A stretch of 37,369 nt of DNA from Caldilineaceae bacterium (GTDB taxonomy: Bacteria > Chloroflexota > Anaerolineae > Caldilineales > Caldilineaceae). The notes beneath the pieces were generated by a model. It was not told the DNA's origin and searched no databases. It saw nothing but the letters and a program-made list of their open reading frames with translations. Each line of letters begins with the position of its first letter. The stretch's first letter is position 1. The DNA is taken from the NCBI GenBank assembly GCA_022824685.1, contig JAJDZJ010000128.1, positions 1 to 37,369 on the forward strand, in the 5' to 3' direction. A program made the translations under genes and the position numbers. Below, piece after piece: positions 1 through 37,369 of the stretch.

Positions 1-123
1 TTCGACGCCTGACGGCCGGTGCCGCGGCAACTTCTGCTCGCGATCCAGCAACCTGAAGCCGATTTCCACTTATTCGCGCTTTGTTCTAGCCATGATTTCA
101 ACGGAATCGGCCTACAAAATTAG

Positions 124-471
124 ATGCGATTGCCCTGGGGACGGGGTACGATCAAGATGGCAGAGTTGACAACATCGGCCGGTCTACCACGACCTGAAAT
201 TGAGGATGCAGGTGGTTGCGTGACCGTGCGCTTTTGTCCTGGTGGCTACGTACCGCCCCAGCGCGTAGAGCGGGACCTGACCGAGCGGCAGCAGACGATT
301 CTCGCACTTCTTAACCGAGTTGGTCGCGGACTAGCGCTGCGTGAAATTCATTCCCAATTGAAGCCGCAAGCAACTCTCCGGCAAGTGCGGGAAGATCTGG
401 CTATACTACGAACTCTCGACTTGGTCGTGCCCAAAGGCCTAGGGCGAGGAGCACGCTGGCACCTCTTGTAG
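124..471 (+). pseudogene. 3' remnant of an AlbA_2/RecG-like ATP-binding regulator gene (C-terminal winged helix)
   Basis: The 115-residue frame starts within a WGRGT-IKMAEL stretch. In COG2865-type proteins (AlbA_2 / RecG-like ATPases) that stretch lies near the C-terminal end of the ATPase part, so the frame is only the tail of a gene several times longer. It continues through a PRPEIEDAGG segment, a YVPPQRV linker and a winged-helix region (LTERQQTILALL to the end) of the kind that follows the core in these proteins. An in-frame TAG sits directly before the ATG (121-123), and nothing recognisable of the 5' part is seen in bases 1-120. I read it as a decayed remnant, not a small gene. The alternative, a free-standing wHTH protein, is possible but would leave the conserved WGRGT start unexplained. 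The family assignment is from memory. Confidence 0.5.
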
Positions 472-485
472 ATACTGGTCTTGCA

Positions 486-569
486 CTGGCTAATTCATGG
501 CTAATTCTGGCCAATTCACGGCCAATTCTGGCTAATTCATGGCTAATTCTGGCCAATTCATGGCCAATT
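486..569. repeat. Four tandem copies of a 21-bp unit
   Basis: Four consecutive 21-bp units (486-506, 507-527, 528-548, 549-569) follow the pattern CTGGCYAATTCAYGGCYAATT. Units 1 and 3 are identical. Units 2 and 4 carry C at the Y positions and differ from each other by one base. Each unit is itself two near-identical halves around GGCYAATT, so the array is eight half-units with a 10/11-bp period, close to one helical turn. It ends 55 bp before the ATG at 625. Confidence 0.9.
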
Positions 570-624
570 CTGTAACCCGCGGCGCCAACCCAACTGCAGC
601 CCAGACCTTCCCGGAGATAAGGCA

Positions 625-2322
625 ATGACCAACGAAACACTCCACAACGGCATCACCCTCCCGCAGACCTGGCCGCCGCGTAATGTGATCGAGGGCTCGC
701 GCGAGCCGATCCCCGTGCCCTATCTCTCCCATCCCCCACAGGTCATCCCCATCGACCTGGGCCGCCAGCTTTTCGTGGACGACTTCCTGATCGCAGAGAC
801 CTCCCTCACACGGGTCTATGGCAAACCGGAAATCCACCCGCAAAGCCCTGTGCTCAGCCCCGAAACCGACGAGGAGATGGATTCCGGCTTCTGCCCGATG
901 GCCGCGCCTTTCAACGACGGCGCCTGGTACGACCCGCAGGACAACCTGTTCAAACTATGGTATATGCCCGGCTGGTTCCACAGCACCGCCCTGGCCACCA
1001 GCGCTGACGGCATCCACTGGGAGCGCCCCCAACTCGATGTCACGCCGGGCGCCAACCTGGTTTGGCCGAACCACGATGGGTCCGACCGCGACGGCTGTCT
1101 CGTCTGGCTTGACAACGACACACCGGACCCCGCGCAGCGCTTCAAGATGTTCCAGTACTACCGCCACTACAAGCCCAAGCCGGGGCAGCCCCCCATCCCG
1201 CCCGGAAACTGGCCGGCGCAAATGGCCAAGGGGGAGATGGTCTCCGAAGGCTGGGCGCAGGTCTCGCCCGACGGCATCCACTGGAGCGACCCCGTCATCA
1301 CCACGCAGGTCGGCGACAACACATCCTTTTTCTACAACCCCTTCCGCCGCAAATGGTGCATGAGCATCCGACGCGCCGCCCGCATCGACGAAACCACCAG
1401 GCTGCGCGCCCGCTTCTACAAAGAATCGGACGACTTCCTGCAAGGCGCGCAGTGGGATATGGAGACCGATGAGGTCTTCTGGCAGCGCATCGACCACCAC
1501 GACCAGCCCGACCCCGCCCGTCCCAACCATCGCGTCGCCCTCTACGACGTGAACGTGACGCCCTACGAGAGCCTCATGTTGGGGATGTTCGCCATTTTCC
1601 GCGGCCCGGAGAACGACATCTGCGCCGCCGAGGGCGTTCCCAAAACGATGGACCTGGAGCTGGCCTACAGCCGCGACGGCTTTCATTTCAGCCGCCCAGA
1701 CCGGACACCCTTCCTGGCATCCAGCCGCGAGATAGGCGACTGGAACCGGGCCTACCTCCATGCCTGCGGCGGCCTCTGCCTGGTCGTCCACGACCGCATC
1801 TTTTTCTACTTCGCCGGTTTCTCCGGCCTGTCACCAAGACTGGGGCCCAACGACGTCGGGGATAGCGGCCTGTCACGGCGCGTCATGTACGCCGGCGCCA
1901 GCACCGGGCTGGCCACCCTCCGCCGCGACGGCTTCGCACGCATGGAGGCCGACGCGGGTGGCGGCACGCTGACGACGCGACCGGTCACCTTCCGCGGGGA
2001 CCGTCTCTTCGTCAACGTCAATGCGCCGCAGGGGGAACTGAGAGTGTCCGTGTTGGACGGTAACGGGGAAACTGTCGAAGGGTTGGGTGCCGATTCGTGC
2101 GTCGCGCTCAGTGAAGACAGCGCCTGCGCCGAGGTGAAATGGTCGTCCGGCGCCGATCTCTCCGCGCTGGCCGGTCAGCCCTGCAGGCTGCGTTTCCATC
2201 TGCAGTCAGGGGCGCTCTTCTCCTTCTGGGTGACGGATGACCCCAACGGCGCCAGCTACGGCCACATGGCCGCCGGCGGCCCCGGCTTCACCAACGGCCG
2301 CGACCTGCCTTCATCCCAGTAG
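625..2322 (+). CDS. Beta-propeller glycosidase-like protein (GH32/43/DUF-type fold)
   Basis: This 565-residue protein has no visible signal peptide. An LFVDDFLI motif near residue 50 is typical of a large uncharacterised family in Planctomycetes, Verrucomicrobia and Chloroflexi annotated as glycosyl hydrolase-like or five-bladed propeller proteins. Recurrent blade-like segments follow: WYDPQDNLFKLWYM, SADGIHWERP, SPDGIHWSDP, YNPFRRKWCMS and SRDGFHFSRP. The S-x-D-G-x-x-[WF] repeats resemble GH32/43/BNR-like propellers. The C-terminal ~110 residues look like a beta-sandwich. A GGAG about 9 nt before the ATG supports the start. The gene converges on a sulfatase, which suggests use of modified (perhaps sulfated) polysaccharide; this is inference. 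The substrate cannot be told, and I did not find a clear catalytic acid pair. Confidence 0.7.
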   Translation: MTNETLHNGITLPQTWPPRNVIEGSREPIPVPYLSHPPQVIPIDLGRQLFVDDFLIAETSLTRVYGKPEIHPQSPVLSPETDEEMDSGFCPMAAPFNDGAWYDPQDNLFKLWYMPGWFHSTALATSADGIHWERPQLDVTPGANLVWPNHDGSDRDGCLVWLDNDTPDPAQRFKMFQYYRHYKPKPGQPPIPPGNWPAQMAKGEMVSEGWAQVSPDGIHWSDPVITTQVGDNTSFFYNPFRRKWCMSIRRAARIDETTRLRARFYKESDDFLQGAQWDMETDEVFWQRIDHHDQPDPARPNHRVALYDVNVTPYESLMLGMFAIFRGPENDICAAEGVPKTMDLELAYSRDGFHFSRPDRTPFLASSREIGDWNRAYLHACGGLCLVVHDRIFFYFAGFSGLSPRLGPNDVGDSGLSRRVMYAGASTGLATLRRDGFARMEADAGGGTLTTRPVTFRGDRLFVNVNAPQGELRVSVLDGNGETVEGLGADSCVALSEDSACAEVKWSSGADLSALAGQPCRLRFHLQSGALFSFWVTDDPNGASYGHMAAGGPGFTNGRDLPSSQ

Positions 2323-2376
2323 CCAGCGGCCTCACACACAGCTAAAGACTCAACGCCGTTACTGACCACTGAACTT

Positions 2377-4095
2377 TCAATCCCGCAATCGCTCAGCCGT
2401 CAGATAATACGCGCCTGCCAGTTGGTGGCCCTCTTCATCTCGCCACCAGCTCCTCACTGTGGTCGGCCCGCGTTCCAACGCCATTTCAAAGGTCTGTTCC
2501 GCGGCGTCCGGCGGAACCGGCAGCGTCTGCTCGCTGCGGCCCACCTGCAGCCAAGCTGAGGCGACCGGAAGCGCCTTCCCTTCCGGCCAGCTGCCGTCCA
2601 CGCCCTGCATCACCGGCGCCGGGTCAGAGATGCCCAGGCCGGACTCCTCCGGCCAGCGGCGCAACGTAAAGCTGTAGAGCCCGGCGCGCGCCGCGTCAAC
2701 GTGCCACGTGCCGCTGTCCATCACCGGCCCGCGAATGCCCCTCTGGTTATCGGCATAGACCCACGCCCAGTCGCAGCTGCACAGCCGGGCCGGGTTCTCG
2801 GCGTCGGAGCCGACCGTAATCGGCTGATACGTCGTTATCGTATCGCTTACGCCATCCCACCAGGCGCCGTATTGGTCTCGCAGCTGCTTGACCAGCTCCG
2901 GATTGGCCGCGGCCGCGTCCCGCTGCTGGCCTGGGTCCTCGCCGATGTTGTAGAGCTCCCGCCCATCGATCAGCCGCCACTGTCCCCACATCACCGCGGC
3001 CCGTTCCCTGCCCGTAAAACCAAATCCGGTTCCTTCGTTGGCGTGTCCGTACTGCACCACCGACGTGCGATCCGCCACCGTCTTGTCTGGCCGCCTCATG
3101 TGCGCAGCCAGCGACAGGCCGTCGCACGTCCAGCCGTCCGGCGCCTGCAGGTCACAGAGATCGATCAGTGTTGGCAGGATGTCGACCCCGCGCGTCACGC
3201 CGCCCACATCGCGGCCGCCCTCAAGCCCGCCCTCCGGCCAGCGAATGAAGCAGGGCACCCGGTGACCGCCCTCGTATAGTGAAGTCTTCCTGCCACGCAT
3301 CCCCGCGTTAAATATCCCCTCACCCATGGCCGTGCCGTTGTCGGTCATGAAGATCAGGATCGTGTTATCGCGGATTTCGTTATCCAGCAGGAACTTTTCC
3401 AGCTGCGCCATATTCTCGTCAATGTTGGCGATCATCCCGAAAAAGCTGGCCTCATCCCGCTTGATGCCGTCCAGATAGGGCTGCCGGTATTCGTCGGGAA
3501 CCCAATACGGGCCGTGCGGCGCATTCGTCGCAATGTAGGCGAAAAACGGCTCATCGCGCCTGTGGCAGCCCTCCATCCATCGCATCGCCTCCTCGAACCA
3601 GACATCGGTGCAGTAGCCCCGGTACTGCTTGATCTCATCCCGGTGGCGGTAATGGTCGTCAAAATAGTCATTCCCATAGTAATCGGCCGCGGAGGTGATG
3701 CCGAAGGCGGGATGGTGGATCGTTTCATGAAAACCGCGGTCCTGGGGCCGGTAGGGGTAGTTGTCGCCCAGGTGCCACTTGCCGAAATGACCGGTGTGAT
3801 AACCGTTGTCCGCCAGGATATCGGCCATCGTCGGCAGGTCGGCGCGCAGCAGCGAACGCCCCATGCAGACGAACGTCGCCCCGTTGCGCAGGGCATCCTG
3901 GCCCGTCATCAGCTCGCCGCGCGTCGGGGTACACATGGGCGCCACGTGAAAATCGGTCAGACGCACGCTGTCGGCGTGGATGCGGTCCAGCGCAGGTGTC
4001 TTCAAAATCGGATTGCCCAGGCAGGACAGGTCCCCGTAGCCCTGGTCGTCGGTAAGCACGAATATGATGTTGGGACGCGACTGCGAGTTCGACAT
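2377..4095 (-). CDS. Family S1 sulfatase (arylsulfatase type)
   Basis: Start chosen at the ATG at 4095, which gives 572 residues beginning MSNSQSRPNIIFVLTDDQG. The frame stays open further upstream, but that part is low-complexity and not sulfatase-like. The metal-binding DDQG is at residues 16-19. The formylglycine signature C-T-P-T-R has its Cys at residue 55, the residue converted by a formylglycine-generating enzyme or anSME. GKWHLG and FMTDNG motifs follow at the usual order. Sulfatases of this class hydrolyse sulfate esters, mostly of glycans. No signal peptide is visible, so it may be cytoplasmic or leaderless. It is convergent with the propeller protein and divergent from the nitrilase-SDR pair. 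No anSME or FGE gene is in the window. The last ~110 residues form an extra domain beyond the catalytic core. Confidence 0.92.
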   Translation of the reverse strand: MSNSQSRPNIIFVLTDDQGYGDLSCLGNPILKTPALDRIHADSVRLTDFHVAPMCTPTRGELMTGQDALRNGATFVCMGRSLLRADLPTMADILADNGYHTGHFGKWHLGDNYPYRPQDRGFHETIHHPAFGITSAADYYGNDYFDDHYRHRDEIKQYRGYCTDVWFEEAMRWMEGCHRRDEPFFAYIATNAPHGPYWVPDEYRQPYLDGIKRDEASFFGMIANIDENMAQLEKFLLDNEIRDNTILIFMTDNGTAMGEGIFNAGMRGRKTSLYEGGHRVPCFIRWPEGGLEGGRDVGGVTRGVDILPTLIDLCDLQAPDGWTCDGLSLAAHMRRPDKTVADRTSVVQYGHANEGTGFGFTGRERAAVMWGQWRLIDGRELYNIGEDPGQQRDAAAANPELVKQLRDQYGAWWDGVSDTITTYQPITVGSDAENPARLCSCDWAWVYADNQRGIRGPVMDSGTWHVDAARAGLYSFTLRRWPEESGLGISDPAPVMQGVDGSWPEGKALPVASAWLQVGRSEQTLPVPPDAAEQTFEMALERGPTTVRSWWRDEEGHQLAGAYYLTAERLRD

Positions 4096-4463
4096 GAAGC
4101 GGCCTTTCAGTGGCGCGTTGAATCGTGAGGGAGCCGTTCTCCGCATCTTACATTGAACCCGCGCAATGCTGCAATCGCCGCCCGCGGAGGCCGTTTCTCT
4201 CTCCTCACTTCTCTCCCCTCTCTCCTCAGCTGGGGCAGTTAGCCGCAAGCGGCCTCCCTTGTGCGGGGGGGCATCCCCCGCAACGCCCCCCGCAAAAACA
4301 TGCCCCGCCGCCAGAGTGTCTCCACCCTTACAGCTATGCCTGCCGCCAGTTCCTGCCCTTCCCCCACCCTTCCCACGCGGTTGACACACCCGCTCCTCCC
4401 GGCGAAAATGGTCGCAGAGAAAGAAACCTGAATCCTGCGACCCCAGCCGACAGGAGGCATCCC
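4096..4463. other. Divergent intergenic region with a polypyrimidine tract
   Basis: This 368-bp gap lies between the divergent sulfatase and nitrilase starts. It contains a CT-rich tract (about 4194-4228). Its 17-base core TCTCTCCTCACTTCTCT (4198-4214) recurs with one mismatch at 18913-18929, inside the coding linker of the RibA-RibD fusion. The right end carries the promoter listed next. I see no gene here. Frames that run through it show no family signal. Confidence 0.6.
4381..4409 (+). promoter_or_regulatory. Sigma70-like promoter of the nitrilase-SDR operon
   Basis: A perfect TTGACA (-35) at 4381-4386 is followed after 17 bp by GAAAAT (-10, four of six matches) at 4404-4409. This would start transcription near 4416 and leave a leader of about 48 nt before the ATG at 4464, which is preceded by AGGAGG at 4452-4457. 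Confidence 0.5.
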
Positions 4464-5453
4464 ATGGGCCGCTATGCCAACATCAGCCTGGTCAACTTCC
4501 CCACCTTGCCTGCGGACGAGCCGGGACGGCTGCAGAAAACTTTGGACCGCATGTGCGGCTACATCGCCGATGCCGCCCAGGAGCAGAGCGATATCGTCGC
4601 TTTCCCGGAAATCTGCAACATTCTCGAAACCGCCGACCCGTGGAACACGGCCGAGTCTCTCGACGGGCCGACCATCGCCGCGCTGTCCAAGGCCGCCCGC
4701 CGGCATGAGCTCTACGTTGTCGCCCCGCTCCTGCTCGACGATGCCGGCCGCCGTTACAACTGCGCCGTGCTCATCGGCCGCCAAGGCGAAATCGTCGGCA
4801 TCTACCGCAAGAACTTCCCCACCCACTCAGAGCTGGACAACGGCATCACGCCCGGTGTGGAAACGCCCGTCTTCGAAACCGACTTCGGTCGCGTGGGGCT
4901 GTGCATCTGCTTCGATCTCAACTACTGGGAGGTCGGCGCCGGCCTCTGCCAGAACCGCGCCGAGTTGGTGATCTGGCCCTCGATGTGGGCCGGCGGGCGC
5001 ATGTTGAGCAAATGGGCGATGGAGTTCGGCTTTAATATGGCCGCGGTCTGGAAAGAGCAGTCCACCTTCGTCGACGTGGCCGGCCGCGAGCTCCTCGCCG
5101 TCAAACGCGAGGCCAGAGACCGCACCGGCCGTTCGCCGGTGGTCACCGCCCGAATCGACCTCGACCGCCGCCTGCTGCATCCCGACTATAATCTGGAAAA
5201 CCTGAAAGCCCTCTTCGAACGCTATGGGCCGACCGCAGCCTTCACCGAGTGGCTGAAGCAGGACTGTCACCTGATCTTCGGCTCGCAAGTCCCGGGCGCC
5301 TCCAGCGATCAGCTGATCGAAGAGTTCGGCCTTGAGACGATGCGCGACTACCTTGCACGCGTGCGCCGCGACCGCAAAGCCGCGCTGGCCGCGGCTGCCG
5401 AACCGGTCTATGCCAACGGCCAGACAGGCGCGCAGGACGGAGAGAGAATCTGA
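4464..5453 (+). CDS. Carbon-nitrogen hydrolase (nitrilase superfamily)
   Basis: Start at ATG 4464 with a strong AGGAGG, giving 329 residues. The nitrilase-superfamily triad is visible: Glu49 (FPEI), Lys116 (YRKNFPTHSE) and Cys149 (CICFDLNY). Members hydrolyse amides, carbamoyl groups or nitriles. The sequence around Cys (ICFD followed by NYWE) fits an amidase or carbamoylase more than a true nitrilase. The C-terminal ~60 residues are family-specific. The stop codon overlaps the next ATG (TGATG), so it is translationally coupled to the SDR. Together with the SDR and the MFS gene it may break down a small nitrogenous organic compound; substrate unknown. Confidence 0.88.
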   Translation: MGRYANISLVNFPTLPADEPGRLQKTLDRMCGYIADAAQEQSDIVAFPEICNILETADPWNTAESLDGPTIAALSKAARRHELYVVAPLLLDDAGRRYNCAVLIGRQGEIVGIYRKNFPTHSELDNGITPGVETPVFETDFGRVGLCICFDLNYWEVGAGLCQNRAELVIWPSMWAGGRMLSKWAMEFGFNMAAVWKEQSTFVDVAGRELLAVKREARDRTGRSPVVTARIDLDRRLLHPDYNLENLKALFERYGPTAAFTEWLKQDCHLIFGSQVPGASSDQLIEEFGLETMRDYLARVRRDRKAALAAAAEPVYANGQTGAQDGERI

Positions 5454-6253
5454 TGTTACTGACAGATAAAACGGTCATTGTTACAGGCGCCGGCGGGGGC
5501 TTGGGCGCCGGCATCGCCGCGGTCTGCAGCCGCGAGGGCGCCAACGTTGTTGCGGCCGACATCCGCGGGCAGGCCGCGCGCGCTGTTGTCGACAGCCTGC
5601 CCGGCAATGCCCTGGCCGTCCACTGCGACGTCGGCGACGACGAGGCCCAGGCCGAACTGGTGCAGAAGGCCGTCGCCGAATTCGGCCGCGTTGATGGCCT
5701 CGTCAACAACGCCGGCATCAACTTTGCCAAACCGTTCCTGGATACGACCGCCGAGGACTGGGAGCAGATCATCCGCGTCGACCTGCGCGCCGTCTTCTTC
5801 CTGACTCAAAAGACCTGCCGGCAGATGCTCACTCAGTCTCCCGGCGGCGGCAGTGTCGTCAACATCGCCAGCGTCCACGCCCACGCGGCCCTGCCCGGCG
5901 CCGGCCCCTACGACGCAGCCAAAGCCGGCGTCGTGATGATGGGCAAAAGCTTCGCCCTCGAGATGGCCCCGCACAACATTCGCGTCAACGCCATCTCCCC
6001 CGGCCTGCTCGACACCCAGATCTGGCAGGACCTGCAGGACGCCGCGCCCAGCCCGGAGGAGTGCCTGGCATTCTGGCGTACCAACATCCCCATCGGCCGC
6101 GTGATCGCCCCGGAAGAGATCGGCGAGCTGGCGGCCTTCCTGCTCAGCGACCGCAGCGCCTCCATCACCGGCGCCAACATCTACGCCGACGGCGGCATGA
6201 CCGCCCAACTCATCAGCCAGGAGCCCTACACCTCCAAGCCGATCGAAGGCTGA
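5453..6253 (+). CDS. Short-chain dehydrogenase/reductase (classical SDR)
   Basis: A 266-residue classical SDR. The nucleotide-binding TGAGGGLG is at residues 11-18 and NNAG at 85-88. The catalytic residues are Ser140, Tyr153 and Lys157 (YDAAK), followed by NAISPG and a C-terminal ADGG. D36 after the second strand (VAADIRG) suggests NAD(H) over NADP(H). The ATG overlaps the stop of the nitrilase gene by one base (TGATG), so the two are one transcript. Likely an alcohol or sugar oxidoreductase in the same catabolic route; substrate not determinable. Confidence 0.93.
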   Translation: MLLTDKTVIVTGAGGGLGAGIAAVCSREGANVVAADIRGQAARAVVDSLPGNALAVHCDVGDDEAQAELVQKAVAEFGRVDGLVNNAGINFAKPFLDTTAEDWEQIIRVDLRAVFFLTQKTCRQMLTQSPGGGSVVNIASVHAHAALPGAGPYDAAKAGVVMMGKSFALEMAPHNIRVNAISPGLLDTQIWQDLQDAAPSPEECLAFWRTNIPIGRVIAPEEIGELAAFLLSDRSASITGANIYADGGMTAQLISQEPYTSKPIEG

Positions 6254-6291
6254 GCGCAACCGGGAACCCCCTCTGCGCCGCCAAACGCGCA

Positions 6292-6390
6292 CTACGTCAA
6301 TACGTAGACGGATCGTACCCAAATTGCCCGCGACACTACGCAAAGCAAACGCACGCGCATCCACGGGAAAGAAGGCCCTCAAACACCAGT
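6292..6390. repeat. Intergenic repeat element, copy A (with hairpin)
   Basis: From 6301 the sequence TACGTAGACGGATCGTAC, followed by ATTGCCCG, matches a second intergenic copy starting at 30602. The first 30 bases agree at 27 positions. The two copies then align without gaps to about base 90, with further conserved blocks GCGCATCC and CACCAGT, about 55 of 90 identical overall. In this copy the element begins with a perfect hairpin CTACGT-CAAT-ACGTAG (6292-6307). It lies in the 289-bp gap between the SDR and MFS genes, which otherwise holds nothing recognisable. Confidence 0.65.
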
Positions 6391-6542
6391 CTGTCTCCCC
6401 ACAGGCTCGTCTGAATCGCGCTCCATTCCTGCGCCTGGCGCGGGCGAATTCCCGGCTTTCCTGTAGCCCGTTCCTGGTGTAAGATACTGGTCTGACGTAG
6501 ATCTCTAAACCGATTCAGTTTTCCAGCCGAAACAGCGCTCCC

Positions 6543-7808
6543 ATGAAGAAACTCCTGTCTCTCTGGACAAACCGCCCCCGCTTCCATCATGATGTCAATA
6601 TGCTCCTGATCGTCGTGGGACTGGTGGCGGTCAGCTTTTTCGGCATCCAGACCTTTCTGAAGACCTTTTACGTTCTGCGTCTGGGCTACAGCATGGTCTT
6701 CTTCGGCATATTCAACTCAGCCAGCGCACTGAGCTACATGGTGATGAGCCTGCCCGCCGGCGCGTTGGGAAGCCGGCTCGGGCTGACGCGCACGATGCGC
6801 CTCGGCATCGTCGTGACCGTTTTGGGTATGGCGATGCTGCCGCTGACCGAATCGGCGCCGCCGCTCTTCCGCTACTACTGGCCCGTCTTCTCGATGATGG
6901 TTGTCTCCGGCGGCTACGCCCTCTTCAGCATCAACATGGTACCGGCGCTCATGGGGCTGACCTCCGACGAAAACCGCAACAGCGCCTACGCTACGACCGG
7001 CGTCCTGCGCGGCCTTGGCGCCTTCGTCGGCACCCCCTTTGCCGGCCTGCTGCCCGGCCTCATTGCATCCATGATCGGTGTCGGACTCGACAACCCCGCC
7101 CCGTATCGTCTGGCGCTATGGCTGAGCCCTGCAGTTTTGGCGCTGGCTATTTTTCCCTTGATGCGCATCGGCGATGCGGAGCGGAGCGGCAAACACGAAG
7201 AGAAACCAACTCTGCCGGGATCCTTTCCCGTCGCCCCTGTCAGCCTGTTGATCCTCTTCGTCTGGTTCAGCCAGGCTGCCGGCGCCACCTGCTACTCCTT
7301 CTGCAATGCCTTTATGGACGTGGAGCTGCAACTGTCCACCTTTGCGATCGGGATCGTCTCCAGCGCGGGGCAGTTCGCCTCCATCTTCGCGCCCATGCTG
7401 CTGCCGATGCTCGCCCGCCGCCGCGGCAACGGCTGGACGCTCATGGCAACGACCATCGGAGGCGCCGCGACCATGATCCCGCTCATTCTCATTCCCCAGT
7501 GGTTTGCCGCTGCCCTCGGCCAATTCGCCTCCATGGTCCTTTCGGCCGTGCGCATGCCCGCCCTTCAGGTCTATCAGATGGAGATGATCGAGAAGCACTG
7601 GCGTTCGCTGGCCTACGGCGCGGTAAACACGGCGATGGGCCTCAGCTTTGGGCTGGTAAGCTTCGGCGGCGGCCAGATCATTGAGAAATGGGGTTACACC
7701 AATCTCTTCGCGTTGGGTGTGTCCCTTTCCTTTGTCGGCGCCACCATCATGTGGATGATGTTGAAGCGGCCTACGCCGATGGTTGCAGCCCGGGGCGCGG
7801 TGCAGTAA
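6543..7808 (+). CDS. Major facilitator superfamily transporter
   Basis: This 421-residue polytopic protein has about 12 hydrophobic segments. The first is at residues 20-40 (MLLIVVGLVAVSFFGIQ). A cytoplasmic GSRLGLTRTMRLG loop lies between TM2 and TM3, matching the MFS motif-A position (G-x-L-[GA]-D-R-x-G-R, degenerate here). A central hydrophilic loop near residues 205-225 separates the two six-helix halves. No strong ribosome binding site precedes the ATG. Its place after the nitrilase-SDR operon hints that it moves the substrate or product of that pathway, but a 289-bp gap separates them, so co-transcription is not certain. It converges on the LLM oxidoreductase. Confidence 0.85.
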   Translation: MKKLLSLWTNRPRFHHDVNMLLIVVGLVAVSFFGIQTFLKTFYVLRLGYSMVFFGIFNSASALSYMVMSLPAGALGSRLGLTRTMRLGIVVTVLGMAMLPLTESAPPLFRYYWPVFSMMVVSGGYALFSINMVPALMGLTSDENRNSAYATTGVLRGLGAFVGTPFAGLLPGLIASMIGVGLDNPAPYRLALWLSPAVLALAIFPLMRIGDAERSGKHEEKPTLPGSFPVAPVSLLILFVWFSQAAGATCYSFCNAFMDVELQLSTFAIGIVSSAGQFASIFAPMLLPMLARRRGNGWTLMATTIGGAATMIPLILIPQWFAAALGQFASMVLSAVRMPALQVYQMEMIEKHWRSLAYGAVNTAMGLSFGLVSFGGGQIIEKWGYTNLFALGVSLSFVGATIMWMMLKRPTPMVAARGAVQ

Positions 7809-7825
7809 CTCCCTAGACTTTACAA

Positions 7826-7874
7826 AAAGAAAGGCAAGCGGTGCGCGCGCTGTGCGCTGCTATCCCGCGCCTTT
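7826..7874 (-). terminator. Probable terminator of the LLM oxidoreductase gene
   Basis: The inverted repeat AAAGGC (7830-7835) / GCCTTT (7869-7874) has a second inner pair, AGCG/CGCT. Read on the minus strand it follows the LLM stop codon and is trailed by a T-rich stretch (TTTCTTTTTG). It may also slow transcription coming from the convergent MFS gene. Confidence 0.4.
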
Positions 7875-7879
7875 GTTCC

Positions 7880-8914
7880 TTACAGCGCCAGCTCCGCCAT
7901 CAAGCGCACGGTTTCGATGCTGCCGGTCATCACCGTCAGCGTCGTGATCGGCGCCGCCCGCCACAGTCGCAGACGGTCGGCGATGCGGGCGCGGCTGCCG
8001 CACAGGGAGACCGCGTCGACCAGCGCATCTGGCACAGCCGCGACCGCGCCGGCCCGGTCGCCGGTCAGATAGCTTGTCTGGATCCGGTCAGCCGCCTCCT
8101 CAAAGCCGTAGCGGCAGGCCAGATTGTAGTAGAAGTTCCTGCCCCGGCTCCCCATCCCGCCAATGTACAGGGCCAGCATCGGCTTGAGCTGCATCCAGCA
8201 ACTCGCCAGATCGTCCCCCACCACCACTGCCGCGGCCGGCGCGATGTCGAACGCGGCCGGCCTGCCCTGCTCCCCGGCCAACGCCCGCCCGGCAGTCACA
8301 GCCTCGGCAAACGTCGCGTCGTAATGTTCCGGCGCGAAGAAGATCGGCAGCCAGCCATCGGCCAGCTCCGCGGCCAGTTGCACATTCCGCGGGCCAATCG
8401 CGGCCAGGTAGATGGGTAGATCAGCCCGCCCGTGCAGGATGCTTTTCAGCGGTTTGCCCAGCCCCACCGAGCCGGGCCCGCGGTAGGGCAATTGGTAGAA
8501 CTCTCCCTCAAATGTGAGCGGCTCCTCACGCGCGAAAATGCGGCGCACGATTTCAATATATTCGCGCGTGCGGGCCAGCGGGCCGGCATAGCCGACGCCG
8601 TGCCAGCCCTCCACCACCTGCGGGCCGGAGACACCCAGCCCCAGCAGCATGCGCCCGCCCGACAGCTGGTCCAGCGTCATCGCGGTCATGGCCGTCATCG
8701 CCGGCGTCCGAGCCGCCATCTGCAGGATCGCCGTGCCCAGGTGAATCCGTTCGGTCTGCGCGCCGATCCACGCCAGGGGCGATACCGCGTCCGAACCGTA
8801 CGCCTCAGCCGTCCACACCGCGTCGTAGCCCAGCCGGTCCGCCTCGCGGATCAGCTCCAGCGGTAGCGCGATCTTCCCGCCCGAGTAACCAGTGTTGAGT
8901 CCCAATCGCATCAT
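7880..8914 (-). CDS. LLM-class (luciferase-like) F420- or FMN-dependent oxidoreductase
   Basis: A 344-residue protein of the bacterial-luciferase TIM-barrel superfamily. It has [10 protein letters not shown] at the N-terminus, [20 protein letters not shown], a central [20 protein letters not shown] segment typical of the F420-dependent LLM subgroup, and [25 protein letters not shown]. These features match the families annotated as F420-dependent N5,N10-methylene-H4MPT-reductase-like or LLM class F420-dependent oxidoreductase. Whether the cofactor is F420 or FMN cannot be settled from sequence alone. Start is the first of two adjacent ATGs (8914 or 8911). It stands alone on the minus strand, with purN about 100 bp upstream. 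Confidence 0.88.
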
Positions 8915-9012
8915 CGCCTCCGAAGGCCAGGTGTACAGACCGGGCCGTCGTCTGTCAGAAAGGTAGTCCTGCCGGTTTTCGTTAACGCCGTTGCCGCTGC
9001 CGTGCGCATACG

Positions 9013-9606
9013 CTATCCGACCAGCTTTTGCAGGGTCTCCACCAGCAGGCGGTGCTCCACCGCGTGGATGCGTTCGGCCAGGGTTTCGTGGGTGTCGCCA
9101 GCACGAATCGGCACGGCCTGCTCCGCCAGCGCCGGCCCCTCGTCCACGCGCGCATCCGGCACCAGGTGGACCATCACGCCGGTCTGTTCGACTTCGCCGC
9201 GGGCAAAGGCCGCCAGCGCGTCGTCAATCGCGTGCGCGCCGGGGAACTGTCCGGGCAGCGCCGGGTGCAGATTCACAACCCGGTTGGGAAAGCGGCCCAG
9301 AAACGACTCGCTGAGGATGTGCATCCACCCGGCCAGCACCACCCAGTCCGGCGTGTACCCGCCCACCAGCGCGGCCAGATCGGCGTCGTACTCGGCGCGA
9401 CTGCGCTGCGCGTCCCGGTATGGTTTCAGCGGAAAGTACCGGTCGGGGACATGCGCCCGCCGCGCCCGCTCCAGCCCGTAGGCGGCCTTGCGATTGGAGA
9501 CGACGACCGCTATCCGCGCGTCCAGACTGCCCGCCGCCACCGCGTCGATGATGGCCTGCAGATTTGATCCGTTGCCCGAAATGAGAACCGCCAGCTTGGA
9601 TTTCAT
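9013..9606 (-). CDS. purN: Phosphoribosylglycinamide formyltransferase (GART)
   Basis: The start at ATG 9606 gives [19 protein letters not shown] with an AGGGG about 6 nt upstream; an upstream in-frame ATG adds only eight residues and lacks this. At 197 residues it has the normal PurN length. The enzyme transfers a formyl group from 10-formyl-THF to GAR in purine synthesis. The GAR-binding SGNGSNLQ is at residues 10-17. The catalytic set Asn112, His114 (NLHPALPG) and Asp155 (RVDEGP) corresponds to N106/H108/D144 of the E. coli enzyme. No other pur gene is in the window. Confidence 0.93.
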
Positions 9607-9650
9607 AGCGCCCCTGAAAGCAGGTGACATGGCTCTGTGATACCGTCTAC

Positions 9651-9658
9651 AGTATAAT
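9651..9658. promoter_or_regulatory. Candidate -10 elements in the divergent purN/glycosyltransferase gap
   Basis: The stretch AGTATAATCG holds TATAAT on the plus strand (9653-9658) and TATACT on the minus strand (9651-9656). It lies about 45 bp upstream of purN and 115 bp upstream of the glycosyltransferase. Neither has a good -35 at 16-18 bp, so this is a weak call. Confidence 0.25.
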
Positions 9659-9773
9659 CGATCCCCATACGCGGTGACCTATTCTTGCCGCCAGGGAACA
9701 GAGTCCCAATCCATATCGCAAACACGTTCCCCCGCGACCTGGCTTTCAGTGCCGGGCATCATTTCCCCATCAT

Positions 9774-10925
9774 ATGAGCCGCAGCCGAATTCTAATTCTG
9801 ATGAGCGATACCGGGGGCGGCCACCGCGCCAGCGCCCAGGCCTTGCAGGCCGCCTTCGCCGCCCGCTACCCCGGCCGGTTTGAGGTGGAGATCGTCGATC
9901 TGTGGACCGATTACACCCCCTGGCCCATCAATCGTTTTCCCCGCTTGTACGGCCCGATCATTGGTCGCGCTCTCTGGCTCTGGAGGCTGCTCTGGCTCGT
10001 CTTCGAAAACGAGCGGGGGCACTCTGCCGCGCTGCGCCTGGTCTATCTGCTCTGCCGCAACCGGCTGCGCAAGGTCCTGCAAGCGCATCGTCCGCATCTG
10101 ATCATCTCCGTCCACCCACTGATGCAGCACCTCGTTATGTGGATGCTGGAGCAGGAAGGCGCCGCGATTCCCTTCGCGACGGTCGTCACCGATCTGGCGT
10201 CCTTTCACCATGGTTGGTTCCATGCGCGTGCCGTGCGCTGTTTCGTCGCCAGCGAAGCCGCGGCCGAAGCCGCCAGCCGGCATGGCCTTCGCGCCCGCCT
10301 GCTAGGCCTGCCGGTCCGTCCCGCCTTTTCCCAACCGCTGCCAGATAAGGTGACGGCGCGCGCCCGGTTGGGACTGGCAGAAGGCGGCTTTACGGCGCTG
10401 CTGCTCGGCGGCGGCGAGGGCATGGGCCCGGTCGCGGCGATCGCGCATGCGGTGGCCCGCCGGCTGGGAGCGGAGGGGAAAGATGCGCAACTGGTCGTCA
10501 TCTGCGGCCGCAATGAGCGGCTGCGCCAGTCGCTGCAACGGTCAGATTGGCCGCTTCCGGCGCGTGTGTGCGGCTTTGTGGACAATATGGAGGAATGGAT
10601 GGCCGCCAGCGACTGCGTGATCACCAAGGCCGGGCCGGGCACGATCGCCGAGGCGTTGATCTGCAGGCTGCCGATTCTCCTGAGTGGATTTATTCCCGGG
10701 CAGGAGTCGGGCAACGTGTCGTATGTGGTGGAGAACGGCGTCGGCGCCTATTGCGACTCGCCCGACGGCATCGCCGCTATCGTCAGCGGCTGGGTCGGCG
10801 GCAATGATCTGGCGCAGATGGCAACTCGCGCCCGCAAGCTCGGCCGTCCCCGCGCCGCGTATGATATTGTCGATGAGATTGTGGCGCTTATGGATGGGGA
10901 GATTGCAGAGCCAAGAGATAGTTGA
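9774..10925 (+). CDS. MGDG-synthase-like diacylglycerol glycosyltransferase (GT28 type)
   Basis: A 383-residue protein with the N-terminal signature of the MGDG_synth family (SDTGGGHRASAQALQAAF, residues ~11-28). It has an IISVHPLMQHLV segment, the ATVVTDLASFHHGWFH block and a GT28-like C-terminal half (LLLGGGEGMGP, VCGFVDNMEEWMAASDCVITKAGPGTIAEAL). Such enzymes move galactose or glucose from a UDP-sugar to diacylglycerol at the inner membrane face, making monoglycosyl-diacylglycerol. MurG-type enzymes share only the fold. The TGA stop is inside the TTGACA of the next promoter. A diverged copy of its last ~63 bp lies 837 bp after the matching bases of this gene (see pseudogene at 11705). Confidence 0.87.
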   Translation: MSRSRILILMSDTGGGHRASAQALQAAFAARYPGRFEVEIVDLWTDYTPWPINRFPRLYGPIIGRALWLWRLLWLVFENERGHSAALRLVYLLCRNRLRKVLQAHRPHLIISVHPLMQHLVMWMLEQEGAAIPFATVVTDLASFHHGWFHARAVRCFVASEAAAEAASRHGLRARLLGLPVRPAFSQPLPDKVTARARLGLAEGGFTALLLGGGEGMGPVAAIAHAVARRLGAEGKDAQLVVICGRNERLRQSLQRSDWPLPARVCGFVDNMEEWMAASDCVITKAGPGTIAEALICRLPILLSGFIPGQESGNVSYVVENGVGAYCDSPDGIAAIVSGWVGGNDLAQMATRARKLGRPRAAYDIVDEIVALMDGEIAEPRDS

Positions 10926-10950
10926 CAGGGGACAGTGAAACGTGCAGAAT
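10922..10950 (+). promoter_or_regulatory. Sigma70-like promoter of the RHH-PIN toxin-antitoxin operon
   Basis: TTGACA (10922-10927), a 17-bp spacer and CAGAAT (10945-10950, four of six) stand just before the antitoxin ATG at 10981. The -35 overlaps the stop codon of the glycosyltransferase gene. Transcription would begin near 10956. Confidence 0.5.
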
Positions 10951-10980
10951 CCTGAATAGACTCAAGAAAAAGAGGTGTAT

Positions 10981-11238
10981 ATGTCGCAGACAACAAAGAC
11001 AATCACCTTCTCTCTGCCACGTGAAATGGCGGACCGGGTGGAAGAGATGGTGAAGGAAGAAGGCCGTTCCCGGAGTGCGCTTCTGCGTGAAGCTCTGTCC
11101 CGTTACATGGAAGAGAATGAGTGGCGAAAACTCCTTCGCTACGGCGAACAACGGACACGTGACCTGAAGATCAATCCAGAGGATGTCAGTCCCCTGGTGG
11201 AAGAGTACCGGGCAGACATCGGTTCCTCGCGGGCATGA
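10981..11238 (+). CDS. Ribbon-helix-helix antitoxin (CopG/Arc type)
   Basis: The ATG at 10981 is chosen over the GTG at 10975 because AGAGG (10971-10975) lies 5 nt upstream of it; this gives 85 residues. TKTITFSLPREMADRVEEMVKEEGRSRSALLREALSRYM is the ribbon-helix-helix DNA-binding fold: the beta strand ITFSL, then two helices. The C-terminal half is acidic and helical, as expected for the toxin-binding tail. The stop overlaps the next start (ATGA). It should neutralise the PIN protein and repress its own promoter at 10922-10950. Confidence 0.88.
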   Translation: MSQTTKTITFSLPREMADRVEEMVKEEGRSRSALLREALSRYMEENEWRKLLRYGEQRTRDLKINPEDVSPLVEEYRADIGSSRA

Positions 11239-11648
11239 GGGTCGTTCTCGATACCAATGTCATCATTTCTGGTCTGAACTTCCGCGGGAATGAGCGGCTT
11301 GTTCTTGCACTGGCGCGCAGGCGACGGTTCGAGTTGTATCTCTCCTCCTTTATCCTGCAAGAGTCTGCCGGTGTACTGACACGCAAGTTTGGCTGGTCTG
11401 AGGAACGCTCAACCCAGGTTCTTCGAATGTTGCGGAGTACGGCCGCCGTTGTTGAGCCCCAACGAATCCTATCAGTAATCGAAAGCCACCAAGCCGACAA
11501 TCAGATCCTGGCGTGTGCGTTAGAGGCTTCCGCCGACTTTCTAATTACCGGCGATCGGCGGCATCTTTTGCCCCTTGAGACCTACAGAAAAGTGCAAATC
11601 CTCAACGCATCTCATTTTCTGTCTCTCCTCGATGTGAAAGGGAATTGA
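11235..11648 (+). CDS. PIN-domain toxin (COG1569-type endoribonuclease)
   Basis: A 137-residue PIN-family protein whose ATG overlaps the antitoxin stop by 4 nt. The acidic metal-binding residues are all present: Asp6 (LDTN), Glu43 (LQE), Asp88 (DNQIL) and Asp107 (TGDRRHL). It also has the DFLITGDRRHLL segment that marks the 'putative toxin, PIN family' group. Proteins of this group act as Mg-dependent ribonucleases, often on tRNA or rRNA. The pair looks intact and probably functional. Confidence 0.9.
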   Translation: MRVVLDTNVIISGLNFRGNERLVLALARRRRFELYLSSFILQESAGVLTRKFGWSEERSTQVLRMLRSTAAVVEPQRILSVIESHQADNQILACALEASADFLITGDRRHLLPLETYRKVQILNASHFLSLLDVKGN

Positions 11649-11704
11649 GGCAAACTCAGCTATTACAGCGTCTGTAACAATAATTCGTGACTGTGCCTGC
11701 CTCT

Positions 11705-11803
11705 GGAATGAGCCAGAAAGCAACCCGCGCTCGATAGCTCGGTTGTCCTCGCGCCGCTTCTGACATCGTCGATGAGTTCGTGGGGCTTTAGGATGGGGGA
11801 GAG
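11705..11803 (+). pseudogene. Decayed 3' fragment of a second MGDG-synthase-like glycosyltransferase gene
   Basis: Bases 11736-11798 match 10837-10899 of the intact glycosyltransferase at 51 of 63 positions without gaps. In the homologous frame it reads LGCPRAASDIVDEFVGL then a stop, against LGRPRAAYDIVDEIVAL in the intact gene. Six of the twelve differences are at third codon positions, so it derives from a paralogue that diverged as a coding gene, not from a recent slip. Similarity extends weakly upstream to about 11705. Nothing else of that gene is seen. The RHH-PIN pair lies between the two copies. Confidence 0.75.
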
Positions 11804-11833
11804 GCGTGGGTCTGAGGGATCCCGTGTGACCCG

Positions 11834-12067
11834 TCATCCTATCTCGCTGTCTCGGCGCGCACGTTCTTCCATGAGTAGCGTTGCCGCCTCTACGCCAAGA
11901 TCGGTCTCGGGGCGTTGGGCCAAACGCTTCCGCCATTCCCAATGCGCCAACTCCCGTTCTATAGCGCTCAGTGCCACTGCGCGCATGGAGCAGTTGTTTT
12001 CACGCGCATAGCGGCGCAGCCGCTCGTGGAGAGTATCCGGCATGTTTCTGATCTGTAGGTTAGCCAT
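11834..12067 (-). CDS. Orphan FitA-like RHH antitoxin
   Basis: With the ATG at 12067 the product is 77 residues, MANLQIRNMPDTLHERLRRYARENNCSMRAV and on. This is the FitA/VapB-type ribbon-helix-helix start (LQIRNMP, then two helices) seen in antitoxins of VapC-like PIN toxins. The C-terminal half is charged and helical (GVEAATLLMEERARRD). The expected downstream PIN gene is missing: the next 185 bp on the minus strand hold only the glycosyltransferase fragment on the other strand and the PIN toxin tail. It is therefore an orphan antitoxin. A palindrome lies in its promoter region. Confidence 0.75.
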   Translation of the reverse strand: MANLQIRNMPDTLHERLRRYARENNCSMRAVALSAIERELAHWEWRKRLAQRPETDLGVEAATLLMEERARRDSEIG

Positions 12068-12085
12068 GCGATGACAATAGCATGA

Positions 12086-12096
12086 CACGCGGCGTG
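12086..12096. promoter_or_regulatory. Palindromic candidate operator of the FitA-like gene
   Basis: The perfect 11-bp palindrome CACGC-G-GCGTG lies 19 bp upstream of the ATG at 12067. On the minus strand it sits between a weak -35 (TTGATT) and -10 (TATTGT). RHH antitoxins normally bind such inverted repeats in their own promoter. Confidence 0.35.
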
Positions 12097-12179
12097 AAAT
12101 CAAAGTTTTGGAGTGTGAGGAGTAACTTCAAAGTCCAACTGATCTTGCCCTTTGCAATGTCGGGTGGGACAATCGAACC

Positions 12180-12455
12180 ATGATCTACGCATACCCGTGT
12201 GAACTCACCCCCGATGAAGATGGAAGTCTGGTGGCCCTATTCCCTGATGTTCCTGAGGCAATCACGGGCGGCAAAAACCGGACGGAAGCGCTAACAATGG
12301 CCGAAGACGCTCTCGCTACTGCTCTGGCTGGATATGTCCTCGCGCAATGGGAGTTCCCCACGCCCAGTCAACCTGCTTCCGGTCAGGAGCTTGTCGCGGT
12401 GAATCGTTCAACCTTGATCTCTTTGGTACGTTCGCGTACCTGCCACAAGTCATAA
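12180..12455 (+). pseudogene. Truncated hicB-like antitoxin gene
   Basis: The first ~71 residues (MIYAYPCELTPDEDGSLVAL, FPDVPEAITGG, AEDALATALAGY, FPTPSQPASGQELVAV) match HicB antitoxins with the partial RNase-H fold. The HicB C-terminus (valine/leucine-rich linker plus HTH) is missing. After about residue 71 the frame reads into the complement of the higA 3' end and stops at 12455. The join is near 12390-12400. No hicA is visible in the 76 bp upstream. It is probably non-functional as a regulator because the DNA-binding part is gone. Confidence 0.7.
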
Positions 12456-12676
12456 GCCGTCTGCAGGCCCAGCCAAGTCTCTGGAGAAGAGCCGAACGCC
12501 TGGGACAAACGCAGGGCCATGTCGACTGACAGGTCGACTTTCCCGTTTACCAGGCTTGACAATGCCTGCCGGCTTACGCCCAGCCCTTGCGCTGCCCGCG
12601 TCACCGTCAGTCCCAACGGTTCAAGGCAGTCCCACCTTACGATCTCTCCTGGATGGGGCGGGTTGTGCATGGGCAT
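12383..12676 (-). CDS. higA: HigA-family antitoxin (HTH)
   Basis: A 97-residue protein starting MPMHNPPHPGEIVRWDCLEPLGL. It has the HPGEI signature and the helix-turn-helix VTRAAQGLGVSRQALSSLVNGKVDLSVDMALRLSQAFG, followed by PETWLGLQTAYDLW. These mark the HigA/VapI addiction-module antidote family. AGAGGTG stands just before the ATG. It follows a broken higB on the same strand with a 12-bp gap, the normal toxin-first order. The last few residues (TATSS) come from sequence belonging to the antiparallel hicB, so the 3' end was probably created by the same junction that cut hicB. It overlaps hicB tail to tail by 73 bp. Confidence 0.87.
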   Translation of the reverse strand: MPMHNPPHPGEIVRWDCLEPLGLTVTRAAQGLGVSRQALSSLVNGKVDLSVDMALRLSQAFGSSPETWLGLQTAYDLWQVRERTKEIKVERFTATSS

Positions 12677-12688
12677 AATTTCACCTCT

Positions 12689-12950
12689 TTAGTGATAGTC
12701 GACGTAATCAACGTCAACAGAATGACCGGCCTCGAAACGGAAGGTTACCCGCCAGTCGCCCGACACCGTAACGGCATAGGCCCCTCGAAGCCCACCCGCT
12801 CGTGTATGGAGCCGGAATCCCGGAATATCCATATCGCTGTGCGTCCGTCTATCTTCGAGCACGGCAGAAGCCGAACAGGGGGCAATTGATCAAGATTTGG
12901 CCGCAAACTGCGCTGATACGCCGGCTTAACTCCAATACCTGTCAACGAAA
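12689..12950 (-). pseudogene. higB: Frameshifted, 5'-truncated higB toxin gene
   Basis: One minus-strand frame, ending in TAA at 12689-12691, reads DMDIPGFRLH, then AGGLRGAYAVTVSGDWRVTF and RFEAGHSVDVDYVDYH. This is the C-terminal two thirds of a RelE-fold HigB. The N-terminal part (TGIGVKPAYQRSLRPNLDQL, equivalent to the STAGIxPxHAxRLRxxL of HigB) is in a different frame, so a frameshift lies around 12830-12875. The first dozen residues of a normal ~92-residue HigB are missing. The fragment abuts the stop of the DUF4143 ATPase gene (12954). It cannot make an active toxin; higA is left without its partner. Confidence 0.75.
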
Positions 12951-12953
12951 CAC

Positions 12954-14279
12954 TTAGGACATTTCCCAGAGCAGGCGCAGAGGTACCGCGTAAAGGCCTT
13001 CGTCGAAGCGAACGCTCGTTTCACCATCGTAGAGAACCACCCCACTTGAGAAACGACTGCCTGCGGCCGCCCTGAGTTTGCGCAAGGCGCGGAAATCGGC
13101 TGCTTTCACAGTTGCGCCGGCCTTGATCTCTACGCCAGCCAGCGCGCGTGCCCCTCGTTCGAGGACAATATCCACTTCGGCGCCGTCTCTGTCCCGAAAG
13201 TGATAGAAGGAGACAGGGTCGGCATGCCAACTGGCTTGACGCCGCAGTTCCTGATAAGCAAAGGTCTCCAGCATCTGTCCCAACAAGGTGCGGTCTACCG
13301 TGAGATCGGCAGCGTCTACACCGAGCAGAGTACAGGCCAGACCGGTATCACCAAGGTGGAGTTTGGGCGTCTTGATGAGCCGCTTCAGACGATTGCTGTG
13401 CCAGGGCGGTAGCTGCTCCAGCAAAAACACCCGCTCTAGCAAGGTGACGTAATCTCGAACTGTGGTGCGACTGACTTGGAACGGAGCGGCCAACTCGGAG
13501 AGGTTAAAGAGAGTCGCTGTCTGCACAGCCGCGTGCCTCATCAGTCGCGGCAGCACGTCAAGGGAACGGATGCGGGCGATCTCAGGTACGTCCCGCTCCA
13601 TCTGGGCATCGAGAAAGTTGCGATACCAGTTGGCGCGACGCCGGCCAGCTGGCCGCGCCAGAGCCGCGGGATACCCTCCCGACACGACCCGCTCAATGAG
13701 CGCGCGCCCCAGGCGCTCGGTGCGTCCGCTCTCGAATCCACGACCGAACAGGGAATCAAGAAAGCCTGGGGACCAGTCCGCGCCGCGGGATGAATCCGGT
13801 CCTCCCTGCAACTCACACTGTGCCAGCGGATGCAGTCTGACCGTTTCCATGCGTCCGGCCAAAGAATCTGACAGTGCCGGAGTCTGCAAAACGTTGCTCG
13901 AACCCGTTAGAAGGAAACGTCCGGGCAACCGCCTGCGGTCCACTTCCAGTTTCAAGGCGGCAAAGAGCGCAGGTACCCGCTGTACTTCGTCTAGGATAAC
14001 CCGACCGGGCAGTTCGGCAACAAAGCCCAGCGGATCGGCCTCAGCGCCCGCGCGGACAACTTCATCATCAAAGGAGAAGTATAGGTAGTCTTCGGGTAAG
14101 CCGGATCGACGGCCAGACCGGCGTTTCCCCTCGGGCGAGTATTCTGAAGTGCAGACTAGCTGGGCAAGGGTGGTCTTGCCACACTGCCGCGGGCCCTGGA
14201 TCAAAACGACCGGGGAGTCCTCCAGCGCCTCAACTAAACGCCGTTCGGTGAAACGCGGGTAAAGAATGTCCTCTGCCAT
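12954..14279 (-). CDS. AAA ATPase of the DUF4143 family (AAA_14)
   Basis: The start at ATG 14279 gives 441 residues (MAEDILYPRFTERRLVEAL). A longer frame upstream would run through a tandem repeat. Walker A GPRQCGKTT is at residues 29-37, Walker B VILDEVQ at 94-100 and the sensor-like LLTGSS follows. The middle region VSRTTVRDYVTLLERVFLLEQLPPW contains a winged-helix segment. The C-terminal DUF4143 part (DGAEVDIVLERGARALAGVEIKAG) resembles a PD-(D/E)XK-like nuclease fold: D and E-x-K are present. These proteins are common near toxin-antitoxin and mobile genes; their role is not settled. The sequence looks intact. Confidence 0.9.
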   Translation of the reverse strand: MAEDILYPRFTERRLVEALEDSPVVLIQGPRQCGKTTLAQLVCTSEYSPEGKRRSGRRSGLPEDYLYFSFDDEVVRAGAEADPLGFVAELPGRVILDEVQRVPALFAALKLEVDRRRLPGRFLLTGSSNVLQTPALSDSLAGRMETVRLHPLAQCELQGGPDSSRGADWSPGFLDSLFGRGFESGRTERLGRALIERVVSGGYPAALARPAGRRRANWYRNFLDAQMERDVPEIARIRSLDVLPRLMRHAAVQTATLFNLSELAAPFQVSRTTVRDYVTLLERVFLLEQLPPWHSNRLKRLIKTPKLHLGDTGLACTLLGVDAADLTVDRTLLGQMLETFAYQELRRQASWHADPVSFYHFRDRDGAEVDIVLERGARALAGVEIKAGATVKAADFRALRKLRAAAGSRFSSGVVLYDGETSVRFDEGLYAVPLRLLWEMS

Positions 14280-14345
14280 CGGCTGATTGTAACCCTTAGC
14301 TTCGGCTGATTGCAACCTTAACCCTCGGCTGATTGAGAGCTTCCC
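14279..14345. repeat. 23-bp tandem repeat over the ATPase start
   Basis: Two full units (14279-14301, 14302-14324) and a partial third (from 14325) share TCGGCTGATTGYAACC-CTTA. The array begins at the start codon of the ATPase gene, so on the minus strand it occupies the immediate leader, where a ribosome binding site should be. No clear AGGAG is seen. Confidence 0.7.
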
Positions 14346-14504
14346 CTTCTACTGCCACGTTTCTGGAGCAACTGCCGTGCCGTAGCGATTGAACCCCTTT
14401 ACCGGAAGGATATGCCTGGCAGGTGAGAATCGACCGAAGTTCGCGCTGGCCCTCTCTATCTCCGTCAACGCATCGACACCGCCTACTCCTGGTTCGAACG
14501 CCCC

Positions 14505-15395
14505 TCACCCACCCATACGTCCGCAATAGTCCAATTGGTGCGCCACATACATTAGCTCCCTGCGGGCGACCTGCCGCCGGCGCATGGCGAGCCACTCCCC
14601 GAACTCGCCCGCGTCCAATTCCGGATGCCCCCGCAGCGTCGACTCCACGAAGTTCAGGATGCAACTGAGAAAGTAGGCTTCGTTGTGGGGATAAGCCCCA
14701 CCGACTGCATGCACGACCCAATCGGAGCTGCCGGCCGCCAGCACCTCGGCCCCGCACGCCCGCAACGCGTGGAACAGCCTGCGCCCCGTGCGGCTGTCGC
14801 CGGAGGGTTGTCCGTCGGTGATGCGCGTGTCCATCGAGCGGTGATAGAGCGCTTCGATCTGGCCATCCAGCGCCGGATCGACTTCGGGCAGAAAGAGCGT
14901 TGCGCCGTCGAAGTTGATGCTGAAATAGAACAGACCGGGCGCACGCGCCATCTGCAACAGGATGGGCAGCGCGGTCGGCAGGTGGAGAAGGTCCAGCAGC
15001 GCGTGCGCGATGATCAGATCGAAGCGCTGCCGGTTTTCCCGCCGGGCCGCGAACGCATACAGATTGGCCGTCTGCAATCGTACCTGCAGCCCCGATTCCG
15101 TGCTCGCAATCAGGTGCGCCAACCGCCGCCGGGCCGCCTCGATATTTCCCTCCTCGCTATCGATCGCAGTGTAATCAACCGCAAAACTCGAGTCAGAAAA
15201 CAACCCCCACTCGACAACGCGTTCGACCATCGTGCCGATGCCCGCGCCCACTTCGAGCACGCGCAAAGGCCGGTCCGGCGGCAGTGCGCCAGCCACAGCA
15301 TCGGCCAGCGTCTGCCAGACGTGCCGGTTGAGCGCGCGGTCGTCTACGGTGCGCTTGGAGGCCAGGTAGCGGGTGAAATCGATGGCGTCTGTCAT
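14505..15395 (-). CDS. Class I SAM-dependent methyltransferase
   Basis: A 296-residue protein with a Rossmann methyltransferase core. Motif I is LRVLEVGAGIGTMVERV at about residues 43-59, an acidic motif II follows (TAIDSEEGNIEAARRRL), then FDLIIAHALLDLL. The C-terminal third (SDWVVHAVGGAYPHNEAYFL, RRELMYVAHQLDYCG) is specific to this subfamily and I do not recognise its substrate. The start is 15 bp after the GT4 stop. It is the last gene of the minus-strand set that begins with the RibA-RibD fusion, so it probably methylates the product of that pathway. Confidence 0.85.
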   Translation of the reverse strand: MTDAIDFTRYLASKRTVDDRALNRHVWQTLADAVAGALPPDRPLRVLEVGAGIGTMVERVVEWGLFSDSSFAVDYTAIDSEEGNIEAARRRLAHLIASTESGLQVRLQTANLYAFAARRENRQRFDLIIAHALLDLLHLPTALPILLQMARAPGLFYFSINFDGATLFLPEVDPALDGQIEALYHRSMDTRITDGQPSGDSRTGRRLFHALRACGAEVLAAGSSDWVVHAVGGAYPHNEAYFLSCILNFVESTLRGHPELDAGEFGEWLAMRRRQVARRELMYVAHQLDYCGRMGG

Positions 15396-15410
15396 GTCAG
15401 GCTCTGTTGG

Positions 15411-16514
15411 TCACCGGACGCAGGCTGCCAGGAACTGGCGTATCTTCGCCGCGGAGTCCGCCCAGCGCGGGTGGGAATCGAAGCGCTGCCGGGCGTTGCG
15501 GCCCAGTTTGGCCAGCTGCTCCCTGTCCTTGGCCAGGCCAGACAGATGCGCGGCGATGCCGTCCGCGTCCGCTGGCTCAAGCGTAAATCCGTTGACGCCG
15601 TGGCTGACGATCTCGCTGCCGCCGCCGTGAACACCGGCCAGCGCCGGCAGCCCGAAGGCCATCGCCTCCAGGTATACGATCCCAAACCCCTCGTAAGACG
15701 GCGCCGCCAGCAGGTGCGCGGCGCTGTACTGCCGTGTCAGCTCGCCGTCCGATACGCGTCCGTGCAGGCGGATGTTCCCATCCAATCCGGCTGCGCTGAT
15801 CTGTTTGCGCACCCCGGCGGCATAAGCGCCATCAACCGCACTGTCGCCGATGACGTCCAGCCGCCAGTCTGTCCGCGGCAGACGGGTGAGCGCGGCGATC
15901 AGATGGTGCAGCCCCTTGCGCGGGATCAGATTGCCGACGAACAGGACGCGCAGCGGGCCAGCGTCGCTCTGCCTGGCGCGGATCAACTCGGCCGCCGCGC
16001 GCTCGTCCGGCGCCGGCAGATGGTCCGCGGCCGGGTACGCGACCACGCCGCCCAACGGAGACAGGTTATCACTCTCTTCTCGCAGTCCGGCCACCGCCTG
16101 CCGGGTCGTCCGGCTGTTGAAGATGAAGCCGTCCACCGAGCGCAGATAGGCGCGTTCGACCGCACGATAAAGCGGCAGCAGACGACGCGGGTGCTGTTCA
16201 CTGCTGCGCAGGTGATGCACGATGCTGATCAGGGGATAGCGGGGTTGGCGCCGCCGCAGCCGCAGGTTGACCAGCGCCAGCGATGGATGGTTCAACTCGT
16301 CCTGCAAGAGAATGTCCACGCGCAGGTCGCGCAGACGCCGGTGCAGGCGCAATGAGAGGTTGTCGGCCAGATGCGCCGGATAGCTGCGCCAGGGGAGCGA
16401 CACGATCTCGACCGCATCGCCGGCCTGGCGCAGATGCTCGACCAGCTTGCGATCATACAGATAGCCGCCCGAGAGAGTATCCAGGGAGCCGTAAATGAGC
16501 AGGCCGATGCGCAT
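15411..16514 (-). CDS. Glycosyltransferase family 4 (GT-B fold)
   Basis: A 367-residue protein. It starts MRIGLLIYGSLDTLSGGYLYD, with a glycine-rich acceptor-side loop. The GT4 donor side follows: LRVLFVGNLIPRKGLHHLI (with the conserved R-K), then the EX7E motif (YEGFGIVYLEAMAFGLP), then GSEIVSHGVNGFTLEP. Such enzymes transfer a sugar from a nucleotide sugar with retention. Placed 21 bp after the PTPS-like gene and 15 bp before the methyltransferase, it probably glycosylates the product of this operon. A cell-surface glycan role is possible but no polysaccharide genes are near. Confidence 0.88.
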   Translation of the reverse strand: MRIGLLIYGSLDTLSGGYLYDRKLVEHLRQAGDAVEIVSLPWRSYPAHLADNLSLRLHRRLRDLRVDILLQDELNHPSLALVNLRLRRRQPRYPLISIVHHLRSSEQHPRRLLPLYRAVERAYLRSVDGFIFNSRTTRQAVAGLREESDNLSPLGGVVAYPAADHLPAPDERAAAELIRARQSDAGPLRVLFVGNLIPRKGLHHLIAALTRLPRTDWRLDVIGDSAVDGAYAAGVRKQISAAGLDGNIRLHGRVSDGELTRQYSAAHLLAAPSYEGFGIVYLEAMAFGLPALAGVHGGGSEIVSHGVNGFTLEPADADGIAAHLSGLAKDREQLAKLGRNARQRFDSHPRWADSAAKIRQFLAACVR

Positions 16515-16535
16515 GGGCCGCGGGGGGGCTCGTGG

Positions 16536-16925
16536 TCAGCGGCCGCCGTTGCGCTCCACCCGGTAGGAGGCCCAGGCGATTTCGTTTTCCCAGATGCGGG
16601 CGGTGATCGCACCGATGTTGGCGGCGTTCAGGCCATTGGAAAAGCTGTTGCCTACGATGCGGCAAAAGTGCTCGATGCTCGGATTGAGTCCGTCGAATTC
16701 CGTCAGTTCATTGAGCGTCTTATCGCGATAGCGGTCCACCAACTCTTCCAACAGCTCCTCTACATGATCGATATCCACCAGGTAGCCGTGCTGGTTCAGT
16801 TCCACGCCCTCCAAGAGGAACTCCAGCCGGTAGTGATGGGAATGCCTGTGATTTTCCGGCCCCCAGTCGCCGCCGATGAGAAAATGCTGGGCGACAAAGT
16901 CCCGCTGCACTGCCAATCTGTACAT
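16536..16925 (-). CDS. PTPS/QueD-like protein lacking the catalytic Cys
   Basis: At 129 residues it has the size of 6-pyruvoyltetrahydropterin synthase / 6-carboxytetrahydropterin synthase. The zinc triad is His14 (AQHF), His26 and His28 (HRH). The pterin-anchoring Glu85 lies in NPSIEHF, equivalent to NPTAE, and LVDIDHVEELL matches the VDF motif. The nucleophilic Cys normally four residues before the H-x-H pair is Gly22 here, with Glu24 nearby. Some PTPS relatives use Glu near this place, so the chemistry may differ from both QueD and PTPS-II. The fold and pterin pocket appear kept. It sits between the dehydrogenase and GT4 genes. Confidence 0.85.
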   Translation of the reverse strand: MYRLAVQRDFVAQHFLIGGDWGPENHRHSHHYRLEFLLEGVELNQHGYLVDIDHVEELLEELVDRYRDKTLNELTEFDGLNPSIEHFCRIVGNSFSNGLNAANIGAITARIWENEIAWASYRVERNGGR

Positions 16926-17009
16926 CGAATCGATCCTTTCGTCCGGGGTCTTGGCTTTCAGTCTATCGCAGCGCGGTCGCGATGTTCACTGAAAACGAAA
17001 AACTGATTG

Positions 17010-18104
17010 CTAGAAGTTGTAGTCGAGAATGACCTGCAAAGTCTGCTCCGGGCGGCTGTCGATCAGCTTGTAGGCTGCAGCGGCCTGCTCCACCGGGAAC
17101 CGGTGCGAGATCAGCTCCTCGGCCGGCAGCTTTGCCAGCAGCTGCCAGGCGCTCTCCATGCGGCGGGCCTTTGTCCAGCGGCCGCGCAGGTGGGGAGCGA
17201 TTGTGCTCACCTGGCTGCTGATCAGGCGGACGCGGTTGCGGTGAAAGGAGCCGCCCAACTGGAGCGCGGCCGCCTTGGTCCCGTACCAGGAGCCGACCAC
17301 GATGCGGCTGTCGAAACCGGCTGCCGAGACCGCCGCATCCAAAGCAGTGGGCTGGCCCGAGAGTTCATAGAGCAGATCGACGCCGCGCCGTTCTCCCGCA
17401 TCTGTCAGTGCCTCCTGCAGCAGGTCAGGGCCGGCGGCGCCGCTAGGGTCGATGGCCTCGCTCGCGCCCAGCCGCAGGGCCAGACGCCGCCGGCGCGGCA
17501 GTGGGTCCACCGCGATCAGCGCATCCAGCGGAAACTGTGCCAGCAGAGCGGTTGTCAGCAGCCCGACGACACCCAGCCCCATCACCGCGACCCGTTCGCC
17601 CACCAGCGGCGCGCCGTCCATCACCAGGTTGACGGCCGTCTCGGCATTGGGCAGCAGCGCGGCCTGCGCCGGCGGCATCCCTTCGGGCACCGGCAGGAGC
17701 GCCTGCGGGCTGGCGCAGAAGTGGCTCTCGTGGGGATGGAAGGCGAAGTAGCAGCGGCTGTCCCCTTCACTCGCGGCGGCTGTCCGCCCGTCCGCTTCCC
17801 GGTTTGCCATCTTTCCAGCCGGCGAACCGGGGAACGCGCAGACGCGCCCTACGCAGGCGTAGCCGTATTTGAGCGGATAGCTTACTTCTCCGGTCAGACC
17901 GGCAATCGAACTGTCGGCGGCCATGCCGGCGGGGACCTGCCCGCGGTAGAAGAGCATCTCCGTGCCGGCGCTGATGGCGGAGACGACCGTTTCGATCAGC
18001 AACTCGCCGCCCTGAGGCGGCGCCATCTCTTCCCTGCATATTTCGACCGCGCCCGGCGCTGTGAACTGCACTGCGCGCCGCTCGACACGATTGGAAGGAT
18101 GCAT
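17010..18104 (-). CDS. Medium-chain dehydrogenase, BchC-like, without visible zinc ligands
   Basis: The start at ATG 18104 overlaps the stop of the RibA-RibD gene by one base (TGATG on the minus strand), so the two are coupled; 364 residues. The Rossmann motif GLGVVG lies in VAVMGLGVVGLLTTALL. The catalytic-domain landmarks of zinc MDRs are altered: GxCGTD is replaced by SAGTEM and GHE by GYA, so the catalytic Cys and His/Glu zinc ligands are missing. The GTE-x-L-x-Y-R-G and YPLKYGYACVGRV patterns recall BchC-type alcohol dehydrogenases. It probably oxidises or reduces a hydroxyalkyl side chain using NAD(P). No other bacteriochlorophyll genes are present, so true BchC function is unlikely. 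Confidence 0.82.
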   Translation of the reverse strand: MHPSNRVERRAVQFTAPGAVEICREEMAPPQGGELLIETVVSAISAGTEMLFYRGQVPAGMAADSSIAGLTGEVSYPLKYGYACVGRVCAFPGSPAGKMANREADGRTAAASEGDSRCYFAFHPHESHFCASPQALLPVPEGMPPAQAALLPNAETAVNLVMDGAPLVGERVAVMGLGVVGLLTTALLAQFPLDALIAVDPLPRRRRLALRLGASEAIDPSGAAGPDLLQEALTDAGERRGVDLLYELSGQPTALDAAVSAAGFDSRIVVGSWYGTKAAALQLGGSFHRNRVRLISSQVSTIAPHLRGRWTKARRMESAWQLLAKLPAEELISHRFPVEQAAAAYKLIDSRPEQTLQVILDYNF

Positions 18105-19627
18105 CACGCGCCGGACCTGCCGTTCCGGGCAGTTCTCTCCCCGAACTCCCCCCACAGTACCGTATCGGTCGCCAGCCGCACCTGCTGGACATTCTGCAGC
18201 CGCGGCATCACGGCGCCGAATTCGCCTCCCGCGCGCGCTGGCTGGATCACCTGGTATCCGCCCAGAAAGACCGGCGCGATCGTGATCACGGCGTAGTCCG
18301 CCAGGCCGTTTTCCAGGAAACTCGTCAGAACGCGGGCGCCCCCTTCGACCATCAGCGAACCGACGCCCTCGGCGCCGAGTTGGGTGAGGAGGGCGGCCAA
18401 ATCCACGCGGCCTTCACTGTCTGCGGGCAGAGTCAGGATACGTGCGCCGGCCTCTTCCAGGTGTCTCCGGCGAGAAGACCGCGCGCCCTCGGGCGTGGTC
18501 GCAATCCAGGCGCGGCCGTGCAGAAGACGGGCGTCCGGCGGCATGCGCAGTAGGGAGTCGACGATCACCGGCTGGGGGTTGTCACCGGAAACCAGCCGCA
18601 CCGTCAATGCGGGATTGTCGGCCAGCACCGTTTCGATGCCGACCAGAATCGCGCTGTGCACGGCCCGCAGCGCGTGGGTCATCGTCAGAGAGGCGGGGCC
18701 GCTGATGGGGAAGGCCGTTCCCTGATCGGTGGTGAGGCAACCGTCCAGGCTTTGGGCATAGCTCAAGGTGACAAATGGCCAGGGAGAGAGAGGTGACGCA
18801 TTCTTCCTCCCTTTATCTCTTTCCTCATCGCGGACATGGCTCTGTATGCGGGTTCGCAAGCCATCGAGTTGCGGCCGATACGCTTCCACCTGGCCATGCG
18901 TGCGGTGTTCTTTCTCTCCTCGCTTCTCTTCACCCTCTTCTACTGTCTCCGGCTCGCCCTGCCCGTTCAGCCTGATGATGTGGCGCATCCGGGCGACCTT
19001 CGTCTCCAGGTAGGCGCGGTTTTCCGGATTCGACCGCATCTGCAGGGGGATCCGTTCCCGCACCTCGACACCCAGCCCGGCCAGACCTTCGATCTTGGCC
19101 GGGTTGTTCGTCAACAACCGCACCGACCGAACGTCCAACTCCCGCAGGATCAGGGCGGCGGCCGTATAGTCCCGCTCGTCGGCCTGGTGGCCCAACAGCA
19201 GGTTGGCGTCAACCGTGTCATAGCCCTCGTCCTGCAGATTGTAGGCACGCAGCTTCTCCTCCAGGCCGATGCCCCGCCCCTCCTGCCGCAGATAGATGAG
19301 CGCGCCCCGTCCTTCCGCGGCGATCGCCTCTATCGCCCGCGTCAACTGCTCGCCGCAGTCGCAGCGTTGCGAGCCCAGCACGTCCCCGGTGAAACATTCC
19401 GAATGGATGCGGACAAGCAGATCCTCGCCCTCGGCGTCCCCGAGCACCAGGGCCAAGTGGTTCTTTTCGTCCCACGCGCTGTAAAAGTGATGCAGGTAGA
19501 AAGCGCCGTCCGCGGTGGGGATGCGGGCCGTGACCGTACGTTTCACCGCCATCCGCGGGCGGCAAGGCGGGCTATTCTTCGATTCAGAGGAGCCCGGAGG
19601 GTGCCCGGCAACGGTTGTATCCGACAT
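18104..19627 (-). CDS. GTP cyclohydrolase II - RibD-type reductase fusion
   Basis: With ATG 19627 the product is 507 residues. Residues ~26-220 are GTP cyclohydrolase II (RibA). Zinc ligands Cys78, Cys89 and Cys91 lie in HSECFTGDVLGSQRCDCG; YLRQEGRGIGL and TNNPAKIEGL complete the active site. It converts GTP to the 2,5-diamino-6-ribosylamino-pyrimidinone phosphate. Residues ~222-283 are a charged, low-complexity linker. Residues ~284-500 are a RibD C-terminal reductase domain (FVTLSYAQSLDG, NPALTVRL, VEGGARVLTSFLENGLAD) that would reduce the ribosyl chain. There is no RibD deaminase domain and no lumazine or riboflavin synthase nearby. A later start, MAVKRTVTARIP at residue 26, is equally plausible. 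It is the first gene of the coupled pterin-like set. Confidence 0.9.
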   Translation of the reverse strand: MSDTTVAGHPPGSSESKNSPPCRPRMAVKRTVTARIPTADGAFYLHHFYSAWDEKNHLALVLGDAEGEDLLVRIHSECFTGDVLGSQRCDCGEQLTRAIEAIAAEGRGALIYLRQEGRGIGLEEKLRAYNLQDEGYDTVDANLLLGHQADERDYTAAALILRELDVRSVRLLTNNPAKIEGLAGLGVEVRERIPLQMRSNPENRAYLETKVARMRHIIRLNGQGEPETVEEGEEKRGEKEHRTHGQVEAYRPQLDGLRTRIQSHVRDEERDKGRKNASPLSPWPFVTLSYAQSLDGCLTTDQGTAFPISGPASLTMTHALRAVHSAILVGIETVLADNPALTVRLVSGDNPQPVIVDSLLRMPPDARLLHGRAWIATTPEGARSSRRRHLEEAGARILTLPADSEGRVDLAALLTQLGAEGVGSLMVEGGARVLTSFLENGLADYAVITIAPVFLGGYQVIQPARAGGEFGAVMPRLQNVQQVRLATDTVLWGEFGERTARNGRSGA

Positions 19628-19646
19628 CTGCTTGTGGCGACTGACG

Positions 19647-20273
19647 CTAGCTGAACCGTTCCTCCAGCCAGGGGTCCCCCTCCATGTGGTAACCGTGGCG
19701 TTCCCAAAAGCCGGGCCGGTCGCCGCGCAAAAACTCCAGTCCCCGCAGCCATTTGGCGCTCTTCCAGAAATATTTCTTCGGCACCAGCAGCCGCAGAGGA
19801 TAGCCGTGGTCCGGTTCGATCGCTTTGCCCTGATAGAGATAGGCGAGCATCGTGTCGTCGTCGTCGAGCACATCCAGGGCGATATTTGTCGTATAGCCTC
19901 CGTCGCAATGGGCCATCACGTGTGTGGCTGCCGGGTCGACTTCGATGTGGCGCAAAAACGCCCGCCACGGCACACCCGTCCAGGTCGTGTCCAGTTTGCT
20001 CCAGCGGGTAACGCAGTGGATGTCAACGGTCTGGGTTTTGGTCGGCAGCGCCATCAACTCATCCCAGGAGAAGCGCTTCTCCTGGGCAAGCCCGGAGATC
20101 GACAGGTCCCAACCATCCAGCGAGGTGTATTGAAAGGTCGGCCCGTAGGTCAACACCGGAAACTTCTTGGTAATAAACTGGCCCGGCGGCACCCGCTCTT
20201 CGCGGGGATTCGCGGGCAGATTCTTGACCCGCTTCAGCCGTTCAACTTTGCGAAAGGGATTTTCGATACGCAT
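19647..20273 (-). CDS. Soluble sulfite-oxidase-like molybdopterin oxidoreductase
   Basis: A 208-residue protein consisting of a single oxidoreductase molybdopterin-binding domain. The N-terminal [16 protein letters not shown] is typical of the cytoplasmic 'sulfite oxidase-like oxidoreductase' group. The Mo-ligating Cys is in [12 protein letters not shown], and [18 protein letters not shown] is the conserved pterin-side segment. There is no Tat signal and no haem or dimerisation domain, unlike MsrP or SorA. Substrate is unknown. It lies 78 bp downstream of fabF and 19 bp upstream of the RibA-RibD fusion, so it may be co-transcribed with the latter. Confidence 0.87.
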
Positions 20274-20351
20274 TGTTTATCTCCATATCGCGGACAGTGA
20301 AAGTGAACCCCGTCCCACTCTGCCGCAGTGGCAGTCGCTCAGCACGAGCTA

Positions 20352-21626
20352 CTAATCACCATCCACCGCTTTATAACGTTTGAGAATCAGGGAGGCGTTC
20401 TGGCCGCCGAGCCCGAAGCCGTTGCAGAGGCCTGCATCGACCCGGCAGGAGCGGCTGACATTGGGCACGTAGTCGAGGTCGCAGTCCGGGTCCGGTTCGT
20501 TGTAGTTGATCGTCGGCGCGATGCGCTGCGTCTGCATCGCCTGCACGATCGCGGCCGCGCTCTGCGCGCCGGCTGCGCCCATGGCGTGGCCGATGCTGCT
20601 CTTGAGGCTCGTGACAGGAATCGTATAGGCGTCCTCGCCGAAGATCCGTTTGATGGCGGCTGTTTCCGATCTGTCGTTCAATATTGTGCCGGTGCCGTGG
20701 GCGACGATCCAATCGATTTCATCGGTGCCGAGGCCGCTTTCGTGCAGCGCGATGCGCATACATTCGGTCGCGCCCTGTCCGCCTGGGTCCGGCGCGACCA
20801 TATCGAAGGCGTCTTCGCTCAGTCCATAGCCGGCGAACTCGGCCAGGATCTGCGCGCCGCGCGCCTGCGCATGTTCCAGCGTTTCCAGTACAAACGCCCC
20901 CGCGCCCTCGCCGACGACCATGCCGTCGCGGTCGCCGCTGAAGGGGCGGCAGGCGGTTTCCGGCTCGTCGTTGCGGGTGCTGGCCGCGCCCAGGCGGCTG
21001 AAGGTGGAGATCGCCATTTTGGTCAGATAGCCCTCGGCCCCCCCGGTCAGCATCACATCCGCCTCCCCGCGCTGGATGCGCCGCGCGGCTTCGCCGATGC
21101 TCGTGATTCCCGTGGCGCAGGCCGTCACCTGGCTGTTGGTGGGACCGGTGATGCCGTGCTTGATGGCGATAAATGTGGGTGCACTGCTGATCAAGGCGGC
21201 GGTGGCGCTGGCCGGATTGAAGCGTTTGGGGCCGTTTTCCTCCAGCTTGCGGCCCTCCTCCTCGACAATGTCCCAGCCGCCGAAAGCCAGCCCCATCTCC
21301 ACACCGACGCGGGTACGGTCCTCCTGCGTGAGGTCGAGACCAGAGCGGGTCAGCGCCTCCTGCGTCGCCTTCCACGCCAGCTGGGTGCCGCGGCTGGTGC
21401 GGCGCACGTCCTTGCGGTCCATGTAGGCGCGCGGGTCCCAGTCGTTGACACGGGCGGTGATCTGCGTTGGAAATCCGGTCGCGTCCCAGTGTGTGATCGG
21501 CCCGGTGCCGGATTTGCCGGCGATCAGCCCGGCCCACGAGCTTTCCAAATCATGGCCCAGAGGCGTCACCATACCTATTCCGGTGACGACGATGCGCCGG
21601 CTCGATCCCGTATCATTTCCATTCAT
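20352..21626 (-). CDS. fabF: Beta-ketoacyl-ACP synthase II
   Basis: The start at ATG 21626 gives 424 residues beginning MNGNDTGSSRRIVVTGIGMVTP; a frame open further upstream crosses an intergenic repeat. The thiolase-fold KAS catalytic triad is complete: Cys170 (TACATG), His310 (VAHGTGT) and His347 (SSIGHAMGAAG). The enzyme condenses malonyl-ACP with acyl-ACP in fatty acid elongation. It stands alone without acpP or other fab genes, so a specialised role is possible. The normal length and motifs fit FabF, not FabH or a polyketide chain-length factor, which lacks the Cys. Confidence 0.93.
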   Translation of the reverse strand: MNGNDTGSSRRIVVTGIGMVTPLGHDLESSWAGLIAGKSGTGPITHWDATGFPTQITARVNDWDPRAYMDRKDVRRTSRGTQLAWKATQEALTRSGLDLTQEDRTRVGVEMGLAFGGWDIVEEEGRKLEENGPKRFNPASATAALISSAPTFIAIKHGITGPTNSQVTACATGITSIGEAARRIQRGEADVMLTGGAEGYLTKMAISTFSRLGAASTRNDEPETACRPFSGDRDGMVVGEGAGAFVLETLEHAQARGAQILAEFAGYGLSEDAFDMVAPDPGGQGATECMRIALHESGLGTDEIDWIVAHGTGTILNDRSETAAIKRIFGEDAYTIPVTSLKSSIGHAMGAAGAQSAAAIVQAMQTQRIAPTINYNEPDPDCDLDYVPNVSRSCRVDAGLCNGFGLGGQNASLILKRYKAVDGD

Positions 21627-21703
21627 CGCAAAGTTTCTCGTTCTTTTTCCGCGAAAGTCGCGAATTGGTCGTCCATGGTGTTTCTGACCACTGACCACTG
21701 CCG

Positions 21704-22681
21704 TCACCGCATTGTCAGCGCCATGACCGCCTTCTGCGCGTGCATGCGGTTCTCCGCCTCATCGTATACGATCGACTGGGGCCCGTCGATGACCTCATCG
21801 GTGACTTCGATGTTGCGGTCGGCCGGCAGACAGTGCATATACAGCGCGTTTTCGTTGGCCAGGGCCATGCGGCGGGCGTCGGTGATCCAGTCGGTGTACT
21901 GGCTGCCGATCCGGGCGCTCTCCTCGTCGTCATCGGTCGTCAGCAGCGCGCCCCAGCTCTTGGGGTAAAGGATGTCCGCGCCCTTGAACCCGGCGTCGAA
22001 ATCGTCGAGAATCTCGAAGCTGCCCCCGTGCTGTCCGACATTGTCCTGGGCCTGTTGGATGATGTCCGGCATCAGCTTGTATTCGGGCGGATGGGTCAGC
22101 CGCACGTTCATGCCGAAACGGGTCATCTGCAGAATCAAGCTCTGCGGCACCGAGATCGGCTTCTGGTAGCTGCTTGCATAGGCCCAGCTGACGTTGATCG
22201 TCTTACCGCGGGGATCGCCGACCTTTTCGATGATCGTCATCAGATCGGCCAGAATCTGGAAAGGATGGTAGATGTCGCACTGCATGTTCAGCACCGGCGC
22301 CCGGCTGGCGTCGGCAACGCTGTTGATGTAGCTGTTGCCGATGCCCCAGTCGCACTGCCGGATGGCGATGCCGTCATAGTACCGCCCAAAGATCTCACCG
22401 ATCTCCTTGCCGGTGTCGCCATGGCTGATCTGCGTTGTTTCGTGGTCGATGAATGCCGCGTGCCCCCCCAGCTGCGCCATGCCGGCCTCAAAGCTGGAAC
22501 GTGTGCGCGTGCTGGTGAAAAAGAAGAGCATGGCCAGCGCTTTGTCGCGCAAAAGCGGATGGCCGATCCCCAGCGCACGCTCCCGTTTGAGCGTAAGGGC
22601 AACGTCCAGGACCGTCTCGATCTCCTCCTTCGAGTAGTCCATGTCACTGACAAAACTGCGACCGCGCAAATCGGTTTGCAT
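21704..22681 (-). CDS. Aspartate/ornithine transcarbamoylase family protein
   Basis: A 325-residue transcarbamoylase. The carbamoyl-phosphate-binding STRTR is at residues 57-61, HPFQILADLMT at 139-149 (the HPxQ motif) and HCLP at 283-286. The C-terminal pattern suits an ornithine-type or YgeW-type enzyme better than PyrB. The acceptor cannot be settled by eye; the usual SMG loop of ornithine enzymes is not evident. It is followed upstream on the same strand by carbamate kinase (131-bp gap), the pairing found in catabolic pathways that make ATP from carbamoyl phosphate. No arginine or agmatine deiminase is in the window. Confidence 0.85.
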   Translation of the reverse strand: MQTDLRGRSFVSDMDYSKEEIETVLDVALTLKRERALGIGHPLLRDKALAMLFFFTSTRTRSSFEAGMAQLGGHAAFIDHETTQISHGDTGKEIGEIFGRYYDGIAIRQCDWGIGNSYINSVADASRAPVLNMQCDIYHPFQILADLMTIIEKVGDPRGKTINVSWAYASSYQKPISVPQSLILQMTRFGMNVRLTHPPEYKLMPDIIQQAQDNVGQHGGSFEILDDFDAGFKGADILYPKSWGALLTTDDDEESARIGSQYTDWITDARRMALANENALYMHCLPADRNIEVTDEVIDGPQSIVYDEAENRMHAQKAVMALTMR

Positions 22682-22812
22682 TCGATCCTGCTCCTGACTG
22701 TATGTTAGAGATTTCGTACCCGGCTTTCAGTAACTGCAACTCCACTCGTTCACACTGCGCGCGCCGCCATCCATGCGCGGCGGGACCAATAATGAAGAGC
22801 TGACGACAAAAG

Positions 22813-23814
22813 CTATAAGCTGATCCGCGTTCCAGTCTCTCCTGCCAGCGCTCGTCCCAGATTCTGCGGATTGGTGATCAGGCAGCGGGCGCGGGGATTG
22901 CCGCTGCTTTCCAGAAATTCGATACAGGCCTCGATCTTGGGCTGCATACTGCCGGCGGCAAAGTGCCCCTCCTCCCGGTACCGTTTGGCTTCGGCAACGG
23001 TGAGATGACCCAGATCGACCTGTTCGGGTTTGCCAAAGTTCAGTGCCACCTTTTCCACGCCGGTGCTGATCAGAAACAGGTCGGCCTCCAAATCGACCGC
23101 CAGCAGGCCGCTCGCCATATCTTTGTCGATCACCGCGGAGACGCCCCGCAGTTGGCCGCAGGCGTCGCGCACAACGGGTATGCCGCCACCGCCGCAGGCC
23201 ACGACCACCCAGCCCATCTCGATCGCCTGGCGAACCGCCTCGATTTCGACGATCTCCACCGGCCTCGGGCTGGAAACAACCCGCCGCCAGCCGCGCCCGG
23301 CATCCTCGACAACGTGCCAGCCCCTGCTCTCAAAGCTGCGGGCCGTCTCTTCATCCAGAAAGCTGCCGATCGGTTTGGATGGATTGTCGAAGGCGGGGTC
23401 GTCTTCGTCCACACACGTCTGCGTGATGATCGTCGTGGTCTCGCGCTGGATCTGCCGCGCGCGGAAGTCGTTGTTGAGCGCCTGCTGCAGCATGAAGCCG
23501 ATGCTGCCCTGTGTGTCCGCGACGACCAGAGTGAGGGGAATCGTGTGGACTTCGCCGAGAGCCAACTCGTTTCGCCGCAGGATGAACCCCACCTGCGGCC
23601 CGTTGCCGTGCGTGACCACGACGCCCTGCCAGCCGTTCTCAATCATCCCGGCAATCTGCCCGGTCGTCTCATGCACGGCATCCCACTGGTGGACGATCTC
23701 GGGACGGCTGCTGTCGGCGATGAGGGAATTGCCGCCGATGGCAACGACAGCCAGATTGGTTGCGGGTCGGGGCGAGCTGTCGTCGGAGGCTAAATGGGCG
23801 TGGTGATCTGTCAT
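22813..23814 (-). CDS. arcC: Carbamate kinase
   Basis: The start at ATG 23814 gives 333 residues. The amino-acid-kinase fold begins NLAVVAIGGNSL, followed by VVVTHGNGPQVGFILRRNEL, WVVVACGGGGIPVV, the key KDMASGLLAVDLEADLFLIST segment and a C-terminal GTRI. It interconverts carbamoyl phosphate plus ADP with ATP, CO2 and ammonia. The upstream open frame (to 24033) has no family signal and was not used. With the neighbouring transcarbamoylase it suggests substrate-level ATP formation from a ureido or guanidino compound. No strong ribosome binding site is visible. Confidence 0.92.
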   Translation of the reverse strand: MTDHHAHLASDDSSPRPATNLAVVAIGGNSLIADSSRPEIVHQWDAVHETTGQIAGMIENGWQGVVVTHGNGPQVGFILRRNELALGEVHTIPLTLVVADTQGSIGFMLQQALNNDFRARQIQRETTTIITQTCVDEDDPAFDNPSKPIGSFLDEETARSFESRGWHVVEDAGRGWRRVVSSPRPVEIVEIEAVRQAIEMGWVVVACGGGGIPVVRDACGQLRGVSAVIDKDMASGLLAVDLEADLFLISTGVEKVALNFGKPEQVDLGHLTVAEAKRYREEGHFAAGSMQPKIEACIEFLESSGNPRARCLITNPQNLGRALAGETGTRISL

Positions 23815-24032
23815 TGTCGGGTTCGGTGTCCGAACGCAAATCAACTGTCGATCAGCGGATGCAGTCCAATGATTATAAGAATCGGCGCCACAAAAGTCAA
23901 TGCAGCTTCTGCGCGCCGCGTTACACAGAGGCGCCTGCCGGCGGCTGCGCAGGAGAGTATGGGATGGCGTACGATGGATATGCTGTGTGTTCTCAGAGGG
24001 GGGGGTGCAGGCGGATCGGAGGAACCGCTCCA

Positions 24033-25490
24033 TTACAAGGCCTGGTTCGCGGCGCGGCCCTCGGGTTCTGATTCACCCTGTATTGGGACTGGATCCTGCG
24101 GATGCCCGGCCTGCGCAAGCGGCAGCCGAATGGAAAATGTGCTGCCCAGCCCCACGCCTGCGCTGGTCACTTCGATCTCGCCGTCGTGGGCCTTGACAAG
24201 CGCCTGCGCGATGGCCAACCCCAGCCCAACGCCACCGGTGTCTCGCGTTCGATTCCTGTCGACCCGGTAGAAGCGGTCAAAGACGCGTGAAATCTCCGCT
24301 GGCGCGATGCCGTCACCGCTATCGGACACATCAATCGCGGCTGTCCCGTCTTCCGTCCGCAATGACAGTGTGATGACCCCGCCGACCGGCGTGTGCTGCA
24401 ACGCGTTTGCCAGCAGATTCTGCAATGTCTGGGCGAACCGTATGCGGTCAACGGCGGCAACAACGGATGCGTCCGGCAACCTGGTATCGAGAGCGATATT
24501 CTTTTCTCCCGCCAATGGGGCAAAGAGCTCTGCAATCTCTTCCAGCAGGACCGCCAGATCTCTGGGCGTGCGGTGCAGCGGCAACTGGCGGGCCTCTGCC
24601 TGAGCCAATAGCCGCAAGTCGTCCACCAGTTGGTGCAGATGGCGGGTCTGGTCATACAGGCGGGCAATCTCCCTCTTTTCCAGGGGGTAGACATCGTCCA
24701 GAATCGCCCGCAGATTGCCTTGCAGAACGGTGAGGGGGGTGCGCAGCTCGTGGGCAATGTCGTTCAACATGCTGCTGCGCAGCGTCTCCGCCTCTTCTAA
24801 CGCTGCAGCCATTCTGTTGAAGGAATTCGACACATCTCGCATCTCGGCACTCCCCTGTTCGGCCACGCGAAAGCTGAGATCGCGCCGGGCGATGGCCTGC
24901 GTCCCGTTCACAAGATGAATGAGGGGCGCAGAAAGCCAGCGACTGACCAGCATGCCAAAGACGATCGCCAGCACCGCGCCGAGGAGAAGAACCTGCAGCA
25001 TAAAATCCCTGGTCCGTTCGGCAAAACCCGACGGGATGTCATCCGGCGGCGCAAAATCAAATGGACGTCCGGACGGGTCTTCCCGCTGGATCAGATCGAG
25101 GAAGCCAACGACGCGCCCATCGACGTTGATGGGCAGGGCCTCCTGCAGCTGGGACGCCTCCAGGCGGCTCGGCCTGTCCGCGCCCGCGGTTGTGTAGAGA
25201 ACCTGGCCCTCCGGGTCCGCCAGAATAAGAACCCTCCTGGCGGCGGCGTTGAAAAAGAGCGCGGAATCAACCCCTTCCAGAAGTGGAGACACGCCCTGCC
25301 AACTTCCGCTGCCGGCATAGTACGCCTCCAGATGATCAATCAGGCCAGCCGGTCTGGAAAAATAGAAAAGGGCCAGCGAGCGCAGATTGTTGTCGGCGAG
25401 GTAGACGCGCGCTGTGTACGAAATGGTTCCAAAGCTGATGATAACGATTGCCGCGAATGCCAGGCTGAGCCGCACCCAAAGCCGGTTCAT
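24033..25490 (-). CDS. Membrane sensor histidine kinase (BaeS/OmpR-partner type)
   Basis: A 485-residue kinase. TM1 spans residues ~8-27 and an extracytoplasmic sensor ~28-163. TM2 spans ~164-184, followed by HAMP (SAPLIHLVNGTQAIARRDLS). The phosphoacceptor His247 lies in NDIAHELRTPLTV. The N box (FAQTLQNLLANALQHT), DSGDGIAP and GGVGLGLAI motifs of the ATPase domain are complete. Its ATG overlaps the stop of the response regulator gene by 4 nt (ATGA), so the two form a pair. They sit downstream of an ABC exporter on the same strand, so the sensor probably responds to envelope stress or to the exporter substrate. Confidence 0.92.
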   Translation of the reverse strand: MNRLWVRLSLAFAAIVIISFGTISYTARVYLADNNLRSLALFYFSRPAGLIDHLEAYYAGSGSWQGVSPLLEGVDSALFFNAAARRVLILADPEGQVLYTTAGADRPSRLEASQLQEALPINVDGRVVGFLDLIQREDPSGRPFDFAPPDDIPSGFAERTRDFMLQVLLLGAVLAIVFGMLVSRWLSAPLIHLVNGTQAIARRDLSFRVAEQGSAEMRDVSNSFNRMAAALEEAETLRSSMLNDIAHELRTPLTVLQGNLRAILDDVYPLEKREIARLYDQTRHLHQLVDDLRLLAQAEARQLPLHRTPRDLAVLLEEIAELFAPLAGEKNIALDTRLPDASVVAAVDRIRFAQTLQNLLANALQHTPVGGVITLSLRTEDGTAAIDVSDSGDGIAPAEISRVFDRFYRVDRNRTRDTGGVGLGLAIAQALVKAHDGEIEVTSAGVGLGSTFSIRLPLAQAGHPQDPVPIQGESEPEGRAANQAL

Positions 25491-26188
25491 TCCCGCTCTC
25501 CCGCCAGCCGGTAACCGACCCCGTAAACCGTTTGGATGAGCTCCGGCTCGCGAGGATCGCTCTCGATTTTGCGGCGCAGGTTTCTGACGTGGCTGTCCAA
25601 CACCCGATCGATGCCGTCGTAGTCATACCCCAATGCCCTATCCATCAGCTCCGAACGCGTGAAGACATAGCCGGGGCTTTCCATTAGCGTCTGCAGCAGG
25701 CTGAACTCCGTAGGCGTCAATTCGACGGCTGTCCCCCGCACCCGCACGTTGCGCCGTTCTACGTCCATCTGCAGAGCGCCAGAAGCCAGCGCCGGCGTCC
25801 GCGGCGCCGCCCTCTGTGTGCGCCGCAGCAGCGCCCGTACGCGGGCCACCACTTCGCGCGGATTGAACGGCTTGGTGACATAGTCGTCCGCGCCCAGCTC
25901 CAGGCCGACGATCTTGTCCGTATCCTCGACCCGTGCTGTCAGCATGATAATCAGCGTGTTCGCCAGCTTCGCATCCCCGCGGACAGTGCGCGTGATTTCC
26001 CAGCCGTCCCTGTCCGGCAGCATCAGATCCAGCAAGACCAGCGCAGGCGACTCCCGCCGCAGCGCATGCAGCGCGCGCTCGCCGTCATAGGCGACGGACA
26101 CCGCGTACCGCTCCCGCTCCAGGTAGCTGCGCAGCAGGCGAACGATTTCGCGGTCATCGTCTACAATCAGTATGCGTTCCTCGGCCAT
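25487..26188 (-). CDS. OmpR/PhoB-family response regulator
   Basis: The start at ATG 26188 gives 233 residues (MAEERILIVDDDREIVRLL). The receiver has acidic residues 10-12, phosphoacceptor Asp54 (LLDLMLPD), the Thr of MLTARVED and Lys106 (VTKPF). The winged-helix output domain follows (VELTPTEFSLLQTLMESPGYVFTR, DSHVRNLRRKIE, VYGVGYRL). It overlaps the histidine kinase gene by 4 nt. A likely target is the promoter upstream of the ABC operon, where two 8-bp direct repeats with an 11-bp period occur (30286-30304). Confidence 0.93.
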   Translation of the reverse strand: MAEERILIVDDDREIVRLLRSYLERERYAVSVAYDGERALHALRRESPALVLLDLMLPDRDGWEITRTVRGDAKLANTLIIMLTARVEDTDKIVGLELGADDYVTKPFNPREVVARVRALLRRTQRAAPRTPALASGALQMDVERRNVRVRGTAVELTPTEFSLLQTLMESPGYVFTRSELMDRALGYDYDGIDRVLDSHVRNLRRKIESDPREPELIQTVYGVGYRLAGERE

Positions 26189-26354
26189 AGGCCCGTTATA
26201 GCCTGTTCCTCCTGCAAGGGCAAGTTGCTCGACCGGCATGGGCTCGGGCTCCCTCAAGTCTGCGGGGCCCAGATTTCCAGAATCTGAACCCCTGTTGATC
26301 CAGCGCGATCCGCTCCCGCAGCCTGCGCCGCTCACAACTGCGCGCGCTCGTTTT

Positions 26355-27998
26355 CTACGGACGCCCGCCGCCCGCGCCTTGCGCGCCCGGGGGCGGCCCC
26401 CCGGAGAAGGGAACCCATTCGTCCTCCTGCTTGACGAAGGTGGTGGCGCCCAGCACTGCATCGCCGCCCTGCAACTGTGTTGAACGGACAACGGTCCACT
26501 CACCCTGGACTCCCTCCACGACGACCGCGACCGGCAGCATCTGGTCGTCGCTCGCCTTGAGCACAACCGTCTCGCCGTCATACGCCTGCACCGCGGTCGT
26601 GGGCACCAGCCATCGGGCATCCGCCATGTCGCTGCGCAAGGTGGCAACAGCCGTCATGCCCGGTCGCACACCTTCCAGGGCTTCATCGATCAGCCGCACC
26701 GTCACCGGGTAGTCGATCACGCCCTCTTTCGCATTGCTTGTGGGTTCGATGCCGCTGATCATCCCGGCAAAGACCCTTTCGGGGAAGGCATCGATCGAGA
26801 CGTCCGCCAGCTGACCGACGCTGATCTTGGGGATGTCGACTTCGGCGACATCGATCGTCAGCTGAAGCTGGCCCAGGTCGGCCACCGTAATCGCGACAGT
26901 GCCCGCTGATATCCGGTCGCTTTCATCTACGTTGACCTGTAGAACAGTGCCGGCGGCCGGGGCGTTCAGATCCGCTTTCACCAGGTCGAGCCTTGCCTCC
27001 AGCAGAGTCAGCTGGGCCTGCTCGATCGACAACCGCGCCAGTTCCACATCTGTCTCATCCGCGCCGCGCAACAGTGCGTCCAGCCTGGACTGGGCCGAGG
27101 CGACCTGCGCCTGCGCCGCCGCGATGTTCACGGCCGTCGGTCCGGCCACCAGATCATCCAACTGCTGCTGCGCAGTCTGGGCCTGGCTCAGCGCCGCCTG
27201 TAAATCCGCCTGTGAGGCCGGCGCGACCGCCTCCTCATAGGCGGCCCGCGCCGACTCGTAGGAGATGGTCGACTGCTGCAACTGGGCCGCCTGCCGCGTC
27301 ATGCCCACATCCTCGCGCCAGGCTACCTTGTCATACTCGGTCTGGGCTTCCTGCATGGTGACGCGAGCGTTTTCCACCGCGGCCGCCAGTTGGATCCGTT
27401 CATTCTCGCTGGCCCCATCCCGGAGATCATTGTATTTCGCCCATGCCGAGGCCGCGCTGCTGCGCGCCGCGGCCAGCGCCCCTTCGCTGGCTCCGTTCTG
27501 CACTTCGGCCAGATTTTCCTCCGCCGACTTCAGCTCCGCCGCGGCCGCGGCAAGCTCTGTCGCATCGGCGTCCGCCAACAGATTTTCGAGCTGCAGTTCA
27601 GCTGAAGTCAGATTGAGGTCTGCCTGGTCCACGGCCCTGCGCAGGTCTCCCCGCTCCAGCACCACCAGCAGATCGCCGCTGCCGACCTCGTCGCCCACCT
27701 CCACCAACACCTCTTCCACGTAGCCGTTCACCTGGGCCACCACCTGCGCCGTATCCACCAGCTCGATATTTCCGGCCGCAGTAACCCGGTCGACCGCCGT
27801 ATCCGCCGGGCGGATGACCGTGGTCCTGATGCTGGCCGCCGGCTCCGTTCCAGATGCCGGCGCCGCGATGGCTGCCATCTCCCTTCCGGCTGCCGTCTGT
27901 TCGGGCGCAGCGATGCCGAGGAAACCTGCCGCGCCGACGCCCAGCCCAACGCCGATCACCACGGCGCCCAGAATGAACAGAATAGTTCTACTCTTCAT
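26355..27998 (-). CDS. MacA/HlyD-like periplasmic adaptor (membrane fusion protein)
   Basis: The start at ATG 27998 with AAGGAG about 9 nt upstream gives 547 residues. An N-terminal membrane anchor (IILFILGAVVIGVGLGVGA-like, residues 5-28) is followed by the first half of the lipoyl domain (VAQVNGYVEEVLVEVGDEVG). A very long Ala/Gln/Glu-rich coiled coil spans roughly 130-355, then the second lipoyl half (LNAPAAGTVLQVNV), and beta-barrel and membrane-proximal domains (VPTTAVQA). The C-terminal tail is Gly/Pro-rich. It is longer than MacA (~370) because of the coiled coil. It is translated after the permease gene in the same operon and would link the exporter to the outside. Confidence 0.88.
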   Translation of the reverse strand: MKSRTILFILGAVVIGVGLGVGAAGFLGIAAPEQTAAGREMAAIAAPASGTEPAASIRTTVIRPADTAVDRVTAAGNIELVDTAQVVAQVNGYVEEVLVEVGDEVGSGDLLVVLERGDLRRAVDQADLNLTSAELQLENLLADADATELAAAAAELKSAEENLAEVQNGASEGALAAARSSAASAWAKYNDLRDGASENERIQLAAAVENARVTMQEAQTEYDKVAWREDVGMTRQAAQLQQSTISYESARAAYEEAVAPASQADLQAALSQAQTAQQQLDDLVAGPTAVNIAAAQAQVASAQSRLDALLRGADETDVELARLSIEQAQLTLLEARLDLVKADLNAPAAGTVLQVNVDESDRISAGTVAITVADLGQLQLTIDVAEVDIPKISVGQLADVSIDAFPERVFAGMISGIEPTSNAKEGVIDYPVTVRLIDEALEGVRPGMTAVATLRSDMADARWLVPTTAVQAYDGETVVLKASDDQMLPVAVVVEGVQGEWTVVRSTQLQGGDAVLGATTFVKQEDEWVPFSGGPPPGAQGAGGGRP

Positions 27999-28153
27999 AT
28001 GAATGCTCCTTTCGATCGATAAAATCGTTTGCCGTCTGTTGCATATTTCGCCGCTTTCGATGCGCGGCCGCAAGGGACTCCGGATGGGGACTCCGTCTGC
28101 CTTCAGCCGGGAAGTAGGACAACTGCCCCTTCGACTTCTCCCCGGCACGTGCA

Positions 28154-29392
28154 TCACTCGTATCGCAACGCCTCAATCGGATCCAGCTGGGTCGCGCGCA
28201 TCGCCGGATACAGCCCGAAGACCAACCCGCAGCCGGCGCTGACGCCCACAGCCATGATCAGTGCGTCGAACCCTATCAAGAGGTCGAAAGAGAAGTTGGG
28301 GATTCTTGACACCAGCAGGGCCGCCCCGTAGCTGATCGCGATTCCTATCAGCCCCCCCAGCAGCGTCAGCACCAGCGACTCGATCAGAAACTGCAGCAGA
28401 ACGTCGCTGGTGTGCGCGCCCAGCGCCTTGCGCAGGCCGATCTCCTTGGTGCGCTCCGTGACCGATACAAGCATGATGTTCATGATGCCGATGCCGCCCA
28501 CCACCAGACTGATGGCAGCGCTGCTGCTCAGCAGCAGCGTAAGCGTGCCGGTGACGGTGTCGATCGTTTCCAGCAGGCTGGCCTGTGTGCTGACGCTAAA
28601 GTCATTGTCGTCTTCCGCATTCAGTCCATGGCGCAGACGCAAGGTCTGTTCGATCTGCAGTTCGGCTGCCTCCACCCGCTCTTCACTCAACGCATCGGCC
28701 GATATCGATGTAACAACATATTCGCCCCGGTAGCGGGGCACGTTGAAGACGCGCCCGTGGGCCGCGCCAATAGGGATGAACCCGCTCTCGTCATTGCTGC
28801 CGAAACCCGCATTGCCGCTCTCTTCCAGCACACCGACGACCGTGTACGGCTCCCCATCGATGCGCACGCTCTCACCTACGACCTGCGTGCGCTCGAAAAG
28901 ATCGGACGCCACGGTCGTCCCGATGACGATCACATTGCTCATCTGCGTGACTTCGTCCTCCGTCAGAAAACGGCCCTCGGCCATCTCCAATCTGAGAACA
29001 TCGGCATAGGCCGCAGTCGTCCCTGTCACCCGAACCTGCGAGTTGTTGCTGCCGGCGACCAGTTGGAGGTTGCCCGCATATTGGGGCACCACCTCAACAA
29101 CATCCGGATGGAATGCGGGGTCGGCAAGCGCCTTTACGTCGCCCATGGTCAATGTCTGAACCGGGCTGCCGGCGCCCTCTCCTTCGGTCTCTGTGACCGG
29201 GCTGATCGTCAACCGTGTTGTGCCCTGGCTAGCGACTTCGCCCAGAATGCTCTCTGACGCGCCGCGACCGATACCCAGTATTGTGAGGACCGCGGCCACG
29301 CCGATGATGATGCCCAGCATCGTCAGGCTGGCCCGCATCTTGTTGGCAGCAATGCTGTCGAAAGCGACCGGAAAATATCTAACCAGTTTCAT
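28154..29392 (-). CDS. MacB-like ABC transporter permease
   Basis: The start at ATG 29392 gives 412 residues, [42 protein letters not shown]1 is at ~20-43, and a large extracytoplasmic MacB_PCD domain spans ~45-280. Three C-terminal membrane segments follow (SSAAISLVVGGIGIMNIMLVSV, FLIESLVLTLLGGLIGI, ALIMAVGVSAGCGLVFGLYPA), with the FtsX-type ERTKEIGLRKALGA coupling segment. It overlaps the 3' end of the ATPase gene by 14 bp. MacB-type permeases export macrolides, peptides or lipid-linked substrates by mechanotransmission. Part of an ATPase-permease-adaptor-regulator-kinase operon. Confidence 0.92.
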   Translation of the reverse strand: MKLVRYFPVAFDSIAANKMRASLTMLGIIIGVAAVLTILGIGRGASESILGEVASQGTTRLTISPVTETEGEGAGSPVQTLTMGDVKALADPAFHPDVVEVVPQYAGNLQLVAGSNNSQVRVTGTTAAYADVLRLEMAEGRFLTEDEVTQMSNVIVIGTTVASDLFERTQVVGESVRIDGEPYTVVGVLEESGNAGFGSNDESGFIPIGAAHGRVFNVPRYRGEYVVTSISADALSEERVEAAELQIEQTLRLRHGLNAEDDNDFSVSTQASLLETIDTVTGTLTLLLSSSAAISLVVGGIGIMNIMLVSVTERTKEIGLRKALGAHTSDVLLQFLIESLVLTLLGGLIGIAISYGAALLVSRIPNFSFDLLIGFDALIMAVGVSAGCGLVFGLYPAMRATQLDPIEALRYE

Positions 29393-30185
29393 AGACCTTC
29401 TCCTCAATCTGCTCCATCACGGCGGGCCGCGGCAGCGGCGCAAGCGCGGGCTCCCTTAGCCCGTTGGTTCCTCCAGGCGCAGCAGTTGCCGCCGCGCCGC
29501 GCGAATCGGAGATGATGGCGCCGTCCCGCATTGTAATTGCGCGTCGGGCCCGGTCGGCGACCTCCTGATCGTGTGTAATGATGATCAGGGTCAGTCCTTC
29601 CGCGTGCAGCTTCTCAAAGAGTGTCATTACCTCTTCACCCGTTCGCGTGTCGAGCGCGCCGGTCGGTTCGTCCGCCAGGAGGAGGCCGGGCCGGTTCACG
29701 AGCGCGCGGGCGATGGCCACCCGCTGCTGCTGGCCGCCCGATAGCTCCTCCGGCTTGTGGTCTGCGCGGTCGGCCAGGCCCACCTGCGCCAGCGATTCCA
29801 ACGCCCGCTGGCGAGAGGCGCTGCGAGCGATTCCCGCGTAGAATAGCGGCAGCTCCACCTGCCGCCACGCAGGCGCACGCGCCAGCAGGTTAAACTGCTG
29901 GAATACGAATCCAATCTCCCTGTTGCGCAGATCCGCCAGCTGCCTGCCGGTCAGGTCGCCGGCGCTATGGCCGCGAATCTGATAGACCCCGTCGGTGGGG
30001 CGGTCCAATAGGCCGACAATGTTCATCAGCGTGCTCTTGCCGGAGCCGCTGGTACCGACGATCGCTACGTATTCCCCCTCCTCTATTGAAAGGGAGACAC
30101 CGTCCAATGCGAGGACCTTCGTCTCCCCCATCTGATAGACTTTCGTTACCTCCTGCATGTCGATCAGCGCTGACGGACCGGGCAT
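29379..30185 (-). CDS. MacB/LolD-like ABC transporter ATPase
   Basis: A 268-residue nucleotide-binding subunit. Walker A is GTSGSGKST (44-52), the Q-loop FVFQQFNLL, the signature LSGGQQQR (148-155), Walker B LLLADEP (168-174) and the H-loop ITHD. AGGAG about 8 nt before the ATG supports the start. The last ~35 residues form a Gly/Pro-rich tail absent from LolD. It is the first gene of the operon ATPase-permease-adaptor-response regulator-kinase, read leftward. Confidence 0.94.
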
Positions 30186-30285
30186 ATCTCTGTCTCCTGT
30201 AGCAGAAACGCGAAAGATTGCGGAACGGGTGCGACCATGGGCCGCAATCCGGCCACTGACTTGACTCTCTGCAGGATAACGCTGG

Positions 30286-30304
30286 AATCTGGAAAAAATC
30301 TGGA
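30286..30304 (-). promoter_or_regulatory. Candidate OmpR-type operator upstream of the ABC operon
   Basis: Two copies of AATCTGGA (30286-30293, 30297-30304) repeat with an 11-bp period. This is the spacing of direct repeats bound by OmpR/PhoB-family regulators. They lie about 100 bp upstream of the ATPase ATG. On the minus strand a TTATCC-like -10 follows closely. The operon encodes such a regulator, so autoregulation is plausible but unproven. Confidence 0.4.
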
Positions 30305-30601
30305 GATGAAGCAGAGGAAATGGGGAGGATGTTTTTGCGGCGACGCGGCCGTAACGCGAAGCTGCGGAAATGCGCCGGCCTCAGAGGCCGGAAGATGAGG
30401 ATACAGGCGCCGGCGGCTGGCGGCGCCCTTGCCAATCGCCCCGGTCCGCCGCTTTCGGGCGGCAGTTCCTGGTTGCCAGTGGCGCGTGGTGAGAGGGTCT
30501 TTCGCTCTGGGCGCCGAGGGCTGCCGGTGGAGTGGCGCTTGGGCGTTGCGCCGTGCCCTACGCGTCGCTGCGCGCCTGCGGCGGATCAGCGCTGCCAGCT
30601 A

Positions 30602-30691
30602 TACGTAGACGGATCGTACGGATATTGCCCGGAACAGATTCTGCCGCGATTTTCAGCGCATCCCAGGCGCAAAAACAGCCCCTCCACCAGT
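30602..30691. repeat. Intergenic repeat element, copy B
   Basis: This is the second copy of the element at 6301. TACGTAGACGGATCGTAC and ATTGCCCG are identical, and the blocks GCGCATCC and CACCAGT keep their spacing over 90 bp. Here the perfect hairpin of copy A at the left edge is missing. Confidence 0.65.
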
Positions 30692-30832
30692 GTATTTGAC
30701 CGCTGCCCCTTCAGTGGATCGCACCCGTTTCAGGACGAATCCCGCACAGCGCGGCGATTGACCAACCGGAAATCGCTGGGATATGATTTTTCTGTGTGGG
30801 TCTGCTGTTCCGATGCGCCGCGCCGGCGCCGA

Positions 30833-31642
30833 TCAACCGTTTTGCACGCTCGCGATCGTCTCTCGCAGAAAAGCGACCGACTGCGCCAGCGCTGCTTTCG
30901 GGTCGCCCGCCACCCGGCATTCGTAGGTCAGATAGCCTTTGAATCCGATGTTGGCCAGGGCCTGAATGCCCGCCCGCCAGTCGACGTCCCCGATGCCCGG
31001 TTGGATGCGCGTATTGTCTGCCACGTGGACATGACCGATGTATGGGCCTATCTTACGGATCGTCGCCGGCGTGTCGACTTCCTCGATGTGCATGTGGAAG
31101 AAATCGGTCAGCAGGGCCACCCCAGGAGGATCCCCTGCCTTCTGGATAATCTCCACCCCGTCCTCCTGTCGCCGCAGCAAATGTTGCTCATAGCGGTTGA
31201 GAGGCTCTAACAAAAGCAGTGTGCCATGACTGTGGGCAAACGCGGCCAGTTCCCGCGTGATCTCGACCAGCAGCTCTTTTTCCAGTGCCACTGCATCCTT
31301 GAGCGGCGAGAGATCGGGCAGCCGGGGCGGGCCGAAGATAGGAGGCACAATCTGCCCGGCCGCGTCGAAATGGCCGCAGGCTTCCAGATTGCGCTTGGAT
31401 TCGTCGATGCTGGCCCGGCGTTTGACCGGGTCCGGGTCGAGCCAGTCGAAGGTGGCCTGGCCGCAAATGGACGATATGCGCACCGTGCGATTGCGGAACG
31501 CGGCCTCGTATTCGCTGATGTGGTCATAGAGGCGCGACCGGCCCTGGACTTCGACACCGTCGATCTGCAGCGCCTCGGCGCAGTCCAGCTTCTCGTTCAG
31601 CGTTTCGCCCGGCAGCAGGTTTTCCTGTATTGAGATGTGCAT
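30833..31642 (-). CDS. Sugar phosphate isomerase/epimerase-like TIM barrel
   Basis: A 269-residue protein of the xylose-isomerase-like TIM-barrel family (AP_endonuc_2). It starts MHISIQENLLPGETLNEKL, with AAAGGAGA before the ATG. Metal-site residues expected for the family are present: Glu in LLLEPLNRYEQ, Asp/His in LLTDFFHMHIEE, His in IGHVHVADNTR and Glu in YLTYECRV. Enzymes of this kind isomerise or epimerise keto-sugars or act on inosose-like compounds; the exact substrate is open. It stands alone, but Gfo/Idh and dehydrogenase genes 1-5 kb away suggest a shared role in sugar or polyol breakdown. Confidence 0.87.
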   Translation of the reverse strand: MHISIQENLLPGETLNEKLDCAEALQIDGVEVQGRSRLYDHISEYEAAFRNRTVRISSICGQATFDWLDPDPVKRRASIDESKRNLEACGHFDAAGQIVPPIFGPPRLPDLSPLKDAVALEKELLVEITRELAAFAHSHGTLLLLEPLNRYEQHLLRRQEDGVEIIQKAGDPPGVALLTDFFHMHIEEVDTPATIRKIGPYIGHVHVADNTRIQPGIGDVDWRAGIQALANIGFKGYLTYECRVAGDPKAALAQSVAFLRETIASVQNG

Positions 31643-31851
31643 GGGGTCTCCTTTAAGACGAGCGGTCCCGTCGTCAGAATGGTGTTGCGCGATCTATCTT
31701 GGCAGAGCGGTGCAAGGACGCCGGCGCGCTTCCCTGCTTCAGGCTGTCCCGACACGGGCCCTTTTTCCCGCTCGCGATACCTGCGTGTGTGTTCCCAGCA
31801 TCCATATAGCGATGCGAAAGGGCATGTGATACACTCAAATACCGGCTTGCA

Positions 31852-32805
31852 TTGTCTTTTATTGCCTGTGATTGCGTCCAGGGCGCGTTGGCGTCAACGA
31901 CCGCCGGCAATCCGCTATCTTGTAGAGCGAATCTCTTCTGCAAAGTGATAGACCACAGTTCACCGCGCTCCTCCCAACCGGGAGCGCACTCGACAAATCC
32001 CGATGACGATGGCGACTGGGTCCCTGAAACGCCCTCCGCCTCCGAGCGAAATGCCGCCGGACCGGGCGGCGGTACACACCCGCGCGCAGAGAGCGATACG
32101 GCAGGGCATCAATCAAACGCGCTCACAATCCACCGGCGCCAGACACCCGTTCTGCGACCGGAAGTCATTATCGAGATTCCTCCGCCTGTCAACAAGACCC
32201 GGCGTTATGTCTGGTTGGGCGCAGCGATCACCCCTCTGATCATCACGCTAATCGCGCTTTCCGCGCTGGCGATTCGGTCCCAGAACACGTCCACCGTCAC
32301 GGCGCAAGAGGCAACCGTGGAGGCGCGCGTTGCCATGCGTTTGGCGGAAGAGCGGGCCAAAGACCACCCCCAATACGCCGCCACCGCCGCGTTGGAGGCA
32401 ACCGTGGAGGCGCGGGTCGCGATGCGCCTGGCCGAAGAACGGACCGTCCGGGCGCAGCAATCGCCGGCGATCGCGTCGTCTGCGGGGGAACCGACCGTGG
32501 GCCTGACCGCCGCCACCGCCGCGGCGCCCCCCGCCGCACCTCTCTACGCCCGCTCAGCTGTCGTGTTGAATCTTCGCCGGGGCCCCGGTGAAAACTACGA
32601 ATCGCTCGGCCTGATCCCGCCCGGAGAACAGCTGCGCCTGCTCGGCCGTACCGTCGACAGCGGCTGGTTCTACGTCGCGAAGACCGCCGGTGTCTCGATC
32701 GAAGAAGAGCAGGGATGGGTGGCCGGCTGGCTGGTCGATGTCCCCGGAGATCCAATGCTTCTCGACGTCGTATCCCCCAACCCGCTCGCGACGCAGAGAG
32801 AGTAG
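31852..32805 (+). CDS. Membrane-anchored SH3b-domain protein with 16-residue repeats
   Basis: The frame has no ATG before the membrane segment; TTG 31852 (317 residues) or GTG 31948 (285 residues) are possible starts. The N-terminal ~110 residues are polar and disordered-looking. A transmembrane helix follows at ~120-141 (VWLGAAITPLIITLIALSAL). Two copies of EATVEARVAMRLAEER are at residues 153-168 and 182-197, helical and probably coiled-coil. A bacterial SH3 domain at ~232-298 has the signatures VLNLRRGPGENYESLG and GWVAGWLVDV. SH3b domains of this kind often bind peptidoglycan or act as surface spacers. It is divergent from the TIM-barrel gene and convergent with the Gfo/Idh gene. Confidence 0.72.
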   Translation: MSFIACDCVQGALASTTAGNPLSCRANLFCKVIDHSSPRSSQPGAHSTNPDDDGDWVPETPSASERNAAGPGGGTHPRAESDTAGHQSNALTIHRRQTPVLRPEVIIEIPPPVNKTRRYVWLGAAITPLIITLIALSALAIRSQNTSTVTAQEATVEARVAMRLAEERAKDHPQYAATAALEATVEARVAMRLAEERTVRAQQSPAIASSAGEPTVGLTAATAAAPPAAPLYARSAVVLNLRRGPGENYESLGLIPPGEQLRLLGRTVDSGWFYVAKTAGVSIEEEQGWVAGWLVDVPGDPMLLDVVSPNPLATQRE

Positions 32806-32904
32806 CGGTCGAGGACAGGGAAAAGACCCTCGCGCGTTTCTTCCAGTACGGCAGCGCGCCTGATGCGCGCATAGCGCGTAACGGCAGCGGCCTGGCCCGC
32901 CGCA

Positions 32905-34176
32905 CTACAGCCCCAACGCGTCGTCGATCTCTTCCTGGTAGGCGCGCGCCGCGCCCGACAACACCTCCTCAAGCGCAACGGCGCGCCCGACGGCTGCGGA
33001 CTCGTAGGCGCCCAGAATCGCCGCCACCGCGATCATGCCGTCGCGGCCGTCAACCTCCGGCGCACGCCCTTGCAGAACCGCCTCAGCGAAGTCGTGGTAC
33101 TCGATCGCCAGCAGGCGGGCGTCCAGCGCCATCTCGGCATGGGCTACGTCGGGCAGATCATAGACAACGCCGTCCGCGCCGAACAATCGAGCGGTGACGT
33201 CGTTCAGCGAGAAGTCGGGCAGCAGGCTCAGGATCTCCTTGCCCTCCAATGTCCGCTGCTCCAGCCGCAGCCGCGCCGCCTTGCCGGTCCGGTCCCGGGG
33301 CACGTCCAGCGCGCCCCAGCGCCCGTGAACACTTCGCTCAAAACGGCTGCTCCCCCTGCCCCCGCCCAGGTGCGAGAACTGCACGGTCGCGCCGGACTGC
33401 ATCGCGTACTGGGCGAGGATCGAGTCCTCGCCCGTGGCCTCAACCTCCTCCGGGTAGGTGGGGGTCTGCTCCCGGTAAGAGATCAGCGGGTGATTCTCGG
33501 CGGCGGGTCGGCGCCGGACCGGCTCCACGATCAGCCCCCGCCCGAAGATGCGCTCGTATTCCCCCAGATAATAGCGGATGATGTCGGCGTAATGCACGCC
33601 CATGTCCAGGCCGATGGCGCCCTTTTCCTTCAGATGCCGCCAGGGCGTGGCGGCCATGACATCGTTGCCGCCGAGCGAAGTCTGGATCATCAGGAGCGGG
33701 TCGCCCAGCAGTCCGGCGTCAATGACCGCGCGCGCCATCCGGTTGACCGGATCGCGGCGGTAGTTTTCCGCGGTCGCCAGCACTGCGCCGCTCCGTTCGG
33801 CCGCGTCAATGATGCGCTGACAGGCCCGGATGGTGATGCCCAGGGGTTTCTCCACCAGCGCGTGTTTGCCGGCCTCCAGCGCGGCCGATGCAATCTCATG
33901 GTGGCTGGAGCCGTCGGTCACCACATCGACGGCGGCAATGTCCGGGTGGGCCAGCATCCGGTCCAGGTCGGTGAAGATCAGCGGCTTGCGATCAAACAGG
34001 CGCTCCACCTCGCCCGCGATCCGCTCGGCATTGGCGCGGTTGATGTCGCAGACCGCCATCAACTCCACGTTCGACATGCCGGTCTCTTCCAGCGTATGGT
34101 ACGCGATCGTGTGGCGATGGCCCATGCCGCCGCAACCCACGACACAGATGGGAACTCGTTCACTGTTCTGGCTCAT
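32905..34176 (-). CDS. Gfo/Idh/MocA-family oxidoreductase
   Basis: A 423-residue NAD(P)-dependent sugar or polyol dehydrogenase. The Rossmann motif is VVGCGGMGH (residues 12-20). The catalytic Lys110 lies in EKPLG, and the C-terminal catalytic segment includes GLDMGVHYADIIRYYLG with its Asp and His. It is 78 bp after the ThDP enzyme gene on the same strand, with a strong hairpin in the gap. The family oxidises or reduces cyclic polyols, amino sugars and similar compounds; substrate cannot be deduced. Confidence 0.9.
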   Translation of the reverse strand: MSQNSERVPICVVGCGGMGHRHTIAYHTLEETGMSNVELMAVCDINRANAERIAGEVERLFDRKPLIFTDLDRMLAHPDIAAVDVVTDGSSHHEIASAALEAGKHALVEKPLGITIRACQRIIDAAERSGAVLATAENYRRDPVNRMARAVIDAGLLGDPLLMIQTSLGGNDVMAATPWRHLKEKGAIGLDMGVHYADIIRYYLGEYERIFGRGLIVEPVRRRPAAENHPLISYREQTPTYPEEVEATGEDSILAQYAMQSGATVQFSHLGGGRGSSRFERSVHGRWGALDVPRDRTGKAARLRLEQRTLEGKEILSLLPDFSLNDVTARLFGADGVVYDLPDVAHAEMALDARLLAIEYHDFAEAVLQGRAPEVDGRDGMIAVAAILGAYESAAVGRAVALEEVLSGAARAYQEEIDDALGL

Positions 34177-34195
34177 CGGTCCGTCCTTGCCTGCG

Positions 34196-34221
34196 CTGGC
34201 CGGTTACGCGCAACCGGCCAG
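34196..34221. other. Perfect 10-bp stem-loop between the ThDP enzyme and Gfo/Idh genes
   Basis: CTGGCCGGTT (34196-34205) and AACCGGCCAG (34212-34221) form a perfect stem with a 6-nt loop. A T-run follows on the plus strand only (TATTTTT), which would suit a plus-strand terminator, but no plus-strand gene ends here. On the minus strand it lies in the leader of the Gfo/Idh gene, 20 bp before the ATG. It could stabilise the upstream mRNA or lower expression of the second gene. Confidence 0.75.
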
Positions 34222-34254
34222 TGTCTATTTTTGCCTATCCACGATTCACTGCCA

Positions 34255-35889
34255 TTACATATGCTGCGGGATCTCCGTCTCCTTCGCGGTGATGAACTCC
34301 AGCAGTGCCGGCACACCCTCCTCCGTCTTCTGGATGCCGCGCTCGATCGCGGGGATGATCTGGTCCGGCGTCTCGATTCTCTCGCCGTAGCCGCCAAATG
34401 CCTCGGCCATCTTGGCGTAGTTGCCTGAGATGTCGGTGGAGCCGTACTTCTCCTGAGAGACCGGCATGATCGGAATCTCGATCGCCATCGAGAAGTTGTT
34501 GAACAGGACCGACAGGATGGGGATGCGCTCCCGCACCGCGGTCTCAAAGTCCATGCCGGTGAAGCCGATCGCGGCGTCGCCCCACACGTTGATGCAGAGC
34601 TTGTCCGGGCAGGCCAGCTTGGCGCCCATCGCCAGGCCCAGGCCGTAGCCCAGCTGTGTCGTCTTGCCCCAGCCGATATAGGAGAGAGGCGTGATCGACT
34701 TCCAGAAGGGCGAAAGCTGATCGCGCGGGCTGCCGGCATCATGCGTGATGATGGTATTGGCCACATCAACGGTGTCGTAGAGATCGCGGATCACCCGGTA
34801 GGGGGAGAGCGGAGCGCTGTCGCTGTTGAGCTTGGCCGCCCACTCAGCCTCCCACTTGCCATTGATCTCTGCAATTTGGGCGGCGACGCCGGCCCGGCGA
34901 CCGCGCGGCTGCCCGCCCAGCCGTTCCGACACAGCCTCGATCAGCGCGCGCAGCGTCAGATCGGCGTCGCCGATGAGGGCGTGCTGGGACGCGACATCTT
35001 TGTTGATGTCGGCCGGATCCAGGGTGGCGTGAATGATCGTCTTGCCGGCCGGCATGCGCACACCGAAGTTGGTGAAGCTGAAACTGCAGCCGATGCCGAA
35101 AATCACGTCGGCGTTATTCAGGAACTCGCCCACGGCCCGCGTGTGGGAACGGTTGGCCGAGCCGAGGCTCAGAGGATGTGTCTCGGGGAAAGCGCTCTTG
35201 CCGTTGAGCGTGGTTGTCACCGGCGCTTCCAGCAGCTCGGCCAGCTCCTTCAGGGCGTCCCACGCCTTGGCATAGTGGACGCCCTGGCCGGCATAGAGGA
35301 CCGGCCGTTCCGCCGACGCCAGCATATCGGCCGCCCTTTGCACATCGGCCGGATCCGGCCCGTAGCGCAGCCGTTTCACGGGTTTGTAGTCGAACTCCGC
35401 CACTTCGGCAGAGGAGATATCGGAAGGAATCTCCACCAGGGCCGGGCGCGGCCGCCCGTTGCGCACCGCCGCGAACGCCCGCCGCATCGCGTCCGCCGTC
35501 ATCTCCGGCGTTGTCAACTGTTCGCTCGACTTGGTGACGGAGGCGTAGCTCTGTGCAGAGTTGAAATTGGGCTGCACCTGGTTGATTGGCCGCGGATAAC
35601 CGCCGGGTAGAACGACGATTGGGGCCGAATCGCCGAATGCCTGCGCAACGCCGCCGAATGCGTTTTCGGAGCCGGGACCGGACTGCATGCAGAAAACGCC
35701 GATCTTGTCGCCCGAGCTCAAGCGGCTGATGGCGTCCGCCATATGCAGACCAATACGCTCCTGACGCACGATGATCGTGCGGATGTCCAGTTTGGCTGCC
35801 GATTCGATGAGGTAATTGACAGGATAAGCGAAAAGGATCTCGGTGCCCTCCTCTTTCAGGCAGTGGGCGATAACGTCAACGACTTGCAT
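34255..35889 (-). CDS. Thiamine-diphosphate-dependent decarboxylase/carboligase (acetolactate-synthase-like)
   Basis: A 544-residue protein with AAGGAG about 9 nt before the ATG. The N-terminal PYR domain carries the cofactor-activating Glu44 (VRQERIGLHMADA) and the QSGPGSENAFGGVAQA segment. A central domain follows. The C-terminal PP domain has the ThDP motif WGDAAIGFTGMDFETAV, then VLFNN (residues ~437-465). The motif is GDA instead of the usual GDG; Asp and Asn metal ligands are kept. The overall layout is that of acetolactate synthase, glyoxylate carboligase and related enzymes. The clustering with Gfo/Idh and hydroxyacid dehydrogenase genes argues for a catabolic carboligase or decarboxylase and not for IlvB. 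Confidence 0.88.
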   Translation of the reverse strand: MQVVDVIAHCLKEEGTEILFAYPVNYLIESAAKLDIRTIIVRQERIGLHMADAISRLSSGDKIGVFCMQSGPGSENAFGGVAQAFGDSAPIVVLPGGYPRPINQVQPNFNSAQSYASVTKSSEQLTTPEMTADAMRRAFAAVRNGRPRPALVEIPSDISSAEVAEFDYKPVKRLRYGPDPADVQRAADMLASAERPVLYAGQGVHYAKAWDALKELAELLEAPVTTTLNGKSAFPETHPLSLGSANRSHTRAVGEFLNNADVIFGIGCSFSFTNFGVRMPAGKTIIHATLDPADINKDVASQHALIGDADLTLRALIEAVSERLGGQPRGRRAGVAAQIAEINGKWEAEWAAKLNSDSAPLSPYRVIRDLYDTVDVANTIITHDAGSPRDQLSPFWKSITPLSYIGWGKTTQLGYGLGLAMGAKLACPDKLCINVWGDAAIGFTGMDFETAVRERIPILSVLFNNFSMAIEIPIMPVSQEKYGSTDISGNYAKMAEAFGGYGERIETPDQIIPAIERGIQKTEEGVPALLEFITAKETEIPQHM

Positions 35890-35936
35890 GCTATGGTCTC
35901 CTTAGGTGTGATTCCAGTCTGATACGACGGTCTTTC

Positions 35937-35977
35937 GAACGGGCTGCCCCCTGGGTTGGCGAGCGTTTCGCCCGTTC
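35937..35977. repeat. 8-bp inverted repeat with 25-nt loop
   Basis: GAACGGGC (35937-35944) and GCCCGTTC (35970-35977) are perfect complements in the 129-bp gap between the dehydrogenase and ThDP enzyme genes. It could be a terminator or attenuator, but no T-run follows on the minus strand. Confidence 0.35.
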
Positions 35978-36018
35978 CGTCCATCATCGCAAACTCTTGG
36001 CTTCTTTGGGGATAGACA

Positions 36019-36969
36019 TCAGTATCCGCGTTGAATCCCTACTGTATTCTCTAGCGGTTCGCCATTCATGAAGCGGCTCAGATTGCTTTTCAGAATGCGC
36101 GCGACATTGGCCGAGGTCTGGACCGATGAGGGAGAACTGTGCGGCGTGATGAACAGATTCGGCGCGTCCCACAGCGGATCGTCCGCGGGCAGCGGTTCCG
36201 TGGCCGCCACATCCAGCGCGGCGCCGGCCAGCTTGCCCTCCTCCAACATCCGGATCAGAGTCGGCTCATGGATAATGCCCCCCCGCGAGATGACGATGAA
36301 AAATGCCTCCGGTTGCAGCAGGGCCAGTTCGTCCGGCCCAATCATGCCCCGCGTCTCCGAGGTGATTGGAACCGTTACCACCACCACGTCCGACTCCCGC
36401 AACAGCGCCGGCAGGCCGTCCAATAGCTGCAGGTCGGAAACATAGTCGGGCTTCTCCATCGGATTGACGTCGACCGCGATGACATCCATCTCGAAAGCCG
36501 CGGCCCGTTTGGCGATCTCGCGGCCGATATTCCCCAGGCCGACGATGCCCATCTTCAAACCGACGAGACCGACCAGCCGCGTGCCTTCGGGCACCCCCCA
36601 CTCGTGCCGTTGTTGCGCCTTGTGAAGCGGACCGAACCCGCGCGTCAGGAATACCAGCATGCCCATCGTATGCTCTGCAATCGTCGTGGCGTGCGCTCCG
36701 CGTGTATTGCAGACGGTGATATCCCGTTCCGCCAGCTCCGGCGCGTTGCGCATCCATTCCACGCCTGCGCTGGGCGACTGGATCCAGCGCAGGTTGGGCG
36801 CAGCCTGCAACTGGCTGCTGTTCATTGGGCCGAAGGCGGCCTCCGCATCGGCGGCCTGCGCCGCAATCTTCTCGGCCGTATCCGCAATCACAAACTCCAC
36901 TTGCGGAAATTCCCGCCGGAAACCATCTACAAATCTTTCGACCCACCCCGCTGTTATCAGGACTTTCAT
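36019..36969 (-). CDS. D-isomer-specific 2-hydroxyacid dehydrogenase
   Basis: The start at ATG 36969 with GGAGAG 5 nt upstream gives 316 residues (MKVLITAGWVERFVDGF). The NAD-binding GLGNIG is at residues 144-149. The catalytic set is Arg229 (ISRGG), Glu258 (ATEPLP) and His277 (ITPHSS), complete for the family. D167 after the second strand (VIAVDVNP) suggests NAD preference. It reduces 2-keto acids or oxidises D-2-hydroxyacids, with the exact substrate unknown. It is first in the minus-strand set with the ThDP and Gfo/Idh genes. Confidence 0.92.
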   Translation of the reverse strand: MKVLITAGWVERFVDGFRREFPQVEFVIADTAEKIAAQAADAEAAFGPMNSSQLQAAPNLRWIQSPSAGVEWMRNAPELAERDITVCNTRGAHATTIAEHTMGMLVFLTRGFGPLHKAQQRHEWGVPEGTRLVGLVGLKMGIVGLGNIGREIAKRAAAFEMDVIAVDVNPMEKPDYVSDLQLLDGLPALLRESDVVVVTVPITSETRGMIGPDELALLQPEAFFIVISRGGIIHEPTLIRMLEEGKLAGAALDVAATEPLPADDPLWDAPNLFITPHSSPSSVQTSANVARILKSNLSRFMNGEPLENTVGIQRGY

Positions 36970-37014
36970 CGTGCTCTCCATCGTTGGTCTGAACGCTGTC
37001 GTGAAAAGTGAATC

Positions 37015-37059
37015 GTGGTTAGTGGGGCTGCCATCCATGAGCCGTTTTCCACTAACCAC
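37015..37059. repeat. 11-bp inverted repeat upstream of the hydroxyacid dehydrogenase
   Basis: GTGGTTAGTGG (37015-37025) and CCACTAACCAC (37049-37059) are perfect complements around a 23-nt loop, 46-90 bp upstream of the ATG at 36969. The words resemble the TGACCACTGA-type intergenic repeats elsewhere in the window. A palindromic operator is an alternative reading. Confidence 0.55.
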
Positions 37060-37112
37060 TGAGGTTTTGTCATTATACATCAGAATGGCATTGGCGCAGC
37101 ATAGGCCCCGCA

Positions 37113-37369
37113 GGGGGTGCATCCCAAATTGTTTGATGAGTCAGGTGAGGCCAAGGAGAGCAAGGGGGTTAAGATTAGGCTGGCTAAGTAGAGTTGAGCG
37201 CAGGGCGAGCATCGCTTGGGCGCCAGACCGGGACCAGCGCATACCGGATTGCTTGAGGCGCTGCTGGACGACATGTTTGCAGGCGGATTCGACGGTGCCG
37301 CTGCCGATAGGATAGCCTGCTTTACGGAAGAGGCGATAGCGCATCCGCTTGCGATTGTGGAAGAGATAG
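37113..37369 (-). mobile_element. Partial insertion sequence, ISKra4-like, cut by the window end
   Basis: The transposase 3' part runs off the right edge. Downstream of its stop the GC-rich near-palindrome GGGTGCATCCC (37115-37125) may be the end of the element, about 145 bp upstream of the dehydrogenase start; this boundary is inferred. Confidence 0.55.
37141..37369 (-). CDS. C-terminal part of an ISKra4-family-like transposase (partial)
   Basis: The minus-strand frame is open from the window edge to the TGA at 37141-37143, about 75 residues. It contains NRKRMRYRLFRKAGYPIGSG, then TVESACKHVVQQRLKQSGMR and WSRSGAQAMLALRS. The Y-P-I-G-S-G-x-V-E-x-A-C-K segment and the following R-L-K-x-S-G-M-R-W match the C-terminal end of ISKra4-family transposases as I know them. 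The 5' part lies outside the window, so completeness cannot be judged. Confidence 0.75.
   Translation of the reverse strand, partial: YLFHNRKRMRYRLFRKAGYPIGSGTVESACKHVVQQRLKQSGMRWSRSGAQAMLALRSTLLSQPNLNPLALLGLT

Follow-up and report, generated by a model that had tools for sequence, protein, structure and literature searches.

The locus raises the question of what is made when enzyme domains of the riboflavin pathway are encoded in one gene set with a PTPS-fold protein, a glycosyltransferase and a methyltransferase. The window analyzed is a stretch of 37,369 nucleotides (contig JAJDZJ010000128.1) from a metagenome-assembled genome of the Caldilineaceae (Chloroflexota). The best reading is a pterin-like product that carries a sugar and whose synthesis begins with GTP cyclohydrolase II, with a chemistry that we infer from the genes present. 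We put at about an even chance that the five genes are a biosynthetic cassette that spreads horizontally and is dedicated to making, from GTP and with no GTP cyclohydrolase I, a reduced pterin that is glycosylated and methylated.

Organization of the Gene Set

The arrangement of the five genes on the minus strand shows, in order of reading, a RibA-RibD_C fusion of 507 amino acids (positions 18104 to 19627; PF00925, 4e-66, and PF01872, 7.9e-44), a zinc-less MDR dehydrogenase resembling BchC and threonine dehydrogenase (17010 to 18104; PF00107, 3.6e-10), a PTPS-fold protein without the Cys/Asp/His triad (16536 to 16925; PF01242, 3.7e-24), a GT4 glycosyltransferase (15411 to 16514; PF00534, 1.5e-36) and a class I SAM methyltransferase with weak Pfam methyltransferase matches, from a family that has no name (14505 to 15395). 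The intergenic gaps are -1, 84, 21 and 15 bp, with the start ATG of the MDR gene and the stop TGA of the fusion having one A in common. These coordinates and gaps reproduce those of the first-pass annotation, which had described five genes on one strand separated by -1 to 84 bp.

A sulfite-oxidase-like molybdopterin oxidoreductase (19647 to 20273, minus strand; PF00174, 7.4e-40) lies 19 bp upstream and had been suggested to belong to the set. It adjoins the set in 18/18 Caldilineaceae loci and in 0/35 others, and is thus a family-specific neighbor that was rejected as a core gene. The flanking fabF and OTC genes are likewise conserved only within the Caldilineaceae; together with carbamate kinase they were dismissed as family synteny and served as a negative control.

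Recurrence across Lineages

The gene order was sought in unrelated phyla and recurs in distant lineages at 40-65% protein identity. Carriers of the gene set, often in this order, include many Chloroflexota families, Desulfobacterota, rhizobia (among them Agrobacterium and Rhizobium), Methylosinus, Thiodictyon, Streptomyces and haloarchaea. The neighbors do not change freely, contrary to the refuting case raised at first pass. In the 54 loci with full flanks the PTPS gene is accompanied by MDR in 48, GT4 in 47, RibD_C in 44, the methyltransferase in 42 and RibA in 40, and the four core genes show covarying protein distances. Chance linkage is excluded because this order recurs in distant lineages, while fabF and OTC are conserved in one family only. 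The cassette is found on both chromosomes and plasmids, and its presence in several bacterial phyla and in haloarchaea implies a useful, as yet unnamed small molecule.

The RibA-RibD_C Fusion

The GTP cyclohydrolase II domain (PF00925, positions 19046-19540, minus strand) and the pyrimidine reductase domain (PF01872, 18158-18778, minus strand) are the only domains identified in a domain search of the fusion, bearing out the earlier assignment of a GTP cyclohydrolase II joined to a RibD-type reductase; the RibD deaminase domain is absent. The three zinc-binding cysteines and the catalytic tyrosine are all present in the window RibA. The cysteines are found in 54/54 cluster RibA sequences and the tyrosine in 53/54, with a methionine taking its place in the cluster RibA of Streptomyces globisporus. 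In haloarchaea, as seen in Haloarcula, the unrelated GCH III stands in for RibA, and in S. fungicidicus a creatininase gene adjoins RibA. Many Anaerolineales have a local cluster without RibA and RibD_C, and a divergent pair is located elsewhere.

The domain families of the fusion are those of riboflavin synthesis, which would suit a housekeeping RibA/RibD. The host genome (G000) encodes one PF00925 protein and one PTPS, and a genome-wide search found no RibH (PF00885), FolE, FolE2 or FolB, in agreement with the absence of ribH noted at first pass. Because there is no RibH in the genome, the fusion is not a housekeeping riboflavin enzyme, and the RibA of the cassette serves a non-riboflavin role. 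The PTPS subfamily occurs in 16/120 genomes of the class, with RibA alongside in 15/16 and RibH in 0/16; the association of PTPS and RibA among RibH-negative genomes gives a Fisher p of 3e-15, uncorrected for phylogeny. The exceptions are one genome having PTPS without RibA (G184) and two having RibA without RibH and with no close PTPS (G046 and G461). With no deaminase in the fusion and a conserved linkage to PTPS, GT4 and methyltransferase, ordinary riboflavin biosynthesis is so improbable that it was rejected.

The same two enzymes could instead feed coenzyme F420, as RibA and RibD_C head toward the precursor of the deazaflavin FO, which requires ribitylaminouracil, and both haloarchaea and Streptomyces produce F420. 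However, FO requires a deaminated uracil and the fusion has no deaminase domain, no FO-synthase gene (CofG/CofH) was seen in the loci inspected, and the carriers Agrobacterium, Rhizobium and Methylosinus are not known F420 producers. A role of PTPS-IV proteins in F420 synthesis is given as an unpublished remark in one source (PMC5041015). We regard this role for the cassette as very unlikely.

The PTPS-fold Protein

The AlphaFold model of the window PTPS has a pLDDT of 94, and its top PDB match is 3d7j (SCO6650) both by profile and by fold. The three zinc-ligand positions are retained, and the catalytic cysteine position is occupied by a glutamate (Glu-24) within a GGDWGPEN motif; the first-pass annotation had described the protein as a Cys-less PTPS. 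This glutamate is invariant in 30/30 members of the set A1. The Cys-Asp-His triad is missing from 119/119 MDR-linked PTPSs, as judged against canonical PTPSs in L065, L068 and L188-L190, which agree with the E. coli QueD marker. The pterin-anchoring glutamate is retained in 118/119 and is Glu-113 in the window protein, which combined with the T-fold gives a putative pterin pocket.

The site reads E-N-H-R-H-S-H, compared with CxxxHGH in PTPS-I/QueD, with Arg-Asp at the Asp-His dyad, and the TIGR03367 score is 42 bits against a cut-off of 89. A queuosine role was rejected, since these motifs fail and the protein is the sole PTPS of the genome. The site lacks the cysteine that the CxxxxxHGH motif of PTPS-II requires, and with respect to the ExxHGH motif of PTPS-III the Glu position is an asparagine and a serine replaces the glycine. 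The PTPS-IV signature FGPAQ is found in L196, L200 and L201 and as FGPAT in Chloroflexaceae, and the window has DWGPEN in its place, although PF00925 and PF01872 are nearby as in the PTPS-IV neighborhood.

Loss of the triad from all linked members makes classical PTPS chemistry unlikely. It also favors a second interpretation, in which the PTPS merely binds a pyrimidine and no pterin ring is formed, the product being a diaminopyrimidine or another non-pterin such as a ribitylaminopyrimidine glycoside or a deazapurine-like nucleoside; the GCH II and RibD_C start, which is solid, also speaks for it. Against it are the retained anchor glutamate, the nearest structure being a PTPS homologue, and the presence of FolB, a dihydroneopterin enzyme, within the operon of nine Chloroflexaceae-type loci, where it abuts or overlaps RibD_C (an arrangement seen only in Chloroflexaceae). 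A non-pterin product appears doubtful on balance.

The host genome encodes a FolK-FolP fusion (L153:735-2195) and has none of FolE, FolE2 and FolB, which would fit a cassette that provides 6-hydroxymethyldihydropterin for folate and circumvents both FolE and FolB, much as PTPS-III circumvents FolB. However, FolE or FolE2 is already present in ten of the 16 PTPS-positive class genomes, and FolK is also missing from four of the six that lack both. The glutamate is placed at the Cys position and not at that of the PTPS-III motif, and GT4 and the methyltransferase would be superfluous. The FolK-less carriers and the motif mismatch led to the rejection of a folate by-pass as the main role, and it is kept as an unlikely alternative.

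The Dehydrogenase, Glycosyltransferase and Methyltransferase

The MDR protein retains a GxGxVG dinucleotide motif and an invariant Asp-217, and the canonical zinc-ligand residues are gone, as the first-pass annotation had stated. Its closest named relative is BchC, although the score against TIGR01202 (bchC; 2.5e-21) is 76 bits compared with a cut-off of 291, and the gene sits outside a bacteriochlorophyll context. BchC converts a secondary alcohol into a ketone, and by analogy with it the MDR is proposed to be a side-chain alcohol oxidase, acting on the ribityl alcohol with NAD. In some Anaerolineales a 2-phosphosulfolactate-phosphatase-like gene lies between MDR and PTPS; it is local to these and was rejected as a general cassette member.

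The nearest solved relatives of the GT4 protein are Tll1590, Alr3699 and an inositol-phosphate glycosyltransferase. The methyltransferase model (pLDDT 92.5) retrieves only generic SAM methyltransferases in a fold search, and the sequence has no NCBIfam match above cut-off. CDP-alcohol phosphotransferase and flippase-like genes accompany the cassette in other lineages and hint at a lipid-linked product.

Proposed Pathway

The replacement of RibA by GCH III or by the Met variant, the addition of FolB, the loss of the triad with retention of the glutamate, and the presence of RibA without RibH together point to a diaminopyrimidine precursor whose ring closure yields a dihydropterin that next receives a sugar and a methyl group. 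RibA would open GTP to 2,5-diamino-6-ribosylamino-4(3H)-pyrimidinone 5'-phosphate, and RibD_C would convert the ribosyl to a ribityl chain, the 2-amino group staying in place with no deaminase. The zinc-less MDR may then oxidize a secondary alcohol of the ribityl chain, probably at C2', to a ketone, these two steps jointly substituting for the Amadori rearrangement inside cyclohydrolase I. Attack of the 5-amino group on the ketone would close the ring to 7,8-dihydroneopterin phosphate, with the PTPS-fold protein possibly gripping the 2-amino-4-oxo ring through Glu-113 and either aiding closure or trimming the side chain. GT4 would add a sugar and the methyltransferase would methylate the product, which may be lipid-anchored in lineages with the CDP-alcohol phosphotransferase and flippase-like genes.

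We offer only tentatively the full scheme of a GTP-cyclohydrolase-I-independent pterin route in bacteria and archaea, in which RibD_C and MDR replace the Amadori step, the triad-less PTPS closes the ring, and the glycosylated, methylated pterin is in many lineages attached to phospholipid by the CDP-alcohol phosphotransferase and moved by the flippase-like protein. The cassette gives a role to triad-less PTPS proteins, now annotated as queuosine enzymes in databases, and to the RibA copies of genomes in which lumazine synthase is missing, and raises for cultured strains the concrete question of whether pterins are possible without GTP cyclohydrolase I.

Comparison with Known Systems

Streptomyces coelicolor SCO6650 is reportedly without zinc, triad or PTPS activity. 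Its structure (PDB code 3d7j) is the closest solved to the window PTPS (profile 4e-16, fold TM 0.87), and a related S. fungicidicus cluster contains CDP-AP, MDR, PTPS, GT4, MT, creatininase and RibA. SCO6650-type proteins have FGPAQ with HGA, whereas in the window protein the motif is GGDWGPEN and a Glu takes the place of the Cys, and RibA and RibD_C are fused in the window, unlike in the SCO6650-type cluster.

Text searches for the gene combination found no description of the cluster among the papers covered. The link of PTPS to PF00925/PF01872 had in part been noted earlier, as PTPS-IV (PMC5445326). In the available portions of the sources on this group (COG0720; PMC5041015, PMC5445326) the neighborhood was noted in 2017 with no function given, the group is defined by the FGPAQ signature that is missing from the window, and the MDR, GT4, MT, CDP-AP, LPG_TM and GCH III partners are unmentioned.

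PTPS-III, the folate by-pass enzyme, is similar in having lost the cysteine and in having a glutamate near the catalytic site, but the window glutamate is four and not three residues before the first histidine and the Asp-His dyad is lost. The pterin glycosides of cyanobacteria and Chlorobi are sometimes methylated. A pterin joined to a sugar is the likeness to cyanopterin and to the Chlorobium pteridine glycosyltransferase (PMC5683033); the synthesis of those glycosides begins with GTP cyclohydrolase I and PTPS-II, whereas the cassette starts from cyclohydrolase II or III.

Organization of the gene cassette

The cassette has the five reading frames on the minus strand and the compact spacing described in the first-pass annotation. 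The RibA-RibD_C fusion (19627-18104) terminates in TGATG, with the MDR dehydrogenase (18104-17010) starting on the A common to its stop codon, followed by PTPS (16925-16536), GT4 (16514-15411) and a methyltransferase (15395-14505), giving gaps of -1, 84, 21 and 15 bp. The window is part of contig 7 of a 5.23-Mb, 98.7% complete genome, and its closest named relatives, among the best 80 of 535 PTPS relatives, are Caldilineaceae MAGs. A molybdopterin oxidoreductase ending 19 bp upstream had been suggested as a possible pathway member, but it adjoins the cassette in 18/18 Caldilineaceae and 0/35 other loci, and the flanking fabF and OTC are also confined to Caldilineaceae. Elsewhere in the window, a PIN-domain protein, a HicB-like small protein and an HTH_3 protein cluster at 11235-12676 as possible toxin-antitoxin modules, and an MGDG-synthase-like lipid glycosyltransferase (9774-10925) lies on the opposite strand.

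Conservation across lineages

The cassette is a real, conserved and uncharacterised biosynthetic unit. A scan of genome contigs with the PTPS alignment gave the 535 relatives; 54 of the best 80 had full flanks, with MDR at 48, GT4 at 47, RibD_C at 44, methyltransferase at 42 and RibA at 40. The recurrence in unrelated phyla that had been proposed as support is observed. Five MAG loci labelled Deltaproteobacteria, Syntrophaceae or Desulfomonile carry a tight RibD_C-MDR-PTPS-GT4-methyltransferase operon with overlapping starts and form one group in the concatenated tree; the three examined per gene have flanks of their own, common to all three. A deeper branch, probably Chloroflexaceae, has the order methyltransferase-FolB-RibD_C-MDR-PTPS-GT4, FolB overlapping or abutting RibD_C. 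Agrobacterium and Rhizobium plasmid records hold RibA, a CDP-alcohol phosphotransferase (CDP-AP), a flippase-like protein, MDR, PTPS, GT4, methyltransferase and RibD, and the set is also found in Methylosinus trichosporium OB3b, Palleronia, Thiodictyon, Streptomyces and haloarchaea (plasmid records), the Haloarcula pelagica MDR being 48% identical to that of the window. For the four core proteins, distances covary, with Spearman values of 0.69-0.81 overall and of 0.24-0.54 inside the first arm. Some Anaerolineales loci (L042, L045, L048, L049, L054, L055, L059) have a ComB-like (2-phosphosulfolactate-phosphatase) gene between MDR and PTPS, and L180, a 4.68-Mb Chloroflexaceae-type genome, has two PTPS copies ~4 kb apart, the first followed only by a short GT4 match.

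CDP-AP (PF01066), LPG_synthase_TM (PF03706), a small DUF7475-like membrane protein and a PlsC-like acyltransferase are recurrent neighbours in many Chloroflexota, the first three for example at L109:4978-7562, L107:12546-15385, L170:3216-4037 and L201:2211-4689. CDP-AP and LPG_synthase_TM also lie beside the cassette in rhizobia and Streptomyces, and CDP-AP in haloarchaea. The recurrence of the first three is a hint that the product may be attached to a lipid or exported. None of the four adjoins the cassette at the window's locus; they could lie elsewhere in that genome.

Riboflavin, queuosine and folate genes

The cassette RibA is the only PF00925 match in the window's genome, and a whole-genome search finds no lumazine synthase (RibH). 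Of 120 class genomes, 16 carry the PTPS subfamily (E<1e-50), with RibA in 15/16 and RibH in 0/16, and a riboflavin role is rejected on these grounds. Within the 106 RibH-negative genomes, RibA occurs in 15/16 with PTPS versus 2/90 without (Fisher p=3e-15, on related genomes and hence no formal probability), so RibA in this class accompanies either RibH or the cassette. A queuosine role is rejected because the cassette PTPS, the sole copy in the genome, has non-queuosine motifs. The NCBI records for triad-less PTPSs (L193-L208) carry the name 6-carboxytetrahydropterin synthase and a queuosine GO term, a label contradicted by the motifs. Separately, genome G436 has a RibH match without any RibA match.

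FolB acts on dihydroneopterin in known pathways, and its place in the Chloroflexaceae-type operon is counted as a clue to the chemistry. A further clue is that FolE and FolE2 are both missing in 6/16 carriers, including the window's genome, where FolE, FolE2 and FolB are not found despite a FolK-FolP fusion (L153:735-2195, contig 59 of G000). Adjacent HPPK and FolE2 matches in long reading frames (~360-570 aa) of several Anaerolineae (G404, G413, G425, G434, G456, G466, G491) point to a putative FolK-FolE2 fusion.

Predicted pathway

The GCH II zinc Cys and Tyr are intact in 53/54 sequences, S. globisporus having Met for Tyr, and the Haloarcula cassette uses the unrelated archaeal GCH III (PF05165, 2e-82). 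Met-form GCH II and GCH III yield a formylated pyrimidine. The archaeal deformylase ArfB belongs to the creatininase superfamily, and a gene of this family lies next to RibA in S. fungicidicus and close to the H. marismortui cluster. Each of these routes leads to the diaminopyrimidine, not dihydroneopterin triphosphate. Of RibD, the cassette carries the reductase half but no deaminase half, so the 2-amino group would survive, which would suit a pterin rather than a flavin or deazaflavin. The MDR lacks zinc ligands, as first read, and is closest to BchC, an enzyme that converts a secondary alcohol into a ketone.

Atom mapping and family knowledge suggest that GCH II would act first, RibD_C would reduce the ribosyl group and MDR would oxidise C2', leaving a 2'-keto ribityl chain adjoining the 5-amino group. 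The ring would then close to 7,8-dihydroneopterin phosphate, with a skeleton that cyclohydrolase I also forms, via an Amadori step; the PTPS-fold protein would bind this compound, and GT4 and the methyltransferase would decorate it. The pathway class is likely; the product is predicted and unproven.

Comparison with known PTPS proteins

The missing catalytic Cys noticed in the window's PTPS extends to all 119 MDR-linked PTPSs, which have neither this residue nor the Asp-His dyad (0/119 each) and retain the ring-anchoring Glu in 118; six canonical unlinked PTPSs have all four residues. The closest structure by both sequence profile and predicted fold is SCO6650 of Streptomyces coelicolor (PDB code 3d7j). 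A literature search, with most subscription journals outside it, returned no paper on the full gene set or product. PMC5041015 gives motifs for the PTPS subfamilies, assigning PTPS-IV to F420 synthesis (unpublished) and leaving PTPS-V unclear, and PMC5445326 places PF00925 and PF01872 in PTPS-IV (FGPAQ) neighbourhoods. The window PTPS fails the PTPS-I, -II, -III and -IV motifs but has this PF00925 and PF01872 neighbourhood in common with PTPS-IV.

Follow-up and report, generated by a model that had tools for sequence, protein, structure and literature searches.

A glutamate-bearing PTPS-family protein encoded with GTP cyclohydrolase II in a conserved operon of Caldilineaceae

The solved structure nearest in sequence and fold to the protein described here is SCO6650 of Streptomyces coelicolor (3d7j), a PTPS-IV protein that reportedly contains no zinc and has no PTPS activity, its pterin-binding residues being kept. 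Among the other subfamilies, excerpts of PMC5041015 define PTPS-I (QueD) by the motif CxxxHGH and PTPS-III by ExxHGH, and mention an unpublished role in F420 for PTPS-IV. PTPS-IV with neighbours of the GTP cyclohydrolase II (GCH II) and RibD_C types is already in print: excerpts of PMC5445326 list PF00925 and PF01872 as its neighbours, labelling PF00925 as GTP cyclohydrolase I/FolE2, where Pfam's PF00925 is GTP cyclohydrolase II. It is routine to give PTPS/QueD-like proteins a name taken from queuosine; the gene, clade and gene cassette presented here point to a different pathway.

The window, the whole stretch of 37,369 nucleotides analysed here, comes from a Caldilineaceae bacterium (Chloroflexota) with a genome of 5.23 Mb, 98.73% complete, in which the gene under study is the only PTPS-family gene found. 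The open reading frame picked out by an earlier, sequence-only reading is confirmed exactly, on the minus strand (Table 1). Since 48 of the 100 genomes searched (its own included) contain a match, 39 of them at no less than 50% identity, it is a real gene; the plus-strand open reading frame over the same span (16371-17006) matched no Pfam family. Membership of the PTPS superfamily follows from a profile score above the curated cut-off (Pfam PTPS, PF01242: 85.4 bits against 22.4) together with a T-fold that resembles PTPS, QueD and SCO6650 structures at Z scores of 14-18. In structure comparison the AlphaFold2 model, built from 62 input sequences with a mean pLDDT of 92.2, lies closest to SCO6650 (Z 17.6 over 124 residues), followed by PH0634 (16.0), E. 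coli QueD (15.6-15.7) and human PTPS (15.5); Foldseek ranks SCO6650 first and E. coli QueD second. For comparison we used the best 80 loci among 441 relatives, found by a scan that relied on motifs of the HGYLVDI and FVAQHFLIG types and not on residue 24; the named sequences nearest to the window protein in this set (L042-L057, at 96-84% identity) come from MAGs of Caldilineaceae, Chloroflexota.

The sequence-only reading had described an intact zinc triad of His14, His26 and His28, with Gly22 in place of the catalytic Cys, Glu24 two residues before the His pair, and Glu85 kept. All of these letters are present, but the numbering of the site was off by two. In an HMM alignment to solved structures, His28-Ser29-His30 lines up with the HGH of QueD and PTPS, and residue 24 with the Cys of P. 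aeruginosa 2oba, rat PTPS and human PTPS; alignment to four homologues from the same class that carry CxxxHGH returns the identical register, again with residue 24 in the Cys slot. The supposed His26/His28 pair should therefore read His28/His30, and the Cys position is Glu24. The triad is thus kept, its third ligand being His30 rather than His26: in an alignment of 62 relatives (the window protein and 61 of the 80 loci), His14 and His30 are invariant and His28 is found in 60, with Asn in the other two, whereas His26 occurs in only 2. By homology, His14, His28 and His30 are the predicted zinc ligands. The Cys slot is occupied not by Gly22, itself present in 62/62, but by Glu24, which is invariant both in this alignment and across the 80 loci (best 80 of 441 relatives), where residue 28 is His in 78 and Asn in 2. 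Asn25, Glu85 and Glu113 are likewise found in 62/62, the two glutamates being presumably the pterin-binding residues, by homology.

The Asp-His pair of QueD corresponds to Asp68-Lys69 in the window protein. Asp68 is kept in 61/62, and position 69 is variable (K 41, Q 7, R 7, H 3, A 2, N 1, S 1); as the His presumed to be catalytic is not maintained there, the window protein probably does not carry out the QueD/PTPS reaction itself. Cys88, considered as an additional nucleophile, is Cys in only 20 of the 62 and was ruled out as not conserved, so that the active site holds no other conserved Cys. The idea behind the earlier reading, a lost Cys and a role other than queuosine, therefore holds, and its residue details do not. 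At three loci Asn replaces the zinc ligand His28, with Glu24 and His30 kept (L034:9573-9947, L071:5639-6010 and L118:10001-10375; L034 and L118 are sisters in the tree described below, and L071 lies apart from both). One further copy, L036:9689-10048 (genome G094; 40% identical), is degenerate, having lost His14, Glu24 and His28 and kept His30 and the rest, and no cassette partner was found near it.

Motif, cut-off, tree and context speak against assignment to QueD, PTPS-II or PTPS-III, which was rejected. Against the NCBIfam QueD profile TIGR03367 the window protein scores 42.2 bits, below the cut-off of 89.25, and it reads ExxxHSH in place of CxxxHGH. The PTPS-II (biopterin) motif CxxxxxHGH is absent, with Gly22 at -6 and Glu24 at -4 of His28, as is the PTPS-III (folate) motif ExxHGH, position -3 being Asn25 in 62/62; the likeness once drawn between Glu24 and the Glu-using PTPS relatives fails on this spacing, ExxxHSH putting the glutamate in the Cys slot. 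Instead of the PTPS-IV signature FGPAQ the window protein has WGPEN (WGxEN in 62/62, GxEG in 8/8 haloarchaeal copies), and the PTPS-IV neighbour pair PF00925 and PF01872 is present in the window operon. These motifs set the Glu24 clade apart from PTPS-I to -IV; it may coincide with PTPS-V or -VI.

The tree comprises 51 proteins of our own selection over 127 columns and draws on 27 of the 80 loci, the degenerate L036 being left out; only five of its sequences have CxxxHGH, some PDB entries are partial fragments, and the program flagged L041, 2dj6 and 2oba as long branches. In it a branch with support 99/96 separates 34 Glu24 proteins from the rest: the window protein, other Chloroflexota, Desulfomonile-type (Desulfobacterota-type) and other bins, and four haloarchaeal plasmid proteins. 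Eight SCO6650-like proteins form a separate clade (100/99). The two groups together with the long-branch L041 split from the CxxxHGH proteins at 96/85, and a joint clade of the two groups alone is not rejected (p-AU 0.496). The window protein accordingly stands outside the CxxxHGH proteins, with no tight grouping with QueD, and the shift of function away from QueD that had been proposed from the letters is supported by this position, by the TIGR03367 score and by an operon in which profile scans found no queC, queE or queF.

A link to GTP cyclohydrolase II, hinted at in the sequence-only reading, is real, as the enzyme is encoded in the PTPS operon itself. On the minus strand the order is GCH II-RibD_C fusion, MDR dehydrogenase, PTPS, glycosyltransferase, methyltransferase; the dehydrogenase start overlaps the stop of the fusion (TGATG), and the gaps between the last four genes are 84, 21 and 15 bases. 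The RibA domain scores 240.8 bits against ribA TIGR00505 (cut-off 205.85) and the RibD_C domain 152.3 bits against ribD_Cterm TIGR00227 (cut-off 150.15), while a profile search of the fusion, whose likely start is 19552 or 19627, matched no deaminase domain. Of 57 GCH II sequences read, a set with duplicates (the window genome is counted twice, as L133 and L134, and so is each of two RibH genomes), 56 have Tyr at the position of E. coli Tyr105, and Streptomyces L124 alone has Met; by this motif only, a FAPy-type GCH II was ruled out for the window. The dehydrogenase matches Pfam ADH_zinc_N and not ADH_N, and its best NCBIfam match, BchC, reaches 76.1 bits, far under the cut-off of 291.25. An SxGTE motif (S62, G64, T65 and E66 in 64/64 matches read) and a GYx motif (GYA in the window; G98 and Y99 in 65/65 matches read) take the place of the zinc-ligand motifs usual in MDR enzymes, and the protein is most likely a zinc-less MDR. 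Profile scans (Pfam, NCBIfam) of the operon proteins found no queC, queE or queF. Directly upstream of the operon lies a small molybdopterin-binding oxidoreductase (PF00174; 19647-20273, minus strand), which stays beside it only in the genus and some further loci; downstream, an AAA_14/DUF4143 ATPase (12954-14315, minus strand) adjoins the operon in some, not all, members of the genus.

Table 1. The five operon genes in the window, with the basis of each assignment.
Feature	Coordinates	Strand	Basis
GTP cyclohydrolase II (RibA domain ~19046-19540) and RibD C-terminal reductase domain (~18158-18778), fused	18104..19552	-	Profile matches
MDR-family (BchC-like) dehydrogenase	17010..18104	-	Profile match
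PTPS-family T-fold protein, Glu24 in Cys position	16536..16925	-	129 aa, single ORF
Family 4 glycosyltransferase (GT4)	15411..16514	-	Profile match and recurring gene order
Class I SAM-dependent methyltransferase	14505..15395	-	Pfam scores just under cut-offs; conserved in cassette

The gene order of the operon recurs across the 80 loci (best 80 of 441 relatives). For a census of neighbours we kept the 52 loci with at least 4.5 kb before and at least 3.5 kb after the PTPS gene, dropping 28 with short flanks, and searched them with the window's own proteins as BLAST queries, which divergent partners may escape. RibA was found in 37 of the 52, RibD_C in 43, the dehydrogenase (ADH) in 47, GT4 in 46 and the methyltransferase (MT) in 42, with all five in 30. 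Thirteen of these loci come from the window's genus, and all 13 have the full set; the 39 outside it have RibA in 24, RibD_C in 30, ADH in 34, GT4 in 33, MT in 29 and all five in 17. At least one partner is missing from 22 of the 39: one in nine loci, two in eight, three in two, four in one, and all five in L090 and L107. Most of these genomes are MAGs, and single contigs may be misbinned, as with L089, which is titled Methanotrichaceae. Among the Chloroflexota loci, clustering with Pfam run on one representative of each cluster identifies a CDP-OH phosphotransferase in 11 and LPG_synthase membrane proteins in 12. A CDP-alcohol phosphatidyltransferase and an LPG-synthase-type membrane protein lie together beside the cassette at L078:4978-7210 (Chloroflexota) and in the Rhizobiaceae loci L158 and L159. 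Such neighbours hint at a lipid-linked product.

Plasmids carry related cassettes in both domains. From 31 plasmid matches (one record counted in both lists) we examined 19, one of which, L160, has no annotation. ADH adjoins PTPS in 16 of the 18 annotated loci, which are haloarchaeal, proteobacterial and actinobacterial; in L127 a small opposite-strand open reading frame lies between the two, and the exceptions are the Streptomyces loci L129 and L157, SCO6650-like copies that lie apart from the cassette, each with MEKHLA-domain, cupin and MBL-fold genes in its vicinity. In the first 11 plasmid loci, BLAST with the window proteins finds ADH in 10, GT4 in 7, RibD_C in 4, RibA in 2 and MT in 4, the last in haloarchaea only. 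All eight haloarchaeal copies have Glu24 and HSH. Three of their loci, all from Haloarcula with near-identical surroundings, encode a GCH IIa, which we take to be of the ArfA type; five have a CDP-alcohol phosphatidyltransferase, and L155 has a creatininase-family gene. The ten SCO6650-like plasmid copies read AQ and HGA instead of Glu24 and HSH, and their loci contain RibA in 4, a RibD-family gene in 6 and a CDP-alcohol phosphatidyltransferase in 4. In Streptomyces L124, whose GCH II carries Met instead of Tyr105, a creatininase-family gene adjoins. The Met form of GCH II stops at the formyl compound (formamidopyrimidine), and creatininase-fold enzymes of this family can remove the formyl group. 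The ADH-PTPS core is thus accompanied by three front ends for opening the ring of GTP: GCH II in the window, GCH IIa in Haloarcula, and Met-GCH II with a creatininase-family protein in L124. That one core should lie beside three kinds of GTP ring opening is the strongest pointer to the first step of the pathway.

Which pathway this is can be weighed against the riboflavin and folate genes of 47 genomes: the window's, 16 more of its genus, 12 of its family and 18 of its class. GCH II was found in 27 of them. In 24 it occurs without RibH, and all 24 have a Glu24-type PTPS (at least 50% identity); the other three (G017, G047 and G061) have RibH and none has such a PTPS (Fisher p 0.0003; counting the genus as one gives 0.006). 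In the window genome the operon's GCH II is the only one found, and throughout the genus (17/17) GCH II is single and lies on the same contig as PTPS, about 3 kb away or less. That the operon should serve riboflavin, with PTPS as a passenger, would agree with RibA and RibD_C domains that pass the NCBIfam cut-offs, but no lumazine synthase (RibH) was matched in any of the 17 genomes of the genus and the 3 genomes with GCH II and RibH never overlap with the 24 with GCH II and PTPS, and we hold this to be very improbable. PTPS without any GCH II found occurs in the fragmented assemblies G019 and G026 and in G059, where none of the partners lies near the PTPS copy (L035); in G028 the two genes are on different contigs. 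Folate is the stronger of these two candidates. Here the operon's GCH II and the Glu-type PTPS would replace FolE and FolB, giving 6-hydroxymethyl-dihydropterin or a related pterin for a FolK-FolP fusion: HPPK is present in all 17 genomes of the genus (G000-G016), joined in one protein with dihydropteroate synthase in the two genomes where it was read (G000, G004), and no FolE, FolE2 or FolB was matched in any of them. A Glu24 PTPS accompanies HPPK in 20/20 genomes without FolE or FolE2, compared with 2/9 that have either one, a pattern that is suggestive, post hoc and dominated by one genus (4/4 against 2/9 with the genus counted once, Fisher p 0.02, also post hoc). PTPS-III enzymes moreover serve folate synthesis and, in excerpts of PMC5041015, are annotated as bypassing FolB. 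Five operon-bearing genomes, however, have no HPPK match (G018, G023, G025, G027, G028), two others (G019, G021) have FolE2, FolB and HPPK as well, G059, one of the 20, has PTPS and HPPK but no GCH II and no partners near its PTPS, and a glycosyltransferase and a methyltransferase would be superfluous for folate; a folate bypass therefore seems to us distinctly unlikely.

Two further explanations concern the protein itself. It might be a non-enzymatic subunit that binds a ligand or acts as a scaffold, like SCO6650, its closest structure, and the replacement of both the Cys and the catalytic His would fit such a role; a dead enzyme, though, would not be expected to retain all three histidines for zinc and, in the Cys slot, a Glu that never varies, and SCO6650, with HGA, has not kept them. 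Because its zinc histidines are kept, the Glu24 clade is the better candidate for an active enzyme, and we think a purely structural role unlikely, if not to be dismissed lightly. An ordinary QueD/PTPS disguised by a sequencing or alignment quirk is, by comparison, barely credible: automatic annotation does name the haloarchaeal relatives 6-carboxytetrahydropterin synthase, but Glu24 recurs in 80/80 loci, the protein lies outside the CxxxHGH group and under the QueD cut-off, and the one weak QueC-family match in the window genome is a GMP synthase, with no true QueC found there.

We therefore favour, as probable though by no means settled, a T-fold enzyme that represents a PTPS subfamily of its own and works in a dedicated pathway from ring-opened GTP. 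The best reading of the product is a pteridine or diaminopyrimidine that has been glycosylated and methylated and is neither riboflavin nor queuosine. GCH II would open GTP to 2,5-diamino-6-ribosylamino-pyrimidinone phosphate, and the RibD_C domain, which is DHFR-like, would reduce the ring-opened product, either from ribosyl to ribityl or at a pteridine ring. In the PTPS relative, Glu113 (and Glu85) may hold the 2-amino-4-oxo edge of the substrate and a putative zinc at His14, His28 and His30 the side-chain hydroxyls, with Glu24 as the putative acid-base residue where QueD uses Cys; the T-fold step might then be closure of a pteridine ring, or trimming or rearrangement of the side chain. The MDR dehydrogenase, by oxidation or reduction, the glycosyltransferase and the methyltransferase would finish the product. 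More tentatively, and with less conviction than for the pathway itself, one may imagine a GTP-derived metabolite, widespread and so far undescribed, common to bacteria and haloarchaea, ring-opened, reduced, passed through a Glu/zinc T-fold step, glycosylated and methylated, which would be a lipid-anchored pteridine where a CDP-alcohol phosphatidyltransferase and an LPG-synthase-type protein adjoin; under that reading the route in the genus may also feed the FolK-FolP fusion.

On this evidence GCH II would be kept by the pathway in genomes where no lumazine synthase was found. If the proposal is true, Bacteria and Archaea would have a new class of GTP-derived metabolites in common, the PTPS fold would have exchanged Cys for Glu in a second way, this time within the Cys slot, and automatic annotations of QueD-like genes would need correcting. 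The open-access literature, to which our search was confined (subscription papers and preprints lay outside its scope), yielded neither the Glu24 clade, its ExxxHSH signature, its haloarchaeal extension nor the absence of RibH, and searching by title and the start of the abstract found no description of the cassette's function there.

The SCO6650-like plasmid relatives occur, as the window clade does, in a cassette with ADH, GT4, MT and GCH II or RibD_C of varying completeness; PTPS-IV copies, however, read [FG]xAQ...HGA, with Ala-Gln around the Cys slot and without the second histidine of HGH (10/10), where the window clade has Glu and HSH. With QueD/PTPS-I (E. coli 4ntk) the window protein has in common the T-fold, the aligned zinc histidines, NP[ST]xE and Glu113, and differs from it in Glu for Cys, in Asp-Lys or a variable residue for Asp-His, in its operon and in a score under the QueD cut-off. 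The PTPS-III proteins (Plasmodium 1y13/2a0s and Pyrococcus PH0634, 2dj6, the latter placed there by its ExxHGH motif; Z 14.4-16.0) likewise have Glu instead of Cys near the zinc site, but the window clade reads ExxxHSH and has Asn25 at the position of the PTPS-III Glu. Haloarchaeal plasmid proteins annotated as 6-carboxytetrahydropterin synthase (for example WP_324760651.1) belong to the same clade as the window protein, with Glu24 and HSH, and lie in an ADH-PTPS arrangement with MT and usually GT4; they differ in having Gly25 instead of Asn25 and, where a front end adjoins (3/8), GCH IIa.
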